64,000 nucleotides of DNA from Pseudonocardiales bacterium (GTDB lineage: Bacteria > Actinomycetota > Actinomycetes > Mycobacteriales > Pseudonocardiaceae), in assembly GCA_023252195.1 (NCBI GenBank), contig JAHEXI010000004.1, positions 124,001 through 188,000 of the forward strand. Reading direction: 5' to 3'. The translations under genes were made by a program, and so were the position numbers. Each line of letters opens with the position of its first letter. Position 1 is the first letter of the stretch. Below, piece after piece: positions 1 to 64,000 of this stretch. A model generated the notes under the pieces. It was not told the origin of the DNA. It did not search any database and saw nothing but the letters and a program-made list of their open reading frames with translations.

Positions 1-1218
1 GTACCAGCGGGTGGGCGAGATCAGCTCGCCCACCACGATGGCCAGCGTGCCGGCCACCCCGACCTGGACCGACTGCCGCGTCGTGACTCGCTGCCAGCCC
101 GTGAGCTCACGATCCCCGGCTGGGCCGTCCTGATCACCGGAGTCGTCAGAATCGTTACCGGGCTGCTCGTTCGCGGCGGCCGGCGCCGCCTCCGTCAGCG
201 GGATGGCCAACGCCGCGCGAACTACCGCCACCACGGCGATTCGCAGCCGGTTGACGATCGCGTCGTCAACCGGCTCGGTGGCTGCGAGCTGGTCGGCTAC
301 GCCATTCACCCGGTCGATGAGCCCGGCGGGTCGCTCGGTGCGCAATGCGGCGCGCAGCTGCCCGAGCAAGTCGGCCAGCCGATGGAGATCTGCCCTATGG
401 CGGTCTGGGCCGGGTGCGACGGGATCGCGGTCCAGGACCCGTACGGTCAGCCCCACTAGCCGCTCGGTAGCCAGCTCAGCATCGAACACGCGTAGTGCCG
501 GCTCGCTGCCTACCGCGTCGTCGATGCGGTTCTCCACCATCAGCGCAGCATCATTGAGCCTGATCAGCAGGTGTTGCAGCCGCCCGCGAGAGCGTGGCGT
601 CAGCGATCCGTCGACGAGCCCGTCGGCCGCCGCGCCGATAACCGCACCGAGCCGGGCGCGGAAGGCCCGCAGCAGCCGAGCCAGCTCCCGCTCCGGGCGA
701 TCTCGCACCACGACGTTGCGCATCAGCAGGCTGCATGCCACCCCGATGACCACTGCGACCGCCAGCGCGGGCAGCTGTGCGAGGGTGGCGTGCAGGAAAA
801 GTGCGAAGAAGTACGTGATGAACGCGACCATGCCCAGCGCCATCCCGCGAGGGCCGAACCGGCGCATGTACACCGTCGCCATCATGATCACCACAAATAC
901 CGCATCGCTGCTGAACAAGTGCGGCGCCAGCAACGCCCCGAGCGTCACCGCCGCGACCGCTGGCAGCGGTAACAACGCCGTAGTGAGTACCCGCTGCCGC
1001 GGCTCCTGGTCGTTGACGGCCACCGAGGAAATCATCGCGACCACCACGCCGAGCAGCGCGACGGTGATCGGCTGACCGGTCAGGCCGGCCAGCTTGGCGA
1101 GTACCGCGAGAGCCAGCGCCACAGTGGCCACCGTGGTCGCGGCCATCCGCAGCCGCAACGACCCGGGATCGGCCGCGACCAGCCAGTCCCGGGCCCGGAT
1201 AACCACGTCGATCTGCAC
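1..1218 (-). CDS. FUSC-family membrane protein (aromatic-acid-exporter-like), 3' end outside window
   Basis: The reading frame is open from a GTG at 1218 to the window edge (406 codons, no stop). The N-terminal half has several hydrophobic helices, including a run of Ala/Val/Leu near residues 22-42 and another around residues 120-155, with RRFGPRGMAL and FITYFFALFLHATL between them. A charged, alpha-helical cytoplasmic-looking stretch follows (about residues 165-340). This matches the FUSC/aromatic acid exporter family, usually proton-driven efflux proteins of the inner membrane. A second membrane block begins at the edge (VGVAGTLAIVVGELISP), so the protein is truncated here. No substrate can be inferred. 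Family call fairly sure, start less so. Confidence 0.7.
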   Translation of the reverse strand, partial: MQIDVVIRARDWLVAADPGSLRLRMAATTVATVALALAVLAKLAGLTGQPITVALLGVVVAMISSVAVNDQEPRQRVLTTALLPLPAVAAVTLGALLAPHLFSSDAVFVVIMMATVYMRRFGPRGMALGMVAFITYFFALFLHATLAQLPALAVAVVIGVACSLLMRNVVVRDRPERELARLLRAFRARLGAVIGAAADGLVDGSLTPRSRGRLQHLLIRLNDAALMVENRIDDAVGSEPALRVFDAELATERLVGLTVRVLDRDPVAPGPDRHRADLHRLADLLGQLRAALRTERPAGLIDRVNGVADQLAATEPVDDAIVNRLRIAVVAVVRAALAIPLTEAAPAAANEQPGNDSDDSGDQDGPAGDRELTGWQRVTTRQSVQVGVAGTLAIVVGELISPTRWY

Positions 1219-1307
1219 GCTTCGATCGTCGCACGCTGCGGTGCCGCGCCCGGCGTTATCGGGCCGAGGATGGTTAGCCGGCGGGCTCGGCGGGTACGTC
1301 TGGCGTC

Positions 1308-2099
1308 ATGACCAACACCAAGCCACTGGCGGTGGTGACCGGCGCCTCCAGCGGCATCGGTTTTGAACTCGCCAAGGTGTTCGCCGACAACGGCTACGAC
1401 CTGCTGGTCAACGCCGAGGACAACGGCTTGGAAGCGGCCGCTGAGCAGTTACGAGCCGCCGGCGCACACGTCCAGACAATCCAGACCGACCTCAGCACCT
1501 ACGACGGCGTCGAGCAGCTCTACGCCGCGATAGTGTCGACCGGGCGACCGGTGAGCGCTGCGGCGCTCAACGCGGGCGTCGGCCAGGGCGGCGCGTTCAT
1601 CGACACCGATCTCGCCGATGAGATCAGGATCATCGACCTCAACGTCACGTCAACCGTGCACCTGGCTAAGCGGCTGCTCAAGGACATGGTCACCCGTGAC
1701 GCCGGTCGGGTGCTGGTCACCTCGTCCATTGCGTCGACCATGCCGGGTTCCTTTCAGGCGGTCTACAACGCCTCCAAGTCTTTCCTGCAGTCGTTCGCCC
1801 AAGCGTTGGGCAACGAGCTCAAAGACACTGGCGTCACTATCACCGCGCTGATGCCCGGCCCCACTGACACCGACTTCTTCCACCGCGCCGACATGGAGGA
1901 TACGAAGATCGGTCAAGCAACGAAGGACGATCCGGCCCTGGTCGCCAAACAGGGCTTCGAGGCTCTGATGGGCGGCAAGAACAAGATTATTGCGGGCTCG
2001 GCGACGACGAAAGCGCAGGGTGTCGCCGGCAAGCTGCTCCCCGACAAGCTCAAGGCTGCCGCGCATCGGCAGATGGCGCAACCAGAGTCGGGGGAGTAG
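1308..2099 (+). CDS. SDR-family short-chain dehydrogenase/reductase
   Basis: A 263-residue classical short-chain dehydrogenase. The glycine-rich NAD(P)-binding motif TGASSGIG is at residues 11-18, the NAG motif at 88-90, and the catalytic set is a Ser near 139-140 with Tyr153 and Lys157 (YNASK). The length fits the family. The substrate is not evident; homologues act on alcohols, ketones or lipids in the cytosol. It stands alone between the divergent FUSC gene and a small acidic ORF. The ATG at 1308 starts directly before the beta-strand that leads into the cofactor loop. Confidence 0.9.
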   Translation: MTNTKPLAVVTGASSGIGFELAKVFADNGYDLLVNAEDNGLEAAAEQLRAAGAHVQTIQTDLSTYDGVEQLYAAIVSTGRPVSAAALNAGVGQGGAFIDTDLADEIRIIDLNVTSTVHLAKRLLKDMVTRDAGRVLVTSSIASTMPGSFQAVYNASKSFLQSFAQALGNELKDTGVTITALMPGPTDTDFFHRADMEDTKIGQATKDDPALVAKQGFEALMGGKNKIIAGSATTKAQGVAGKLLPDKLKAAAHRQMAQPESGE

Positions 2100-2134
2100 G
2101 AAGAAGATCACGAGTTATGAGAAAGGAGTGGGCA

Positions 2135-2311
2135 GTGGAAGAGCGCGATGAGGACACGCCACAGGAGAAGATCGAAGAAGCGAGGGCTGGGTCGTTCCCA
2201 GCGGGTGTGCCGGAGGACGCGGAGGTAGGGACCGGACGTACAAAAGGGACTGGTCTGCCGCCCGGATCTGTCGGCAAGGGACACGACACACCGCAGACTC
2301 CGGCGACCTGA
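2135..2311 (+). CDS. small acidic disordered protein of unknown function
   Basis: A 58-residue hydrophilic protein beginning EERDEDTPQEKIEEAR and ending in a Gly/Pro/Thr-rich tail. I chose the GTG at 2135 because an AAAGGAG ribosome-binding site sits about 8 bases upstream; the upstream in-frame ATG at 2117 overlaps that site. No known domain is recognised. The composition suggests an unstructured protein. It follows the SDR gene by 35 bases and could be cotranscribed with it. It ends just before a long palindrome shared with the converging STAS gene. Confidence 0.55.
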   Translation: MEERDEDTPQEKIEEARAGSFPAGVPEDAEVGTGRTKGTGLPPGSVGKGHDTPQTPAT

Positions 2312-2334
2312 GTCGTCCGGCCGCTATGGCGGCT

Positions 2335-2379
2335 GCCCACCATCGGCTGAGTTAGCGTTGTACGTCGCCGATGGTGGGC
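2335..2379. repeat. 13-bp perfect inverted repeat at a convergent gene junction
   Basis: Arms GCCCACCATCGGC (2335-2347) and its exact complement (2367-2379) flank a 19-base loop. The loop contains the stop codon of the minus-strand STAS gene and the right arm encodes its last residues. There is no T-run on either side, so if it terminates transcription it would do so without the classic U-tract. Its position between two converging genes suggests a bidirectional terminator. Confidence 0.6.
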
Positions 2380-2771
2380 GGAGTTGGCAAAATCTCGAAT
2401 AGCTGGTTCAGGCCGGTTAATTCCAGTGGAACGGATATTGCACGTGCGCTGGTGCCGCTGAGCTGCAGCGTTGTCCCCATTGCGATGGCATTCTGCCGGG
2501 TACAGATCAGCACGGATAGACCTGTTGAGCCCATGAACGAGACTTGGCTGAGATCAATGATAAGACGATCAGGTCGGGTGGCGAGCAGTTCGCCGAGGTG
2601 GTCTTGAAGAGGTGGTCCGGTAAGCATGTCCAGCTCCCCAGCGACGTAGACCACCAAGACCGCGTGCTCGAGCTGGCGCACGTCTGCGGAAAGCAGGCCG
2701 TTTAGGTAGCTGAGAGGTTCGGTGCTGGGTCTCGGGCGGATCGGGAGGTCAGGGGCTCCCTCAGCGACCAC
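2352..2771 (-). CDS. STAS-domain protein (anti-sigma factor antagonist-like)
   Basis: With the GTG at 2771 the product is 139 residues; a GAAAGAGG ribosome-binding site lies about 5 bases upstream. The C-terminal 105 residues form a STAS domain: a strand VLVVYVAGELDMLTG, then IIDLSQVSFMGSTGL, where the Ser/Thr of MGSTGL is at the position usually phosphorylated by an anti-sigma kinase. The N-terminal 30 residues look disordered. Such proteins regulate alternative sigma factors by partner switching in the cytosol. No kinase or sigma gene is adjacent, so its partner is unknown. Confidence 0.8.
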   Translation of the reverse strand: MVAEGAPDLPIRPRPSTEPLSYLNGLLSADVRQLEHAVLVVYVAGELDMLTGPPLQDHLGELLATRPDRLIIDLSQVSFMGSTGLSVLICTRQNAIAMGTTLQLSGTSARAISVPLELTGLNQLFEILPTPPTIGDVQR

Positions 2772-3176
2772 AGAAGCCTCTTTCCCGCGCGTTTGCGAGC
2801 GCGAACCAACACCGGCGCAAGGCCAGCCCAGCCTGCCGCAGCGGGCGGTCAACGGCAATCGGAAGTACCCAAATGGGCTTGGTCGTCATGCTCCTCACTC
2901 AGCTCCGGGCTTGCTCCATCTGCGTGGTAGCACTCCAGCCGGCTCACGTTACCGGCACTGAATCGGCGCTGCGCGTCTCGGTCCGAGATTACCGCCGGAC
3001 AATGATCCCGCGACCACGGCCGATAGACATCGACGCGCGTTCCGCGGCCGGAGCCTGCAAGACAAACCGGATCAGCTGCAACTCGACGCACCGGAATAGC
3101 AGTCACCCGTATCGAATCCGCTTGTGCGGCAGCCGCTGTGCTGCGATGCTTACTTAGCCCAAACGGGCGACGATGG
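2772..3176. other. 405-base gap without a convincing gene
   Basis: ORFs exist on both strands here but their predicted proteins are Arg/Cys-rich, unlike any family I recognise, and lack ribosome-binding sites. The right part would hold the promoter of the STAS gene. I see no RNA gene. Confidence 0.5.
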
Positions 3177-3211
3177 GCGGGCGGCCGCGTGGGGGGTGGG
3201 CGGCCGCCCGC
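3177..3211 (-). terminator. GC-rich hairpin downstream of the PRC-barrel operon
   Basis: An 11-bp perfect inverted repeat (3177-3187 with 3201-3211, loop 13 bases) built on CGGGCGGCCG lies 29 bases past the stop of the minus-strand PRC gene. It has no T-tract. It is the only strong hairpin downstream of that operon, so a transcription stop or 3'-end stabiliser is inferred. Confidence 0.5.
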
Positions 3212-3240
3212 GCACCGTTGTGGCCCTAGGCGCAGACGCC

Positions 3241-3675
3241 CTAATCCGAGACAACGACTGCGTAACCGCCTAGACCGATCATCCGCTGCCCGGCGAGTGT
3301 TTCGGTCTTGGTGATCAGCGTGGTGACCGCACCGGTCTCTGGATCGAAGTCCACGTCAGTGATCGAGCCGAGCTCCATACCTCGTTCGGTGAGCACTCGC
3401 TTGCCCAAAATTTCCAGGTCGTTGTCCTCGGCCCGTTGTTCCAAGCCGTCGCGGGGCGGTCGGATCACCGCATCGGTGGCGACTGTCACCGCGTCGGGCC
3501 CGAAGCCGCGGACGTCTTCCCAGGCGAGCAGGGTGCCGGCGCCGCTGACCTTGCCCAAGCGCAACAGCGCCACCCTGGCCGGTCCGGGCAGCACGACGAA
3601 GCCGTCGACCCTGGCCACCCGGGTCGCGGTCGCGGTATTCACCACATCGCGCTTACGCGCCTGGCTGAACAGCAT
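3241..3675 (-). CDS. PRC-barrel domain protein (single C-terminal PRC)
   Basis: A 144-residue protein with two beta-rich halves. The C-terminal half reads ILGKRVLTERGMELGSITDVDFD, the typical PRC-barrel opening (strand, 'G..lG.v.dv.fd', strand). The N-terminal half is a degenerate second copy. PRC barrels occur in RNA-processing proteins (RimM), photosynthetic reaction centres and many actinobacterial stress proteins, and bind partners or RNA. The start codon overlaps the stop of the preceding PRC gene by one base, so the two are translationally coupled. Function unknown. Confidence 0.75.
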   Translation of the reverse strand: MLFSQARKRDVVNTATATRVARVDGFVVLPGPARVALLRLGKVSGAGTLLAWEDVRGFGPDAVTVATDAVIRPPRDGLEQRAEDNDLEILGKRVLTERGMELGSITDVDFDPETGAVTTLITKTETLAGQRMIGLGGYAVVVSD

Positions 3676-4262
3676 CAGCTGGCTCCCTCTCGTAACCGGG
3701 CCCGGAAGGCGCCGACGGCCGCGCCGAATCCGGCCAGATCCTCAGAGACGAACTCGGTCGCCGCAGCGGGCACGATCAGGTTCTCGCCGGAGACGGCCAC
3801 CGTGTCAGGCAGCGGGATGAACACATGGCGGCCCGCCGTGCCGAGTGCCTCGCTCGCCTCGATCTCGTAGCCCACCACGTCCAGGCTCGTCCCGCTGTGC
3901 AGCACGACGTCCACCACCCGCCCGAGATCGCGCCCGTTGTCGGTGAGCACCCGATCCTGCAGCACGTCCGCGTCCCGGCTCTGCTTGCGAGGGGCAAGCT
4001 CGTTCGCTGCAATCAACACCGTCTCGTCGGCCACCATCACGGCATCCCGACCGATCCCGTGCACCCCGACCCAAGGCAGCGAATCCTTGCGAGACCGGCT
4101 GAACAGTCCTGGATTGCGCAGGGTGAAACCGGCGATACGGCCGCCGGAACGTTCGAAGACGACGTCCTTGATCTCGGCCACCAGCTCGCCGCTGAGGGTG
4201 ACCACCGGACGGCCGGTCACCTCACTGGCCCGTAACAGCAACATCGGAGTCGGAGTGGTCAC
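3675..4262 (-). CDS. tandem PRC-barrel protein
   Basis: A 195-residue protein with two PRC-barrel repeats: the first near residues 7-80 (VTGRPVVTLSGELVAEIKDVVFE), the second near residues 95-175 (LQDRVLTDNGRDLGRVVDVVL). The GTG start at 4262 overlaps the TGA of the upstream 45-residue membrane protein as GTGA, which argues for this start over the internal ATG at 4244 and for translational coupling. Together with the next gene the operon encodes four barrel-like units and one membrane peptide. The biological role is not known. Confidence 0.78.
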   Translation of the reverse strand: MTTPTPMLLLRASEVTGRPVVTLSGELVAEIKDVVFERSGGRIAGFTLRNPGLFSRSRKDSLPWVGVHGIGRDAVMVADETVLIAANELAPRKQSRDADVLQDRVLTDNGRDLGRVVDVVLHSGTSLDVVGYEIEASEALGTAGRHVFIPLPDTVAVSGENLIVPAAATEFVSEDLAGFGAAVGAFRARLREGAS

Positions 4263-4396
4263 CGAGAGTCACCCCGACGGGGTTCGTTGAGTCCGATCAC
4301 GCCGCCGCGCCGCCGCCTGCGTTGGACCACGACCGCGAGCACAACCAGTACCGCGATAATCACCAGCGCCAGGATCACCCAGCCCCACCAGTCCAT
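4259..4396 (-). CDS. 45-residue single-pass membrane protein, first gene of the PRC operon
   Basis: The peptide begins MDWWGWVILALVIIAV, has one strong transmembrane helix (about residues 5-24), then five consecutive arginines and a short polar tail. A GGAGG site lies 5 bases before the ATG at 4396. The stop overlaps the start of the tandem PRC gene (GTGA). By the positive-inside rule the Arg cluster and tail face the cytoplasm, where the PRC proteins presumably are. I infer a membrane anchor or partner for them; nothing in the sequence proves it. Confidence 0.7.
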   Translation of the reverse strand: MDWWGWVILALVIIAVLVVLAVVVQRRRRRGGVIGLNEPRRGDSR

Positions 4397-4583
4397 CCCC
4401 ACCTCCATGCCGTTTCAGGCTTAGGCGCCAGCCTGCGCGCACAGTAACGCGAAGGACCCGTGCTCGCCTGCTGGGGCGTCACCACAGCGGCGGTTAAATC
4501 TGCGTTCATCGGGCGGGAACCTGACTTGACGCGGGCGCGTTGAACCCGGGTGACGGCCTGCAACGTCGACCTGGAGGAACACG

Positions 4584-5384
4584 GTGCGCACCACCAGCAA
4601 TCCCGCATTCCGCAGTCTTCCCGTTGGGGGCGGCGGATATGCGGGTTTCAACTCGGCCCCCACAAGGTTCCCGGGCGCTGACCCACGCTATGGCGGTGCC
4701 CTGCCGACCACGAGCCGACCGATGACCGTCGATGATGTGGTCACCAAGACGGGCATCACTCTGGCGGTGCTGGTGGCCACCGGGGTGGTCACCTATCTGA
4801 GCGGCCTGTGGGGCCTGGCTCTTCCGGCCGCGCTGATCGGCTTCGTGCTCGCGATGGTGGTCATCTTCAAGAAGCTGGTCAGCCCGCCGCTGATCCTGGC
4901 TTACGCCGCTGTCGAGGGTGTCTTCCTCGGTGGCATCAGCGGCGTCATCGGCCAGTACGTGCAACGCGTGACGGGTAGCAACTCCATTGTGCTCGAGGCG
5001 ATCACCGGCACAGTGTTGGTGTTCGTCGGGATGCTGGTGGTCTACAAAACCGGTGCGGTACGGGTCACCCCACGGTTCACCAAATGGATGACCGGTGCCC
5101 TGATCGGCGTCGTCGGCCTGATGATCGTGAACCTCATCGCGAACTTCTTCATCCCCGGTGGCCTGCACCTGCGTGACGGTGGACCACTGGCGATCCTGTT
5201 CAGTCTCGTCGTCATCGGTATTGCGGCATTCAGTCTGCTGCTCGATTTCGACGCCGCCGACCAGGCGATCCGGGCCGGCGCGCCGGAGAAGACCGCGTGG
5301 TACATCGCCTTCGGACTCACGGTGACCCTGGTCTGGTTGTACCTGGAGATCCTGCGGCTGCTGTCCTACTTCCAAAGCGACTAG
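4584..5384 (+). CDS. Bax inhibitor-1/YccA-family membrane protein
   Basis: A 266-residue protein with about 45 polar N-terminal residues, then seven predicted transmembrane segments (first ITLAVLVATGVVTYL, last WYIAFGLTVTLVWLYLEILRLL). This matches actinobacterial Bax inhibitor-1-like/YccA proteins, which are membrane proteins with calcium-leak activity in some bacterial members. The GTG start at 4584 has GGAGGAAC about 8 bases upstream. It is divergent from the PRC operon, sharing a 187-base promoter region, and its 3' end overlaps the converging SGNH hydrolase by 68 bases. Confidence 0.85.
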   Translation: MRTTSNPAFRSLPVGGGGYAGFNSAPTRFPGADPRYGGALPTTSRPMTVDDVVTKTGITLAVLVATGVVTYLSGLWGLALPAALIGFVLAMVVIFKKLVSPPLILAYAAVEGVFLGGISGVIGQYVQRVTGSNSIVLEAITGTVLVFVGMLVVYKTGAVRVTPRFTKWMTGALIGVVGLMIVNLIANFFIPGGLHLRDGGPLAILFSLVVIGIAAFSLLLDFDAADQAIRAGAPEKTAWYIAFGLTVTLVWLYLEILRLLSYFQSD

Positions 5385-6231
5385 CAGCCTGGTCGTCAAC
5401 GTCCCCATCGCCCATCGCCGAGCACAGCGTGGGCAGCAACATCGAGCAGGCGGTTTCGTAGCCGGCGGTCGAGGGATGGAAGTGGTCCCGGCCGAACAGG
5501 ATATCGGGCTGGCTGCGGAAGTCCCGCGCGAGCAGTTGGGCCAGCGAGACCGGTAGGCCGCCGGCCGCACATATCGCGTCGTGCTGCACGCGGGCCAGCG
5601 CCCAACTGGACGTGTGGGCAATGGCCCGCAACGGCTGCGGAATCTGCCGGATGGTACCGAGATCCGGGCACGTCCCGACGATCACCGTGGTACCAACGGC
5701 TCGCAATCTCGATACCGCCTCGCCGAGCAGCCGGGCCGATTCCCATGGCGGAATCCGCCGGGTCACGTCGTTGGCGCCGATCATGACCAGGGCTGCGTGC
5801 GGCGGGTCGATCAGGGCGGCGTCGACCTGCCCGGCGAGCCGACGGCTGGTGCAGCCGCAGATCGCCAGGGTGTCCAGCTGGACCGGTCGACCAGAGTCGT
5901 CGGCTAGCCCACGGGCCAGCACTACGCCGGGAAGCTGCTCGGCCTGATCTACGCCGAGGCCGGCCGCCAACGAGTCACCCAGCATCGCCAATCGCAGCAC
6001 TGGAGAGTGTCCTTCCGCCGAGGCGAGCATGGCGATATCAGGATTCGACGGGGCATGCGGACCGGTCCCGTCCGGCAGGTACACCCCGTCTGCCCGGAAG
6101 GGCAACCAGCCCGGGATCACGATGTGGCGGCGGGCCCGCCGGCCCTGTCGGCTGAGCATTCCGTAGGCCGCACCGAGCGTGGCGCCAGTGGCGCCTGCCA
6201 CGACGGCCATCGTCCGAAGCAGATGTTGCAT
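5317..6231 (-). CDS. SGNH/GDSL-family lipase or esterase, membrane-anchored
   Basis: From the ATG at 6231 (GAGG about 8 bases upstream) the product is 304 residues. An N-terminal hydrophobic segment (MAVVAGATGATLGAAYGML) looks like a signal anchor. The SGNH blocks follow: GDSLAAG with the nucleophile Ser, the Gly/Asn blocks GANDVT, and DHFHPSTAGYE with the catalytic Asp and His. These enzymes hydrolyse ester bonds outside the membrane. The gene corresponds in position to the GDSL gene before cbs in mycobacteria. Its last 20 or so codons run over the 3' end of the Bax-inhibitor gene and carry no domain. Confidence 0.85.
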   Translation of the reverse strand: MQHLLRTMAVVAGATGATLGAAYGMLSRQGRRARRHIVIPGWLPFRADGVYLPDGTGPHAPSNPDIAMLASAEGHSPVLRLAMLGDSLAAGLGVDQAEQLPGVVLARGLADDSGRPVQLDTLAICGCTSRRLAGQVDAALIDPPHAALVMIGANDVTRRIPPWESARLLGEAVSRLRAVGTTVIVGTCPDLGTIRQIPQPLRAIAHTSSWALARVQHDAICAAGGLPVSLAQLLARDFRSQPDILFGRDHFHPSTAGYETACSMLLPTLCSAMGDGDVDDQAASRFGSRTAAAGSPGTTRPGSP

Positions 6232-6353
6232 CGCTGAAGACCTCCCTCGACGCCGCGCTGCGCAGAGTGACCCCCATACTCTTGATATACGCCTCGAAGC
6301 TCGGGAGCGCGCGTGCATGACCGATATCCGCCTACCCCCGCCAGGAGAACCCG

Positions 6354-7724
6354 GTGCAGTACGCCGAGCACATCATCGATCTGGTCGGCAATACCCCGCT
6401 GGTCCGGCTGAACGCGGTGACCCGGGAGGTCGCACCGCTGGTCTTGGCGAAGGTCGAGTACTTCAATCCCGGCGGCAGCGTGAAGGATCGGATCGCGCTG
6501 CGGATGGTGGAAGCGGCGGAACGATCAGGTGCGCTGCGATCGGGGGGCACGATCGTGGAGCCCACCTCCGGCAACACCGGTGTCGGGCTCGCGCTGGTTG
6601 CCCAACGCAAGGGATACCGCTGCCTGTTCGTCTGTCCCGACAAGGTCGGTCAGGACAAGCTCGACGTGCTCAAGGCCTTCGGTGCTGAGGTGGTGGTGTG
6701 CCCCACCGCCGTCCTTGCCTCCCATCCCGACTCCTACTACTCGGTGTCGGACCGGTTGGCCGAGGAGATCGACGGCGCCTGGAAGCCCGACCAGTACTCC
6801 AACCCGGAGAACCCAGCCAGCCATTACCACGGCACCGGTCCGGAACTCTGGGCGCAAACCGAGGGGCGGATCACCCATTTCGTGACTGGTATCGGTACCG
6901 GTGGGACGATCTCCGGAACCGGGCGCTACCTCAAAGAGGTCAGCGATGGGCAGGTGCGGGTGGTCGGTGTCGATCCGGAGGGCTCGGTGTACTCGGGCGG
7001 CAGCGGTCGGCCCTATCTCGTGGAAGGGGTCGGGGAGGACTTCTGGCCCCGCTGTTATGACCGCGACATCTGCGATGAGGTCATCCCGGTCTCCGACGCC
7101 GACTCCTTCACCATGACCCGGCGGCTGGCCCGCGAGGAAGGGTTGCTGCTTGGCGGATCCTGCGGGATGGCCGTGGTGGGCGCGCTGCGGGTGGCGGCTC
7201 GGGCCGATCCCGAGTCAGTGGTGGTGGTGTTGCTGCCCGATGGCGGGCGCGGTTATCTGGGCAAGGTCTTCAATGACGCCTGGATGGCCACCTACGGTTT
7301 CCTGCCCCCGGACTCCTCCGGCGCGACGGTCGCCGATGTGCTGGTCGGCAAGGACGGTGCCTTGCCCAAGCTGGTGCATACGCATCCGAACGAAACGGTC
7401 GCCGAGGCGGTGATGATCCTGCGCGAGTTCGGCGTCTCTCAGCTGCCCGTGGTGGCTGCCGAGCCGCCGGTGATGGCGGCCGAGGTGATCGGCGCGGTCA
7501 GCGAGCGCACCCTGCTGCAGGCGCTGTTCGCCGGTGATGCGCAACTCGCCGACCGGATCGAGGCGCACATGGCAGCACCACTTCCGACGATCGGGGCCGG
7601 AGAGTCGATCGGGTCTTTGATGCGGGCATTGGCCACCGCCGACGGTGCCATGGTTTTGATCGACGGCAAACCGGCCGGCGTGGTGACTCGTCAAGATGTA
7701 CTGGGTTTTCTGGCTGGGCGGTGA
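6354..7724 (+). CDS. cbs: cystathionine beta-synthase
   Basis: 456 residues, the usual length for the actinobacterial enzyme. It condenses serine (or O-acetylserine) with homocysteine to cystathionine using PLP. Lys44 in GGSVKDR is the PLP lysine, SGNTG is the substrate/asparagine loop, and GTGGTISGTGRYLK binds the cofactor phosphate. The C-terminal region from about residue 335 holds a CBS-domain (Bateman) pair with LPVVAAE and AGVVTRQDVLGFL. The GTG start at 6354 has AGGAG upstream. There is no N-terminal heme extension. Together with metB two genes downstream it makes a transsulfuration set. Confidence 0.93.
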   Translation: MQYAEHIIDLVGNTPLVRLNAVTREVAPLVLAKVEYFNPGGSVKDRIALRMVEAAERSGALRSGGTIVEPTSGNTGVGLALVAQRKGYRCLFVCPDKVGQDKLDVLKAFGAEVVVCPTAVLASHPDSYYSVSDRLAEEIDGAWKPDQYSNPENPASHYHGTGPELWAQTEGRITHFVTGIGTGGTISGTGRYLKEVSDGQVRVVGVDPEGSVYSGGSGRPYLVEGVGEDFWPRCYDRDICDEVIPVSDADSFTMTRRLAREEGLLLGGSCGMAVVGALRVAARADPESVVVVLLPDGGRGYLGKVFNDAWMATYGFLPPDSSGATVADVLVGKDGALPKLVHTHPNETVAEAVMILREFGVSQLPVVAAEPPVMAAEVIGAVSERTLLQALFAGDAQLADRIEAHMAAPLPTIGAGESIGSLMRALATADGAMVLIDGKPAGVVTRQDVLGFLAGR

Positions 7725-7801
7725 GGGGCACCGGAGCGGATCCGCTAACGTGACCGCGCGCGCGTGCGCCAGGCTGTCTTAATGAGGGGGTTGAAGCCGC
7801 A

Positions 7802-8590
7802 GTGACAAGCGCCCAGCCGACTTCTCAGCAGATTCAGTCGACTTCCCGGTCCGCGCTGTCGGCCGACGGCCAGCCCGCATCGATGGCGCTGCTGGCACCT
7901 CCGTCGCTACCGGCGATATGGCCGCCGTTACATGGGCAGGCGCCGCAGCCACCAGCGCCGCCACAATTCGGACGACTCGTGCAATCAGTACCGCCCCCAC
8001 AGTTCGGGCGATTGCCGCATTCTATTCAATTGAGAGAACCGGTGCGATTGCCAGAACCGGCGGCGCTGACCGAGGTACGCCAGACCAATACCGACGGGCA
8101 GGTCGGCGGTGCGTTGCCGGCCGTTGGCACGGCGGAACCGCTGGCGGGTTTCGGCGCCAGGGTGATCAGTTGTTTGATCGACTACGTGGCTCCAGTGATC
8201 GTGCTGAACCTTTTGATCTCCCTCGGTGTAGCGCTCGGCAGCCCGACGTGGCCCCTGGTACTCGGCGCGGTCGGTTACCTGGGGTTGCTGGGTTTCGGGA
8301 TCTGGAACTCGGGCTATCTGCAGGGCACCACGGGGCAAAGCCTCGGCCGTCGGGTGGCGCGCACGAAGCTGGTCGCGGTCGAGACCGGTCAGCCGGTCGG
8401 GTTCGGCAGCGCCATGGCGCGCCAGATCTGCCACGGTGTGGAGTTCGGTATCGGATACCTGTGGCCGCTGTGGGACGGCAAGCGCCAGACCTTCGCGGAC
8501 AAGATCTCCAACACAGTGGTGATCCGGGTTGATTCGCCGACCGTGCCAGACGCGACAACCGAAGATCGCACCGGCAGCACAACACCGTAG
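7802..8590 (+). CDS. RDD-family membrane protein with proline-rich N-terminus (Pra-like)
   Basis: 262 residues. The first 115 are rich in Pro, Gln and Ala with repeated PPQFGRL. The rest is an RDD domain: FGARVISCLIDYVAPVIVLNLLISLGVAL (helix 1, with the Arg and Asp that name the family), a second helix around LVLGAVGYLGLLGFGIW, then GTTGQSLGRRVARTKLV and GKRQTFADKISNTVVIRV. It sits between cbs and metB exactly as the proline-rich antigen homologue Pra does in mycobacteria. Location: inner membrane. Function unknown. GTG start at 7802. Confidence 0.82.
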   Translation: MTSAQPTSQQIQSTSRSALSADGQPASMALLAPPSLPAIWPPLHGQAPQPPAPPQFGRLVQSVPPPQFGRLPHSIQLREPVRLPEPAALTEVRQTNTDGQVGGALPAVGTAEPLAGFGARVISCLIDYVAPVIVLNLLISLGVALGSPTWPLVLGAVGYLGLLGFGIWNSGYLQGTTGQSLGRRVARTKLVAVETGQPVGFGSAMARQICHGVEFGIGYLWPLWDGKRQTFADKISNTVVIRVDSPTVPDATTEDRTGSTTP

Positions 8591-8599
8591 GCTGGCGAG

Positions 8600-9736
8600 G
8601 TGACAGGCTTCGCCACCCGTGCGATCCATGCTGGTCAAGACCCGGACCCGCATACCGGATCAGTGATCGTGCCGATTCACAGCAGCTCCACCTTCGTCCA
8701 GGACGGCGTCGGTGGACTACGCGAGGGGTACGAGTACGCCCGCACCGCCAACCCCACCCGCACCGCATTGGAAATCTGCTTGGCGGCGTTGGAGGTAGGC
8801 CTGCACGGGCGTGCTTTCGCTTCCGGCATGGCAGCCAGTGACGTGCTGCTGCGAGCGACCTGCCGCCCGGGTGACCACATCGTCATCCCCGACGACGCTT
8901 ACGGCGGCACGTTTCGCCTGATCGACAAGGTGTTCCGGCACTGGGGGATCGAGCACACCGCCGTCGGGCAGTCCGATCTCGACGCCGTGCGGTCCGCGAT
9001 GCGCCCGAACACCCGGTTGGTGTGGTGCGAGACTCCGACCAATCCGCTGCTCAACGTCGCTGACATCGCGGCGCTGGCCGCCGTCGCGCACAACGCAAAT
9101 GCCCGGCTGGTTGTGGACAACACGTTCGCCACGCCTTACCTGCAGACGCCACTGGCGCTCGGCGCGGATGTGGTGCTGCACTCGACCACCAAGTACCTCG
9201 GCGGACATTCCGACGTCATCGGCGGCGCCCTGATCACCGATGACGCCGAGTTGGACGAGCAGGTGGCTTTCCTGCAAAACGGTGCCGGTGCGGTGCCTGG
9301 TCCGTTCGATGCCTGGCTGACCCTGCGGGGAATCAAGACCCTGGCGGTGCGGATGGAGCGACACTGCGACAACGCCGAGCGCGTCGTCGCGGCGCTGCAG
9401 GCGCACCCGGCCGTCACCGGTGTGCGCTATCCCGGTTTGGCCACCCACCGTGGCCACGAGATCGCCGCCAAGCAGATGCGCCGGTTCGGCGGGATCGTCT
9501 CGTTCGCCGTCGACGGTGGTGTTTCGGCGGCGTTGGCTGTCTGCGCCCGCACCCGGGTGTTCACCCTGGCCGAGTCGCTAGGCGGGGTGGAGTCGCTCAT
9601 CGAGCACCCCGGCCGTATGACGCACGCTTCCACCACCGGAACCCAGCTCGAAGTACCCGCCAACCTGATCCGCCTGTCAGTAGGCATCGAAGACGCCGAA
9701 GACCTAGTCGACGACATCCTCACCGCACTCGGGTAG
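8600..9736 (+). CDS. metB: cystathionine gamma-synthase / trans-sulfuration PLP enzyme
   Basis: 378 residues. The Cys/Met-metabolism PLP domain is complete: YEYARTANPTR, the cofactor-stacking and phosphate region FASGMAAS, DNTFATPYLQ, and HSTTKYLGGHSDV with the PLP lysine at residue 198. The family makes cystathionine from an acyl-homoserine and cysteine, or cleaves it; the neighbours cbs and pra support the MetB assignment used in mycobacteria. Methionine gamma-lyase or cystathionine gamma-lyase activity cannot be excluded by sequence. GTG start at 8600, 9 bases after the RDD gene ends, so probably one operon. Confidence 0.9.
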   Translation: MTGFATRAIHAGQDPDPHTGSVIVPIHSSSTFVQDGVGGLREGYEYARTANPTRTALEICLAALEVGLHGRAFASGMAASDVLLRATCRPGDHIVIPDDAYGGTFRLIDKVFRHWGIEHTAVGQSDLDAVRSAMRPNTRLVWCETPTNPLLNVADIAALAAVAHNANARLVVDNTFATPYLQTPLALGADVVLHSTTKYLGGHSDVIGGALITDDAELDEQVAFLQNGAGAVPGPFDAWLTLRGIKTLAVRMERHCDNAERVVAALQAHPAVTGVRYPGLATHRGHEIAAKQMRRFGGIVSFAVDGGVSAALAVCARTRVFTLAESLGGVESLIEHPGRMTHASTTGTQLEVPANLIRLSVGIEDAEDLVDDILTALG

Positions 9737-9742
9737 CCCTGT

Positions 9743-9807
9743 GCCGTGAACTCGACAGCGCGGACATTTTCGGCGAACTTGGACGTCGGTGGCGTCGAGT
9801 TCACGGC
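9743..9807. repeat. palindromic repeat family A, copy 1
   Basis: Arms GCCGTGAACTCGAC (9743-9756) and its exact complement (9794-9807) enclose a 37-base loop containing GACATTTTCGGCG. It follows the metB stop by 6 bases and precedes the 3' end of a converging gene. A second copy is at 38231-38294 with the same arm core (CGTGAACTCGAC) and a shared loop motif GACATTTYCGGCG, so this is a dispersed repeat and not a chance hairpin. Confidence 0.8.
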
Positions 9808-9825
9808 TTCGAGCGACAGAGCGCT

Positions 9826-10050
9826 CTACTCGCCTTGGAGGCTTTTCGGCGGGGTTTGCTTCAGCGGTGGGGGGGCTACTGGTAGGTCTGCGCTGTTGAG
9901 GCATCCGCCGATGAGCTGTACGCCACCGGGTACCGGCACGTAACTGCCCGGCTCGGCGCAACCTGCCCGCTCGGCAGTGAAGACCGCGGCGCCAGCGAGC
10001 AGTACGGCGACCCCAACCGTAGCCACGACCGGCATCCAGCGGCGGGCCAT
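9826..10050 (-). CDS. small exported protein of unknown function
   Basis: 74 residues from the ATG at 10050, which has GGGAGG about 4 bases upstream. It begins ARRWMPVVATVGVAVLLAGAA, a typical signal peptide or anchor (basic N-end, hydrophobic core, small residues), followed by a short mature part with two cysteines (AGCAEPG, IGGCLNSAD) and a Pro-rich end. The two cysteines could form a disulfide outside the cell. No family recognised. It converges on metB and is divergent from ilvA. Confidence 0.6.
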   Translation of the reverse strand: MARRWMPVVATVGVAVLLAGAAVFTAERAGCAEPGSYVPVPGGVQLIGGCLNSADLPVAPPPLKQTPPKSLQGE

Positions 10051-10156
10051 CCCACCTCCCAAGATTTGCTCTCGACCTTACCCCGGCGTTGCGCCGCCTG
10101 CGCAGCTGTTACGCCGTTGCCGATCCGACCCTCCCCGGCTGGCAGGATCTTCAACT

Positions 10157-11362
10157 ATGGAATTGGTCGGCCTCGAGAAGATCAGAGTCGCGCGAGAGAC
10201 CCTGCACGGTGTCGTCCGGCGCACGCCGGTGCAGCACTGTGCGGTGCTCGAGCAGCGCTGCGCGGTACCGGTCCATTTCAAATGCGAGAACCTGCAGCGC
10301 ACCGGATCGTTTAAGATCCGGGGCGCCTATGTCCGGATTCACGCGCTGTCCGCCGCCGAGCGGGCCCGGGGCGTGGTCGCCGCCAGTGCGGGCAACCACG
10401 GGCAGGGTGTGGCGTTGGCAGCAGCGATGCTGGGCGCCACCGCCACGGTCTACATGCCGGTGACCGCGGCGCTGCCCAAGGTCGCCGCGACCCGCGGATA
10501 CGGTGCGCAGGTGCACCTCGTCGGCGACGTCGTCGAAGAATCGCTGGCGGCCGCGCGCGCCTTCGCACGAGACACCGGTGCGGTGTTCATCCACCCGTTC
10601 GACCACCCCGACGTGATCGCCGGCCAAGGCACGGTCGGCCTGGAACTTCTTGAGCAGCTGCCCGACGTGGCAACCGTATTGGTGCCCACTGGCGGAGGTG
10701 GGCTGGTCGGGGGGATCGCCGCCGCGGTCAAGGGCGTCAAACCGGACGTCAGAGTGATCGGTGTGCAAGCCGAGGGAGCCGCTGTCTGGCCCTCCTCGCT
10801 GGCCGCTGGCGCGCCGGTGCGGCTGCGACGCCAGCACACGATGGCCGACGGCATCGCGGTCTCCGAAGTGGGTCCGGTGAGCTTCGCCCAGGTGTCAGCC
10901 CTGGTCGACGAGGTGCTGACGGTGGGCGAGGAGGCGCTATCCCAGGCGGTCCTGTTGTGCCTGGAGCGGACCAAAATGCTCGTTGAGCCGGCCGGTGCCG
11001 CCGCCGTCGCAGCACTGCTGCAACCGTCCGTCCGCTTCCCCGGACCAGTCTGCGCCGTGCTGTCCGGGGGCAACGTCGACCCGCTGCTGCTGATGCACCT
11101 CATCCGGCACGGCCTCAGCGCCGGCGGGCGGTTCCTCGCCCTGCGGGTGACGGTGCCCGACCGACCCGGCGAGCTCGCCAGATTGTTGGCCCGGATCGGT
11201 GACTCCGGCGCCAACGTCGTCGACGTCGCACATTCCCGCATCGCCGGCAGCCTCGCGGTCGGCGATGCGGTAGTCGCGCTGAGCCTGGAGACCCGGGGCG
11301 CACAGCACTGCGCGGAGCTGGTCGCCGATCTGGACGCCGCCTGCTACCACGTGACGCGCTGA
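10157..11362 (+). CDS. ilvA: threonine ammonia-lyase (threonine dehydratase) with ACT domain
   Basis: 401 residues. The PLP fold has SFKIRGA with the Schiff-base Lys53, SAGNHGQG for substrate binding, and the phosphate loop GGGGLVGG. The last 75 residues (VTVPDRPGELARLLARIGDSGANV) form one ACT-like domain, as in the short threonine dehydratases of actinobacteria. It deaminates threonine to 2-oxobutanoate, feeding isoleucine synthesis or catabolism. I chose the ATG at 10157 (AGGAT upstream) over longer in-frame starts, because the upstream extension covers the opposite gene's promoter and has no domain. Its stop lies in a hairpin shared with greA. Confidence 0.9.
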   Translation: MELVGLEKIRVARETLHGVVRRTPVQHCAVLEQRCAVPVHFKCENLQRTGSFKIRGAYVRIHALSAAERARGVVAASAGNHGQGVALAAAMLGATATVYMPVTAALPKVAATRGYGAQVHLVGDVVEESLAAARAFARDTGAVFIHPFDHPDVIAGQGTVGLELLEQLPDVATVLVPTGGGGLVGGIAAAVKGVKPDVRVIGVQAEGAAVWPSSLAAGAPVRLRRQHTMADGIAVSEVGPVSFAQVSALVDEVLTVGEEALSQAVLLCLERTKMLVEPAGAAAVAALLQPSVRFPGPVCAVLSGGNVDPLLLMHLIRHGLSAGGRFLALRVTVPDRPGELARLLARIGDSGANVVDVAHSRIAGSLAVGDAVVALSLETRGAQHCAELVADLDAACYHVTR

Positions 11363-11385
11363 GCTCGGTTTGGGGTGCTCAGCGC
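11356..11385. repeat. 9-bp palindrome carrying both stop codons of ilvA and greA
   Basis: GCGCTGAGC (11356-11364) pairs exactly with 11377-11385 across a 12-base loop. The left arm contains the ilvA stop (CGC TGA) and the right arm, read on the minus strand, the greA stop (also CGC TGA). A bidirectional transcription stop is inferred from position and symmetry. Confidence 0.6.
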
Positions 11386-11873
11386 CGGAAGGGTTCGGCC
11401 TTGACGACAGCGACAGTCATCAAACCGCCATTGGGCAGCTCGTAGTGCCGGTCCTCGCCCTCGTGGGCGCCGATGATCGCCTTGCCCAGCGGGGAGTTGG
11501 GTGAGTAGACCTCCAGGTCCCCGGCTGCGACTTCCTCCAGTGAGCCGAGCAGGAAGGTCTCGATCTCGTCGTCGCCTTGATAGCGAACCGTGACGACCAT
11601 TCCGGGCGCAGCGATCCCAGACTCGGCCGGGGCCTCGCCGACTTTGGCCACCCGAAGCAGTTCCTGCAGCTGACGGATCCGCGCCTCGAGCTGGGCCTGT
11701 TCTTCCCTGGCGGCGTGGTAACCGCCGTTCTCCTTGAGATCGCCTTCCTCGCGAGCGTCGTTGATCTTCGCGGCAATGACTGGGCGGTTCGCAACCAACT
11801 CGTCGAGTTCACGCTTGAGCCGGTCATAGGCTTCCTGGGTCAGCCAGGCTACCTGGGTATCGCTCACAGTCAT
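11379..11873 (-). CDS. greA: transcription elongation factor GreA
   Basis: 164 residues from the ATG at 11873, with AGGAGGAGT just upstream. The N-terminal coiled coil runs from [13 protein letters not shown] to about residue 85 and contains the acidic tip [21 protein letters not shown], where the two acidic residues reach into the RNA polymerase secondary channel. The C-terminal domain begins near GMVVTVRY and includes [13 protein letters not shown]. GreA rescues backtracked polymerase by stimulating transcript cleavage. The position next to DUF4307 and mca matches mycobacteria. Confidence 0.95.
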
Positions 11874-11955
11874 CACTACTCCTCCTGATCCGACGTCCGC
11901 TACCGCGGGGCGGACCGAACCGAACCGCTGGCATGGCAGCCAGCGGCCGGAACGG

Positions 11956-11983
11956 AAAAACACGGCCCTGCCCCGGGGCCGTG
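11956..11983 (-). terminator. intrinsic terminator of the DUF4307 transcript
   Basis: On the minus strand CACGGCCC pairs with GGGCCGTG (11976-11983 with 11961-11968) around a 7-base loop and is followed directly by TTTTT (11956-11960). This is the only classic stem plus U-run terminator I find in the window. It lies after the DUF4307 gene and before greA, so greA must use a promoter located between it and 11873. Confidence 0.8.
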
Positions 11984-12074
11984 CGCACCTTCCACGGTAA
12001 CACGACGTGTCCGGTTTGGCCTCAGCCTTATGGGTGACGGGATATGAATCGTGCCTGCTCAGCGGGTGCTTAAG

Positions 12075-12503
12075 TCAGTACTTCAGAGCTGGATTGAGGT
12101 AAGCGGGCACCTGGAACGAGCACCCGTAGACCTCTGCGGTGACCGGTGGCCGCGAGGTATGCACCACGGTGGTCAGCGCGATCGGACCGGCGGCGGGCGG
12201 CACGTAGAGCTCCTTGCGACCAGTCTCCTCGCCGTCTCGCGAACGGGCTCGGACGATGCACACCGCAGGTCGGGAGGGATCGTCGCGGATCACGGTCAGC
12301 CGGAGTTGCACGGCATTGCCGGTCAGCAGGGTGAAGCCCAGCGTCTCGGTCCGGATCGGCGTGGTGCCGAGGTTGCGATAGCCGATCACCGCGATTGCCA
12401 GGCCGGCCAGCACCGCGAGTAGCAGTCCGACCGGCACCGCCCAACGGCGGCGGCTACCGACCCGCGGTCCGTAGCGGCCCTCGGGAAGCTGGCCAGCGGT
12501 CAC
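12075..12503 (-). CDS. DUF4307 membrane protein
   Basis: 142 residues from the GTG at 12503 (GGGAGG about 9 bases upstream). After a short polar N-terminus (PEGRYGPRVGSRRR) one transmembrane helix follows (WAVPVGLLLAVLAGLAIAVIGY), then an extracellular beta-rich domain with the paired cysteines CIVRARSRDG and EVYGCSFQVP. This is the DUF4307 pattern, found between greA and mca in actinobacteria. Function unknown. A much longer in-frame reading exists upstream, but it overlaps mca on the other strand and has no features of its own. Confidence 0.8.
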   Translation of the reverse strand: MTAGQLPEGRYGPRVGSRRRWAVPVGLLLAVLAGLAIAVIGYRNLGTTPIRTETLGFTLLTGNAVQLRLTVIRDDPSRPAVCIVRARSRDGEETGRKELYVPPAAGPIALTTVVHTSRPPVTAEVYGCSFQVPAYLNPALKY

Positions 12504-12653
12504 GGTGTTGTACCTCCCGATGGGTACCACGCGGTACCTACTCCGACGGCCCACCGGATAGCTCTGCGGGTCCGGCAGGAACAATGGTTCGAATAGTCCC
12601 ACCGCTTGGGCAGCCCGCCCAACCGGCGGTGGAGGAGGGATGAGCAGGCGCCC

Positions 12654-13544
12654 ATGGCTGAGCAGCTGCGAATGGTGGCGGTGCATGCGCATCCCGATGA
12701 CGAGTCGAGCAAGGGCGCTGCAACGATGGCCCGATACGTCGCCGAGGGTCACGATGTGATGGTGGTCAGCTGTACCGGCGGAGAGCGCGGCAGCATCCTC
12801 AACCCGTCGTTCGAGCCAGCCGATCTGGCAGCGCATCCGGCGCAGATGAGCGTGGTCCGCCGCCAGGAGATGGCTCGGGCAGCGCAGATTCTGGGAGTGC
12901 GGCATCGTTGGCTGGGTTATGTCGACTCCGGGCTGCCCGAGGGCGATCCGAAGCCGCCGCTGCCGGACGGATGCTTCGCGACGGTGCCGCTGGAGGCTCC
13001 GACCGGGGATCTGGTCCGGTTGTTTCGCGAGTTCCAGCCGCACGTCGTGGTGACCTACGACGAGAAGGGTGGCTATCCGCACCCCGACCATATCCGTTGC
13101 CACGAGATATCAGTTGCTGCGTTCGACGCCGCAGGCGATCCGGAGCGGTTCCCCGACGCCGGGGCGCCGTGGCAGCCGTTGAAGCTTTACTACACCCACG
13201 GCTTCTCCCGCAAACGGATGCAGTTGATGCATGACGCGCTGCTCGCGGCCGGCTCGGAATCGCCCTACGGCGACTGGCTGGCGAAGTGGGACCCATCGAT
13301 TCCCGACATTATGGAGCGGGTCACCACCCAGGTGCAGTGCGCCGAATACTTCCCGGTGCGCGACGACGCGCTCCGCGCGCACGCGACCCAGATCGACCCG
13401 GCGAGCCGGTGGTTCGCTCTGTCGCATGCGGTGCTGGCTGAGCTGTGGCCGACCGAAGAGTACGAGCTGGCCCGTAGTTTGGTCGACACCACGCTGCCTG
13501 AGGACGACCTGTTCTCCGGGGTTCGAGAGCGGGTGCACATATGA
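12654..13544 (+). CDS. mca: mycothiol S-conjugate amidase
   Basis: 296 residues, LmbE/GlcNAc-PI deacetylase fold. The zinc site is visible as AHPDDE (His13, Asp16) and HPDH (His143, His146 region). Mca cleaves the amide of mycothiol S-conjugates, releasing a mercapturic acid for export and GlcN-inositol for recycling, so it is a detoxification enzyme diagnostic for mycothiol-producing actinobacteria. The related MshB deacetylase shares the fold, but the gene context (greA, DUF4307, a small membrane gene, a YyaL-like gene) points to Mca. The ATG at 12654 precedes the first strand by a few residues. Confidence 0.92.
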
Positions 13545-13792
13545 CGCAATTGCTGTTGCCGCCAGCCTTCTCGGTCGTAACCGGAATCGGGGTGCTCGCG
13601 CCACCACCTAAGCCGGGCCCTGACCCAGGGGGGCAGGGCGAGGATTTCGGCAAGGCCGCGCCACTAGGGCTGGTGGTGCTGCTGCTATTCTTCCTGGCCG
13701 TGGCGCTGCTGGTGCGTTCGATGAACAAGCACCTGCGCCGGGTCCCGAAGTCTTTCGACAACGATCCCGGTACTCCACCTCGTAAGGAGTAA
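13541..13792 (+). CDS. small membrane protein downstream of mca
   Basis: 83 residues. A weak N-terminal hydrophobic stretch is followed by a Pro/Gly linker ([21 protein letters not shown]) and one clear transmembrane helix ([20 protein letters not shown]), ending with a basic tail ([14 protein letters not shown]). The ATG overlaps the mca stop as ATGA, so translation is coupled. A homologue sits at the same place in mycobacteria. Function unknown. Confidence 0.78.
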
Positions 13793-13830
13793 CGGTTCCG
13801 CGCTGCTGGCGGGCCAGGGAGGATACCCAC

Positions 13831-15837
<2,007 letters not shown>

Positions 15838-16130
15838 CCACACACAACGCGGCGTCGCGCTGACCGCCTGCACGCAGCAGACTTCGACCGCATGCCTGAT
15901 TGATCTCCTCGTGTGTCGGCGCGTACAAGGACGCACCCGACGCGGCGAAGCACCACCACCTAGCGAAGATCATGGCACCTTGCCCAGCGGGCGAGCGTAT
16001 GCGCGGGGCTTTGCGGCCCAGTCCCAGCGGACTGCGGCGCAGGCGATAAACCCTTTTGCGGTAGGCGTCCCAACCCACTGTCCTTGCAGCAGGTGTAATG
16101 TTGTAATCAAGCGAGTGAAAGGACGAAGTC
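15838..16130. other. 293-base gap, promoter region of the next gene
   Basis: No convincing ORF or RNA. The last 40 bases are relatively AT-rich (TAATGTTGTAATCAAG) and carry an AAAGGA ribosome-binding site for the gene at 16131, so they probably include its promoter. Confidence 0.4.
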
Positions 16131-16718
16131 ATGGTGGGACGAGGACGGCCGCATGGGGTGCGCCCAGATGGTCGGGGACACGGTCGCGGTGGCTGGCAGC
16201 AGGCTGACCTGCCACCAGCAGACGACGCCAAAGCGTGGTTCGTGGGACGGTTGCCGGATGGCTGGTTCACCGGTGACGTCGAGGTCAGCGCGGACCGCGA
16301 GGAGATCATCGTGGTGGGTGAGCTGCCCACGCTGGGCGACGAGTTCACCGATGATGTTGAGCGCGCGGCCGCAGAGGCCGGCCGGATCAGCCGATTCCGG
16401 GAGGATTCCCGCGATGAGCGGATCGAGATCGCTCGGCAGGCCGAGCACCGTTACCGCCGCAAGGTGGCCTGGGGTGCCCGGTTGGGAGGCACCGCGGAGA
16501 TGTTCACGACGCTGTCGGTGCCGGTGATGACCCGGTTACGGCAACCCGAGCGCCTGGTGCTCGACACCCTGGTCGACGCGGGGGTGGCGCGGTCCCGGTC
16601 GGAGGCGCTGGCCTGGGCGGTGCGGCTGGTCGGCGAGCACGCTGCGCAGTGGCTCGGTGAGCTCAAGCAGGCGATGGCCACTGTGGACGACCTGCGTGCC
16701 CGCGGACCCGAGCTCTAG
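16131..16718 (+). CDS. conserved actinobacterial protein of unknown function
   Basis: 195 residues. The N-terminus is Gly/Arg/His-rich (GRGRPHGVRPDGRGHGRGG) and probably flexible. Next comes a small alpha/beta part (WFVGRLPDGWFTGDVEVSADREEIIVVGELP) and a basic helical part. The C-terminal 60 residues (TRLRQPERLVLDTLVDAGVARSRSEALAWAVRLVGEHA) resemble a ribbon-helix-helix-like dimerisation helix pair seen in small regulators. I cannot name a function. The ATG at 16131 has AAAGGA 8 bases upstream. Confidence 0.65.
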   Translation: MVGRGRPHGVRPDGRGHGRGGWQQADLPPADDAKAWFVGRLPDGWFTGDVEVSADREEIIVVGELPTLGDEFTDDVERAAAEAGRISRFREDSRDERIEIARQAEHRYRRKVAWGARLGGTAEMFTTLSVPVMTRLRQPERLVLDTLVDAGVARSRSEALAWAVRLVGEHAAQWLGELKQAMATVDDLRARGPEL

Positions 16719-16785
16719 GCGGGATGGGGCAGCATAGTCGGTGGGCGGCATGGTCAGCAGGTAGCCAGACGGCAGTGAGGACGCG

Positions 16786-17493
16786 ATGAGCCAGCAGCAG
16801 TGGACGGCGGTCGACGACTACATCACCAGCGCGCTGCTTGAACCCGACGAGGCGTTGGACGCCGCGCTCGCGGCTAGTGCGGCGGCGGGATTGCCGGCCA
16901 TCGCCGTCTCACCCGCGCAGGGCAAGCTGCTCAACCTGCTCGCCAGGATGATGAACGCGCGCCGGATCCTCGAGTTCGGCACGCTCGGCGGGTACAGCAC
17001 GATCTGGCTAGCCAGGGCGCTGCCGCCGGACGGCCGCCTGATCACCTTGGAGTCCGTGCGAAAGCACGCCGAGGTGGCGCGCGCCAACATCGCCAGGGCT
17101 GGCCTCGCCGACCGGGTGGACGTGCGGGTCGGCGCGGCGCTGGACACGGTGCCGCGGCTGGCCGAGGCGGGAGAGCCGTTCGATCTAGTGTTCATCGACG
17201 CGGACAAGCCGCACAACGCCGACTACTTCACCTGGTCGGTCCGGCTGACCCGACCAGGCGGCGTGATCATCGTGGACAATGTGGTGCGGGGTGGCAATGT
17301 GCTCGACGAGAACACCGCAGACCCCGATGCGCAGGGCGTGCGACGGCTCAACGAGGTGATGGCCGCGGACCCCTCGGTGAGTGCGACGACCATCCAGACG
17401 GTAGGCGCCAAGGGTTACGACGGGTTCTCTATCGCGGTCGTCGGGCCGTCGGCGGGGTCGCGGACCGGCGGACCCGGCCCAGACACCACCTGA
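16786..17493 (+). CDS. class I SAM-dependent O-methyltransferase
   Basis: 235 residues, methyltransf_3 family (catechol/caffeoyl-CoA O-methyltransferase-like). The SAM-binding loop is RILEFGTLGGYSTIWLA, the acidic residue after strand 2 is in LITLESV, and the metal-binding/active loop is DLVFIDADKPHNADYF with DNVVRGG further on. Such enzymes usually methylate catechol-type hydroxyls with a divalent metal. Substrate unknown. In mycobacteria the homologue is next to sigE, rseA, htrA and tatB; here tatB follows at once. Confidence 0.88.
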   Translation: MSQQQWTAVDDYITSALLEPDEALDAALAASAAAGLPAIAVSPAQGKLLNLLARMMNARRILEFGTLGGYSTIWLARALPPDGRLITLESVRKHAEVARANIARAGLADRVDVRVGAALDTVPRLAEAGEPFDLVFIDADKPHNADYFTWSVRLTRPGGVIIVDNVVRGGNVLDENTADPDAQGVRRLNEVMAADPSVSATTIQTVGAKGYDGFSIAVVGPSAGSRTGGPGPDTT

Positions 17494-17537
17494 TTGGCTA
17501 GGCTGGGCTCGACGGGTTGGCGAGGAGGTGCGTGCGG

Positions 17538-17942
17538 ATGTTCAACATCGGCTGGGGCGAATTCCTGATCCTCATCGTCGCCGGGTTGTTGATCCTGGGA
17601 CCGGAACGTCTGCCGTCGGCGGCGGCCTGGCTGGGCCGCACTGTGCGCCAGGTCCGGGAGTACGCTAACGGTGCCCGCGAGCAGCTGCGTTCCGAGCTGG
17701 GGCCGGAATTCGACGAACTCCGGGCTCCGCTGGAAGACCTGCGCGGACTGCGTGGCTTCAACCCGCGTAGCGCGATCACCCGCCACCTATTCGACGACCT
17801 CGGCGACGATCCGTTCGGCGGTGTGATCAAATCTGACGGGATCAAAGCGAACGGTTTCGCTGCACCCACGGGTAAGGGCACGCCGGTTCCCCGGCCACTA
17901 CAGCCAGGCGAGCGCGCACCCTTCGACCCCGACGCAACCTGA
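17538..17942 (+). CDS. tatB: Sec-independent protein translocase subunit TatB
   Basis: 134 residues. The N-terminal helix [26 protein letters not shown] carries the TatB-type acidic residue (Glu8) and the hinge GPERLP, followed by an amphipathic helix ([15 protein letters not shown]) and a charged cytoplasmic tail. TatB recognises twin-arginine signal peptides together with TatC. I placed the start at the ATG 17538, 9 bases after GAGGAGG; an in-frame GTG at 17532 would be too close to it. No tatA or tatC is adjacent. Confidence 0.88.
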
Positions 17943-17949
17943 CTGTCTA

Positions 17950-19104
17950 CTACCGAGAGCTGGGGCTCACCGAGAGCAGCCGTCCGGCCAGTCCGCGCGA
18001 GCGCGTCGCGAGCCGATCGGCTACCCCGCGTAGCACCACCGCGGCGGGCGAGGTGGGATCGGCCAGTACCAGCGGAGTGCCGGCGTCGCCGGTCTCGCGC
18101 AGCCGTGGGTCCAGCGGAACCTGGCCTAGCAGCGGAACCTCACTGCCCAGCGAGCGGGTCAGGGCGTCGGCGACCACCTGGCCCCCGCCGGAACCGAACA
18201 GGTAGCTGCGCGAGCCGTCCGGCATCTCCAGCCAGGACATGTTCTCCACCACTCCGATCAGTCGCTGGTGGGTCTGCAAGGCGATTGACCCGGCCCGCTG
18301 CGCGACCTCCGCGGCGGCCCGCTGTGGAGTGGTGACCACGAGGATCTCCGCGTTGGGTATCAACTGCGCTACTGAGATGGCGATGTCGCCAGTGCCCGGC
18401 GGAAGGTCGAGCAGCAGCACATCGAGGTCGCCCCAGAACACGTCGGCGAGGAACTGTTGTAGCGCGCGGTGCAGCATCGGTCCTCGCCACACCACCGGAG
18501 TGTTGTCCTTGGTGAACATGCCGATCGAGATGACCTTGACGCCGTGGGCCGCCGGCGGCATGATCATCTTTTCTACCTGGGTGGGGCGGGCGGTGGTGCC
18601 GAGCATGCCCGGCACCGAGTGGCCGTAGATGTCGGCGTCGACCACCCCGACCGACAGACCGCGATCGGCCATCGCGACCGCCAGATTCACCGTCACCGAC
18701 GACTTGCCCACCCCGCCCTTACCGGAGGCGATGCAGTACACCCGGGTCAGCGATCCCGGCTCGGCGAACGGGATCCGGGGCTCCTCGGCGGTGCCGCGCA
18801 GCTGCTGGCGCAACGCCGTGCGCTGGGCGTCGCTCATCACGTCGAGCTCTACCCGGACGTCCCGGATGCCCGGCACGGCGGACACCGCTGTGGTGACCCT
18901 GGAGGTGATGGTGTCGCGCATGGGACAGCCGGCGACGGTGAGCCACACCGCTACCTTCGCCGTTCCGTCGGCGGCCACGGTGACGTCCTTGACCATACCT
19001 AGCTCGGTGATCGGCCGGTTGATCTCCGGGTCGTGCACCCCGTCCAGCGCGGCTTTGACCGCGCCGACCGACGGGACGCTCTGAATGGGGGCCACGGATG
19101 GCAC
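17950..19104 (-). CDS. mrp: Mrp/ApbC/NBP35-family iron-sulfur carrier ATPase
   Basis: About 384 residues from the GTG at 19104; a second GTG at 19095 is equally possible (GGAAGG is 3 or 12 bases away). The N-terminal 95 residues are a MIP18/DUF59 domain (VHDPEINRPITELGMVKDV with CPMRDTI). The P-loop ATPase core has the deviant Walker A ASGKGGVGKSSV, then DADIYGHSVPGM and LLLDLPPGTGDI. Mrp proteins carry and deliver [4Fe-4S] clusters in the cytosol. It converges on tatB with only 7 bases between stops, as in mycobacteria. Confidence 0.92.
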   Translation of the reverse strand: MPSVAPIQSVPSVGAVKAALDGVHDPEINRPITELGMVKDVTVAADGTAKVAVWLTVAGCPMRDTITSRVTTAVSAVPGIRDVRVELDVMSDAQRTALRQQLRGTAEEPRIPFAEPGSLTRVYCIASGKGGVGKSSVTVNLAVAMADRGLSVGVVDADIYGHSVPGMLGTTARPTQVEKMIMPPAAHGVKVISIGMFTKDNTPVVWRGPMLHRALQQFLADVFWGDLDVLLLDLPPGTGDIAISVAQLIPNAEILVVTTPQRAAAEVAQRAGSIALQTHQRLIGVVENMSWLEMPDGSRSYLFGSGGGQVVADALTRSLGSEVPLLGQVPLDPRLRETGDAGTPLVLADPTSPAAVVLRGVADRLATRSRGLAGRLLSVSPSSR

Positions 19105-19162
19105 CGACCTTCCGGTTGGGTGTGGGACTGCCTCCCATGCTAGGCGTTCTCGCACTGGGCGC

Positions 19163-19720
19163 TCACCGGTCCGCTCGCCTACCGCGCCGATACGCACCGG
19201 GCCGTTCCGGCCCGGCCCGATCCGTGGCTGCTGAATCCGGCGGCCCAGGTTCTCTGAGCTCGATGAGCCGACCGAGCTCAGATCGGAGGAAATCTCGGGT
19301 GACCATTTCGCCGACCGCGATGCGCAGCGCCGCGATCTCTCGGGCCAGGTACTCGGTGTCGGCCTTGGTGCGCTCGGCGCGGGCCCGATCCTCATCGAGC
19401 GACACCCGATCGCGGTCGTCTTGCCGGTTCTGCGCCAGCAGGATCAGTGGCGCGGCGTAGGCTGCCTGGGTGGAGAACGCGAGGTTGAGCAGGATGAACG
19501 GGTAAGGATCCCAGCGCAGCGACACGGCCGCCAAGTTGAGCGCGATCCACACCAGCACGATTACCGTCTGGGCGGCGAGAAATCGGCCGGTGCCCAGAAA
19601 GCGCGCGATCCGCTCGGAGAAGCGGGCGAAGGCGTCCGGGTCCATCCGGGGACCGATTCGTCGCGGTCCGCGCGGTAGATCCAGCCGACTTGCCGAATAG
19701 TGCCAACGTGAGTCAGCCAC
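19163..19720 (-). CDS. DUF1003 membrane protein
   Basis: 185 residues. After a polar N-terminus, two transmembrane helices (LAAQTVIVLVWIALNLAAV and PFILLNLAFSTQAAYAAPLILL) surround the DUF1003 signature DPYPFILLNL, followed by the Asn-Arg-Gln motif and a long charged helix (DRDRVSLDEDRARAERTKADTEYLAREIAALR) that probably forms a coiled coil. Function unknown; often next to MgtE-like proteins. GTG start at 19720 overlaps the end of the preceding gene by 8 bases, so the two are cotranscribed. Confidence 0.85.
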   Translation of the reverse strand: MADSRWHYSASRLDLPRGPRRIGPRMDPDAFARFSERIARFLGTGRFLAAQTVIVLVWIALNLAAVSLRWDPYPFILLNLAFSTQAAYAAPLILLAQNRQDDRDRVSLDEDRARAERTKADTEYLAREIAALRIAVGEMVTRDFLRSELGRLIELREPGPPDSAATDRAGPERPGAYRRGRRADR

Positions 19721-21002
19721 GGCTCACCTCGCCGGGCCAGTCGGAAGTGAGCCAGGCCTCCTGTTGGCGCCAGTCGTCGGGCAGTGCCGCATCCAGCAGA
19801 TCATCGACGCTCACCGCTCCGAGCAGGTGGTCCTCGGGGTCCACCACCGGTGCGCAGACCAGGTCATAGGCAGCGAAATAGCGAGTGACCTCAGCCAGCG
19901 TCGCCTCAGGCCCAAGCCGAGCGAGCTCCGCATCTAGAACGCCGGCCACCAGATTCGACGGGGGTTCGCGCAGCAGCCGCTGCAGGTGGGCACAGCCCAA
20001 ATAGCGGCCGGTCGGGGTGGCCGTGGGGGGGCGGCAGACGAACACCATGCTGGCCAGTGCGGGGGTCAGCTCGGGGTTACGGGCCCGGGCGAGCGCTTCG
20101 GCGACGGTGGCATCCGGGGTGAGCACCACCGGCTCCGGAGTCATCAGGCCACCGGCGGTGTCCGAGGAGTAGCTCAGCAGCCGGCGCACAGGTGCAGACT
20201 CCTCAGGCGCCATCAGCCGCAGCAACCGCTCCCGATCGGTCTGCGGGAGCTCGCCGAGCAGGTCTGCGGCGTCGTCGGGGTTCATCGCCTCCAGTACGTC
20301 GGCGCCGCGCTCGTCGCCCAGCCGGGAGAGCACCTGGGCCTGCTCGTCCTCGGACAGCTCTTGAAGCACGTCCGCGAGCCGCTCGTCGTCCAGCGCGTCG
20401 ACCACCTCATAGCGGCGCTTGGCGGGAAGCTCACGCAGCGTGTTGGCGACCTCCACCGCGCGCATCCCCTCAAACAGGGACAGCAGTTGCTCGGCGCCTT
20501 GCCCGCGGGAGGACACCTCGGCCAGCGTCAATCCCTCGATCTCGTCCCAGCCGAATACCTCAACCGGACCGCGCCGGCTGAGTCGGCCGGTGCGTTCCCG
20601 CACCGCCAGCTTGGTGATCACCCAGTCTCGGGTACGGGCCTGCTCGATCCCGGCGTCGACCACCACCGCGACCGCTCCGGTGGCGGCCACGTGCACCCGG
20701 GTGTCCAGAATCTCCCCGATCACCAGCGTCTCGTTGGGGCGCAGGGTGAACTTGCGCAGACTGACCGTGCCAGTGGCAAGTACCACCGCGCCGGGTTCGA
20801 TGGAGGTGACCCGCAGCATCGGTACGAAGATCCGTTGCCGGATCGCGAGCTCGATGACCAACCCGAGCACCCGCGGCGGCCGCGGCCCGATGCGCAACGC
20901 GGTAACCAGGTCGCGGACCTTGCCGATCTGCTCGCCGTCGGGCCCGAACACCGGCAGCCCAGCAACCCGCGCTGCATAAACCCGGGTCGCAGTAGCCACC
21001 AC
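19713..21002 (-). CDS. soluble MgtE-like protein: PRC barrel, MgtE N-domain, CBS pair, no transporter domain
   Basis: 429 residues. Order: a PRC-barrel-like part (residues 8-70, ARVAGLPVFGPDGEQIGKVRDL) and a second beta-rich part to about 165; a superhelical MgtE_N domain (VANTLRELPAKRRYEVVDALDDERLADVLQELSEDEQ) to about 290; a CBS pair (GGLMTPEPVVLTPDATVAEALA and CAPVVDPEDHLLGAVSVDDLL). The five-helix membrane channel of true MgtE magnesium transporters is absent and no hydrophobic helix is seen. I infer a cytosolic Mg2+ or nucleotide sensor. It pairs with DUF1003, as in mycobacteria. Confidence 0.83.
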   Translation of the reverse strand: MVATATRVYAARVAGLPVFGPDGEQIGKVRDLVTALRIGPRPPRVLGLVIELAIRQRIFVPMLRVTSIEPGAVVLATGTVSLRKFTLRPNETLVIGEILDTRVHVAATGAVAVVVDAGIEQARTRDWVITKLAVRERTGRLSRRGPVEVFGWDEIEGLTLAEVSSRGQGAEQLLSLFEGMRAVEVANTLRELPAKRRYEVVDALDDERLADVLQELSEDEQAQVLSRLGDERGADVLEAMNPDDAADLLGELPQTDRERLLRLMAPEESAPVRRLLSYSSDTAGGLMTPEPVVLTPDATVAEALARARNPELTPALASMVFVCRPPTATPTGRYLGCAHLQRLLREPPSNLVAGVLDAELARLGPEATLAEVTRYFAAYDLVCAPVVDPEDHLLGAVSVDDLLDAALPDDWRQQEAWLTSDWPGEVSRG

Positions 21003-21027
21003 AAGAGGCTAACGTTCGCGCGTTTCT

Positions 21028-21107
21028 CGTGACCCGGCGCCATTCGCCAGGCGAATCGCGGTCCGGAGTCGTCACGGGAGCGCCATTCGCCAACCGAATG
21101 GCGCTCC
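21028..21107. repeat. compound hairpins between the MgtE-like gene and the methanethiol oxidase gene
   Basis: Two related units share GCGCCATTCGCCA (21038-21050 and near 21080-21092). The right unit is a perfect 13-bp stem GGAGCGCCATTCG (21077-21089 with 21095-21107) with a 5-base loop, directly downstream of the stop of the minus-strand oxidase gene. The left unit has a 7-bp stem ATTCGCC/GGCGAAT with a 1-base loop, enclosed by CGTGAC/GTCACG. Likely 3'-end/terminator function for the oxidase transcript. Confidence 0.65.
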
Positions 21108-21115
21108 AGCCCGAT

Positions 21116-22531
21116 TTAGCGGTAGCAGTAGGAGTCTGAGGAGGCGTCGCCGCCTTGGAGGCGGACTTGGTGTACTCGCAGGCCCCGGAAGTCCTCGCCG
21201 TGTAGGAAGAAGCCCTCATCGACGGTGAGCCCACCACCGGCGGGTGCGTCGATCTTGGCCAGCCACGCGCCGACGCCGTCGGGGTAGAACTGGTCGTCCC
21301 AGGCGCCGTAAAGCGAGTTGGTGAGATACACCCGCCCGCCGTCGCGGCTGACCTCGACCATCTGCGGGCCGCCGGCCAGTGGCAGCTCGGGTGCGGCCGG
21401 GTGGGCCGCCCGGCCGACGATGCCGCCCAACCGCACCGAGCCGGTCTCGCGTGGGTTCGCCGGGTCGGACACGTCGTACTGTTTGAGCTCACCGGTGCCG
21501 AAGCACGAGACGTACAGCTGCTGGTCGTCCACCGACAGGTTGATATCGGTGACCAGCGGCGGGACCGCACCGAAGGGTTTCAGGGCCGGCGGCAACAAAT
21601 CAGGGTCGGCGGGTTCGGCGGCAATGGTGATCACCTTGTTGGCGGCCCAAGTCTCCCCATCACGGTGCCAGCGCCACACCGAGGCGGACAGGTCCTGGGT
21701 GGACACGACGACACCGACGAATCCCCAGCTGGCCTCGGGATCGTGCGCCGGGCGCAGCTCGAGCACCATCTGGTGGTGCGCGCCCAGGTCGACCCGCTGG
21801 AGGTGCTTGCCGGCCGCCAGGTCCCAGAAGTGCAGGGCGTGGCCGTATTTGTTGCCCAGTAGCAGCTCCGGGTTGACCCCGTCCTCGATCATCGACGGGG
21901 TGCCCCACTCACTGGTGACCAGCGTGTTCTGCTTCAGGTGCCACCAGGCGTCATACGCCAGGTGCTGTGGGCCCCGGTCGCTCTCCCAGGGGCCCACCAC
22001 GTCGAAAGTGGCGTGGTCGAGCAGGGCGATCCCACCCGGTCCGTCGGCACCGTCGGCCCCACCGAGACAGGACAGGAAGATCCCCTCGGGCCCGCAGTGC
22101 AACGTATGTGGCCGAGAGTAGCCGGCTTTGTCAGCCAGTTCTTTGGCGTCGATCGTCTTGACCAAGGTGGGATTGGTGGGGTCGGGCTGGGTGTCATAGA
22201 CGTGCACGTTCGAGCTGCGCAGTCCGGGTAGCAGCAGGTAACGGCGCTGCAGACCGATCATGTCGTGGCCCTCGTGGGCCAGCGCACTGCTGCAGGCATT
22301 CCAGCCGAAGTGATGCAACTCATCGCCCAGAGTAGGCAGGTCCGCCCAGCCCACCACCTGCCCGTATCGGGGTGAGCTGGGATCGACGCCGATCACGGTC
22401 AGTGCGTCGGGCCGCTGGGCCGTGCGGTCGAACGCGACGACGTAGGCAAGCGTCTCAGCCGGTGCGGCGCCGGCCTCGGCGGGGCTGCGGTAGAAGGTCG
22501 GGTCTGACGATGTGTGCGCTGGTGCGCCCAT
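21116..22531 (-). CDS. mtoX: methanethiol oxidase / selenium-binding protein SBP56 family
   Basis: 471 residues, matching the SBP56 length. Family features: PTFYRSPAEA near the N-terminus, HHFGWNACSSALAHEGHD (copper-coordinating histidine region in bacterial MtoX), RPHTLHCGPEGIFLSCLGG, SEWGTPSMIEDGVNPELL and SLYGAWDDQFYPDG. Bacterial members are copper enzymes that oxidise methanethiol to formaldehyde, hydrogen sulfide and hydrogen peroxide; bacterial MtoX is usually periplasmic, yet no signal peptide is seen here. Upstream lies a small ORF resembling sulfur-type leader peptides, which supports a role in sulfur metabolism. The symbol mtoX is my inference from the family. Confidence 0.87.
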   Translation of the reverse strand: MGAPAHTSSDPTFYRSPAEAGAAPAETLAYVVAFDRTAQRPDALTVIGVDPSSPRYGQVVGWADLPTLGDELHHFGWNACSSALAHEGHDMIGLQRRYLLLPGLRSSNVHVYDTQPDPTNPTLVKTIDAKELADKAGYSRPHTLHCGPEGIFLSCLGGADGADGPGGIALLDHATFDVVGPWESDRGPQHLAYDAWWHLKQNTLVTSEWGTPSMIEDGVNPELLLGNKYGHALHFWDLAAGKHLQRVDLGAHHQMVLELRPAHDPEASWGFVGVVVSTQDLSASVWRWHRDGETWAANKVITIAAEPADPDLLPPALKPFGAVPPLVTDINLSVDDQQLYVSCFGTGELKQYDVSDPANPRETGSVRLGGIVGRAAHPAAPELPLAGGPQMVEVSRDGGRVYLTNSLYGAWDDQFYPDGVGAWLAKIDAPAGGGLTVDEGFFLHGEDFRGLRVHQVRLQGGDASSDSYCYR

Positions 22532-22593
22532 GGAAGTTCTCCTTGAATCAGGTCAGATGGCCGTACGAGGGGGTGTGTCGAGACGGCGATAGC

Positions 22594-22734
22594 TCATCGA
22601 CCGCGACATAAGGCGCTGGCTAGCCGGAGGAGATCGACGTGCCGGCGCACGGTCAGCCAGGCGGTGCGAAACACCGGACCGTCGAGCCGACGGCGGTAGG
22701 CAGCGGATCGGCCGGGCGTGATGGTGGTCATCAT
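22594..22734 (-). CDS. putative cysteine-type leader peptide upstream of the methanethiol oxidase gene
   Basis: On the minus strand a 46-codon frame runs from ATG 22734 to TGA 22594. Its C-terminal part reads VRRHVDLLRLASALC followed by RGR and the stop. The RRHVDL-x-R-x-xSALC pattern is what I know from short actinobacterial 'putative leader peptides' that precede sulfur-metabolism genes. Those usually start much closer to the motif; in-frame GTG codons at 22674 and 22650 would give 26 or 18 residues. The oxidase starts 62 bases after the stop. Cys codon TGT is the fourth before the stop. The inferred role is translation-dependent attenuation in response to cysteine supply. Confidence 0.68.
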   Translation of the reverse strand: MMTTITPGRSAAYRRRLDGPVFRTAWLTVRRHVDLLRLASALCRGR

Positions 22735-22842
22735 GGCAGGGCTCCCTACGAAGTCACCACAGACATTACTGTTTTCACCAGACCTCCGCGACGCCTACGA
22801 GGCTTCACTGCGAGGCCACCGGCGCGCGACGAAAGGAGCCTC

Positions 22843-24039
22843 ATGGCACGGCTCGCGCAGACCGCCGACCTCACCGAGATCCAGCGGGAGATCCTGGCCA
22901 CGGTCAAGACCTTCGTGGACAAGGAGATCATCCCGGTCGCCCAGGAGTTGGAGCACACCGACACCTACCCGCAGGAAATCGTCGACGGGATGAAGGAGAT
23001 GGGTTTGTTCGGGCTCACCATCCCCGAGGAGTACGGCGGCCTGGGGGAGTCGCTGTTGACCTACGCGCTGGTCGTGGAGCAGATCGCCCGCGGTTGGATG
23101 AGTGTCTCTGGTGTGATCAATACCCACTTCATTGTGGCCCACCTGATCAGCCACCACGGCACCGCCGAGCAGAAGCAGCATTACCTACCGGCAATGGCCG
23201 ATGGTCGCATCCGCGGTGCCTTCTCCATGTCGGAGCCGGAGCTCGGTTCCGACGTCGCGGCGATCAAGACAAGAGCCCGACGTGATGGTGAGCACTACGT
23301 CGTCGACGGCGCGAAGATGTGGCTGACCAATGGTGCCACCTCCACCCTGGTGGCGACGTTGGTCAAGACCGACGAGGGTGCGGCGAAGGCGCACCACAAC
23401 CTCACCACGCTGTTGGTGGACAAGCCCACTGGGTACGGTGAGGTCGCTCCCGGGCTCAGTGTGCCCGGCAAGATCGACAAGATGGGCTACAAGGGAGTCG
23501 AGACCACCGAGCTGGTCTTCGACGGCTACCGCATCGGAGCCGACAAGGTGCTGGGTGCCGCCCCCGGCAAGGGTTTCGCACAGATGATGGATGGCGTCGA
23601 GGTGGGTCGGGTCAACGTTGCCGCCCGGGCCTGCGGCATTGCCATCCGAGCCTTCGAGCTCGCCGTCGACTACGCCCAGCAGCGCAAGACCTTCGGCAAG
23701 CCGATCGCACAGCACCAGGCGATCGCGTTCAAGCTGGCTGAGATGGCCACCAAGATCGAAGCCGCGCACCTGATGATGGTCAACGCCGCCCGGCTGAAGG
23801 ACTCCGGCGAGCGCAACGACGTCCAGACCGGGATGGCGAAGCTACTGGCCAGCGAATACTGCAAGGAGGTCACCGAAGACGCTTTCCGCATCCACGGTGG
23901 ATACGGCTACTCAAAGGAGTACGAGGTGGAGCGGCTGATGCGCGAAGCGCCCTTCCTGCTCATCGGCGAGGGCACCAGCGAGATCCAGAAGACGATCATC
24001 AGTAAAGGGTTGCTGCGGGAGTACCCTGCCCGAGGTTGA
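22843..24039 (+). CDS. acyl-CoA dehydrogenase
   Basis: 398 residues with the complete acyl-CoA dehydrogenase fold: N-terminal helical domain (EIQREILATVKTFVDKEIIPVAQELE), FAD/substrate region FSMSEPELGSDVAAIKTRA and KMWLTNG, then YAQQRKTFGKPIAQHQAIAFKLAEM and the C-terminal IHGGYGYSKEYEVERLMREAP-IGEGTSEIQ. It oxidises an acyl-CoA to the 2-enoyl-CoA with FAD. The start at ATG 22843 has AAAGGAG; longer in-frame starts cover the opposite leader ORF. Chain-length preference cannot be read from the sequence. Confidence 0.92.
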   Translation: MARLAQTADLTEIQREILATVKTFVDKEIIPVAQELEHTDTYPQEIVDGMKEMGLFGLTIPEEYGGLGESLLTYALVVEQIARGWMSVSGVINTHFIVAHLISHHGTAEQKQHYLPAMADGRIRGAFSMSEPELGSDVAAIKTRARRDGEHYVVDGAKMWLTNGATSTLVATLVKTDEGAAKAHHNLTTLLVDKPTGYGEVAPGLSVPGKIDKMGYKGVETTELVFDGYRIGADKVLGAAPGKGFAQMMDGVEVGRVNVAARACGIAIRAFELAVDYAQQRKTFGKPIAQHQAIAFKLAEMATKIEAAHLMMVNAARLKDSGERNDVQTGMAKLLASEYCKEVTEDAFRIHGGYGYSKEYEVERLMREAPFLLIGEGTSEIQKTIISKGLLREYPARG

Positions 24040-24127
24040 AGCAGACACAGTGTTAGTTAGCACACCGTTGAGTGAAATCCGGGCGTTGCACACCACGATC
24101 GGGTACTCATAGGGGAGGTGATGCGTG

Positions 24128-24643
24128 ATGACCAGTCCGTTCAGCGGCCACGGCCAAATGCCTGGCCTGCCCACCCCTCCGACCGGCTGGCCGATCGGCT
24201 CCTATGCTACTTACGCCGAGGCGCAGCGTGCCGTGGACCATCTCGCCGATAACCAGTTTCCGGTCGCCGAGGTCACTATCGTCGGAGTGGACCTGATGCT
24301 GGTGGAGCGGGTACTGCGACGGTTGACCTGGGGCCGGGTGATCGGGCAGGGGGCGGCGTCGGGTGCCTGGTTCGGCCTGTTCGTGGGGGTGTTACTGAGT
24401 CTGTTCGCGACTCAGGCCGGGACCGGGGTGATTCCGATCTTAGTAGGAGTGGCCACCGGCGCGGTGTTCGGAACGGTGTTCGCCGCCGCCGGGTATGCGG
24501 CGACCCGCGGCCGCAGGGACTTCGCGTCGGCGAGCCAATTGGTAGCCGGACGTTACGACGTGCTGTGCCAACCGCGACATGCTGAACAGGCTCGTGACAT
24601 GTTGGCGAAACTGGCCATGGGGCCAGGCGCGGCGGCTGGCTGA
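24128..24643 (+). CDS. general stress protein 17M-like membrane protein
   Basis: 171 residues. The N-terminal GWPIGSYATYAEAQRAVDHLADNQFPVAEVTIVGVDL is the YflT/general-stress-protein 17M fold: a short beta-alpha unit reading 'yxxxxxAqxaVdxLxxxxfp'. Two Gly/Ala-rich transmembrane helices follow (GASGAWFGLFVGVLLSLF and VATGAVFGTVFAAAGYAAT), then a polar end. Such proteins are often stress-induced; the molecular role is unknown. The strong GGGGAGG at about 24111 fits the ATG at 24128 or the GTG at 24125. Confidence 0.8.
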   Translation: MTSPFSGHGQMPGLPTPPTGWPIGSYATYAEAQRAVDHLADNQFPVAEVTIVGVDLMLVERVLRRLTWGRVIGQGAASGAWFGLFVGVLLSLFATQAGTGVIPILVGVATGAVFGTVFAAAGYAATRGRRDFASASQLVAGRYDVLCQPRHAEQARDMLAKLAMGPGAAAG

Positions 24644-24649
24644 CCGCTC

Positions 24650-25063
24650 TCAGCGGGGAAGGCAGTGCCAGCCGGCGAGGGCCTCGATGAGGCCGGTGAC
24701 GACGGGCAGAGTCGCCAGGGTCTCCGCGTCGCACCAGCGGACTCCATCAGCGTCGTCGCCGGCGGATAGGGCACCTCCGGTCACCCGGCAGCGGTAATCG
24801 TGGATGTCGAACACTGCCCCATCCGGTCCGTCGCGTTGCACATCTCCCAGCCAACGCGTGACCTCAACGGCCAGCCCGGTCTCCTCGGCCACCTCGCGGA
24901 TCACCGCGTGCTGGTCGGTCTCGCCGCCCTCAACCCGGCCCCCGGGCACCGACCAGCGGCCACGTCCCGGCTCGTGGGCCCTTCGGATCAGCAGCAGTCT
25001 GCCGGCGTCGTCGAGCAGCACCGCCCCGACGCACCTGACGCGCTGTGCTGCCGAGCCTGTCAT
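24650..25063 (-). CDS. Nudix hydrolase
   Basis: 137 residues from the ATG at 25063. The complete Nudix box is present (GGRVEGGETDQHAVIREVAEETGL), with the metal-binding REVAEE core, preceded by the LLIRRAHEPGRGRWSVPGG strand-loop typical of MutT-like enzymes. It hydrolyses a nucleoside diphosphate linked to another group; the substrate is not evident. No strong ribosome-binding site is visible at this start. It converges on the stress-protein gene with only 6 bases between their stops. Confidence 0.88.
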   Translation of the reverse strand: MTGSAAQRVRCVGAVLLDDAGRLLLIRRAHEPGRGRWSVPGGRVEGGETDQHAVIREVAEETGLAVEVTRWLGDVQRDGPDGAVFDIHDYRCRVTGGALSAGDDADGVRWCDAETLATLPVVTGLIEALAGWHCLPR

Positions 25064-25235
25064 CCGCAGGGATGGTAGTACCCTTCGGGAGTGTCGGGAC
25101 GCACGGTCGACTCCGCTGCGGTACAACACTCACAGATCGTGGACGGAACAGCCCGGCTACGACCGCGTTGCGCTGCCTGCAGCGGCGAGACAAGGTGGGT
25201 CAGGGTGAACGCGAGAACGTTCTGGCGGCGCTGAG

Positions 25236-25826
25236 ATGTTCGGTCGACATTCCCACGTGCTGCTCGATCCTACGATCGAGCGGCGAGTGATCCGAGTGCG
25301 ACGGCACTGGGCAGTGCTGCTCAAAGACCTGCTGATCACCTTCGGAATAGTGTTGGGGGCGTACATACTGTCCCGCCTGGTCAGCGGCGTCGCGGGCGGC
25401 CTGTGGCTGGTGCAGTCGTTGCTCTGGTACGTGGCGGTCGGGGCATTGCTGCGCTTCGCCTGGCTGGTGCTCGAGTGGTGGGTTGAGGTCATCATTGTCA
25501 CCGACAAACGATTCATGGTCACCAGCGGCATTATCGAGACGAAGAACTCCATGATGCCGATCACCAAGGTGACCGACATGAGCTTCATGAGGCCCTTTTT
25601 CGGGCAGATACTCGGTTACGGCACGCTCCGGATAGAGTCGGCCGGGCAGAAGCAGGACCTGGAGTGGATTTATTTTTTGCCCAGGCCTGAGGAGGTCTTT
25701 CAGGCGATCTCCGGGTTGATCTTCGGCGAGAAGAAGCAGCCTCAATCACACATGCTGCAGCCACCGCGCGGCTCTCGTCGCAGGCGTTGGCCGCGCCCGG
25801 GATGGCCAGGCTCCGAAGGCCGGTAG
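25236..25826 (+). CDS. bacterial PH-domain membrane protein (YdbS/YdbT-like)
   Basis: 196 residues. Two transmembrane helices (LLKDLLITFGIVLGAYILSRL and GLWLVQSLLWYVAVGALLRFAWLVLE) are followed by a bacterial pleckstrin-homology domain (VEVIIVTDKRFMVTSGIIETKNSMMPITKVTDMSFMRP to LRIESAGQKQDLEWIYFLPRPEEVFQAI). The last 25 residues are basic and disordered. Proteins of this type sit in the cytoplasmic membrane; their function is unknown. The gene is divergent from the Nudix gene across 172 bases. Confidence 0.83.
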   Translation: MFGRHSHVLLDPTIERRVIRVRRHWAVLLKDLLITFGIVLGAYILSRLVSGVAGGLWLVQSLLWYVAVGALLRFAWLVLEWWVEVIIVTDKRFMVTSGIIETKNSMMPITKVTDMSFMRPFFGQILGYGTLRIESAGQKQDLEWIYFLPRPEEVFQAISGLIFGEKKQPQSHMLQPPRGSRRRRWPRPGWPGSEGR

Positions 25827-25850
25827 CGACAGCCGGTGAAGACTGCGGTC

Positions 25851-26717
25851 ATGCGTATTGACCTGCACGCCCACTCCACCGCGTCTGATGGAACGGACAC
25901 CCCCGCGGAGCTCGTCGTGGCCGCTGCGGCGGCTGGTGTTGACGTGCTAGCCCTGACCGACCACGACACCACCGCGGGATGGGACGACGCTGTCGATGCG
26001 CTGCCGGTCGGTCTTCGGCTGATCCGGGGCGCGGAGTTCTCCTGCATCGCGCCCGACGGTAGGGGCGGTCACGTCTCGGTGCACTTGCTCGGTTACCTAT
26101 TCGATCCCACCTCGACTGCGATCATCGCCGAGCAGGCGCGGCTGCGCGACGAGCGACGCGTGCGGTTGTGCGTCATGGCACGGCAGATGGCCGCCGACGG
26201 GTTCCCGGTGGATCCTGACCAGTTTCTCGCCAGCCTGCCGCCGGAAGCTCCGGTCGGGCGGCCGCACCTCGCCCGGGCACTGGTGTCGGCGGGCGTCGTG
26301 GGCAGCGTCGACGAGGCCTTCCGTCGATTTCTCAATACCGGCGGCCCGTACTACACCGGTCGGGTCGATACTGACGTTCACGACGCGATCCGGATGGTTC
26401 GCACCGCAGGCGGAGTTGCGGTTCTGGCGCACGCCGCAGCTCGCAGTCGGGGACCGGTCATCGACCTCTCAGTGATCGCTGAACTTTCCGCTGAGGGGCT
26501 CGCCGGGGTGGAAGTAGACCATCCCGACCATGCCGACGGCGATCGCGCGGCGCTGCGCGATCTCGCGGCCGAGCTGGGCCTGCTGGTGACCGGCAGCAGC
26601 GACTACCACGGTAGGAACAAAACGGTGTCGCTAGGTCAAGAGACGACTGACCCGGAGGCACTGGAGCGAATCGAGGAGCTGGCAGCGAGCAGCCGCGTCG
26701 CCGCGGTGACCGGCTGA
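25851..26717 (+). CDS. PHP-domain phosphoesterase
   Basis: 288 residues from the ATG at 25851 (an in-frame GTG at 25836 is also possible). The metal-binding histidines are in DLHAHSTASDGT at the N-terminus, ALTDHDTTAGWDD follows, AEFSC supplies the conserved Glu, and SSDYHGRNK closes the active site. This is the YciV/TrpH-type PHP phosphoesterase family; relatives hydrolyse 3',5'-nucleoside bisphosphates or trim 5' ends of RNA. Cytosolic. The next gene is 26 bases on, so an operon is plausible. Confidence 0.87.
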   Translation: MRIDLHAHSTASDGTDTPAELVVAAAAAGVDVLALTDHDTTAGWDDAVDALPVGLRLIRGAEFSCIAPDGRGGHVSVHLLGYLFDPTSTAIIAEQARLRDERRVRLCVMARQMAADGFPVDPDQFLASLPPEAPVGRPHLARALVSAGVVGSVDEAFRRFLNTGGPYYTGRVDTDVHDAIRMVRTAGGVAVLAHAAARSRGPVIDLSVIAELSAEGLAGVEVDHPDHADGDRAALRDLAAELGLLVTGSSDYHGRNKTVSLGQETTDPEALERIEELAASSRVAAVTG

Positions 26718-26743
26718 TCGGCCTGACGAGTACGGTAGGCGCG

Positions 26744-27589
26744 ATGGCACCGCGAGCGCAGGGCGAGCTGCAACTCGGCGGTCTGCCCCGCCCGCTGGTG
26801 CGGCTGACTCCCGCCAAGCTCAGCACCTGGACCGGCTGTCGCCGGCGTTACCGGATGGCGTACCTGGATCACCCCGCGCCCGCGCGCGGCGGGGCTTGGG
26901 CACACAACACGCTGGGCGCGGTGGTGCACACCGCGCTGCGGGCGTTGTTCGATCTGGCGCCCGACCGGCGGCAGCCGCACGCCGCGGCGGCCCTGGTCGC
27001 GACGCATTGGTCCGGCGAGGGCTTCGCGGACAACGCGCAGGCCGCCGACTATCGAAGCCGCGCCCAGGACTGGGTGGCCCGATACGTCGACGAGCTGGAT
27101 CCCGACCTCGAACCGGTGGGGGTGGAGCGTTGGGTGTCCGCGCCGACCCAACGGATCGTTGCCGAGGGACGTGTGGATCGCATCGACGAGCGCAACGGCG
27201 AACTGGTCGTAGTGGACTACAAGACCGGTCGCCACGAGCTCACCGTCGATGACGCTCGCGGTTCGCAGGCGTTGGCGCTCTACGCCTTCGCGGCGCGCCG
27301 CACGCTACGTCGGGAGTGCCGCCGGGTGGAGCTGCACCACCTGCCCACCGGCACCGTTGCCGGCTGGGAGCACACCGAGCAGTCGTTGAGCAGGCACCTA
27401 CGGCGTGCCGAGGAGGCGGCTGACGAGATCGCGCTGGCCGCCGACACTCTGACGACCGGAGGCGACCCGGAAATCCTGTTCCCGCCCACTCCCGGCCGGG
27501 CTTGCTCATGGTGCGACTTCCGGCGGCACTGCCCCGAGGGCAGGGCCAGTGCACCAGAGCTCCGGCCGTGGGCTCTGCTTGCGCCGTGA
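26744..27589 (+). CDS. RecB-family PD-(D/E)XK nuclease with iron-sulfur-type cysteines
   Basis: 281 residues. The nuclease motifs are in order: LSTWTGCRRRYRMAYL (first cysteine), GAVVHTALRALFDL (motif I His), AEGRVDRIDERNGELVVVDYKTGR (the catalytic Asp and Glu/Lys core) and CSWCDFRRHC near the C-terminus. One N-terminal plus three C-terminal cysteines is the arrangement that binds a [4Fe-4S] cluster in AddB, Cas4 and related exonucleases. A stand-alone nuclease of this type occurs in mycobacteria. It acts on DNA ends; no helicase is adjacent here. Confidence 0.85.
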   Translation: MAPRAQGELQLGGLPRPLVRLTPAKLSTWTGCRRRYRMAYLDHPAPARGGAWAHNTLGAVVHTALRALFDLAPDRRQPHAAAALVATHWSGEGFADNAQAADYRSRAQDWVARYVDELDPDLEPVGVERWVSAPTQRIVAEGRVDRIDERNGELVVVDYKTGRHELTVDDARGSQALALYAFAARRTLRRECRRVELHHLPTGTVAGWEHTEQSLSRHLRRAEEAADEIALAADTLTTGGDPEILFPPTPGRACSWCDFRRHCPEGRASAPELRPWALLAP

Positions 27590-27873
27590 CCGCGTCGCAC
27601 CTTGGTGAGCGCCTCTCGCGCGGGCTGTCCGGTGTGCTGGCCGGGGGTCTGGTGGTGCTTGCGATCGCGCTCTGCGTGGCGCAGTGGCTGGCCGGTACAG
27701 CAGGCCGGCCTGGCCCAGGCCTGGCGACGGTTGCCGGACACGGGATCGCGGCCGCGACCGCGGTTGCGTTGCAGCTGGTCGCCGACCGCTGTCGAGGTCG
27801 CACCGCAGCCCTGGCCTCCTACGCGGTCGTGCTGCTCACGGCCTGCGTCCTCTGGTTCGGATGGTGGGCCTGA
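27586..27873 (+). CDS. small membrane protein coupled to the RecB-like nuclease
   Basis: 95 residues with three hydrophobic helices (VLAGGLVVLAIALCVAQWLAG, GHGIAAATAVALQLVADRC, LASYAVVLLTACVLWFGWWA). The GTG start at 27586 overlaps the TGA of the nuclease gene as GTGA, giving translational coupling. The longer upstream reading of this frame is antisense to nothing but duplicates the nuclease's coding region, so I reject it. Function unknown. Confidence 0.72.
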   Translation: MTASHLGERLSRGLSGVLAGGLVVLAIALCVAQWLAGTAGRPGPGLATVAGHGIAAATAVALQLVADRCRGRTAALASYAVVLLTACVLWFGWWA

Positions 27874-27987
27874 GCCAGGTGACTAGGCCTTACGCAGGCG
27901 AGCGGCGCAGACACCATGATCTCCCTTGTGTGCCGGACACGACATGTCGTCTGAGTCACGCAAACAGCGATCATCGCGATCAGCCGA

Positions 27988-28857
27988 TTAAGGTCGGAAC
28001 TTAGCAGCGAGCCAGGCCTTCCAGGTCGGCAGCAGCACGTCGAGCAGGGCCGGTGGATTCTCGATGGCCGGTGAGTGGGCGGCATCGTGGATCATCGCGA
28101 CCTCGGCGCCCAGCCGGGCCGCCATATCGCGCTGCACCAGCACCGGCCACGCGTCATCGGATTCGCCGAAGGCGACCAAACAGGGGATCGCGCGGGTGCG
28201 CAGGGCGGTGGCCAGCTCAGTGACCCGGTCGGGTTCGGTGCGCAGGCCGGTCGCCATTCCGAGCAGGCCGACGCTGGACGAGCCGAGGAAGCGGGCTCGC
28301 AGCAGCGCGGCCAGTTCGGGCGGTTCGACGATTCCGTTGCGAGCTTCGAGCAGCCTCAGGACGGTCTCGCTGCCTTGGGAACGCATCACCGGCTCGGTGG
28401 CGTCGAGCAACTCCCGGCGCTGTCCTGGCGGCAACCCGCCTGGACCCGAGTCGAGCAAGACCAGCCCGGTCACCGGGGCGCCGGCGAGCACCGCCGCTCG
28501 AGCCACCAACCCGCCGTAGGAGTGCCCTAGCAGCAGCACTTCGCCGGCGGCGGCCAGCTCAGCCACCAGCGCCGCGATGGTCCGACCCAACGGGTCGGGG
28601 TAATAGTCCTGCTCGCAGGGCGGCCCAGGGGACTCGTACTGCCCGGGAAGGTCCAGCGCCAGCACGGACAGACCTGCCCGGCACAGGGGATCCAGCAGGG
28701 CCGCAAAGTCCTCTTTGGATCCGGTGTATCCCGGCACCAGCACGGCCACGGCACCGACGGGCTCAGCGGGTCGGGCGCGCAGAGCCGCAAGTTCGGCTCC
28801 GGGCACCGTTACCTGTACGCGACTGGCGCCGTGCGGAGTGATCTGTGATGCCGTCAC
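27988..28857 (-). CDS. alpha/beta hydrolase
   Basis: 289 residues, complete alpha/beta hydrolase: oxyanion segment VLVPGYTGSKEDF, LDLPGQYES, nucleophile elbow GHSYGG, acid region VAFGESDDAWP and catalytic histidine in IHDAAHSPAIENP. Such enzymes hydrolyse esters, lactones or similar bonds in the cytosol; no substrate can be given. The GTG start at 28857 lies just upstream of the domain. It is followed upstream by a separate minus-strand membrane protein gene. Confidence 0.87.
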   Translation of the reverse strand: MTASQITPHGASRVQVTVPGAELAALRARPAEPVGAVAVLVPGYTGSKEDFAALLDPLCRAGLSVLALDLPGQYESPGPPCEQDYYPDPLGRTIAALVAELAAAGEVLLLGHSYGGLVARAAVLAGAPVTGLVLLDSGPGGLPPGQRRELLDATEPVMRSQGSETVLRLLEARNGIVEPPELAALLRARFLGSSSVGLLGMATGLRTEPDRVTELATALRTRAIPCLVAFGESDDAWPVLVQRDMAARLGAEVAMIHDAAHSPAIENPPALLDVLLPTWKAWLAAKFRP

Positions 28858-28890
28858 CGGGTCGAGCTTACGAGATTACGAATCGCAAGC

Positions 28891-30117
28891 TCAGCGCAGC
28901 GCGACCAGTGTGTCGCCGCGTTGCTCCAGCACTACACCCCCGGAACTGGCGGTACCCACTGGGCCGCGGTAGCCGCCGCGGTCCACCGGCAGCGCGCCGA
29001 GCTGCGCTCCGGTGGTGGTGTCCAGCACGGCTAGCGCACCCGGAACAGGCAGCAGCAGCCGCCCGGCGACCTCCGACCCGGTGCCCAGCGATCCCGCTCG
29101 GGTCCACCGTGGCCGCAGGTCAGCGATGTCCAATGCGACAGTGGCCGAGCCGGTGAACCAGTAGATCTCAGTGGGTGTCTCGGTGACATCGGCCAGCCCG
29201 CCGGGCGGACTGCCGCGCAGGTCGGTGTCCGGGACCGTCAGCGGGTACTCGGCTACCTCCTTGCCCTGGCCGTCGAGCACGGCCAACCGGGCCGGGTCGG
29301 GTAGCGCCACGGCCACCCGCTCCCCGCTCATCGCGATGGCCTGGGCCTGCTGACCCGGAAGCAGGGTGCTGAAAGTCACCTCGGGGTGGTCGGGTTCCTT
29401 GGGATCGGACCGTTGCACGGTGAGCCGCACCCGCTCCCCGGGACACTGCTCCACCACCGCCAGCTTGCCACCGCCCAGTTTGGGATTACTGAGGGCCATT
29501 GAGTCGTGCATGCAGTCTGGTCGGGGTTGGGTCGCAGGCTGCACGGGGGTCGGCAGTCGCCCATAGGCCAGTGTTCGCACCAGGTCGGAGCGCCATACCT
29601 CCAGGTAGCGACGGCCAGTGGCGGCCACCTGGTTACCGGCGGCGACCAGCCGGGTCGGCGCCTCCACCGGACCGGTGCGTTGTGGTCCACGCCGACCGTC
29701 GACCCAGCCCAGGGCGGTCACCTCGCTGCACGTCTCGCTGCGCTGGTAAACCGCCACCACGTGCTGAAATGCGGCTGCCACGGTACACAGCGGTCGGTCG
29801 CGCCGGTAACTCCAGCGCACCGCGCCGGTGTGCAGGTCGCGTCCCGCTACCACGCCAGCGGCACCGGTGACCGCCCTGCCGTCCGCCGCTAGCGGGACCG
29901 GGGTCGCTGGACTTGGCGCCCGCCACGCCTCCGCCAATGCCGTTGGCAATGACCCGGACCCGGCGGCTGAAGTCGCATTAGGACCGACGGCGGTGGTCAG
30001 CGTGGTGCGGCGCGCGTCACTGGTCCACCACAGTGCTGCGGCCACGGTGAGCACAGCCACCGCCACCAGCGCGGCAACGGTGAAGTCCCACCGGGTGCGG
30101 CGTTCGGGCGCGAGCAT
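28891..30117 (-). CDS. membrane-anchored beta-propeller (PQQ-like) protein
   Basis: 408 residues. A single N-terminal anchor helix (FTVAALVAVAVLTVAAALWW) is followed by an extracytoplasmic domain of repeated beta units (GRDLHTGAVRWSYRRDRPLCTVAAAFQHVVAVY, AVLDTTTGAQLGALPV), with cysteines that may pair. It occupies the position of the Ala/Val-rich protein next to rhlE in mycobacteria. Role unknown. The start lies 12 bases after the rhlE stop, so these two minus-strand genes are probably one operon. Confidence 0.78.
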   Translation of the reverse strand: MLAPERRTRWDFTVAALVAVAVLTVAAALWWTSDARRTTLTTAVGPNATSAAGSGSLPTALAEAWRAPSPATPVPLAADGRAVTGAAGVVAGRDLHTGAVRWSYRRDRPLCTVAAAFQHVVAVYQRSETCSEVTALGWVDGRRGPQRTGPVEAPTRLVAAGNQVAATGRRYLEVWRSDLVRTLAYGRLPTPVQPATQPRPDCMHDSMALSNPKLGGGKLAVVEQCPGERVRLTVQRSDPKEPDHPEVTFSTLLPGQQAQAIAMSGERVAVALPDPARLAVLDGQGKEVAEYPLTVPDTDLRGSPPGGLADVTETPTEIYWFTGSATVALDIADLRPRWTRAGSLGTGSEVAGRLLLPVPGALAVLDTTTGAQLGALPVDRGGYRGPVGTASSGGVVLEQRGDTLVALR

Positions 30118-30129
30118 CCGACCGCTGGT

Positions 30130-31767
30130 TTAGCCTGCGGCGCGGGGCTGGCTGCCGTGCTCCCCGGTGCCGGCGCTGCGGCCCCGGCTGCGCCGACGTC
30201 GGCGGCGCGGCCCGGCGTCACCATGGTCGCATGGGTGCTCCGCGGGCGGCGCGGTCTCGGCGCTGATGGCGGCGCTCTCTCCGTTACGGGTGCGCCGCCG
30301 CAGGCGGCGGACCGGCGGAAGCACACTGTCGGCGGGCGCACTGCGCACGCCACGCGCGATGCCAGTGGTACGCCGGGGGCGGCCGGCTTCGTCGCTGGGC
30401 TCGGCTCCCAGCCCGGCCCGGGTGCGCCGGGCCAGCGGCAGCCGCCCGGTGGAGTCGGTGGGGATGTCGAGGTCGCTGAACAGGTGCTCCGAGGTGGAGT
30501 AGGTCTCCGCGGGCTCCGGCATGCCGAGATCCAGCGCGTCACTGATCGACTTCCAGCGGGTTTCCTCGTCCCAGTCGACGAGAGTGATCGCGACGCCGGC
30601 CCGCCCGGCCCGCCCGGTGCGCCCGATCCGGTGCACGTAGGGCTTCTCGTCTTCGGGACACTGGTAGTTGATGACGTGGGTGACCTCCGGGACGTCGATG
30701 CCGCGGGCCGCGACGTCGGTGGCGACCAGCACGTCAACCTTCTCCGAACGGAAGGCGCGAAGCGCCTGCTCGCGGGCTCCCTGGCCGAGGTCACCGTGCA
30801 CTGCTGCGGCCGCGAAACCGCGTTCGGTGAGCTCGTCGGCCACCTTCTGCGCGGTGCGCTTGGTCCTGGTGAAGATCATCGTCAGGCCTCGATCGCGGGC
30901 CTGCAGCATCCGGGACAGCAGTTCGACCTTGTCCATCGCGTGCGCCCGGTAGACGAACTGCCTAGTCAGCTCGTGGATGGCGGTTGCGTCGGGTTCCTCA
31001 GCGCGGATATGCGTTGGTTGGGTCAGGAAGGTCCGGGCCAGCGTGATGATCGGGCCCGGCATGGTGGCCGAGAACAGCATGGTCTGGCGCTGCTCCGGCA
31101 CCATCCGCAGGATTCGCTCGATGTCGGGCAGGAAGCCCAGGTCGAGCATCTCATCGGCCTCGTCGAGGACCAGCACGCGTACCTTGCCCAGCACCAGATG
31201 GCGCTGTTCGGCAAGGTCCAGTAGCCGGCCCGGAGTACCGACCACCAAGTCCACACCTCTGGTCAGGGCCTTGATCTGTGGTTCGTAAGGTCGGCCGCCG
31301 TAGATCGAAAGGACCCGGACGCCGAGATCCCGGCCCGCGGCGGTGAGATCGGCGCTGACCTGCAAGCAGAGCTCTCTGGTCGGAACGACGACCAGGGCGC
31401 GCGGGGTGCCGTCAAGAACGACGTCTCCGGAGGTGATCCGCTGAATCAGCGGCACACCGAAGCCGAGCGTCTTGCCAGTGCCGGTGCGGGCCTGACCGAT
31501 GAGGTCGTCGCCGGCCAGCGCCAGCGGCAAGGTGAGTTCCTGAATAGCAAAGGTGCGCTCGATGCCTACTGCTCGCAGAGTCCGGACGATCTCGTCGCGG
31601 ACACCGAGTTGGGCGAAGGTGGGAGAGTCATCGCGTACCGGTGCGCCAGCCTGCAGCGGCGCGGGCGTCGCGGTTTCGTCGATATCACTCTCGGTACTGG
31701 CTTGGGCGTCGGGGTCGGGAAGCTCCAGGGGATGGATCTCGGGCAATGTGGTCTGGCTGACGGTCAG
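30130..31767 (-). CDS. rhlE: DEAD-box RNA helicase RhlE-like, probable CTG start
   Basis: 545 residues if started at the CTG at 31767. Core motifs: Q-motif [12 protein letters not shown], Walker [20 protein letters not shown] in [16 protein letters not shown] in LFSATMP, and [13 protein letters not shown]. The C-terminal 110 residues are basic and low-complexity ([18 protein letters not shown]), typical of RNA-binding tails. It remodels RNA with ATP, probably in ribosome assembly or mRNA decay. The first ATG-like codon in the frame is a TTG at 31746 without a ribosome-binding site; GAGAGG lies 8 bases before the CTG, giving [13 protein letters not shown]. Confidence 0.9.
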
Positions 31768-32015
31768 TGTGCTCGCCTCTCTCGTACTGGCGCGTCCACC
31801 GCCGTCTCGCTCGACCAGCTCCGCGCCGCCGGACGGCGCAGCAGAACCGGGAACGAATACATCAGGTCCGCACTCAATTTCATGCGCTCGGCGGCGTGTA
31901 CCGCCGAGCGGGACGCGTGGCCACGGGATTTTATCACCGGGTCAGGTCACGCCCTGTGCACACATCATACCCCTCAACCACGTCAACTGTGCGCGTGACA
32001 CCGCACACTCCGACA

Positions 32016-32681
32016 ATGCGGCACTACGCTCGCGCCGTGGATGTGGCACGTGCGGGCATCGTCGACCTGTTGGGGGTCCTCGCCTACGGAGAGATGTCAG
32101 CTTTCGATCGGCTCGCGCAGGACGCCCGCCATGCCCCCACGCTGAGCGGCAGGGTGGCGATGGCCAGCATGGCGGCTGCTGAGATCGGGCACTTCCGGCA
32201 GCTCGAGAGCCATCTACGCGGTTTGCGTGTCTCGGTGGACGACGCGATGCGCCCGTTCGTGGCGCGCATCGACGCGTTCCATGCCGCAACGGCACCCCGG
32301 TCCTGGCTGGAGTCGCTGGTGAAGGTCTACGTCGGGGACGGGTTGGCGGCGGATTTCTACGGTGAGATGGGTGGCTGGCTAGACGACGCCACCGCTGCGC
32401 TGGTCAAAGAGGTCCTGGCCGACACCGGCCACTCGGCGTTCGCCGAGCGCGAGGTGCGCAACGCCTGCGAGCAGAGCCGTACCACGCGCGACCGGTTGGC
32501 GCTGTGGGGTCGCCGGCTGCTCGGCGAGGCGGTGACCAATGCCCAGCACGTCGTGGCAGAACGTCACGCGCTGGCTGATCTCATCGTCTGCGGCTCCGGA
32601 GACCCGGCTGGCCTGGCCACACTGGTCCGCCGGGTGGAGATTCTGCACGGCCGTCGGATGGCTGCCCTCGGGCTGGGGTGA
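32016..32681 (+). CDS. ferritin-like-fold protein (MiaE-like)
   Basis: 221 residues from the ATG at 32016; a GTG at 32037 is equally possible because no ribosome-binding site is clear and a TACGCT box lies 7 bases before it, which would suit a leaderless transcript. The helical bundle shows [26 protein letters not shown], a later [12 protein letters not shown] and [20 protein letters not shown], i.e. paired Glu/His iron ligands of a di-iron ferritin-like fold. Located beside rhlE and DUF3107, as in mycobacteria. Function unknown. Confidence 0.78.
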
Positions 32682-32745
32682 GTGCTTGCGGACGGCTCCA
32701 CTAGCCTGGTGCGTCACAGCTCGATCACACCGTGGAGGTTCTGGC

Positions 32746-32976
32746 GTGGAGGTCAAGATTGGCGTCGCGGACAGTCCTCGCGAGCTGACGGTGTCTACCG
32801 CGGACTCGCCTGATGAGGTGGAGGCGCTGATCGTCGAGGCGATGCGGAACACTCAGGGAATGCTGACCATGATCGACGACAAGGGTCGCCGGTACATGGT
32901 GCCGACCGCGAGAATCGCCTACATCGAGATCGGACCAGGGGACAGCCGCCGAGTCGGCTTCTCCGTCGGCTCGTGA
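32746..32976 (+). CDS. DUF3107 protein
   Basis: 76 residues, almost entirely the DUF3107 fold: VEVKIGVADSPRELTVSTADSPDEVEALI, then GMLTMIDDKGRRYMVPTARIAYIEIGPGDSRRVGF. GTG start at 32746, with GGAGG 8 bases upstream. This short actinobacterial protein always sits near TetR and the ferritin-like gene; its role is unknown. Its final Gly-Ser and stop codon lie in the left arm of a dispersed palindromic repeat. Confidence 0.85.
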   Translation: MEVKIGVADSPRELTVSTADSPDEVEALIVEAMRNTQGMLTMIDDKGRRYMVPTARIAYIEIGPGDSRRVGFSVGS

Positions 32977-33016
32977 GTGGCAAACAGTGTTATAGCACTC
33001 AACGCCACTCACGAGC
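32969..33016. repeat. palindromic repeat family B, copy 1
   Basis: GCTCGTGAGTGGC (32969-32981) pairs exactly with 33004-33016. The loop has an inner stem AGTG/CACT. The left arm contains the DUF3107 stop (TCG TGA) and the right arm the stop of the minus-strand TetR gene (also TCG TGA). A second copy of exactly the same 44-base core length is at 35208-35251, with the first 21 bases identical (TCGTGAGTGGCAAACAGTGT and one more). Confidence 0.82.
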
Positions 33017-33650
33017 TGTTCAGGATGGCATCCAGTGCGCCCCAGGCCATCGTCAGCAGGTAGTCCCGCAGTTGTTCCCGGGACAACGTGCGGTCCTGTA
33101 GCCACCAGTCACCGGCTGCTTGCACCATTCCCACGCCGGCGTGGGCCCAGGTCTGGGCACCTCCTGGGTCCAGGCCCAGGCTGCGTAGTTGGTCGGCGAA
33201 GATCGTGGCCAGCGCCCCGGCGATGAGCGCGGCATTGGTCGTGACCGGGTCCCGCGGCAATGGCCGGTCGGTGAACGAGCGGCGCACCACAAAGCGGTAG
33301 AGCTCCGGTTCCCGCTCGATGAACGTCAAGTAGGCCTCGATCACCAGCCGGAGCAGCGTCCGTGGATCAACCTCGGAGCTCAGGCCGGACAGCAGGACAG
33401 CCCGCAACTGCTCGGTGGCAGTCTCGCTGACCGCCATGTAAAGATCGCCCTTGTCGAGAAAATGCCGGTAGAGGATCGGTTTGCTCACGCCGGCCTCGGC
33501 GGCGATGTCGTCCATCGCTACATCGGGGCCGTGCTGGCGGATTGCCCGCATCGCGGCCTCCACCAGCACCGCGCGGCGCTGCTCCCGATGGCCCGAGCGG
33601 CTAGTCGGTGACCGGCGCACAGGCTTGACAGCAGCGGGGTCACCCTTCAT
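33009..33650 (-). CDS. TetR-family transcriptional regulator
   Basis: 213 residues from the ATG at 33650. The N-terminal HTH is complete (AVLVEAAMRAIRQHGPDVAMDDIAAEAGVSKPILYRHFLDKGDLY). The rest is the ligand-binding domain. The operator at 33651-33681 abuts this start, so autoregulation is likely. The gene is divergent from a broken alpha/beta hydrolase, which may have been its target. No inducer can be proposed. Confidence 0.87.
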   Translation of the reverse strand: MKGDPAAVKPVRRSPTSRSGHREQRRAVLVEAAMRAIRQHGPDVAMDDIAAEAGVSKPILYRHFLDKGDLYMAVSETATEQLRAVLLSGLSSEVDPRTLLRLVIEAYLTFIEREPELYRFVVRRSFTDRPLPRDPVTTNAALIAGALATIFADQLRSLGLDPGGAQTWAHAGVGMVQAAGDWWLQDRTLSREQLRDYLLTMAWGALDAILNSS

Positions 33651-33681
33651 GTTACTTATGGTAACTGTTACTGTCGGTAAC
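33651..33681. promoter_or_regulatory. double palindromic TetR-type operator
   Basis: Two perfect copies of GTTAC-N5-GTAAC stand side by side, at 33651-33665 and 33667-33681, 16 bases centre to centre. They lie between the divergent TetR gene (start 33650) and the hydrolase pseudogene (start 33702). This is a classic TetR-dimer site arrangement with two dimers on one face or opposed faces of DNA. Binding is inferred, not shown. Confidence 0.82.
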
Positions 33682-33701
33682 ATCTTGAGCGGGAGCAGGC
33701 G

Positions 33702-34500
33702 ATGACCACGACGGACGAGCGGTCCTTCACTACCCCGGACGGCACAAGATTGGCTTTGTACTGGCAGGGCGAGCGCGACGCACCAGTGACGATCGTGCTC
33801 GTGCACGGCTGGGTTCTGGACTCCCGGACCTGGAACCCGGTCGCGGACGCGCTGTCGAGCGGCCCGCGCGCCCGGCCGGTGTTGCGCTACGACCTGCGCG
33901 GTCACGGGCAGTCCGACCCAGCTCAGCCGGCTACCCGAGCTGGTGGCACAGCGGGTTGGCGGAGTGGCGTTCATCGCGACGTCGTGCGGCGACATGGTGC
34001 CGCACAGCCTGGGCCTGCGACCCGGGTTGGCCCGAATGGTGGCCCGAGGGGAAACCGCGCTGAGGCGTTGGGCCTTGGCGTCCCAGTGGTGGCTGCGTCG
34101 CGAGCCGGTCATCAGATGGACCGGGTTGATCCGGCCTGGGGTGCGCTGGCTGCTGTTCGGTGCACATCCGCGGCCAGCCGATGTCACGCTCTGCGCGACG
34201 TGCTTGGCGCAGGGTCGGCAGCAAACCTGGTGACCTTCCGGTCCACCCTTGACGAGCACGACCAAGTCGCCGCCCTCGCCGCCTTCCGGCAGATACCGGT
34301 GTTGGTGCTGGGCGCCATGAGCGACCGGCTAACTCGCATACCGGCAAGATCGCCGCCGAGCTGCCGCAGGCGACGCTGGTCCGCTACGCCGGCGCGGGAC
34401 ACCTGGTGACGCTGGAGCGCGCCGAGCAGGTGGCCGACCGGATCGAGGAATTGGTCTGCTCGGTGGAGCCGGCCAGCGCTTGCCTGCGGAGTGAGCCATT
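33702..34500 (+). pseudogene. alpha/beta hydrolase, broken by frameshifts and loss of the catalytic elbow
   Basis: The N-terminal quarter is normal (IVLVHGWVLDSRTWNPVADAL, LRYDLRGHGQSDP). After that the frame must change: LPELVAQRVGGVAFIATSCGDM is in another frame, FRSTLDEHDQVAALAAF returns to the first, and ELPQATLVRYAGAGHLVTLERAEQVADRIEEL needs the next. The segment that should carry the GHSMGG nucleophile between GHGQSDP and LPELVAQRV is missing (about 35-45 residues). The gene is therefore non-functional. The 3' boundary is approximate; one frame runs on to about 34564 into the response regulator. Confidence 0.8.
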
Positions 34501-34511
34501 AGGCTCGTGCG

Positions 34512-35213
34512 ATGTCTCGGCTGCTGGTAGTAGAGGACGACGAGACCATCGGCAGTGTCCTTGAGTCCAGCCTGCGCGCTCACGGGCACCAGGTCGGTTG
34601 GCAACGCACCGGTCGGGACGCGCTGCGTGCGGCCGCCGGGACGGACTTCGACCTGGTGCTGCTGGACCTCGGGCTGCCCGACCTGGACGGCGTCGAGGTG
34701 TGCCGGCAGTTACGGGCCAGCAATCCCACCGCGGTGCTGGTGATTCTCACCGCCCGAACCGATGAGATGGATGTCGTGGTCGGTCTCGAGGCCGGCGCGG
34801 ACGACTACCTGACCAAACCGGTGCGGCTGGCCGAGCTGCTGGCCCGGGTCCGAGCCCATCTACGACGGGTGGCGCCCGCGACATCGGAAGCCCAGTCGAT
34901 GCTCGTGGTGGGAGACCTGCTGGTGGACACGGGCAGCCGGCGGGCGAGCGTCGCGGGAACGGAGATGCCGCTGCGGGCCAAGGAGTTCGACCTGCTCGCC
35001 CGCCTCGCCGCAGCGCCGGAAGTGGCGATCAGTCGGGAGACGCTGATGGCGCAGGTGTGGGACGAGAACTGGTTCGGTCCGACCAAGACCCTCGACGTGC
35101 ATGTGGCCGCACTGCGCCGCAAGCTGGCGGGGATGGCCCAACTGGGCTCGATGCCCCGGATCACCACCCTGAGAGGACACGGCTACCGGCTGGAGGCCCC
35201 GAAAGGGTCGTGA
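34512..35213 (+). CDS. OmpR/PhoB-type response regulator
   Basis: 233 residues. The receiver domain has the acidic pair ED-D at residues 8-10, the phospho-acceptor Asp52 (LLDLGLPDLDG) and Lys at TKPVRL. The winged-helix DNA-binding domain begins near residue 130 (LPLRAKEFDLLARLA) and ends with TLRGHGYRLEAP. It pairs with the histidine kinase 84 bases downstream. ATG start at 34512. Its stop codon lies in the left arm of repeat family B, copy 2. The signal is unknown. Confidence 0.92.
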   Translation: MSRLLVVEDDETIGSVLESSLRAHGHQVGWQRTGRDALRAAAGTDFDLVLLDLGLPDLDGVEVCRQLRASNPTAVLVILTARTDEMDVVVGLEAGADDYLTKPVRLAELLARVRAHLRRVAPATSEAQSMLVVGDLLVDTGSRRASVAGTEMPLRAKEFDLLARLAAAPEVAISRETLMAQVWDENWFGPTKTLDVHVAALRRKLAGMAQLGSMPRITTLRGHGYRLEAPKGS

Positions 35214-35251
35214 GTGGCAAACAGTGTTCTGGCACCGAATCACACTCACGA
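35208..35251. repeat. palindromic repeat family B, copy 2
   Basis: A 44-base element with 9-bp arms TCGTGAGTG (35208-35216 and complement 35243-35251). It sits between the co-directional response-regulator and kinase genes and supplies the regulator's stop codon (TCG TGA), just as copy 1 supplies that of DUF3107. It may reduce transcription into the kinase gene. Confidence 0.78.
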
Positions 35252-35296
35252 GCTATAGCATTGTCACGACCTTGCCTCGGTGGGTAGAGGGGACTC

Positions 35297-36583
35297 GTGC
35301 GTACCCGGATCGTCGGCCTCGCCGTGCTCGCCGCCGTACTGGCCATCGCCCTGTTCGGGGTGCCCTTGGCCGGTGGGGTGTTGAAGTATGCGAAGTCCAA
35401 CGAACGAACAAAGCTGCTGCTCGGAGCTGATGCGGCCGCAGCGGCCGTGTCAGCAGACGTGCTCCGCGGCAAGATGCCGACTGATCTTCGCGACCCGAAC
35501 GACGGGACGCACCTCGCGGTCTATGTGGACCGCGGCCTGCGCATCCTCGGTACCGGACCGGAGGGCGGCGATCCAGCGGTGTACGCCGCTCTGCACGGTG
35601 AGATCAGCAACAAGGACCTCAACGGCGAGCTCGTCGTGGCCGTGCCGGTGACCCATGACACCGATGTGATCGGCGCGGTGCGCGCCGCCAGCCCAGTGAT
35701 GGACGTCTACCGGTGGGTCGCGCTGGTCTGGCTGGCCATGCTCGGCTTGGGCGGCTTGGCCATCGGCATGGTCTGGCTGGTCGCCCGGCGCCAGGCCCGG
35801 CGGTTAGCCAGCCCGCTCGAAGAGCTCTCCGAAGCGGCGCGCCGACTCGGTCAAGGTGACTTCAGTGTCCGGACCACACCAGCGGCCATTCCTGAGATCG
35901 ACTCGGTCGGCTCGGCGTTGAACAGCACCGCCGGGCGCCTGGACGAAATGCTCGCCCGCGAACGCTCGTTCTCAGCTGATGCGTCACACCAGCTCCGCAC
36001 TCCGCTGACCGGGTTGCGACTGCGGCTCGAGGCGGCGCTGGAGCATCCAGGTCAGGACCTTCGGCACGCCATCACCGACGGGATCGCTGCTGCGGACCGG
36101 CTGGAGCAGACCATCGAGGAGCTGCTTGCGTTGGCGCGGGACACCCGCAGCTCCAACGCCACGCCGCTGGATCTACCGGTGCTGCTTGACGAGATTGAAG
36201 CCGGCTGGCATGACCGGCTGGCCGCCCAGGACCGTGCGCTGCACGTGGCGGTGGATCCGCTGGCCCCGGTGTCACTCGCCTCGACCGCGGCCGTGCGGCA
36301 GGTGCTCACGGTGCTGTTGGACAACGCTGCCACCCATGGCTCAGGCACCGTGTCGGTGGCGGTGCGCAATGCCGCTGACGCGCTGGCCATCGACGTGTCC
36401 GACGAGGGCACCGGCATCACGGCTCCCGAACCGGAACTGTTCACCCGCCGATCGCGGTTGGCCGACGGGCACGGCATCGGCCTCGCACTGGCCCGCAGCC
36501 TGGCCGAAGCCGAAGGCGGCAGGCTCCGGCTGACCCGGCCCGCTCCGCCCACCTTCACCCTGCTGGTGCCCGCCCAGGCGTAG
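35297..36583 (+). CDS. membrane sensor histidine kinase
   Basis: 428 residues. Two transmembrane helices (IVGLAVLAAVLAIALFGVPL near the N-terminus and WVALVWLAMLGLGGLAIGMVW at about residue 140) frame an extracytoplasmic sensor of about 110 residues. A HAMP domain follows (RRLASPLEELSEAARRLGQGDF), then the HisKA box SADASHQLRTPLTG with phospho-accepting His231. The ATPase has VLLDNAATHG, DEGTGI and GHGIGLALA. GTG start at 35297. It phosphorylates the response regulator encoded upstream; the sensed signal is not evident. Confidence 0.92.
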   Translation: MRTRIVGLAVLAAVLAIALFGVPLAGGVLKYAKSNERTKLLLGADAAAAAVSADVLRGKMPTDLRDPNDGTHLAVYVDRGLRILGTGPEGGDPAVYAALHGEISNKDLNGELVVAVPVTHDTDVIGAVRAASPVMDVYRWVALVWLAMLGLGGLAIGMVWLVARRQARRLASPLEELSEAARRLGQGDFSVRTTPAAIPEIDSVGSALNSTAGRLDEMLARERSFSADASHQLRTPLTGLRLRLEAALEHPGQDLRHAITDGIAAADRLEQTIEELLALARDTRSSNATPLDLPVLLDEIEAGWHDRLAAQDRALHVAVDPLAPVSLASTAAVRQVLTVLLDNAATHGSGTVSVAVRNAADALAIDVSDEGTGITAPEPELFTRRSRLADGHGIGLALARSLAEAEGGRLRLTRPAPPTFTLLVPAQA

Positions 36584-36621
36584 CGGCCAGGATTGTTCAT
36601 GGACGGTTGGAGGAGGCTGCG

Positions 36622-37104
36622 ATGATCGCGGTTCGTCGGCTCAACCACGCAGTGCTGTTCGTCAGCGACTTGGATCGAGCAGTGCAGTTCTACTGCACAG
36701 TGCTGGGGATGAAGGTGATCGCCCGGGAGCCTCGCGCCAACGCTGCGTTCTTGCGCGCCAGCGGTTCGGACAATCATCACGACCTGGGATTGTTCGGGCT
36801 CGGTTTGGAGGCATCCCGTCCGCCGCGCGGGCATATCGGGCTCTACCACCTGGCCTGGCAGGTCGACACTATCGACGAGTTGGCCGCGGCCCGCGAGGTG
36901 CTCCTCGGTGCAGGCGCGTTTGGCGGCGAATCCAGCCACGGGGCCACCAAGAGTCTTTACGGTGCCGATCCCGACGGCAACGAGTTCGAGATCATGTGGT
37001 TGCTGCCACGCGAGGATTGGGGAGATTACGAGTCGGCCGCTCCCGTCGACCGGCTGGATCTACCGGCCGAGCTGTCCCGATGGAGCGGGGTGAGCACGGC
37101 ATGA
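36622..37104 (+). CDS. VOC-family (glyoxalase/dioxygenase-like) metalloprotein
   Basis: 160 residues from the ATG at 36622, with GGAGGA about 7 bases upstream. Two beta-alpha-beta-beta-beta halves: VRRLNHAVLFVSDLDRAVQFYCTVLGM and a second half with GLYHLAWQVDTIDELAAAREVLLGAG, ending YGADPDGNEFEIMWLLP, which supplies the metal-binding Glu. The His in LNHAVLF and HLAWQV are probable ligands. The activity (glyoxalase, ring-cleaving dioxygenase or resistance protein) cannot be decided. Its stop overlaps the next start as ATGA. Confidence 0.85.
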   Translation: MIAVRRLNHAVLFVSDLDRAVQFYCTVLGMKVIAREPRANAAFLRASGSDNHHDLGLFGLGLEASRPPRGHIGLYHLAWQVDTIDELAAAREVLLGAGAFGGESSHGATKSLYGADPDGNEFEIMWLLPREDWGDYESAAPVDRLDLPAELSRWSGVSTA

Positions 37105-38237
37105 CCGGGCTTGACGATCTAGTGGCCATCCGGTGGGGTTCGCATGACCCGGCTGCCCCGCTGATCGTCTTACTCCAGGGCCCCGGGGACGCGACCGAGA
37201 AGAACCTGGCGGCGTTCGCGCCACTGCTACCCGTCGGAGCTGGCTACGCCTCGGTTCGGGTCCCGCTGCCGCCGTCGGAGCACAGCTTCGCCTCCTTTCG
37301 AGGCTGGCTCGGCGAGCAGGCCGCGCCGCAGGTGCCGGTCGTACTCGTCGGTTTCGGCAGCGGCGCGACATTCGCCGGCGGGCTGCTGCTGGCCGATCCG
37401 ACACGCTTTGCTGCGGCCGCGTTGTTGTACGGCACGCTGCCGTTCGACGCGGGCCTGCCGGTGACGCGCGGCAGGCTGGTCGGAGTACCGGTCTTTGTGA
37501 CCCACGGTGTGCATGACACCGTGCTCCCGGCCGAGCTGCAGCGCCGGACGTGGGACTACCTGGTGCGCGAAAGCGGGTCGCCGCTGTGGGCACAGCGGGC
37601 GCCGACCGGGCATAAGCTCACCGCGAAGACGGTGTCAGAACTGGCGGAATGGATCGAAGCGCGACTGGGTTACCTGCAACGACATGCCGCGACGGCGGGC
37701 AGTCCGGTCGCCGAGCAGCCGTGCTGGCCGACGTTTCCGGATGGCCGGCTGCCGATGCGGTCCGGCGACTCACCTGAGGTCAGCGTCACCACGCCGCAGC
37801 AGCAGGAGTCGCAGAACGCCCCGATCGAGTTGCAGGAGGCGCTGTTCGGGCGGATTACCGAGCTGGATGGTGTCGTGACGGCGCCCAGCGCAGTTTCGGT
37901 CCCGGGCGCGAGGGCCTTTCTGCTGCCTCCCTGCGGACTGTCACCTGACGGTGCCCGCGGGCCGGATGAGGCGTTCATCGTTGCCGATGTTGGGGAGTTC
38001 GCCCACCTGCACCCCAGTCGCGACGGCAGCCTTCACCTCGTGCTGCCGATCCCGCTGGCCCACGAAGCCTTGACCAAGGGCTGGGGGGCAGCCCACCCGC
38101 TGGCCGGTATCCGGCTGGCTGCCGGCATGGTCATGATCTTCGGCCCCCGTGACACCACGGAACTGGACACCGTCACCGGAATCGTTCGCGCCAGCCATAC
38201 CTACGCAGCAGGCCACCTGCCGCGGTCAACGTCGTGA
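37101..38237 (+). CDS. alpha/beta hydrolase (phospholipase/carboxylesterase-like) fused to a luciferase-type domain
   Basis: 378 residues. The N-terminal 210 residues are hydrolase-like: LIVLLQGPGDATEKNLAAFAPLL, VPVVLVGFGSGATFAGGLL, GVPVFVTHGVHDTVLPAEL and the late Gly-His. The expected G-x-S-x-G elbow is not intact: the Ser of GFGSGA is one residue late. The C-terminal 140 residues (LQEALFGRITELDGVVTAPSAVSVPGARAFLLP, EFAHLHPSRDGSLHLVLP) match the DUF5519/luciferase-like domain that forms the C-terminal part of such two-domain actinobacterial proteins. Start by ATGA overlap with the VOC gene, so the two are coupled. Confidence 0.77.
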   Translation: MTGLDDLVAIRWGSHDPAAPLIVLLQGPGDATEKNLAAFAPLLPVGAGYASVRVPLPPSEHSFASFRGWLGEQAAPQVPVVLVGFGSGATFAGGLLLADPTRFAAAALLYGTLPFDAGLPVTRGRLVGVPVFVTHGVHDTVLPAELQRRTWDYLVRESGSPLWAQRAPTGHKLTAKTVSELAEWIEARLGYLQRHAATAGSPVAEQPCWPTFPDGRLPMRSGDSPEVSVTTPQQQESQNAPIELQEALFGRITELDGVVTAPSAVSVPGARAFLLPPCGLSPDGARGPDEAFIVADVGEFAHLHPSRDGSLHLVLPIPLAHEALTKGWGAAHPLAGIRLAAGMVMIFGPRDTTELDTVTGIVRASHTYAAGHLPRSTS

Positions 38238-38294
38238 ACTCGACGGTACCGACATTTCCGGCGGACGAAACGTGCGCGCTGTCGAGTTCACGAC
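38231..38294. repeat. palindromic repeat family A, copy 2
   Basis: GTCGTGAACTCGAC (38231-38244) pairs exactly with 38281-38294. The left arm holds the stop of the hydrolase-luciferase gene (TCG TGA), the right arm the stop of the converging TetR gene (also TCG TGA). The 36-base loop shares GACATTTCCGGCG with copy 1 at 9743-9807. Confidence 0.82.
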
Positions 38295-38950
38295 CAGGGC
38301 TCGACCCGCTCAGCCGGAGGCGCCTGGAGGGGGAAGCCGGCGAGGCCTTTCCAGGCTAGGGAGGCGGTGAGGGCGACAGCTTCTGCCTTGGGCACCTCGT
38401 GTTGGCGAGTGAGCCAGTAGCGGGCGCTGTGCTCGCTGATCCCAACGACGCCGACCGCCACCAGCCAGGCGCGATCGGCGTCCAGTCCAGCATCGGCTGC
38501 CACGGCCTGCGCGATGGTCCGCACGCAGGCGGTGTACGTACGTTCCACGACCGCCTGCACAGGCGGCTGGTTTCGCAGATCGGACTCGAAGACTAGCCGG
38601 AACGCCTGATCGTCACCGTCGACGAAGTCGAAGTAGGCCTCGACAGCGTTGCGGACTCGCTGCCTGTTGTCGGGGGTCTCCTCGATGGCGCCCTGGACCC
38701 GGCGCACGAGTTCGTCGGTGTGGCGCTCTAACAGCGCCAGGTACAGCTCAAGTTTTCCCGGGAAGTGCTGGTAGAGCACGGGCTTGCTGACGCCGGCGCG
38801 CTCGGCGATGTCGTCCATGACGGTGGCGTGATAGCCGTTAGTGACAAAGACGTCCGTTGCTGCCGCGAGCAGTTGCGCGCGTCGCTCGTCCCGGGACATC
38901 CGCACGCCTCGGGGCGTTGCATCCGCCCGGCTCGATGCCGTCTCGGTCAT
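38288..38950 (-). CDS. TetR-family regulator next to the DUF3152 locus
   Basis: 220 residues. HTH: RRAQLLAAATDVFVTNGYHATVMDDIAERAGVSKPVLYQHFPGKLELY. The ligand-binding domain has typical conserved features (EAYFDFVDGDDQAFRLVFESDL). The ATG at 38950 follows GGAGG-type sequence by 5-6 bases. By position (next to an alpha/beta hydrolase, DUF3152 and moeZ) it corresponds to a TetR protein conserved in mycobacteria. No clear palindromic operator was found by eye in the 75-base region before the next gene. Confidence 0.87.
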   Translation of the reverse strand: MTETASSRADATPRGVRMSRDERRAQLLAAATDVFVTNGYHATVMDDIAERAGVSKPVLYQHFPGKLELYLALLERHTDELVRRVQGAIEETPDNRQRVRNAVEAYFDFVDGDDQAFRLVFESDLRNQPPVQAVVERTYTACVRTIAQAVAADAGLDADRAWLVAVGVVGISEHSARYWLTRQHEVPKAEAVALTASLAWKGLAGFPLQAPPAERVEPWS

Positions 38951-39025
38951 CGGCCTCCGTCACCTCCCGGCTGGTCTGGTAAACCCTACTCGCCGGTATG
39001 TCATCGCCAGGGCAGGAGCGGGTAA

Positions 39026-40009
39026 TTGGCTCGTCAATCCCATGTTGAGACCATGCTCACCCGAATCCCGTTGTACACCGGGCCGCTGCCGCAGCCGCAT
39101 TCCGCCTACCCACCCTGGCCGGGCGAAACCCACCGCAGCGGCGGCGTGACGCTCCATGTTCGCCACACACCCGGTCCGGAGCGAGCTGAGCTCGCCGTCT
39201 ACCTGCATGGGCTGGGCGGTTCTTCCACTAACTTCACCGATCTCGCGGGCCTGGTCGGCATCCGGTTCCCGGGAATGGCCATTGACCTACCCGGCTTCGG
39301 TCGCAGTGCGCCACCGGGTGGGTTCGACTACGCCCCGGACTCGCACGCCGAGGTGATCGCCACCTTCCTCGCTGGACTGGGTCACGGCTCGGTGCACTTG
39401 GTCGGCAACTCCCTTGGCGGGGTAGTGGCCTTGCTCATCGCTGCTCGACGTCCGCACTTGGTGCGCACCCTCACCTTGCTCGCGCCCGCCATGCCTGATC
39501 TGCGGATGGATCCGCGCCGGCTGTCGGACCCGCGGGTGGCGCTGACCATGCTGCCGGTCGTCGGCGACTGGATCCGCCGGATATTGATCGACGTGTCGCC
39601 CGCGGAGCAGGTCGAGCAGATGCTGCGGCTGTGCTTCGTCGATCCGTCGGTGGTCGCGTCGGCGCGGCGGGCCGAGGCTGTCGCAGAGTGCGTTGAACGA
39701 GTTGCGCTGACCTGGGCGGTGGCGGCACTGCGCCAATCCACCCAGCAGCTCGCGCGGTCCTGGCTGATGCCCCGGTCCAGGTCGCTGTGGTTGGTCGCAG
39801 CCGAGGTGCATGCGCCCGCGCTGGTGGTATGGGGCGCTGCGGACAAGTTGGTGACCGTGCGAAAGGCCCCGCGCACCGCGGCGGCGCTGCCGCGGGGGCG
39901 GCTGCTCGTGTTGCCGCGCACCGGGCACTTACCGCAGATGGAGAAGCCCAGCGCGGTCGCTCGGGCGATGCTCGGCATGATCGATGCGGTGGATCGGGCG
40001 GTGTGGTGA
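39026..40009 (+). CDS. alpha/beta hydrolase
   Basis: 327 residues. Features: LAVYLHGLGGSSTNF (oxyanion hole), IDLPGFGRSAPPGG, nucleophile elbow GNSLGG, a cap domain, ALVVWGAADKLV (acid) and PRTGHLPQMEKP (catalytic His). Complete and probably active, unlike the broken relative at 33702. The TTG start at 39026 has GGAG 8-9 bases upstream; the ATG at 39053 lacks a site. It is divergent from the TetR gene, a frequent regulator-target pairing. Substrate unknown. Confidence 0.85.
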   Translation: MARQSHVETMLTRIPLYTGPLPQPHSAYPPWPGETHRSGGVTLHVRHTPGPERAELAVYLHGLGGSSTNFTDLAGLVGIRFPGMAIDLPGFGRSAPPGGFDYAPDSHAEVIATFLAGLGHGSVHLVGNSLGGVVALLIAARRPHLVRTLTLLAPAMPDLRMDPRRLSDPRVALTMLPVVGDWIRRILIDVSPAEQVEQMLRLCFVDPSVVASARRAEAVAECVERVALTWAVAALRQSTQQLARSWLMPRSRSLWLVAAEVHAPALVVWGAADKLVTVRKAPRTAAALPRGRLLVLPRTGHLPQMEKPSAVARAMLGMIDAVDRAVW

Positions 40010-40048
40010 TGTGCGCAGTACTGCGCGTGGCTGTGCGATCCTTGCGCG

Positions 40049-41035
40049 GTGATCCGCCCGCCGCCTGTCGAGCCTGAGTGGGTCTCAGCTCGACGCCCCG
40101 AGCGGTATGTGGACTTGCGCATTGCTGATGAAGAGCCGCTGGCCGCGTCGTGGGATCCAGAACCTCAGCTGGTGTCGCGGCACGGTAGTGCCAGCTCCCG
40201 GGGTTCGAGGCGCATGGCCCGGGCGGTCGCCACCTACGGCTGGCGGGTCTATGCGCTGCCGATCCTGGTGGTGCTCACCGTGTTAGCGGTGCTCGACGCG
40301 GCCAGATCGCCACTGCTGTCGCCGTCGGACCACGCCGGTACGGCCGGCTCGGCGGGTGATCCGCTGATCTCCAACCCGGTGTTCAGCCCCGGTTTCGCGG
40401 CGGTCAAGGCCTCCGCCGAGCTGCCGGGTGGCGGCCCGTTCGCGGTGCAGGGTGCCGGCACGTGGCGGGTGATTCCCGGCGCCGGCGCGCCCTTCGGGGC
40501 GGGCCGGTTATTCACTTACACCGTCGAGATCGAGGATGGGGTCGATCTCGAGGGCGGTCCGGCGGGCTTCGCTGCCACCGTGGACAGCACGCTGCAGAAC
40601 CCCAAGAGCTGGATCGGCAGCGGGCGCTACCGCTTCCAGCGCATCGATGACAGCCGGGCGGCGACCCTGCGGATCAGCCTCACCTCGCAACAGACCACCC
40701 GGCGGCTCTGCGGCTTCCAGATTCCCTTCGACGCGTCCTGCTGGCGTCCAGCAGATCACCGGGTAGTGATCAACACCGGCCGCTGGGCGCGGGGAGCGGT
40801 GGCTTTCCAAGGCAACGTGGTGCAGTACCAGCAGTATGCGGTCAACCACGAGGTCGGGCACGGGTTGGGTTTCGCGCATGTCGCGTGTGAGACGAACGGG
40901 CGGCTGGCACCGGTGATGATGCAGCAGACCTGGGGGGTCGCCGACGACTACCTCGCAGCGCTAGGCACCGACCACGTAACCCCAGACGGCCTGACCTGCC
41001 AACCCAACGCCTGGCCCTTCCCAACCGTCAACTGA
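40049..41035 (+). CDS. DUF3152 membrane-anchored metallopeptidase-like protein
   Basis: 328 residues. A 65-residue cytoplasmic part precedes one transmembrane helix (VYALPILVVLTVLAVLDAA). The extracytoplasmic domain has the zinc-binding motif HEVGHGLGFAH (HExxHxxGxxH, metzincin-like) and the cysteine pair CGFQ/CWRP. It looks like an active protease but the substrate is unknown; homologues lie next to moeZ in mycobacteria. GTG start at 40049. Confidence 0.83.
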   Translation: MIRPPPVEPEWVSARRPERYVDLRIADEEPLAASWDPEPQLVSRHGSASSRGSRRMARAVATYGWRVYALPILVVLTVLAVLDAARSPLLSPSDHAGTAGSAGDPLISNPVFSPGFAAVKASAELPGGGPFAVQGAGTWRVIPGAGAPFGAGRLFTYTVEIEDGVDLEGGPAGFAATVDSTLQNPKSWIGSGRYRFQRIDDSRAATLRISLTSQQTTRRLCGFQIPFDASCWRPADHRVVINTGRWARGAVAFQGNVVQYQQYAVNHEVGHGLGFAHVACETNGRLAPVMMQQTWGVADDYLAALGTDHVTPDGLTCQPNAWPFPTVN

Positions 41036-41040
41036 CCCCC

Positions 41041-41114
41041 ATTCCCGCGTTCTGGATGCAGACTGCGGTAATCGGGCCCGAAATTAGTGCAGTCTGCATC
41101 CAGAACGCGAGAAT
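41041..41114. repeat. 26-bp inverted repeat after DUF3152 (family C)
   Basis: Arms 41041-41066 and 41089-41114 pair with a single mismatch; the arm core is TTCTGGATGCAGACTGC. The 22-base loop begins GGTAAT. It follows the DUF3152 stop by 5 bases and precedes moeZ. A related but rearranged element lies at 52917-52962 (TGCAGAACGCGGTAA... TTCTGCATCCAGACTGCG). Confidence 0.78.
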
Positions 41115-41189
41115 GCAGGGGCGGGAAGAGTGGGGGGAGCGGGGACGTTCACCCCTGATAGACAGCACGACACTGTGAGGAGTGCGCTG

Positions 41190-42362
41190 ATGAGCCTGCC
41201 ACCGTTGGTGGAGCCCGCCGCGGAGCTGACCAAGGAAGAGGTGGTCCGCTACAGCCGCCATTTGATCATTCCGGAAGTCGGCATGGTCGGTCAGAAGCGG
41301 CTGAAGAACGCGAAGGTGCTGGTGATCGGCGCCGGCGGGCTGGGCAGCCCAGCCCTGCTGTATCTGGCCGCTGCCGGTGTGGGCACGCTGGGCATCGTCG
41401 AGTTCGACGAGGTCGATGAGTCCAACCTGCAACGTCAGGTGATCCACGGCCAGTCCGACATCGGCCGGCCCAAGGGCGAGTCCGCCCGGGATTCCATCCG
41501 CGAGATCAACCCGCTCGTCGAAGTCAAGCTGTACCAGCTGCGGTTGGACTCGTCCAACGCGTTGGATATCTTCCGCGACTACGACCTCATCCTCGACGGC
41601 ACCGACAACTTCGCGACCCGCTACCTGGTCAACGACGCGGCGGTGTTACTCGGCAAGCCCTACGTATGGGGCTCGATTTTCCGCTTCGAGGGTCAGGCGT
41701 CGGTGTTCTGGGCGGACGCCCCCGGAGGGCAAGGGTTGCAGTATCGGGACCTGTACCCGGAACCACCGCCTCCCGGAATGGTGCCGTCCTGCGCCGAAGG
41801 CGGCGTGCTGGGCGTGCTCTGCGCGTCGATCGGTTCGATCATGGTGACCGAAGCGATCAAGTTGATCACTGGGATCGGCGAGCCACTGCTCGGTCGGTTG
41901 GTGGTGTACGACGCGCTGGAGATGAGCTACCGCACCATCAAGATCCGTAGGGATCCGACCGGCGACCCGATCACTGAGCTGATCGACTACGCGGAGTTCT
42001 GCGGCGCGGTCAGCGACGACGCCGCCACCGCGGCGGCCGACTCCACGATAACCGCCCGGGAACTCAAGGAGATGATCGACTCAGGCAAGGACTTCGCCCT
42101 GATCGACGTCCGGGAGCCCAACGAGTACGAGATCGTCCGGATCCCGGGTTCCATCCTGATACCCAAGGACCGGATCCTGTCCGGTGAGGCGTTATCGGAG
42201 TTGCCGCAGGACAAGCCGCTGGTGTTGCACTGCAAGTCCGGGCAGCGCTCCGCTGAGGCGCTGGCCGCGCTGCACAAGGCGGGGTTCCGGGACGCCGTGC
42301 ACGTCGGTGGAGGCGTGTTGGCCTGGGCCAAGCAGGTGGATCCTTCGCTGCCCGTCTACTAG
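41190..42362 (+). CDS. moeZ: adenylyltransferase/sulfurtransferase MoeZ
   Basis: 390 residues: an E1-like ThiF/MoeB domain (nucleotide loop GAGGLGSPALLYLAAAGVG; DGTDNFATRYLVND; Cys201 in PSCAEGG) joined to a C-terminal rhodanese domain (LIDVREPNEYEIVRIPGS) with persulfide Cys348 in HCKSGQRS. MoeZ adenylates the C-terminus of small ubiquitin-like sulfur carriers and loads sulfur on them for molybdopterin, thiamine or cysteine synthesis. Molybdopterin is the cofactor of NarG in this window. ATG at 41190 with GAGGAG upstream. Confidence 0.93.
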   Translation: MSLPPLVEPAAELTKEEVVRYSRHLIIPEVGMVGQKRLKNAKVLVIGAGGLGSPALLYLAAAGVGTLGIVEFDEVDESNLQRQVIHGQSDIGRPKGESARDSIREINPLVEVKLYQLRLDSSNALDIFRDYDLILDGTDNFATRYLVNDAAVLLGKPYVWGSIFRFEGQASVFWADAPGGQGLQYRDLYPEPPPPGMVPSCAEGGVLGVLCASIGSIMVTEAIKLITGIGEPLLGRLVVYDALEMSYRTIKIRRDPTGDPITELIDYAEFCGAVSDDAATAAADSTITARELKEMIDSGKDFALIDVREPNEYEIVRIPGSILIPKDRILSGEALSELPQDKPLVLHCKSGQRSAEALAALHKAGFRDAVHVGGGVLAWAKQVDPSLPVY

Positions 42363-42748
42363 AGCGTGATGAGTCCTAGGCGTGGGTTCACGGCGGCGAG
42401 ATCGTTTGGGTCGCTAGTGAGCACGATGTGTCCTCGCTCGGCAGCGCACAGCGCCACGGAGACGTCGACGACATCATGGTGACCGCTGCGGGCGGCGAGC
42501 GCGCCCACCGCGCGCGCCGTGGGATCGTCCAGCGCCACGACTTGAACGTCAGGATCGGCTAGTAGCCGGGCAATCCGCGCCTGCCGGGGGCCACCGCGCC
42601 ATGCCTGTGCGACGACCCCGGCCGGCACCGCAACGGGGATATGCTTCGCTACGGTGCGCTGCAGCAGGCTGCGGACCCGCTCGTCACCTCTCTCGAGCCC
42701 GATCAGCGCGCCGGTGTCCAGGGTCAAGCCACCGCGTGGTCGGGTCAC
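42359..42748 (-). CDS. VapC-type PIN-domain toxin
   Basis: 129 residues. The PIN acidic residues are visible: LTLDTGALIGLERGD at the N-terminus, a middle Glu/Asp in VVALDDPTARAVGALAARSG, then HDVVDVSVALCAAERG and LTSDPNDL. Such toxins cleave RNA with divalent metal. The GTG at 42748 overlaps the antitoxin TGA as GTGA. The gene converges on moeZ and the two stops overlap (TAG read on both strands). Confidence 0.87.
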   Translation of the reverse strand: MTRPRGGLTLDTGALIGLERGDERVRSLLQRTVAKHIPVAVPAGVVAQAWRGGPRQARIARLLADPDVQVVALDDPTARAVGALAARSGHHDVVDVSVALCAAERGHIVLTSDPNDLAAVNPRLGLITL

Positions 42749-42978
42749 GTGAGGAGGCCGGTGCGGCGAAGTTCCCGATCCGCCCATGCCTGAGCCTCAG
42801 CGCTGGGCTCGCCCAGTTCGCGGTCCAGCTCAGCCAGCAACTCGGCCAGCGAATCCTCCCGCTCGGCACGGGTGAGGGCGGCAGCCACGTAAGCGGACAC
42901 GCTGTGTGCACGACCAGTCGCCACAGCGCGCCGAGCGGCAGCAACCAGCTCGTCGGGGAGAGACACCGCAATTTTCAT
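42745..42978 (-). CDS. VapB-like ribbon-helix-helix antitoxin
   Basis: 77 residues: MKIAVSLPDELVAAARRAV is a typical MetJ/Arc/CopG ribbon-helix-helix strand and first helix, SVSAYVAAALTRAERED the second helix, and the acidic-aromatic tail EPSAEAQAWADRELRR would occupy the toxin. It is encoded directly upstream of and overlaps the PIN toxin, completing a type II toxin-antitoxin pair. ATG start at 42978. Autoregulation is expected for the family. Confidence 0.87.
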   Translation of the reverse strand: MKIAVSLPDELVAAARRAVATGRAHSVSAYVAAALTRAEREDSLAELLAELDRELGEPSAEAQAWADRELRRTGLLT

Positions 42979-43038
42979 ACCGAGAGCATACCATCGTGCA
43001 TACTCACGACATACCGATCGCCTAACCTGCTAGCTGCT

Positions 43039-43224
43039 TCAGCCGCTGCGGCGGCGCGTGGAGTACTGGCGGGACGGCACTGCGGGGCCTGACCGGGGCG
43101 CCACACCGGACTTCCCACCCTTGGTCGCCGCAGCCCCGGACTTACCGCCGCGGCGCTCGCGGCGGTTGGGCACCGGCGAAGCAGCATCCTCGGCTTGTTC
43201 TTCGGGTTCGAGCTGTTCTGCCAT
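43039..43224 (-). CDS. small basic disordered protein
   Basis: 61 residues from the ATG at 43224 (AAGGAGA 4-5 bases upstream). Composition: acidic N-terminus (EQLEPEEQAEDAASP) followed by a strongly basic, Gly/Ser/Lys-rich part with GGKSG repeated (RRGGKSGAAATKGGKSG) and a C-terminal RRRSG. No fold recognised; it may bind nucleic acid. It stands alone between the VapBC pair and narK. Confidence 0.6.
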   Translation of the reverse strand: MAEQLEPEEQAEDAASPVPNRRERRGGKSGAAATKGGKSGVAPRSGPAVPSRQYSTRRRSG

Positions 43225-43535
43225 CAGGTCTCCTTTGTTCCACGTGTGTGAGGGGGTCGCGCCGCCGCTGGTCAGGCGGCCGGTGAAGGCGCTGCGCGCT
43301 CGGGCGGCGGCGCCCCGGGAGTACCTCAGCAGATCATGCGACCACGCTAGCGCGGACGTGCCCGCAGTGCATCCACGTTTCACGGCGGGTCGCCGGGCAC
43401 CTATTGCACCGGGGCCTCACGGGACGTCTGCGTCGCTATGTGAACGGGAGTTCTCCGCGCTGCAACAAGCAGCAACATCGTGAACACAACCGGAACCTAG
43501 CGTCACTCATCGTACCCACCAGCCCAGGAGGCGCG
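43225..43535. promoter_or_regulatory. 311-base divergent region before narK
   Basis: No credible ORF. The last 110 bases before narK are less GC-rich (CTGCAACAAGCAGCAACATCG) and include GTGAAC twice (about 43440 and 43480), and AGGAGG for narK. I find no sequence good enough to call a specific regulator site. Confidence 0.4.
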
Positions 43536-44921
43536 ATGAGCACGACCGAGATGACGGCACCGGCTATGCCGGCTCGTCGGAGGAGATGGATCGACCACTG
43601 GGAGCCGGAAGATCCGAAATTCTGGGAGAGCACGGGTAAGCGGGTCGCGAACCGGAACCTGTGGTTCTCGATCTTCTCCGAGCACATCGGGTTCTCATTG
43701 TGGACGGTCTGGTCGGTCATGGTGCTCTTCATGGGACCTGCCTATGGCATAGACCCGGCAGGCAAGTTCTTACTGGTATCCCTGCCTTCGCTGATCGGCG
43801 CGCTGATCCGGATTCCCTACACCATGGCGCCGGCCCGCTTCGGTGGCCGCAACTGGACCATCGTCAGTGCATTGTTACTGCTGGTTCCGACTGCCCTGGC
43901 GATCACCGTCATGCATCCGGGCACGTCCTTCACGACGTTCATGATCGTCGCAGCCCTCGGTGGCCTCGGCGGTGGCAACTTCGCCTCGTCCATGACCAAC
44001 ATCAACGCCTTCTTCCCCGAGGGCCGCAAGGGCTGGGCGCTCGGGCTCAACGCCGGTGGCGGGAATATTGGAGTGGCCGCAGTGCAGCTGCTCGGCCTGG
44101 CGGTGATCGCGACAGCCGGTACCGCCTACCCCCGTCTCGTGCTCGCCATCTACGTCCCGCTGATCCTGCTCGCTGCGCTGTGTGCGGCCCGGTATATGAA
44201 CAACATCTCCTCGGTACGCAACGACACCGGGGCGCTGCGTGAGGCAGTCCGCGACGCCCAGACCTGGGTGATGTCGTTTCTCTACATCGGCACGTTCGGC
44301 TCGTTCATCGGCTACAGCTTCGCCTTCGGCCTGGTGTTGCAGACCCAGTTCCACCGCACCCCGCTGCAGGCGGCCTCGGTCGTGTTCATCGGTCCGTTGA
44401 TCGGTTCGCTGATCCGTCCCGTCGGTGGTTCGATGGCCGATCGGTTCGGCGGCGCCAAGGTCAGTGTCTGGAACTTCATCGGGATGGCCCTGGCTACCGG
44501 CGTGGTGATCATGGCCTCCAACGAGAAGTCGCTGGCACTGTTCATGGCCGGCTTCATCGCCTTGTTCGTACTCTCCGGTATCGGCAACGGCTCCACCTAC
44601 AAGATGATCCCGTCGATCTTCGCGGTGCAGGCCCGGCTGGCGATCGCCGCTGGCGAGCCCGAACAGTCCGCGCTGATGAGAGCACGCCGGCTGTCCGGCG
44701 CGGTGATCGGCATCGCCGGCTCGATCGGCGCGATGGGTGGGGTGCTGATCAACCTTGCCTTCCGGCAGTCCTTCCTCGTCACGAAATCCGGGGTGCCCGC
44801 GTTCTGGTCATTCCTGATTTTCTACGGAGCCTGCGTCATGGTCACCTATGTGGTTTACCTGCGCCGGGCGCCTGCGGTCGTGGCGTCCGGGAATCCGCAG
44901 CTCGCCTACGCCCAGGTGTGA
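43536..44921 (+). CDS. narK: nitrate/nitrite MFS transporter NarK
   Basis: 461 residues with twelve predicted membrane helices. NarK signatures: FSIFSEHIGFSLWTVWSVMVLFMGP at helix 1, and GGGNFASSMTNINAFFPEGRKGWALGLNAGGGNIG, which holds the nitrate-signature Gly-rich segment. Start at ATG 43536 with AGGAGG upstream; the longer in-frame start gives no conserved sequence. It exchanges nitrate and nitrite across the inner membrane. It heads the nitrite-reductase cluster. Confidence 0.93.
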   Translation: MSTTEMTAPAMPARRRRWIDHWEPEDPKFWESTGKRVANRNLWFSIFSEHIGFSLWTVWSVMVLFMGPAYGIDPAGKFLLVSLPSLIGALIRIPYTMAPARFGGRNWTIVSALLLLVPTALAITVMHPGTSFTTFMIVAALGGLGGGNFASSMTNINAFFPEGRKGWALGLNAGGGNIGVAAVQLLGLAVIATAGTAYPRLVLAIYVPLILLAALCAARYMNNISSVRNDTGALREAVRDAQTWVMSFLYIGTFGSFIGYSFAFGLVLQTQFHRTPLQAASVVFIGPLIGSLIRPVGGSMADRFGGAKVSVWNFIGMALATGVVIMASNEKSLALFMAGFIALFVLSGIGNGSTYKMIPSIFAVQARLAIAAGEPEQSALMRARRLSGAVIGIAGSIGAMGGVLINLAFRQSFLVTKSGVPAFWSFLIFYGACVMVTYVVYLRRAPAVVASGNPQLAYAQV

Positions 44922-44923
44922 AA

Positions 44924-44980
44924 CGAAACAGGTGACCGAAACAGGTGACCGAAACAGGTGTGACGAAACAGCACCGAAAC
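44924..44980. repeat. 13-bp direct repeats between narK and nirB
   Basis: CGAAACAGGTG occurs at 44924, 44937 and 44950 with a period of 13, followed by two partial copies (CGAAACAG at 44964 and CGAAACAC at 44975). The intervening bases form GTGAC at 44932, 44945 and 44960. GAAAC and GTnAC are the pentamers of the GlnR site, although the usual 6-base spacing is absent. It lies 67 bases before nirB, so a regulatory role is possible. Confidence 0.65.
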
Positions 44981-45046
44981 ACCGCGTTCACGTAACGCGC
45001 TCAAGATGTGGGGACCGGTCGTGCTCGCTGGGCAGGAGGAAGCAGC

Positions 45047-47593
45047 ATGATGCGCACAGTCGTCGTTGCAGGTCATGGCATGGTCGGACACCGGCTGGTG
45101 GAGGCTCTGATTGGCCGCGACCTGCATCGGCAATGGCGGATCGTGGTGCTCGCCGAGGAGACCAGACCGGCCTACGACCGGGTCGCACTGTCCTCGTATG
45201 TGGACTCGTGGGACGCCGAGACGCTGACCCTGCCCGCGGTCCTCGACGACCGGGTGGAGCTGCGCCTGGGCGACCCGTGCGTGCGGATCGACCGGCGCAA
45301 GCGCACCGTGCGCACCGCGTCCGGGCGCCGGGTTCATTACGACGCGTTGGTGCTGGCCACCGGATCCGCGCCGTTCGTGCCCCCGGTGCCTGGTTACGAT
45401 CTGCCCGGTTGCTACGTCTACCGGACGCCGGAGGATCTCGACGCGATCCGGGTGGCCGCGCAGCGCGCGATGCGGACCACGGTCGCGGGTCGGCGCTCCG
45501 GGGTGGTCGTCGGCGGCGGGCTTCTCGGCTTGGAGGCCGCACACGCGTTGCGTCAACTCGGACTGTCCCCGCACGTGGTCGAGATCGCACCGCGGCTGAT
45601 GCCGATGCAGGTCGACGAGGGTGGCGGGGCGCTGCTGCGCCGGTTCATCGAGGGCCTCGGAGTGCGGGTGTACTGCGGCCGCGCCACCGCGGCCATCGAA
45701 CCGGACCGGGGCCGGATGCTGGTCCGGCTGTCCGACGGCACCGAGCTCGACACCGACGTCGTGGTGTTCTCCGCTGGCGTGCGCCCCCGCGACCAGCTGG
45801 CCCGCGACGCTGGACTGCCGGTCGGTGAACGAGGCGGCGTGCTGGTCGACTCCAGCTGCCACACCTCCGACGCGGACATCTGGGCGATCGGGGAGTGCGC
45901 CGCGGTCGAGGGCCGCTGCTACGGACTGGTCGCACCTGGCTACGCGATGGCCGAGGTGGTGGCCGATCGACTGCTCGGGGGCCACGCCACTTTCCCGGGC
46001 GCTGACACCGCCACCAAGCTTAAGCTGCTCGGGGTCGACGTGGCCAGCTTCGGCGACGCCCACGCGACTGCTGAGGGTGCGCTGGAGGTCATCCACAACG
46101 ACCCCGTCGCGGGCCGTTACGCCAAGCTCGTCGTCTCCGACGACGCGCGGATCCTGCTCGGCGGGGTGCTGGTGGGTGACGCCGAGTCCTACGGCACATT
46201 GCGCGCAATGGTCGGCGCGGTGCTGCCGGCCGACCCCGGCGCGCTGATCTCGCCGTCCGGCGGCGAGCTCGACGCTGGTGCATTGCCGGCTACCGCCCAG
46301 GTGTGCTCGTGTCACGCGGTCACCGTCGAGGCGATCGGTGCGGCGGTGCGCGACGGGGCGACCACCGTGCCCGGCCTCAAGGCGTGCACGAAGGCGGGTA
46401 CCGGGTGTGGCTCGTGCGTGCCGATGCTGAAGAAACTGCTCGCCGCCCAAGGCGTCGAGCAGTCCAAGGCACTGTGTGAGCACTTCACGCACAGCCGGGC
46501 GGAGCTGTTCGAGATCGTCGCCGCCACCCGGATCCGGACCTTCTCCGAGCTGGTCACCAAGCACGGCACGGGCCGCGGTTGTGACATCTGCAAGCCCGCG
46601 GTGGCCTCGATCCTGGCCTCGCTGAGCGGAGTGCTCAACCCCGGCGGCCACATCCTCGACGGCGAGCAGGCGACCCTGCAGGACACCAACGACCACTTCC
46701 TGGCCAACCTGCAGCGCAACGGCACCTACTCGGTGGTGCCCAGAGTCCCCGGCGGCGAGATCACGCCGGAGAAGCTCATCGTGCTCGGTGAGGTGGCTCG
46801 CGACTTCGGGCTCTACACCAAGATCACTGGCGGGCAGCGGATCGACCTGTTCGGGGCCCGGGTGGAGCAGCTGCCGGCGATCTGGCGCCGGCTGGTCGAC
46901 GCCGGCTTCGAGTCCGGGCACGCCTACGGCAAGGCGCTGCGGACCGTGAAATCCTGCGTCGGTACCGACTGGTGCCGCTACGGGGTGCAGGACTCGGTGG
47001 GTCTGGCCATCGCGTTGGAGCTGCGCTACCGAGGTCTGCGCGCTCCGCACAAGCTCAAGTCCGGAGTCTCGGGCTGCGCGCGGGAGTGCGCCGAGGCTCG
47101 GAGCAAGGACTTCGGGGTGATCGCTACCGAAACGGGCTGGAACCTCTACGTCTGCGGCAACGGTGGTTTCCGGCCCCGGCACGCCGACCTGCTGGTCTCC
47201 GACCTCGACACTCAGACGCTGGTGCGGACCATCGACCGGTTCCTGATGTTCTACGTCCGCACCGCTGACCGGCTGCAGCGCACCGCGCCGTGGCTGGAGG
47301 AGCTGGAGGGCGGTCTGGACCACCTGCGCGACGTCATCGTGAACGACTCACTCGGGATCTGCGCCGACCTCGACGCCGCGATCGCGGCGCACGTGGTCGG
47401 TTATTCGGACGAGTGGCGCGGCGTGCTGGAAGACCCCGCGAAGCTGGCCCGGTTCACCTCCTTCGTCAACGCGCCGGGCGTGCCCGATCCGACCGTCGAG
47501 TTCGTCGAAGAGCGTGGCCAGCCCACCCCAGCCCATCGCAGACCTGGCCAACCGGTTCTGATCGCGGGCCCGACGCTGACAGTGGTCCGATGA
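45047..47593 (+). CDS. nirB: assimilatory/dissimilatory nitrite reductase large subunit NirB
   Basis: 848 residues. Order: FAD/NAD(P) pyridine-nucleotide reductase domain (GHGMVGHRLVEAL; VVVGGGLLGLEAAHAL), a BFD-like [2Fe-2S] domain (CSCHAVTVEAIG ... TGCGSCVPMLKKLL), a nitrite/sulfite reductase ferredoxin-like half domain, and the siroheme/[4Fe-4S] domain with cysteines in KSCVGTDWCRYG and SGCARECAEARS. NirB with NirD reduces nitrite to ammonium with NAD(P)H. The double ATG at 45047 has GGAGG 7 bases upstream. It overlaps nirD by ATGA. Confidence 0.95.
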   Translation: MMRTVVVAGHGMVGHRLVEALIGRDLHRQWRIVVLAEETRPAYDRVALSSYVDSWDAETLTLPAVLDDRVELRLGDPCVRIDRRKRTVRTASGRRVHYDALVLATGSAPFVPPVPGYDLPGCYVYRTPEDLDAIRVAAQRAMRTTVAGRRSGVVVGGGLLGLEAAHALRQLGLSPHVVEIAPRLMPMQVDEGGGALLRRFIEGLGVRVYCGRATAAIEPDRGRMLVRLSDGTELDTDVVVFSAGVRPRDQLARDAGLPVGERGGVLVDSSCHTSDADIWAIGECAAVEGRCYGLVAPGYAMAEVVADRLLGGHATFPGADTATKLKLLGVDVASFGDAHATAEGALEVIHNDPVAGRYAKLVVSDDARILLGGVLVGDAESYGTLRAMVGAVLPADPGALISPSGGELDAGALPATAQVCSCHAVTVEAIGAAVRDGATTVPGLKACTKAGTGCGSCVPMLKKLLAAQGVEQSKALCEHFTHSRAELFEIVAATRIRTFSELVTKHGTGRGCDICKPAVASILASLSGVLNPGGHILDGEQATLQDTNDHFLANLQRNGTYSVVPRVPGGEITPEKLIVLGEVARDFGLYTKITGGQRIDLFGARVEQLPAIWRRLVDAGFESGHAYGKALRTVKSCVGTDWCRYGVQDSVGLAIALELRYRGLRAPHKLKSGVSGCARECAEARSKDFGVIATETGWNLYVCGNGGFRPRHADLLVSDLDTQTLVRTIDRFLMFYVRTADRLQRTAPWLEELEGGLDHLRDVIVNDSLGICADLDAAIAAHVVGYSDEWRGVLEDPAKLARFTSFVNAPGVPDPTVEFVEERGQPTPAHRRPGQPVLIAGPTLTVVR

Positions 47594-47931
47594 CCGCGCA
47601 ACTGCAGCGGCATTGGACGGCGGTCTGCCGCTACGACGACCTGGTGCCGGAACGCGGGGTAGCGGCGCTGATCGACGGCGTTGCGGTCGCGGTATTCCGC
47701 ACCCATGATGGTGTCCTGCATGCACTGTCCAATATGGATCCCTTCAGCGGGGTCTCGGTACTGTCTCGGGGGATCGTCGGGGACCGCGAGGGCCGTCCGA
47801 CGGTGGCCTCGCCGATCTACAAGCAGGTCTTCGAATTGGCGACCGGGGCATGTCTGGACGACCCCAGCATCTCGGTGCGGACCTTTCCAGCGCGGGTACT
47901 CAACGGGGTCGTGGAAGTCTGCTCGGTATGA
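47590..47931 (+). CDS. nirD: nitrite reductase small subunit NirD
   Basis: 113 residues, Rieske-like fold without iron ligands (GVAVAVFRTHDGVLHALSNMDPFSGVSVLSRGIVGDREG), as in NirD proteins, where the typical CxH pairs are missing. It assists NirB. The ATG overlaps the NirB stop, and its stop overlaps the next start (ATGA), so the four genes 45047-49756 are one translationally coupled operon. The longer upstream in-frame reading lies within nirB. Confidence 0.9.
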   Translation: MTAQLQRHWTAVCRYDDLVPERGVAALIDGVAVAVFRTHDGVLHALSNMDPFSGVSVLSRGIVGDREGRPTVASPIYKQVFELATGACLDDPSISVRTFPARVLNGVVEVCSV

Positions 47932-49070
47932 CTGCGATGTCGCTGCACGCGAGACCCGAACCGCTACCGCTCGCGGGATTCACCGTCGGTGTCACCGCCG
48001 CACGCCGGGCTGCAGAGTTGGGCTCGTTGTTGGAGCGTCGGGGTGCTGAGGTGCTGCCCGCCGCGGCGATCCAGATCGTGGCCGTGGCCGATGACACCGA
48101 ACTGCACGCCGCCACCGAGCAACTGATCAACCACCCGCCGGACATCGTGGTGATCACCACCGGGATCGGGTTCCGTGGCTGGGTGGAAGCCGCGGACGGG
48201 TGGGGCTTGGGGGAGGCGCTGATCGGTGCACTGCGCCGCGCCACCTTGCTGTCCAGGGGCCCCAAATCGCGCGGCGCGGTCCGGGCCGCCGGCCTGACCG
48301 ATGCCTGGTCACCACCATCGGAGTCCTCCGCTGAGGTGCTGGAGCACCTGCTAGCCAGTGATCTCGACGGAGTACGGGTCGCCGTGCAGTTGCACGGCGA
48401 GCCACTGCCGGACTTCGTCGATGCGTTGTGCTGCGCCGGAGCGCAGGTAATACAGGTGCCCGTCTACCGGTGGGTACTGCCCGAGGATCTCGCACCGCTG
48501 GACCGGCTGATCACCGCGGCGCTGGATGGTGGCCTCGACGCGGTCAGTTTCACCAGCGCACCCGCGGCGGCCAGCGTGCTGCGCCGAGCCGACGAGCTCG
48601 GGGTGCTGGGGCCACTGCTGCAACGCCTTCGTCGGGATGTGCTCGTCGCCTGTGTGGGGCCGGTCACCGCGGGACCGCTGGTGGCCCGAGATGTGCCCAC
48701 CGTGCAGCCGGAACGCTCCCGGATCGGCGCGCTGGTGCGCACCCTGTGCGAGGCACTGCCAGCCCGAGCGCCGCGCTGGCCGGTCGCGGGTCAGGTACTG
48801 GAGCTGCGTGGACACGCCGCGGTCGTCGACGGGGTACTGCGGGCCGTGCCACCAACGCCGATGGCCCTGTTGCGGCTGCTGGTGGCTCGTCCGGGCCGGG
48901 TGGTGCCGCGCGCTGAGCTGCTGTCCGTGATGCCCGCGGCCGGTGACGACGAGCACGCGGTGGAGACCGCGGTGGCCCGGTTGCGCGCCGCCCTGGGCGC
49001 TCCACGATTGGTCCAGACCGTGGTCAAGCGCGGCTACCGGCTGGCCCTGGAGCCCGGAGACTGCCAGTGA
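47928..49070 (+). CDS. nnaR: NnaR-like regulator: uroporphyrinogen-III-synthase domain with winged helix
   Basis: 380 residues. The N-terminal 265 residues are a HemD-like domain (GFTVGVTAARRAAELGSLLERRGAEVLPAAAIQI, VVITTGIGFRGW, DAVSFTSAPAAASVL). The C-terminal 95 residues are an OmpR/PhoB-type winged helix (AVPPTPMALLRLLVARPGRVVPRAELLSVMP, VAVARLRAALG, VVKRGYRL). This architecture is that of NnaR, an activator of nitrate/nitrite assimilation genes in Streptomyces and mycobacteria, where the HemD part may sense rather than catalyse. Coupled to nirD and to the chelatase gene. Confidence 0.85.
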   Translation: MTAMSLHARPEPLPLAGFTVGVTAARRAAELGSLLERRGAEVLPAAAIQIVAVADDTELHAATEQLINHPPDIVVITTGIGFRGWVEAADGWGLGEALIGALRRATLLSRGPKSRGAVRAAGLTDAWSPPSESSAEVLEHLLASDLDGVRVAVQLHGEPLPDFVDALCCAGAQVIQVPVYRWVLPEDLAPLDRLITAALDGGLDAVSFTSAPAAASVLRRADELGVLGPLLQRLRRDVLVACVGPVTAGPLVARDVPTVQPERSRIGALVRTLCEALPARAPRWPVAGQVLELRGHAAVVDGVLRAVPPTPMALLRLLVARPGRVVPRAELLSVMPAAGDDEHAVETAVARLRAALGAPRLVQTVVKRGYRLALEPGDCQ

Positions 49071-49756
49071 CACCCGCTGTCGTCGTGGCTGCCCATGGCA
49101 CTCGGTACCCGGCTGGCGTCGCGGTGGCGGGTCAGCTGACCGATGCGCTACGTTCCCGGGTGCCCGGCAGCTCCGTGCGGCTCGCCTTCGTCGACGTGCT
49201 CGGGCCGGCGGTGCGCGACGTGATCGCCGGCGCGCATGGCCCGGTCACCGTTGTGCCGGCCTTTTTGACTCGCGGTTATCACGTGCGAACCGACGTACCG
49301 CGAGAAGTGGCCGCCACTGGCCGCAGGGACGTCACTGTCACCGCTGCCCTCGGACCGCACCCGCTGCTGGTGGGCGCCATGGCTGATCGGTTGCGTGCTG
49401 CCGGCTGGCGCCCAGGCGATGCAGTGGTGTTGGCTTCGGCGGGCTCATCGGACGAGCGGGCGGTAGCTGATGTGCGGGCCGCGGCAGCGCAGCTGTCCGG
49501 TGAGCTCGACTGCCGGGTTCGGGTCGGGTTCGTCGCCACCGGAACCCCTTCGGTGACGGCTCTAGTGCGGGGACTGCGGGCGGGCGGCGCACCCAGGGTC
49601 GCGGTCGCCTCATGGCTGCTGGCGCCGGGTCTTTTCCACCACAGGCTCGCCCGCACTGGCGCTGATGTCGTCGCGGCACCATTGGGTACGCATCCAGGAG
49701 TGATCGACCGGCTGGCCAGTCTCGCCGCTGCCTCAGCGGTGCTGCGCAGCGCCTGA
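49067..49756 (+). CDS. sirohydrochlorin chelatase-like protein (CbiX/SirB)
   Basis: 229 residues, a tandem of two CbiX halves: AAHGTRYPAG with one metal-binding His at the N-terminus, VVPAFLTRGYHVRTDVP with the second, and a degenerate C-terminal half ending VASWLLAPGLFHHRLARTGADVV. Such enzymes insert iron (SirB) or cobalt (CbiX) into sirohydrochlorin; beside nirBD the siroheme role is the natural inference. GTG start at 49067 overlaps nnaR as GTGA. Confidence 0.83.
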   Translation: MTPAVVVAAHGTRYPAGVAVAGQLTDALRSRVPGSSVRLAFVDVLGPAVRDVIAGAHGPVTVVPAFLTRGYHVRTDVPREVAATGRRDVTVTAALGPHPLLVGAMADRLRAAGWRPGDAVVLASAGSSDERAVADVRAAAAQLSGELDCRVRVGFVATGTPSVTALVRGLRAGGAPRVAVASWLLAPGLFHHRLARTGADVVAAPLGTHPGVIDRLASLAAASAVLRSA

Positions 49757-49772
49757 TCGGAGTGCGGTCCAA

Positions 49773-49833
49773 CCGCCACTGAGAAGGAAGCACCACTGAC
49801 GGTAAACCAGTGGTGCTTCCTTCTCAGTGGCGG
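49773..49833. repeat. 26-bp perfect inverted repeat after the chelatase gene (family D)
   Basis: Arms 49773-49798 and 49808-49833 are exactly complementary (core AGAAGGAAGCACCACTG), loop 9 bases ACGGTAAAC. This is the longest perfect stem in the window. It follows the operon end by 17 bases and lies directly before an antitoxin gene; the arm carries no T-tract. A strong operon terminator is the simplest role. Confidence 0.8.
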
Positions 49834-49838
49834 CGAAG

Positions 49839-50134
49839 ATGATCAAGGTGGACGAGTTGACACACGCCCGGTTGGCCGAGTTGGCTGCCGAGCACGGCGC
49901 CACTATCGGCGGATACGTCGGCGAGCTTGCGAGCGCACAGCGCACAGCGCACAGCGCACCCAAGCGGAGTGGAAAGCCGTCGCCCAGCAGACCCGAGCCT
50001 ACCTGGGGGAGCACTTCGGCTTTGACCCGACATCGCAGGTCCGGGCTGAGCTGGAGGCCGAGCACGACGCGATCATGTCCGACCTTGCCGTCCAATTCGC
50101 CGCTCGGCGCGGTACGCGTCGTGCCAGCGCGTGA
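49839..50134 (+). pseudogene. VapB-like antitoxin frameshifted at a 7-bp tandem repeat
   Basis: The first frame reads MIKVDELTHARLAELAAEHG, TIGGYVGELASAQRTAHS, an antitoxin-like N-terminus. At 49932-49959 four copies of AGCGCAC shift the frame; the downstream coding frame resumes as TQAEWKAVAQQTRAYLGEH to AELEAEHDAIMSDLAVQFAARR and stops at 50134. Two or five copies would restore one frame of about 93-100 residues. The stop overlaps the following toxin start as GTGA, so these were an operon. No ribosome-binding site is evident because the preceding palindrome reaches to 49833. Confidence 0.7.
49932..49959. repeat. four tandem copies of AGCGCAC in an antitoxin gene
   Basis: Perfect 7-bp repeats at 49932, 49939, 49946 and 49953. 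Since 7 is not a multiple of 3, each copy gained or lost changes the reading frame. The current copy number leaves the antitoxin out of frame. Confidence 0.8.
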
Positions 50135-50380
50135 CCGAGACTGAGGCTCGCGGCTACCTGCTGGACACGACGGCGTTGACGGCGCTCGGCTCCAGCCAGC
50201 GGGTTTCCATGCTCATCGCGACCGCACCTCATTCCCACTTGCCGCTGTACGCGCCTGTCAGCTGCGTGGACGCGGCAGACCGCATCCGGCCCGGCATCGC
50301 CAGGCACGTCGGGCGGATTTCCGCAGTGGAACCCATCGACCTGACGTACTCCGCCGTGCTCGACTTGCGCGCGCGCACCC
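50131..50380 (+). pseudogene. truncated PIN-domain toxin fragment
   Basis: From the GTG at 50131 the frame reads RGYLLDTTALTALGSSQRVSMLI with the N-terminal PIN acidic residue, then APVSCVDAADRIRPGI and IDLTYSAVLDLRA. After about 80 residues the PIN fold stops where an antitoxin of another module begins. The downstream acidic residues needed for catalysis are lacking, so the toxin is inactive. The boundary near 50372-50380 is approximate. Confidence 0.68.
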
Positions 50381-50387
50381 GGAGATC

Positions 50388-50645
50388 ATGCGCCGGGTCG
50401 AGGCCGGGGAGAGGTTCACGGTTACCCGCAACGGCAGGCCCGTCGCTGACCTGATCCCGCACCAGGGGGATCGCGCGGTGCGGCGGCGGACGGTGGGCGA
50501 GCTGCAAGCGGAATTCCGCCAGATGATTCCCGTCGACAGCGCACGGTGGCACCGGGAACGCGCGGCATCCGACGGAGTATTCGGGCCGGATGACCCGCTA
50601 GAGGATCCCTGGCCGCGCGGGCACCCTGATCCGGCCCGGCGATGA
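50388..50645 (+). CDS. Phd/YefM-like antitoxin, N-terminus shortened
   Basis: 85 residues from the ATG at 50388: MRRVEAGERFTVTRNGRPVADLIP is the second half of a Phd/YefM DNA-binding domain, followed by a charged toxin-binding tail ending GPDDPLEDPWPRG. The usual first 10-15 residues are absent because the upstream sequence belongs to the toxin fragment; the codons before the ATG read RAHPEI in frame, which fits the fold, so the loss is small. DNA binding may be impaired while toxin neutralisation could remain. Its stop is 7 bases before an intact toxin. Confidence 0.68.
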   Translation: MRRVEAGERFTVTRNGRPVADLIPHQGDRAVRRRTVGELQAEFRQMIPVDSARWHRERAASDGVFGPDDPLEDPWPRGHPDPARR

Positions 50646-50652
50646 GCCGCTC

Positions 50653-51042
50653 GTGCGCATCCTGCTGGATACCTCAGTGATCATCGATCTGGCTGACGTG
50701 GAGTTGGGTGTCCATGAATCCGCGGAACCGGCGGTGAGCGCGGTCAGCGTTGCGGAGCTGGCTTTCGGGCTGGACATCGACGATCCGATCGAACGTCGGG
50801 CGCGCGCCGAGCGGTACCGCGCTGTGCGCGAGCAGTTCGCCGTGCTGACCTTCGACGTCCACGCCGCCGAGATCTACGGCACCATGGCCGCGGTGATCCG
50901 CAGGGCTGGCCGCAACCCCCGCCCCCGGCAAATGGATCTCCAGATCGCCGCCACGGCAGCGGCCCACTCGATACCCCTCGTCACCCGGGATGTCAATTGT
51001 TTCGTTGGCCTGGAACGGCTACTCGACGTCGTCGTGGTATGA
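50653..51042 (+). CDS. VapC-type PIN-domain toxin, intact
   Basis: 129 residues with the full set of PIN residues: LLDTSVIIDLADVEL (first Asp), VSVAELAFGLDID (Glu), MDLQIAATAAAHSIPLVTRDVNCF (Asp, Asp). GTG start at 50653. Cotranscribed with the shortened antitoxin just upstream. An intact toxin next to an altered antitoxin suggests that the antitoxin still works, or that the toxin is weakly expressed. It converges on the phosphotransferase gene. Confidence 0.83.
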   Translation: MRILLDTSVIIDLADVELGVHESAEPAVSAVSVAELAFGLDIDDPIERRARAERYRAVREQFAVLTFDVHAAEIYGTMAAVIRRAGRNPRPRQMDLQIAATAAAHSIPLVTRDVNCFVGLERLLDVVVV

Positions 51043-51090
51043 CATTGCTCTTGAGACTGCTCTCCGCCTGAAACAGCGGTCCGGCGATGT

Positions 51091-52032
51091 TCAGATTGTC
51101 AGCAATCGTTGGATGTCCTCGGCTATGCCGGGCAGCGGTGCAGCACGGCCGAGGGCGGAGAACCAGTTCCAGAGCTCGAGCGCGTGGTAGAGCTGATAGA
51201 GGGATACGCGGTTGGACCAGTCGCGGGGCAGTGGGCCGTAGCCTTGGATCAGCCCGGACAGCTTCGCTTTGTCGCCATTCACCGAGTAGTAGTCGGTCTT
51301 AGCGAGATCGAGCAGTGGATCGGCGGCGATCGCGTTCTCCACGTCGATGATGCCGGTAACGGCCCAGCCATTGGGGCCTTCAGCGACCAGGACATTGCCT
51401 TCGTGGAAGTCGTTGTGGCACAGCACCGGGGCCGGGCAGTGGCCGAACAGCACGTGCCGTTGGGTGATGTGGGCCTGCATAGCGCGGTGCAGCGCAGGAT
51501 CGCCGCCGTGCCCGGCGAATTCACGGAGTTTTTTAGCGAACTGGCGGGTCATATACGCCGAGTTGGTGGATTGTGGGTCCAGGATGCGGGTAGTCAGGTA
51601 GCCGTAGGAGTCCTGGCCGATCCGGTGCACGGTGGACAGGATCATGCCCAGTTGCCGGTAGATCCCGTGGATTGCGCCGCCATCGAGCTGGGTGCTGATC
51701 GCGGACAGCGGCTCGCCGGGTAGCAGCGTCATGACGGTGAAAGCGTGCTCTCCGGTCGATTCGGCGAGCAGGATCGTCGGGCACGGTCCGGCGTCGTGGC
51801 GTGCCAGCAGTCGGTAGATATGGACTTCCTTGGCCAGCTTCCAGCGCCACTTGTCGGCATACACTTTCAGAATCAATGTTTCGTCGGGTTCAGCGCAACG
51901 CGCCTCGTAGACCGTACTGAGCTGCCCGCCGGTTCGAACCACTACGTCGGTGACAGTGGCGGTAGGTACGACGCGGCGCACGATCGCCTCGGCGGCCGAT
52001 CGGCTAAGGCCGTCAAGCGGACGGTCAGACAC
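51091..52032 (-). CDS. APH/choline-kinase-like phosphotransferase
   Basis: 313 residues, protein-kinase-like fold: VYEARCAEPDETLILKVYADKWRWKLAKEVHIYRLL (ATP-binding Lys and Glu), CHNDFHEGNVLV (catalytic Asp and Asn, HxDxxxxN) and ITGIIDVENAIAADP-like IIDVENA (metal-binding Asp). Family members phosphorylate aminoglycosides, homoserine, choline or other small molecules; the substrate is not evident, and antibiotic resistance should not be assumed. GTG/ATG start at 52032 lies directly before the domain. Confidence 0.83.
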   Translation of the reverse strand: MSDRPLDGLSRSAAEAIVRRVVPTATVTDVVVRTGGQLSTVYEARCAEPDETLILKVYADKWRWKLAKEVHIYRLLARHDAGPCPTILLAESTGEHAFTVMTLLPGEPLSAISTQLDGGAIHGIYRQLGMILSTVHRIGQDSYGYLTTRILDPQSTNSAYMTRQFAKKLREFAGHGGDPALHRAMQAHITQRHVLFGHCPAPVLCHNDFHEGNVLVAEGPNGWAVTGIIDVENAIAADPLLDLAKTDYYSVNGDKAKLSGLIQGYGPLPRDWSNRVSLYQLYHALELWNWFSALGRAAPLPGIAEDIQRLLTI

Positions 52033-52168
52033 GTGGCGACCGTAGACCGTGCTGCGGCGGAGATCGACCTATTTCCGGCCGCTGGCAAAGTCGCCGAACC
52101 CTTGCGGCTGACCGCGACGACGGTGACTTCTCGCCGGCCGAGCAGGCGATTTTGCCGGCGATCAGCGC

Positions 52169-52771
52169 TCAACAGCTGAGCTGACCCGCTGAACGGTGCA
52201 CTGAAACGGCGTAGGGGTCTGAGTCAGTGGATGGCTGTCGATCCCAGGTGGCGTACCGGGCTTCGAGGGCAAGACCGGCGCTTTCGCACCACCTGTCGTA
52301 GTCCGCCACAGTCGGCCAGCCGGGCTGCAGCTGAAAGCCGGCGATGAGCCGACCGCCTGGCATCAGGTGGCGCGCACATGCGACGACCGCTGCTCGGCGC
52401 CGGTCGTGTGTTATGTACGGAATGACATTGCCAGCGAGCACGATGGCGTCGAACCGGGTGGTCAGATCGAGCTCGCTGAGGTCTGTGTGCACCCAGGTCA
52501 AGGCGGGTGCCTTCGCGCGGGCCAAACCGATCATGTCCGGATCGAGATCGGTACCGACGATCTCAAGCCCGCGGCGAGCCAGCTCGATGGCCACCCGGCC
52601 GGTGCCACACCCTGCGTCCAGCACGGTGTGGGGGCCGTAGGAAAACACCAGATCGGCTTCGCCGTGGGCGTTCGCGCCGGTGGCCGCGATCCGCCGCCAG
52701 CGCTCGTCGTAGTCCGCGGGATCGAGCTGCTGACGCCAGTGGCCCCAATCATCGGGCGGCGGCCCAGTCAC
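52169..52771 (-). CDS. class I SAM-dependent methyltransferase
   Basis: 200 residues from the GTG at 52771, with GGAGGG 8 bases upstream. The SAM site is TVLDAGCGTGRVAIELARRGLEIVGTDLDPDMIGLA, then WVHTDLSELDL and DAIVLAGNVIPYI. The N-terminus WGHWRQQLDPADYDERW is common in free-standing methyltransferases of actinobacteria. Substrate unknown. It lies between narI and the phosphotransferase in the insert that splits the nitrate genes. Confidence 0.85.
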   Translation of the reverse strand: MTGPPPDDWGHWRQQLDPADYDERWRRIAATGANAHGEADLVFSYGPHTVLDAGCGTGRVAIELARRGLEIVGTDLDPDMIGLARAKAPALTWVHTDLSELDLTTRFDAIVLAGNVIPYITHDRRRAAVVACARHLMPGGRLIAGFQLQPGWPTVADYDRWCESAGLALEARYATWDRQPSTDSDPYAVSVHRSAGQLSC

Positions 52772-52916
52772 TGGTGTGTCCCTCCGTCGAGTTTCGCTCC
52801 AGCACGGCACCCACGAGCGTCTGCCTTGAGTTTAGGGCGCGGTAGATCGCTACAGCGCCACCTCACGGCTGGCTGGAGCGCAGCGGTCGAGTCGTGGCGA
52901 TCGTTGACGCGTCTGT

Positions 52917-52962
52917 GATGCAGAACGCGGTAAATGCGACCTCTATAGGCGCGTTCTGCATC
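52917..52962. repeat. palindrome downstream of narI (family C-like)
   Basis: GATGCAGAACGCG (52917-52929) pairs exactly with 52950-52962 across a 20-base loop beginning GTAAATGCGACC. It lies 16 bases past the narI stop on the minus strand, at the end of the nar operon. It shares blocks with the element at 41041-41114 (GATGCAGA, GCGGTAA, TGCATCCAGACTGCG) in a different arrangement. Confidence 0.7.
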
Positions 52963-52978
52963 CAGACTGCGCTTTCGG

Positions 52979-53710
52979 CTACCGGCGTGGGGGAGCGGTT
53001 TCCCAGGCTCGGGCGTAGCGGCGGGAGCCTGGGTGCGCGACGTCGCGGGTGCGGTAGACGACGTAGGGGCGGACCAGGTAACCCACGGGTGCGCTGAACA
53101 CGTGGACCAGGCGGGTGTAGGGCCACCCGGCCAGCAGGACCAGCACGACCAGGGCGTGGATCTGGAAACTGAGCGGGATTCCGACCATCAGCTCTGGCTG
53201 CGGCGACAGGGTGAAAAGGCTGCGGAACCACGGCGACACCGTCGCCCGGTAGTCATAGCCGCCGCCGATCAGGTTGCTGCCGAGGGTGTTCAGCATCCCG
53301 GTCAGGATCGCGGTGCTCAGCAACAGGTACATGATCTTGTCGGTGGTGGTGGTGGCCTTGCGTACCGCCGTCACGGTGAACCGCCGGTACAGCAGGATCG
53401 CTAGTCCGGCGACCGTGGCCAGGCCGGACAGCGTGCCGAAGGACACCGACATCAGGTGGTAGGCCTCACCGGATACGCCTACGGCCGCGGTCCAGCTCGC
53501 GGGAACACCGATGCCCAGCACGTGGCCGCCGAGTACCGCCAGCAGCCCGAAGTGGAACAACGGGCTGCCCAACCGAAGCAGGCGGCCTTCGTGGGACTGG
53601 GAGGATCGGGTGGTCCAGCCGAACTGGTCGTGCCGGTAGCGCCAGATGTGGCCGACCACGAACGAGGTGAACGCCACATACGGCAAAGTCAGCCACAACA
53701 AGGTGGTCAC
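52979..53710 (-). CDS. narI: respiratory nitrate reductase gamma subunit NarI (cytochrome b)
   Basis: 243 residues, five transmembrane helices. The heme-ligating histidine pairs are visible in FHFGLLAVLGGHVLGI (helix 2) and IPLSFQIHALVVLVLLAGWPYTRLVH (helix 5). NarI takes electrons from quinol at the membrane and passes them to NarH. GTG start at 53710 overlaps the narJ stop as GTGA. The C-terminal 25 residues are basic and cytoplasmic. Confidence 0.93.
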   Translation of the reverse strand: MTTLLWLTLPYVAFTSFVVGHIWRYRHDQFGWTTRSSQSHEGRLLRLGSPLFHFGLLAVLGGHVLGIGVPASWTAAVGVSGEAYHLMSVSFGTLSGLATVAGLAILLYRRFTVTAVRKATTTTDKIMYLLLSTAILTGMLNTLGSNLIGGGYDYRATVSPWFRSLFTLSPQPELMVGIPLSFQIHALVVLVLLAGWPYTRLVHVFSAPVGYLVRPYVVYRTRDVAHPGSRRYARAWETAPPRR

Positions 53711-54393
53711 CGGCGTCCTCCCAGCTGATCTTGCAGCGCCGGATCCATGGCGAAGGGCTCCAGGCCCACTTCTTCCTCCGGCGGCCCTTGCGCGGCCAGC
53801 TCGGCGACCCTGCGCCGGTCGGCGACGTTGAGCTCCGGCAGGGTGGCGCACACCGCGTCGAGCACGGTCCGGTAGGGCGATTCACTGTCCTGCAGGGACA
53901 GCCGCAAAAGCTCCACCACCGGCCGGTACTCCATCAGCAGCCGCCGACCGCCGATCGGGTCCACGGTCGCGGCGAACTCCAGCACCACCGTCAGATGATC
54001 TGGCAATTCGTGCTCTCCCAGTTCGACCCCCGCCGTGCGGTAGGCGTGCTTGAACCGCAGCAGCGCCATGCCTCGTTTGCGGGTGTCACCGAAGGCGTAG
54101 TAGCTCAGGTGCAGGCAGTTGCGCCGGCGCAGGTCGAAGGTCTCCACGTAGTACGCGGCCAGCTCGATCGGCGGTGTCCGGCGGGCATGGTCCACGAACG
54201 ACACCAGGGCTGGGCCGGCGGGCGCCGGCAGCGATCCGGCGGCCGCGTGCAACTCGTCGAGCATGTCCACGGTCTGCTGCGTCGGGTAGTCCAGCAACAA
54301 AGCGGCGATCCGCCACGCCAGGCGGTGATGCATCTCGTCATCGGGGACATGACACGTCTCGGCTTTCCGGCGGCCCAGCCAGACCGGGCTCAT
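53707..54393 (-). CDS. narJ: nitrate reductase assembly chaperone NarJ
   Basis: 228 residues, all-helical TorD/NarJ fold: WRIAALLLDYPTQQTVDMLDEL, the conserved YYVETFDLRRRNCLHLSYYAFGDTRKRGMALL, and PDHLTVVLEFAA. NarJ escorts apo-NarGH and helps insert the molybdenum cofactor before membrane attachment. The ATG overlaps the narH stop (ATGA). It is not part of the final enzyme. Confidence 0.92.
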   Translation of the reverse strand: MSPVWLGRRKAETCHVPDDEMHHRLAWRIAALLLDYPTQQTVDMLDELHAAAGSLPAPAGPALVSFVDHARRTPPIELAAYYVETFDLRRRNCLHLSYYAFGDTRKRGMALLRFKHAYRTAGVELGEHELPDHLTVVLEFAATVDPIGGRRLLMEYRPVVELLRLSLQDSESPYRTVLDAVCATLPELNVADRRRVAELAAQGPPEEEVGLEPFAMDPALQDQLGGRR

Positions 54394-56090
54394 CGGATCG
54401 GCTCCGCCGCAGACTCTGGTTCCGTCGCTGCCTCATTCGCTGCACCATTGCCGGCACCGTTGGTGTGCGGCCGATGAGCTGGCGTAGCGGCGAACAGACC
54501 GTTGGTGCTCTTTCCATCCCAGTTGAGCAAATTGATCCGGCGCTCCTTGTCCGCCGGCGCCGCTACACCATTGCCGTCGGCCGGCTGCTGGGTCAGGTGG
54601 AACTTGTCATCCATGACGTCGAAGGCGGTCATGCCTGGGCCGCCGTCGGAGTCCAGGCTGCATCCGGTGGCCAGGGCGTCCAGCCGGTGCGCATCGGAGC
54701 CGGCCGCGCTGGGGATGACGTAGCGGTGCTCGTACTTGGCGATGGCGAGCAGCCGGTACATCGCCTCGATCTCGTCGGTGGTCAGGCGCACCGACTCGGC
54801 GATTTCCGGGTCGACTGGCTCCCCGAGGTTGACCTGGCGCATGTGCGCGCGCATCGCGGCCAGCCGCTGCAACGAGGCGCGCACCGGCCCGACGTCGCCC
54901 GCGGTGAACAGCTCAGCCAGGTACTCCACCGGGATGCGCAGCGCGTCGATCGCGCCGAACAGGTTGCCGGGGTCCTCGCCGTCATGCCCGGTACTGGACA
55001 GCGCGTCCACCATCGGGGACAGCGGCGGGATGTACCAGACCATCGGCATGGTCCGGTATTCCGGGTGCAACGGCAGCGCCACCTGGTAGTCCACGATCAG
55101 CTTGTAGATCGGGGACGCCTGCGCGGCGTCGATCCATTCCTGGGAGATCCCGGCCCGCTCGGCCTCGGCCACCACCCGCGGGTCATGCGGATTGAGGAAC
55201 ACTCCCAGTTGCGACGGGTAGAGATCCTTATCGTCGCGCACCGATGCCGCGGCCAGCACCGCGTCGGCGTCATAGAACACCACTCCGATGTAGCGCAGCC
55301 GCCCGACGCAGGTCTCTGCGCAGACCGTGGGAATGCCCACCTCCACCCGCGGATAGCAGAACGTGCACTTCTCGGCTTTGCCGGTCTTGTGGTTGAAGTA
55401 GATCTTCTTGTACGGGCACCCGGTGACGCATTGCCGCCAGCCACGACACTTGTCCTGGTCGACCAGGACGATGCCGTCCTCGCTGCGCTTGTAGATCGCG
55501 CCGGACGGGCAGGACGCCGCACACGACGGGTTGAGGCAGTGCTCGCAGATCCGCGGCAGGTAGAACATGAACGTCTGCTGGAACTCCAGCTTCACCTTGT
55601 CGGACACCTTGGCCAGTACCGGGTCCCGGCCGATCTGCTCGGGGCCGCCGCCCAGGTCGTCGTCCCAGTTGGCGCCCCAGGTGATTTTCGTGTCCTCACC
55701 GGTGATCAGCGAGATGGGTCGGGCCACCGGGGTGGTGTCCATCTGCGGGGCGGACAGCAGGTTGTCGTAGTCGTAGGTCCACGGCTCGTAGTAGTCGGCC
55801 ACTTCCGGTAGGTCGGGATTGGCGAAGATGTTCAGCAGTCGCTTGAACCGCGAGCCCGAACGCAACGTCAGCCGGCCGCGTTTGGTCAGCGTCCAGCCGC
55901 CCTTCCACCGCTGCTGATCCTGGTATTGCCGCGGATATCCCTGTCCGGGTCTGGTCTCCACGTTGTTGAACCAGGCGTATTCGACGCCACTGCGATTGGT
56001 CCACGCCTGCTTGCAGGTGACGCTGCAGGTGTGGCAGCCGATGCATTTGTCCAGGTTCATCACCATGGCCAGCTGTGCCATGAGCTTCAC
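54390..56090 (-). CDS. narH: nitrate reductase beta subunit NarH
   Basis: 566 residues. The four iron-sulfur clusters are evident: CIGCHTCSVTCKQAW, CEHCLNPSCAASCPSGA, CRGWRQCVTGCPYKK, and CTFCYPRVEVGIPTVCAETC. The Trp in CRGWRQC replaces a cysteine, as in E. coli NarH, making that cluster [3Fe-4S]. The C-terminal 80 residues (HRPHTNGAGNGAANEAATEPES) are low-complexity and extend past the family core. GTG start at 56090 shares a base with the narG stop (TAGTG); ATG at 56081 is possible. Confidence 0.94.
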   Translation of the reverse strand: MKLMAQLAMVMNLDKCIGCHTCSVTCKQAWTNRSGVEYAWFNNVETRPGQGYPRQYQDQQRWKGGWTLTKRGRLTLRSGSRFKRLLNIFANPDLPEVADYYEPWTYDYDNLLSAPQMDTTPVARPISLITGEDTKITWGANWDDDLGGGPEQIGRDPVLAKVSDKVKLEFQQTFMFYLPRICEHCLNPSCAASCPSGAIYKRSEDGIVLVDQDKCRGWRQCVTGCPYKKIYFNHKTGKAEKCTFCYPRVEVGIPTVCAETCVGRLRYIGVVFYDADAVLAAASVRDDKDLYPSQLGVFLNPHDPRVVAEAERAGISQEWIDAAQASPIYKLIVDYQVALPLHPEYRTMPMVWYIPPLSPMVDALSSTGHDGEDPGNLFGAIDALRIPVEYLAELFTAGDVGPVRASLQRLAAMRAHMRQVNLGEPVDPEIAESVRLTTDEIEAMYRLLAIAKYEHRYVIPSAAGSDAHRLDALATGCSLDSDGGPGMTAFDVMDDKFHLTQQPADGNGVAAPADKERRINLLNWDGKSTNGLFAATPAHRPHTNGAGNGAANEAATEPESAAEPIR

Positions 56091-59000
56091 TAGTAGATCA
56101 CCTCCTGGCTGCGCCGGCGGATGGTGGTGACCTCGTCACGCTGATTGCCGGTGGGGCCGTGGTAGTTCATAGCGAACGACTGTTGGGCGTAGCCACCGAT
56201 CAGATGTGTCGGCTTGATCATCAGCCGGGTCAGCGCGTTGTGGATGCCGCCGCGTTTGCCGGTCTTCTCGGTGCGGGGCACTCCCACGGTGCGCTCTTGG
56301 GCGTGATACATGAACACGGTGCCCTCGGGTATCCGATGGCTGACGATCGCCCGGGCGACCACCACGCCGTTGCGGTTGATCGCCTCGATCCACTCGTTGT
56401 CCTTGACGCCGATCTTGGCGGCGTCCACATCGGACATCCAGATGGCCTGCCCGCCGCGGGACAGCGTGAGCATGTGCAGGTTGTCCTGGTAAGTGGAGTG
56501 GATCGACCACTTCGAGTGCGGAGTCAGATACCGCACGGTGATCGACCGATGCCCATCGAGGCCGTCGACCGCACCGACATTGGGCTCGCCGAACAATGCA
56601 GTCATGTCCAACGGCGGCCGGAATATCGGAAGCTGCTCGCCGAGCTCGGACATCCAGTCGTGGTCGAGATAGAAATGCTGCCGGCCGGTCAGGGTGTGCC
56701 ACGGCTTGAGCCGCTCGGTGTTGATGGTGAACGGGGAATAGCGCCGGCCGCCGGTCTCGCTGCCGGACCACTCCGGCGACGTGATCACCGATACCGGCCG
56801 GGCCTGGGTGTCGGCGAAGGTGATCCGCTTTCCCTCGTTCTCCGCGGCGAGGTCGGCGAGCTTGGTGCCTGTGCGCCGCTCGAGGGCGCGGAAGCCCTCA
56901 GTGGCCAGCCGTCCGTTGGTGGTGCCCGACAGCGCCAGGACGGCCTCGCAGGCGTGGGTGTCCTTGGCCAGCGACGGCCGCCCGGCGGCGCGCCCGGCGA
57001 CGATCGCGCCGTTGACCGCCCTGAGGTAGTCGACCTCGGCGTCCGGGTGGGTGGTGACGCCCTTGGTGGTCAGGCCGACCCGTTCGACCATCGGACCGAG
57101 CGCGGCCATCTTCTCGCCGATCGCCGGGTAGTCACGTTCCACCACGACGATCCGCGGCATGGTCTTGCCGGGTATCGGCTCGCACTCGCCGGCTTTCCAG
57201 TCCAGCACCCGGCCACCGGGTTGGGCGGTGGCGTCGGCGGTGTCGTGCTGCAGGGGCACTGCCACGATGTCGCGGCGCACGCCGAGGTGCTTCTCGGCCA
57301 TCCAGGAGAAGCCCCGGGCGAGCCGGTGAAACGCCTCGAAGTCGGTTTTGGTCTCCCACTGCGGGGAGATCGCCGGGGAGAAGGCGTGCACGTAGGGGTG
57401 CATGTCCGTGCTGGACAGGTCGTGCTTCTCATACCACGTGGCGGCGGGCAGCACGATGTCCGAGAACAGCGTGGTGCTGGTCATCCGGAAGTCCAGCGAC
57501 ATCAGCAGGTCGAGCTTGCCGACCGGGGCCTCGTCGCGCCAGGTGACCTCGACCGGGCGCACCCCATCGCGGTCGGAGGCGCGCAGAGTGGAGTCGGTAC
57601 CCAGCAAATGGCGCAGGAAGTACTCGTTGCCCTTGGCGGAGGAACCGAGCAGGTTGGCCCGCCACACTGTTAGGCACCGCGGGAAGTTCTCTGGCGCGTC
57701 CGGGTCTTCGCAGGCGAACCGCAGGTGGCCGGTGGTCAGCCCGTCGACTACGTGTTCGGCGGCGTCCTTGCCCAGGCGTTGTGCCTCGTCGGCCAGATCG
57801 AGCGGGTTGCGGTTGAATGTCGGGTAACTGGGCATCCAACCCAACCGGGTGGCCAGCGCGATGTTGTCCGCCGCGGTGCGCCCCGCGAAGCGGCCTTTGG
57901 CCAATGGTGAGGCCATCACGTCGGCGGTGAACGGGTCGTAACGCCACTGGTCGGTGGCTAGGTACCAGTAGATGGTGCCCTGCATCTGCCGCGGTGGGCG
58001 CTGCCAGTCCAGGCCGAAGGCCAGCGTCGACCAGCCGGTGATCGGCCGGCACTTCTCTTGGCCGACGTAGTGCGCCCAGCCACCGCCGTTGACGCCCTGG
58101 CAGCCGGTGAGCATCGTCAGCGCCAGGAACGACCGGTAGGTCTGGTCGGAGTGAAACCAGTGGTTGGTGCCCGCGCCCATCAGGATCATCGACCGGCCGC
58201 CGGAGCGCTCGGCGTTATCGGCGAACTCCCGGCCGATGCGCTCCGCCGCCGCCGCGGGCACGCCGGTGATCGCCTCCTGCCAAGCCGGGGTGTACGGCTG
58301 CGCGGTGTCGTCGTAGCCGGTGGGCCAGCTGCCTGGCAGGCCCGGTCGGTGCACCCCGTACTGGGCCAGCAGCAGATCGAACACCGTGGTGACCAGTTTG
58401 CCGGCGACGATTCGGGTCGGCACCCCGCGGCGCAGCACCCCGGGTTCCGCGGTGTCGAATCGGGGGAAATCAATCTCAGCGGTGAGATCGCTGTCGAGGA
58501 CCGTCAGCAGCGGATCCACGCTGTGCAGGTCGAGGTTCCACCGCCCTTCCCCGGAGCGGGTGAACCGGTGACCCAGCGAACCGTTCGGGACTACCGGTTC
58601 CCCGGTGGTTCCGTCGAGTAACACGGTCTTGGATTCGGCACCTTCGCTGGTATCGCCCAGATCGGTTGCAGTGAGGAACTTGCCGGGAACGTACGCGTCG
58701 CCTCGCTTGTCGAGACTGACCAGAAATGGTAAGTCGGTGAAGCGTTTGACGTAGTCGGTGAAGCGGGGCGTCTGGCGATCGACGAAGAATTCTTTCAGGA
58801 TCACATGACCCATTGACATCGCCAGCGCGGCGTCGGTGCCTGGCCGCGCCGGCAACCACTCGTCGGCGAACTTCGTGTGGTCGCCGTAGTCCGGCGACAC
58901 GACAACCACCTTCTGGCCACGGTAGCGGGCCTCGGTCATATAATGCGCGTCCGGGGTGCGGGTGACTGGGACGTTGGAACCCCACATGATCAGGTAGCCG

Positions 59001-59788
59001 GCGTCGAACCAGTCGGCCGATTCGGGTACGTCGGTCTGGTCGCCGAATACCTGCGGTGAGGCCACCGGAAGATCGGCGTACCAGTCGTAGAACGACAGCA
59101 TCGCCCCGCCGATCAGCGAGATAAACCGGGCCCCGGCCGCATGACTGACCATCGACATCGCCGGGATCGGTGAGAATCCGGCGACCCGGTCGGGACCATA
59201 GCGCGTGATCGTGTGCACATGCGCAGCCGCGGCGATCTCGGTGGCTTCCCACCACTCGGCGCGGACGAAGCCGCCCATGCCGCGGGACGCCTTGTACCGG
59301 CGGGACTTCTCCGGGTCGTCGACCACATCGGCCCAGGCCAGCACCGGGTCCTTGAGTCGCTGCTTCGCCTCCCGGTACAGCTCCAGCAGCGTGCCGCGCA
59401 CATACGGGTAACGCACCCGGGCGGGTGAGTAGGTGTACCACGAAAACGACGCACCGCGCGGGCATCCGCGGGGCTCATACTCGGGTTTGTCCGGCCCGAT
59501 CGACGGGTAGTCGGTCTGCTGGGCTTCCCAGGTGATGATCCCGTCCTTGACGTAGATCTTCCACGAGCATGAACCGGTACAATTCACTCCGTGGGTCGAG
59601 CGAACGACTTTATCGTAGGCCCAGCGGTCCCGGTAGAAAACGTCAGCCGACCGGCCACCGATCTGATGTAACGTGCGTAGATCCTCCGAAGCTTCCCCGC
59701 GCTGGAAATGTCTGCCGATGCGCAGCAGTGAATCGGCGAAGTCAGTGTCCATTCCAACGCTCGAACCTTCGTCGCCGGTATCGACCAC
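56090..59788 (-). CDS. narG: respiratory nitrate reductase alpha subunit NarG
   Basis: 1232 residues from the GTG at 59788, chosen because GAGG lies 8 bases upstream; the GTG at 59797 overlaps that site. The N-terminal FS0 iron-sulfur site is in THGVNCTGSCSW (His and Cys) with a further Cys in PRGCPRGASFSWY. The molybdopterin domains include WGSNVPVTRTPDAHY and VVVSPDYGDHTKFADEWLPARPGTDAALAMSM. NarG reduces nitrate to nitrite on the cytoplasmic side. It heads a complete narGHJI operon. Confidence 0.95.
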   Translation of the reverse strand: MVDTGDEGSSVGMDTDFADSLLRIGRHFQRGEASEDLRTLHQIGGRSADVFYRDRWAYDKVVRSTHGVNCTGSCSWKIYVKDGIITWEAQQTDYPSIGPDKPEYEPRGCPRGASFSWYTYSPARVRYPYVRGTLLELYREAKQRLKDPVLAWADVVDDPEKSRRYKASRGMGGFVRAEWWEATEIAAAAHVHTITRYGPDRVAGFSPIPAMSMVSHAAGARFISLIGGAMLSFYDWYADLPVASPQVFGDQTDVPESADWFDAGYLIMWGSNVPVTRTPDAHYMTEARYRGQKVVVVSPDYGDHTKFADEWLPARPGTDAALAMSMGHVILKEFFVDRQTPRFTDYVKRFTDLPFLVSLDKRGDAYVPGKFLTATDLGDTSEGAESKTVLLDGTTGEPVVPNGSLGHRFTRSGEGRWNLDLHSVDPLLTVLDSDLTAEIDFPRFDTAEPGVLRRGVPTRIVAGKLVTTVFDLLLAQYGVHRPGLPGSWPTGYDDTAQPYTPAWQEAITGVPAAAAERIGREFADNAERSGGRSMILMGAGTNHWFHSDQTYRSFLALTMLTGCQGVNGGGWAHYVGQEKCRPITGWSTLAFGLDWQRPPRQMQGTIYWYLATDQWRYDPFTADVMASPLAKGRFAGRTAADNIALATRLGWMPSYPTFNRNPLDLADEAQRLGKDAAEHVVDGLTTGHLRFACEDPDAPENFPRCLTVWRANLLGSSAKGNEYFLRHLLGTDSTLRASDRDGVRPVEVTWRDEAPVGKLDLLMSLDFRMTSTTLFSDIVLPAATWYEKHDLSSTDMHPYVHAFSPAISPQWETKTDFEAFHRLARGFSWMAEKHLGVRRDIVAVPLQHDTADATAQPGGRVLDWKAGECEPIPGKTMPRIVVVERDYPAIGEKMAALGPMVERVGLTTKGVTTHPDAEVDYLRAVNGAIVAGRAAGRPSLAKDTHACEAVLALSGTTNGRLATEGFRALERRTGTKLADLAAENEGKRITFADTQARPVSVITSPEWSGSETGGRRYSPFTINTERLKPWHTLTGRQHFYLDHDWMSELGEQLPIFRPPLDMTALFGEPNVGAVDGLDGHRSITVRYLTPHSKWSIHSTYQDNLHMLTLSRGGQAIWMSDVDAAKIGVKDNEWIEAINRNGVVVARAIVSHRIPEGTVFMYHAQERTVGVPRTEKTGKRGGIHNALTRLMIKPTHLIGGYAQQSFAMNYHGPTGNQRDEVTTIRRRSQEVIY

Positions 59789-60281
59789 GGACGCCACCTC
59801 TTCTGAGGGTAATCATTCAGGGGGCTAGCTCACTTACCCTAGACGGTGGTTTCTTGGCCTTCAAGATGGGCAGCTGCTGCTCACATCGTTGCTGCGACGA
59901 CGGTGCGGCCAACGTAACACGCCGTTCACAGTTGGACTCAGTCGAGCATCGTCCAGAAACCGCTGCTACCTGGGACGATGTGGCCAACACTGTGGGGATT
60001 CACGCTCGGTCGACGACACTGAGACAGGCGTGGGTAGCAATCTGTATCCCAGAGTTTCCGGATGATTTACATATCGTAACATGTCAGTTGGGCGCTGCCG
60101 AGATCGATACTTCCCATAAACGAAAACCCTTTAGCGCTGCGAGAATCCGATGGCGGGTGTGCGGGCACAGCGCTAGCGATACCGTCGTGCTCGCGAAATG
60201 ACTCCGGGCCGGCGGCGGCAATGATGCGATCAGTCGAGTCAACCGCCTGATATGGAGGCCGGTTTGTCAAGTCGGCAGGGT
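59789..60281. promoter_or_regulatory. 493-base region upstream of narG
   Basis: No credible gene. It should contain the narGHJI promoter and is less GC-rich around 60050-60130 (GATTTACATATCGTAACATG). I looked for an FNR/CRP-type TTGAT-N4-ATCAA box and found none that convinces. A CTAGCTCACTTACCCTAG segment near 59825 is a short imperfect dyad of unclear value. Confidence 0.4.
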
Positions 60282-60319
60282 GAAGCGGTGTCCACGACCG
60301 TCGCCGTGGACACCGCTTC
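60282..60319. repeat. 15-bp perfect hairpin near the IS110 remnant
   Basis: GAAGCGGTGTCCACG (60282-60296) pairs exactly with 60305-60319, loop 8 bases. It lies between the narG upstream region and the IS110 remnant, with no T-tract. Terminator, or sequence at the left flank of the element. Confidence 0.6.
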
Positions 60320-60436
60320 GTTGACCGGATGAGCGTGGTGGTGACGAGCGTGTCGGTGTCGACGCGTCGTCAGTCTGAATATGCGCGGGTTGGTTACCGC
60401 AGGATGGACTGTTCGGCTTTCGAGCGGTTCCGCTGT

Positions 60437-61670
60437 CTAACATCGAGCGTGCCGCCCCGCTGCTCCCCAGCGACGGGTGGCGGGAGTTTGGTGCTCATAG
60501 GCGGTTCGCGGGTCGCTCGCAGGCGCTGCCGTCACCGCCTGTGCTCATCCGGGCGCTGTTGTCCCCCTTCCTCCGTCCTGGCGATTACTTCTCGCCGCGG
60601 GGGAGGTGTCAACATGCAGCGCCCGTAGCGCAGCGAGGACGAACGATGTTGACACCGACCCGGTGTTGGCCACGCCCGCTTGCGGCGGGCGTCGAAGCTG
60701 GCCCACCGGGCGTGGAGGCGTTGGTTGGCACGTTGCCCGCGGTCGCGCGCGGCGGCGGTGGCGCGGTCCTGGCGGCGGCGCAGGTTGGCCTCGGGCGGTA
60801 GGGTTTGCGGTGATGCCACGCTGCTTCGACCAACAACCGCCGGGCGTGGGCGTTGCCGGTCTTGGTGATCGACCTCTGCGACCGGGAGCCGCCCGAGGAG
60901 GACTCGGTGGGTACCAGCCCGAGATACGCCCCGATGGTGCGCCCGGTCAACCGGTGCCAGTCCCCGATCTCGACCGCGAGCCCGAACGCGGTCAGCGTCG
61001 ACACCCCGCGTAGGCACCCCAGTCGGGTCACCACCGGGGTGAACATGCTGCCGCCGGCCATCACGGTGATCGCGGTGTCGAGCCGGTCGCGACGGGCGAC
61101 GGCGGCGAGCATGGTGTCGTAGGCGATGTCGAACGCCAGCTGCAGCCCGGGCAGGGTGAAGTGCTGGGCGCGTAGCCAGCGGTCGTGCACCCCGGTCCAT
61201 GCCTTGCCCTGGTAGTAGACGAACCCCTGGCGCAGCAACAACTTCGAGAGCCGATGCCGCGCGGACATCAGGTCCCCGCGGACATCCTCTCGGGCCCGCA
61301 CCAGATCCCGCGCCGCTTCCTGTTCCACGCCCGAGACGGTGACCGCGACGATCTCCCCGAGATGCAGCGACCGGGCCAGGTGCCGGGCATCGCGCACGTC
61401 AGTCTTGACCCGATCCCAGGACGGGCGCTGCAACCTCGACGGCGCCGCGACCATGCACTCGATGCCCTCGCTGATCAAGTGCCGGGCCAGTCCGAACCCG
61501 GTCGGTCCGGCCTCCTAGGTCACCGCGACCGGGCCCGGCAGCGACCTGATCCACGACACGATGTCGCCGTGATCAGGGGTCAACCGCGCTCGAACAGCTG
61601 TCCGGTCCGCCCATCCAACCCGCACACGACGACCGAGCGTGCGTGCACATCCAGACCGACACTCGGCAAC
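60437..61670 (-). mobile_element. decayed IS110-family insertion sequence
   Basis: The transposase reads in pieces on the minus strand. The N-terminal DEDD part starts VGLDVHARSVVVCGLDGRTG (near 61651) and stops by frameshift near 61580; a TAG at 61515-61517 replaces a residue just before EAGPTGFGLARHLI; KTDVRDARHLARSL carries the DxxD pair. The Tnp20 domain is intact in LTGRTIGAYLGLVPTESSSGGSRSQRSITKTGNAHARRLL, after which the frame changes again; the tail SDPRTAYEHQTPA ends near 60437. Ends are unclear because IS110 elements have no terminal repeats. An 11-bp inverted repeat GGTGTCAACAT lies at 60605-60656. Inactive. Confidence 0.83.
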
Positions 61671-61828
61671 CCACGATCACATGTGGCGAGGCCCCAGCCC
61701 GGACCTCCATACCGTCTAACCAGCGTGGGGTTGGGCGTGGGATTGAGTGGACGATCGGTCTCGGTGCAAGCGATGACTTTCACCAGGCCGCAGGGTCCAA
61801 CCCCTGACACGCAGAGAGAGGATCTTCC

Positions 61829-62389
61829 ATGCGCACCTTGATCGTTACTGAGTTCGTCACCCTCGACGGCGTCGTCGAGGCACCTGGTGGCGAGCCGACG
61901 CACCCGCACTCGGGCTGGACCATTCCTTACGGGGTCCCTGAGCTATATGCCTACAAACTCCAGGAGACCCTCGAAGCGGAGTCGCTACTGCTCGGACGGA
62001 TCACCTACCAGGGCTTTTCGGCGGCATGGCCGCAACGAAAGGGTGAGTTCGCCGACAAGATGAACGCCATGCCCAAGCACGTCGTCACGACTACGCTTGG
62101 TGACCTCAGATGGAACGCCACAGCGGTCACCGGTGACATCCCCGCCGCTGTGGCCGGTTTGAAGAAGGGCGACGGCGGACCAATCCTCGTCGCGGGCAGC
62201 GCCACGCTCGTGGGCACGCTATTGGCTTGCGGCCTGGTCGACGAGTTGAGGCTGATGGTTTTTCCGGTCATGATCGGTGGCGGTCTGACGATCTTCCCCG
62301 ACCAGCGGGACAAGATCGCGCTTGAGCTCAGCGATCTCGTGCGCTACGCCAGCGGCGTGTTGCTGCAGGTCTACCGGCCGGCGTCCTGA
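61829..62389 (+). CDS. dihydrofolate reductase/RibD C-terminal-like protein
   Basis: 186 residues of the RibD_C family: LIVTEFVTLDGVVEAPGG, SLLLGRITYQGFSAAWP, NAMPKHVVTTTLGDLRW, GGPILVAGSATLVGTLLACGLVDELRLMVFPVMIGGG. Such NADPH-binding proteins relate to riboflavin reductase and dihydrofolate reductase, but the stand-alone members have no assigned substrate. ATG at 61829 with GAGAGAGG about 8 bases upstream. Its 3' end overlaps the converging ATL gene by 19 bases. Confidence 0.85.
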   Translation: MRTLIVTEFVTLDGVVEAPGGEPTHPHSGWTIPYGVPELYAYKLQETLEAESLLLGRITYQGFSAAWPQRKGEFADKMNAMPKHVVTTTLGDLRWNATAVTGDIPAAVAGLKKGDGGPILVAGSATLVGTLLACGLVDELRLMVFPVMIGGGLTIFPDQRDKIALELSDLVRYASGVLLQVYRPAS

Positions 62390-62667
62390 CGACTGCGGCG
62401 CATCGAGACACACCCTCCTTCGACCGGCACCCCCTCGTCGCGCAGCCGGGCCAGTTGCTCGACGGCGAGATGTGGTGCGGGGGTTCCGTCGGCGCGAAGT
62501 ACTCGGTGCCAGGGCAGGTCGTGGCCATCCTCGGCGAGGATCCGGCCCACCAGCCGGGCCCGGCCTGGGAGACCGGCGCGGGTGGCGACCTGTCCGTACG
62601 CGAGCACCGAGCCCGCTGGGATGGCTGCTACCACGCCGCGTACCCGCTCCACATCGTCGACGTTCAT
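62371..62667 (-). CDS. alkyltransferase-like protein (ATL)
   Basis: 98 residues of the MGMT DNA-binding domain: VRGVVAAIPAGSVLAYGQVATRAGLPGRARLVGRIL (with the Arg finger region) and LPWHRVLRADG. The active-site Cys of MGMT (PCHR) is replaced by Trp53 (PWHR), the hallmark of bacterial ATL proteins, which bind O6-alkylguanine and recruit nucleotide excision repair instead of repairing it. ATG at 62667; further Met codons at 62676 and 62679 are possible. Beside adnA, as in mycobacteria. Confidence 0.88.
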   Translation of the reverse strand: MNVDDVERVRGVVAAIPAGSVLAYGQVATRAGLPGRARLVGRILAEDGHDLPWHRVLRADGTPAPHLAVEQLARLRDEGVPVEGGCVSMRRSRQDAGR

Positions 62668-62713
62668 CGCCAGCATCATCCCGCACCGCGGACTGTCGGA
62701 GGAGCGTGGTTGC

Positions 62714-64000
62714 ATGCGCTCCGTGCCCGTCTTGGTTCGTTCCGTCACCGCCGCGGCCCAGGCGGCCGTCTGGGGCCCAGACGGCCGCGGCGTGTTGGAA
62801 CACGCTGGCGGTCCGTTGCGGGTGCTGGGCGGCCCGGGCACCGGCAAGACCACCCTGGTGGCGCACACCGTGGCGGATCGGGTGCTTCGCGGGGTGGACC
62901 CCGAGCGGGTGCTGGTACTGACCTCCAGCCGGCGGGCGGCCGGCGACTTACGGGATCGCATCGTCGAGCGTCTCGTGGCGCACGGGGTGACGCCGACTGT
63001 GCGGGAACTGCTGGTGCGCACCGTGCACTCCTACGCCTTCGCCGTGCTGCGCACGCAGGCGCAGCTGCAGGATCTGCCGCCGCCCCGGTTGCTGTCCGGC
63101 CCCGATCAGGACGTGGTGATCCGGGAGTTGCTGGCGGGTCAGCGTGCGATTGGCGGCCGAGGCTGGCCGGCGCGGCTGCGACCGGCGTTGGGTCTGCCGG
63201 CCTTCGCGACTGAGCTGCGGGATCTGCTGATGCGCGCCGCGGAGCGCGGGTTCGCGCCGGAGGACCTCATCGCGCTGGGCCGCACCAGGGGGCGCGACGA
63301 GTGGGTGGCCGCCGGGCGCTTTTTCCGCACCTACGAGCAGGTGATGCTGTTACGCGGGTCGGTGGGTACCGCCGCCCCGCAAGCGACCGCGCCCGCCTTG
63401 GACGCCGCTGAGCTGGTATCCGCGGCGTTGCTGGTGCTCGACACCGATGCTGAGGTGATGCGCAGGGAAGCCGACCGGGTGCGTCACCTGATCGTCGACG
63501 ATGCCCAACACCTCGATCCGTTGCAGGCCGCGTTGGTGAATCGCCTTGGCGCGGGCGCCCACGAGCTGCTGCTGTTCGGCGATCCTGACCAGACGATCTT
63601 CTCCTTCCGCGGCGCGGACCCCGGCTTGCTCACCACCGGCGATCGCCCAGCCATCCGGCTGTCCATCGATCACCGGATGGCCCCGGCGGTGCGGACCGCC
63701 GTCTCCCGGCTCGCCAGCCGGTTGCCGGGCCCACGTGGCGCCCTGCTCGGTCCGATGGGGCAGCAGGCCGGCGGGGAGGTCGCCGTTCGGGTCTTCGGGT
63801 CCGCCGCGACCGAGGCGTCCTGGGTGGCCAATCAACTCCGCCGCGCCCATCTGCTCGACGGCGTGCCCTGGTCGGACATCGCGGTACTGGTGCGCTCGAC
63901 CGCGCGGGCGCTGCCGGTGCTGCGCCGGGCGTTGCTCGCGGCGGGCGTGCCAGTAGCGGCGCCGCGCGAGGAGCTGCCGGTGGCCCGTCAAGGCGCGGTG
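62714..64000 (+). CDS. adnA: UvrD/Rep-family helicase, AdnA-like, 3' end outside window
   Basis: 429 codons visible. Motifs: Walker A VLGGPGTGKTTLVAHTVADR, VLVLTSSRRAAGDLRDRI, VRTVHSYAFAVLR, Walker B-like LIVDDAQHLDPLQ, GDPDQTIFSFRGADP and IRLSIDHRMAPAV. Placement next to ATL fits AdnA, one motor of the AdnAB helicase-nuclease that resects DNA breaks in mycobacteria. The nuclease domain would lie beyond the window. ATG at 62714 has a GGAGGA site about 11 bases upstream; GTG at 62723 is an alternative. Confidence 0.88.
   Translation, partial: MRSVPVLVRSVTAAAQAAVWGPDGRGVLEHAGGPLRVLGGPGTGKTTLVAHTVADRVLRGVDPERVLVLTSSRRAAGDLRDRIVERLVAHGVTPTVRELLVRTVHSYAFAVLRTQAQLQDLPPPRLLSGPDQDVVIRELLAGQRAIGGRGWPARLRPALGLPAFATELRDLLMRAAERGFAPEDLIALGRTRGRDEWVAAGRFFRTYEQVMLLRGSVGTAAPQATAPALDAAELVSAALLVLDTDAEVMRREADRVRHLIVDDAQHLDPLQAALVNRLGAGAHELLLFGDPDQTIFSFRGADPGLLTTGDRPAIRLSIDHRMAPAVRTAVSRLASRLPGPRGALLGPMGQQAGGEVAVRVFGSAATEASWVANQLRRAHLLDGVPWSDIAVLVRSTARALPVLRRALLAAGVPVAAPREELPVARQGAV

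Follow-up and report, generated by a model that had tools for sequence, protein, structure and literature searches.

An SBP56 gene and the short reading frame before it

The window, by which we mean the whole 64,000-nucleotide stretch that was analysed, carries on its minus strand a gene of the SBP56 family and, 62 bases before the ATG (22531) of this gene, the stop codon of a short ORF (Table 1). The ORF, 22594-22734, encodes MMTTITPGRSAAYRRRLDGPVFRTAWLTVRRHVDLLRLASALCRGR-stop and has VRRHVDLLRLASALC-RGR-stop as its C-terminal end, which confirms the frame and the spacing given by the sequence-only reading of this DNA. Its probable start is the second ATG, at 22731, which is the one conserved in both of the closest readable relatives.

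Table 1. Features of the leader and SBP56 region, in window positions
Feature	Position	Strand	Basis
SBP56 / methanethiol-oxidase-family gene, presumed target	21116..22531	-	PF05694 611 bits; LHHFGW, PHTLH
AAGGAG, Shine-Dalgarno of the SBP56 gene	22539..22544	-	read from sequence
Candidate rut-like Rho-loading stretch, C-rich and G-poor (21 C / 9 G of 49)	22545..22593	-	composition
Leader ORF, 46 codons	22594..22734	-	frame; NF042934 33.1 bits
Leader stop codon TGA	22594..22596	-	three codons separate Cys from TGA
Conserved family motif RRHVDLLRLASALC	22606..22647	-	family model; leader alignment
Terminal Cys codon TGT, presumed sensor codon	22606..22608	-	sequence; family codon counts
Leucine codon TTA, immediately preceding the Cys codon	22609..22611	-	sequence; very rare codon in the group
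AGGGAG, likely Shine-Dalgarno of the leader ORF	22742..22747	-	read from sequence; kept in two closest readable relatives
Intergenic stretch from leader to divergent acyl-CoA dehydrogenase gene; promoter expected	22748..22842	.	no sigma-70 consensus recognised

Membership of the downstream product in the SBP56 family is certain (611 bits against PF05694, gathering cut-off 34). The protein carries LHHFGW at residue 72 and PHTLH at residue 141, the HH and HxxH motifs, equated by motif and without alignment to human SELENBP1; an excerpt of PMC10362175 reports that mutating such motifs abolished the activity of the human protein. Among the relatives found by sequence, only 2ECE has a solved structure. 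Against the methanethiol oxidase equivalog NF052453 the protein reaches 103.6 bits, under the required 650, and methanethiol oxidase is therefore a likely name and not a firm one. The sequence-only reading had described a methanethiol oxidase making hydrogen sulfide: the family holds, but the equivalog score does not carry the name, and three tested Rhodobacteraceae MTOs are reported in an excerpt of PMC10936201 to make sulfane sulfur rather than H2S. Sulfane sulfur instead of H2S may also be the product of the window enzyme, for which a putative part in sulfur metabolism is likely.

Several tests bear on the reality of the short ORF: (i), it scores 33.1 bits against NF042934 (E 2.9e-8, curated cut-off 27) and is the best match to this model in its genome (E 2.4e-7, among the nine matches listed). 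(ii), an HMM built from 30 family leaders gives it 35.8 bits, the best control scores being 4.2 bits for 112 reverse-complemented upstream regions and 11.8 bits (next 4.8) for 112 shuffled ones. (iii), counted from the shared ATG, the frame is 45 codons long in the window and in both of its closest readable relatives, and the gap between leader and gene varies (60, 62 and 64 bases over the window and these two). (iv), 6 and 7 codons differ synonymously from the two relatives and 6 and 5 differ non-synonymously, with pN/pS of 0.34-0.41 over the leader frame and, in the 19 codons of the motif region, pN of 0.02-0.05 vs pS of 0.13-0.19 (three pairs; all of these are small numbers). Substitutions that ignored codon structure had been named beforehand as the mark of a chance frame; within the small numbers, this pN/pS and the conserved length point the other way. 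On its scores the ORF is a member of the NF042934 'putative leader peptide' family, which it resembles in exceeding the curated cut-off, in being short and in carrying a terminal Cys three codons before the stop; what sets it apart is its target, an SBP56 gene.

The leader family and its occurrence before SBP56 genes

At E<=0.01, NF042934 finds a match in 146 out of 150 genomes from the window's family. In the 4.74 Mb genome searched, two convincing leaders accompany that of the window: VVRRHVDYVRVSSALC-RPIS, upstream of a nitrite/sulfite-reductase-domain gene (none of the NCBIfam equivalogs scores above its cut-off; the frame is cut by the locus end), and LVRRSPVDLRRVASALC-PAR, upstream of a CDO_I (cysteine-dioxygenase-type) gene that overlaps the start of a rhodanese-domain frame. 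A fourth match at E<0.01, L005, was set aside as a long frame unlike a leader. Inducing a cysteine-degrading enzyme during cysteine shortage would be odd, so the real substrate at the leader-bearing locus with the CDO_I gene and the rhodanese-domain frame (L004) may be another thiol.

For the family at large we used 141 leaders, the best-scoring places among the matches listed, of which 132 came from search hits and nine from SBP56 loci (three of the nine Streptomyces). The downstream gene, picked by script for 130 of the 132 search-hit leaders, gave 122 non-redundant targets: 32 nitrite/sulfite reductases, 22 SDF symporters, 10 TauE exporters, 9 aliphatic-sulfonate binding proteins, 5 luciferase-like monooxygenases, 5 DUF4395 proteins, 4 rhodaneses and single cases such as TauD, CDO_I and OsmC, with others besides. 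SBP56 does not appear among the best 25 of 27 Pfam families for these 122 genes. By this Pfam make-up the family leans strongly to sulfur supply, which bears out the earlier statement that leaders of this type stand upstream of sulfur genes in actinobacteria. The SDF symporters are of dicarboxylate type and perhaps serve the uptake of cystine or other sulfur compounds.

Before SBP56 genes the leader was sought with the 30-leader HMM, up to 500 bases upstream. Eight of 11 genomes of the window's genus have the gene; six of these show a clear leader (15.4 to 36.0 bits, the window counted), one a weak leader (8.9 bits, under the best shuffled score of 11.8) and one is unreadable, the contig stopping 78 bases upstream of the gene. 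The NF042934 cut-off of 27 is passed in the genus only by the window (33.1) and G002 (33.9), the other clear leaders reaching 26.3, 25.6, 24.6 and 19.2 and the weak one 13.9. Among 80 named SBP56 loci there are five clear leaders and one weak one, two loci having too little upstream sequence; three of the clear leaders and the weak one belong to the window's genus and two clear ones to Streptomyces. The 31 fetched genomes of the same family yield three clear leaders and one weak, all in the window's genus. In these partly overlapping sets, a clear leader is missing from 72 of 74 readable named loci outside the window's genus, from all 27 fetched loci of other genera of the family, from all 29 loci of the phylum set (36 matches, 30 with loci, one being the window's own) and from 16 of 18 SBP56 loci of the Streptomyces-like genus. 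The latter 18 loci, from 19 matches, comprise two clear leaders, L199 at 14.7 bits and five at 7 to 11 bits. Of the Streptomyces leaders, L182 (also listed as L051) and L183 exceed the NF042934 cut-off of 27 with 28.9 and 28.0 bits, and L072 falls below it with 21.9. Short ORFs of a different type that end in Cys were also counted upstream of SBP56 genes at other loci: the 157 regions contain 24 on the forward strand and 17 on the reverse, an unconvincing difference. The count omits L011-L015 and regions under 250 bases. Among plasmids, 74 records contain relatives, two of them from Streptomyces.

In a tree of 137 SBP56 proteins, made after removal of 15 distant rows, short rows and duplicates, clear leaders fall in two places. 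One is the window's genus; the other is a starred clade formed by the three Streptomyces L051, L072 and L183, where the leader is again close to the likely gene start. When weak and unreadable rows are scored as lacking a leader, the label changes four times on the tree and the starred branches force at least three changes; when weak rows are scored as having one, there are six changes, at least four of them forced. Two gains of the leader, together with losses or misread rows inside the window's genus, would be the simplest reading of this pattern, and a single old gain followed by many losses would be a less simple alternative. The same tree places SBP56 genes from MAGs labelled Dormiibacterota or Chloroflexi (L021, L025 and L028) inside the actinobacterial clade, by transfer or through misbinned contigs.

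Six loci of a further Streptomyces group, L192-L199 (L192, L193, L194, L196, L197 and L199), keep an HxDLERV-like motif upstream of SBP56. Several of them have Ser or Arg in place of the Cys or lack the nearby stop, and their frame may continue further; we regard this leader as decayed or altered. A CTCCCGTTCGGGAG hairpin adjoins the Shine-Dalgarno sequence in most members of the group, and in several a second CGGGAG overlaps the codons past the old Cys.

Orthologous genes had been proposed as a check on the leader. The frame is kept in the window's genus (six clear cases of eight) and in three Streptomyces, but most other SBP56 genes examined have no clear leader, and the leader is not a general feature of SBP56 enzymes. 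This scarcity, and the clade among L192-L199 that keeps the motif and often loses the Cys or lets the frame run on, are what one would expect of a degenerate or chance leader without control over the SBP56 gene. We nevertheless consider this reading highly improbable, because the window leader is the top match of its genome among those listed, because non-synonymous changes per site are fewer than synonymous ones in the window's genus and because the same gene is preceded by a leader in two separate groups.

Codon choice, peptide conservation and the RNA behind the stop

Of 135 distinct leaders, 90 use TGT for the terminal Cys and the other 45 use TGC; with the three Streptomyces set aside, TGT stands in 87 of 132. 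The TGT background in 137 downstream ORFs is 15.6%. Eight of the nine SBP56 leaders have TGT. The bias is complete in the Streptomyces-like genus, with TGT in 70 of 70 leaders vs a background of 9.9% (13 TGT and 118 TGC among 131 Cys codons of 45 ORFs with high third-position GC); a first background for this genus (52 TGT, 93 TGC) was discarded as contaminated by antisense frames. These 70 leaders, from 30 loci and 40 further places picked among the matches listed, include many mutual orthologues, and since the leaders are related and not independent observations, binomial p-values for the bias overstate it. A bias of this kind would be expected if the decoding of the terminal Cys codon is sensed. 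Directly before this codon, the TTA of the window is the sole TTA among 83 leucine codons at that position, against a background share of 0.2% for TTA among leucine codons. In the two closest readable relatives the codon there is TTG.

The peptide is likely to matter as well, since Asp10 and Arg13 are invariant in all 141 leaders although their codons vary; Arg6 is present in 139 of 141. Such conservation far beyond the Cys, together with a short distance from Cys to stop that recalls TnaC, would suit an arrest peptide, a nascent RRHVDLxRxASAxC that halts the ribosome on a small molecule (cysteine or a sulfur species) with the Cys as part of the peptide signal and not as a starvation sensor. 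We think this unlikely: an arrest peptide does not need the strong preference for TGT, which acts on the codon, and has no known ligand here.

Behind the leader stop the RNA is rich in C and poor in G. The first 50 bases contain more C than G in 122 of 134 distinct segments, compared with 45% at ordinary gene stops (n=242) and 42% at stops with a co-directional next gene (n=86), the control stops being those of script-predicted genes from other loci with a different genome mix than the leaders. Over 136 leaders, the last ten bases to the stop's end have C at 0.32 and G at 0.33, and the first ten past it have C at 0.51 and G at 0.25, with YC dimers rising from 0.15 to 0.33; the bin from -60 to -50 upstream is also C-rich (0.45 vs 0.29). 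From the leader stop to the Shine-Dalgarno sequence C exceeds G in 98% of 94 cases, as against 47% in leaderless SBP56 upstream regions (n=133) and 40% in intergenic regions that precede other genes (n=43). For the Streptomyces-like genus, where we had predicted at least 80% in advance, C exceeds G past the stop in 65 of 70 leaders; the C excess is already present in several ten-base bins before the stop, so that the switch in composition is less sharp in this genus (the HMM left 13 of the 70 leaders out of the bin-wise composition; the count took all 70). Seven of the nine SBP56 leaders show the excess past the stop, and L206 (16 C, 19 G) and L205 (17 of each) do not. The first 45 bases past the stop are no less folded than their own shuffles (-11.85 vs -11.71). 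Rho loads on C-rich, G-poor RNA that is free of ribosomes, and a stretch of this composition, as a Rho attenuator would have it, is found behind the leader stop of the window, with 21 C to 9 G in 49 bases. The stretch could also be another device, for example an open landing stretch for ribosomes.

In 22400-23000 we found no intrinsic terminator (GC-rich stem plus T run, 0 sites) and no sigma-70 promoter, and no Rfam family matched the window at gathering score. A conserved hairpin in the motif was rejected, the consensus fold of 136 leaders being empty. The largest excess of complementarity is between codons 7 and 14 (positions 20-41, 113 paired vs 77 expected; 21-40, 88 vs 61), and it looks like subfamily structure, since the pair is broken in many of the exceptions (R7-Q14, R7-L14) and the strongest covariation, 43-57, is not base pairing. 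The leader RNA is more stable than versions with codons permuted within positions (mean MFE -22.75 vs -20.28 over 136 sequences, about 2.5 kcal/mol), and in these 136 sequences no shared helix with convincing covariation lies behind the extra stability.

This stability, and a precedent said to exist in the cysteine genes of M. smegmatis, could speak for translational attenuation, in which RNA structure hides the Shine-Dalgarno sequence of the gene that follows until a Cys-stalled ribosome frees it. Besides the missing helix, three results argue against it. In the 98 of 141 leaders with a recognisable Shine-Dalgarno sequence and start (95 distinct), opening that sequence costs 9.99 in the real vs 10.17 in synonymously resampled leaders (p 0.17, n=95), and moving the ribosome from an upstream position to the Cys does not make it more accessible (p 0.31, n=95); in the window leader a stall raises the opening cost from 5.3 to 6.9. 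Thermodynamic folding as used in this test can miss real switches, and we hold translational attenuation to be rather improbable.

Proposed control of the SBP56 gene by cysteine

Cysteine control is the likely function of the window leader. We propose, with a probability of about 0.5, that this NF042934-family leader controls the SBP56 gene behind it by stall-controlled, Rho-type attenuation on cysteine. The proposal builds on what can be read in the sequences, namely the ORF, its family, its conservation before SBP56, the UGU bias and the C-rich RNA past the stop; leader translation, stalling, cysteine as the signal, Rho and the substrate of the enzyme are the parts that we infer. When charged Cys-tRNA is plentiful, the ribosome would pass UGU, read three further codons, terminate and leave, exposing the C-rich, G-poor RNA that directly follows the stop codon, and Rho, or another factor needing ribosome-free RNA, would halt transcription ahead of the SBP56 gene. 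Under cysteine shortage the ribosome would wait at UGU and cover the start of the C-rich RNA, the SBP56 gene would be transcribed and sulfur would be taken from methanethiol or related thiols. A ribosome held at the Cys would cover the start of the C-rich stretch because the Cys lies only one to four codons from the stop in 130 of 141 leaders, a distance kept in only 50 of 70 leaders of the Streptomyces-like genus.

Rho-type attenuation is our best candidate mechanism. It counts against the proposal that one Cys codon, without help from the peptide, would sense starvation only weakly, that L205 and L206 have no C excess, that 45 of 135 leaders use TGC and that most SBP56 genes of other genera are leaderless. 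A more tentative reading, which we rather doubt, extends the proposal to the whole NF042934 family as a single-codon cysteine attenuator, in which a pause at UGU would shield a Rho-loading stretch that begins at the stop; it would have been placed twice before SBP56, making the oxidation of methanethiol or another thiol part of the cysteine-starvation response.

A parallel to Rho-type attenuation is offered by TnaC, the leader peptide of the E. coli tna operon, on which the ribosome is halted with tryptophan a short distance from the stop. There, as is proposed here, a ribosome stalled near the end of the leader protects the C-rich RNA directly behind the stop from Rho, but the signal in the window would be a lack of cysteine and not an excess of an amino acid, and the part of Rho is here one that we infer. 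In mycobacteria, the cysteine genes of M. smegmatis are reportedly subject to Cys-codon translational attenuation by poly-cysteine leaderless short ORFs (Canestrari 2020). This mycobacterial work is cited in excerpts of PMC9031893, PMC9094748 and PMC13236596; Cys-rich upstream ORFs in mycobacteria are reported in an excerpt of PMC4633059, and the part of PMC1262725 available lists candidate mycobacterial cys leaders and proposes Rho, calling its own prediction rather weak. The window leader shares with these ORFs, which precede sulfur genes, a Cys codon near the stop of a short ORF, and the gene behind it is a likely sulfur gene. However, it has a single Cys and no run, the conserved RRHVDL motif and its own Shine-Dalgarno-like sequence, and therefore is not of the mycobacterial poly-Cys type; its scores against Ms5788A (20.1 bits) and Ms4527A (18.3 bits) lie below the cut-off of 45.

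In the literature searched, no paper combines 'methanethiol oxidase' with 'leader peptide', and the earlier remark that no leader is known to be assigned to the SBP56/MtoX family agrees with this. By its sequence, then, the window holds a known leader family before a target gene, SBP56, for which we found no such assignment in that literature. The leader would link the widespread and poorly understood SBP56 family of actinobacteria to sulfur supply and suggests that SBP56 acts as a sulfur scavenger, beyond mere thiol detoxification; the terminal TGT and the C-rich RNA past the stop give a sequence-based hint at how these very common leaders may work. The mtoX genes of Hyphomicrobium and Ruegeria, as described in an excerpt of PMC5739008, encode members of the same family with the HH and HxxH motifs. 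They differ from the window gene in their surroundings, with SCO1 and MauG as neighbours and an IclR-type regulator in Ruegeria, whereas the four neighbours scanned at the window locus are MgtE/CBS, Mrp-type ATPase, acyl-CoA dehydrogenase and YflT-domain genes.
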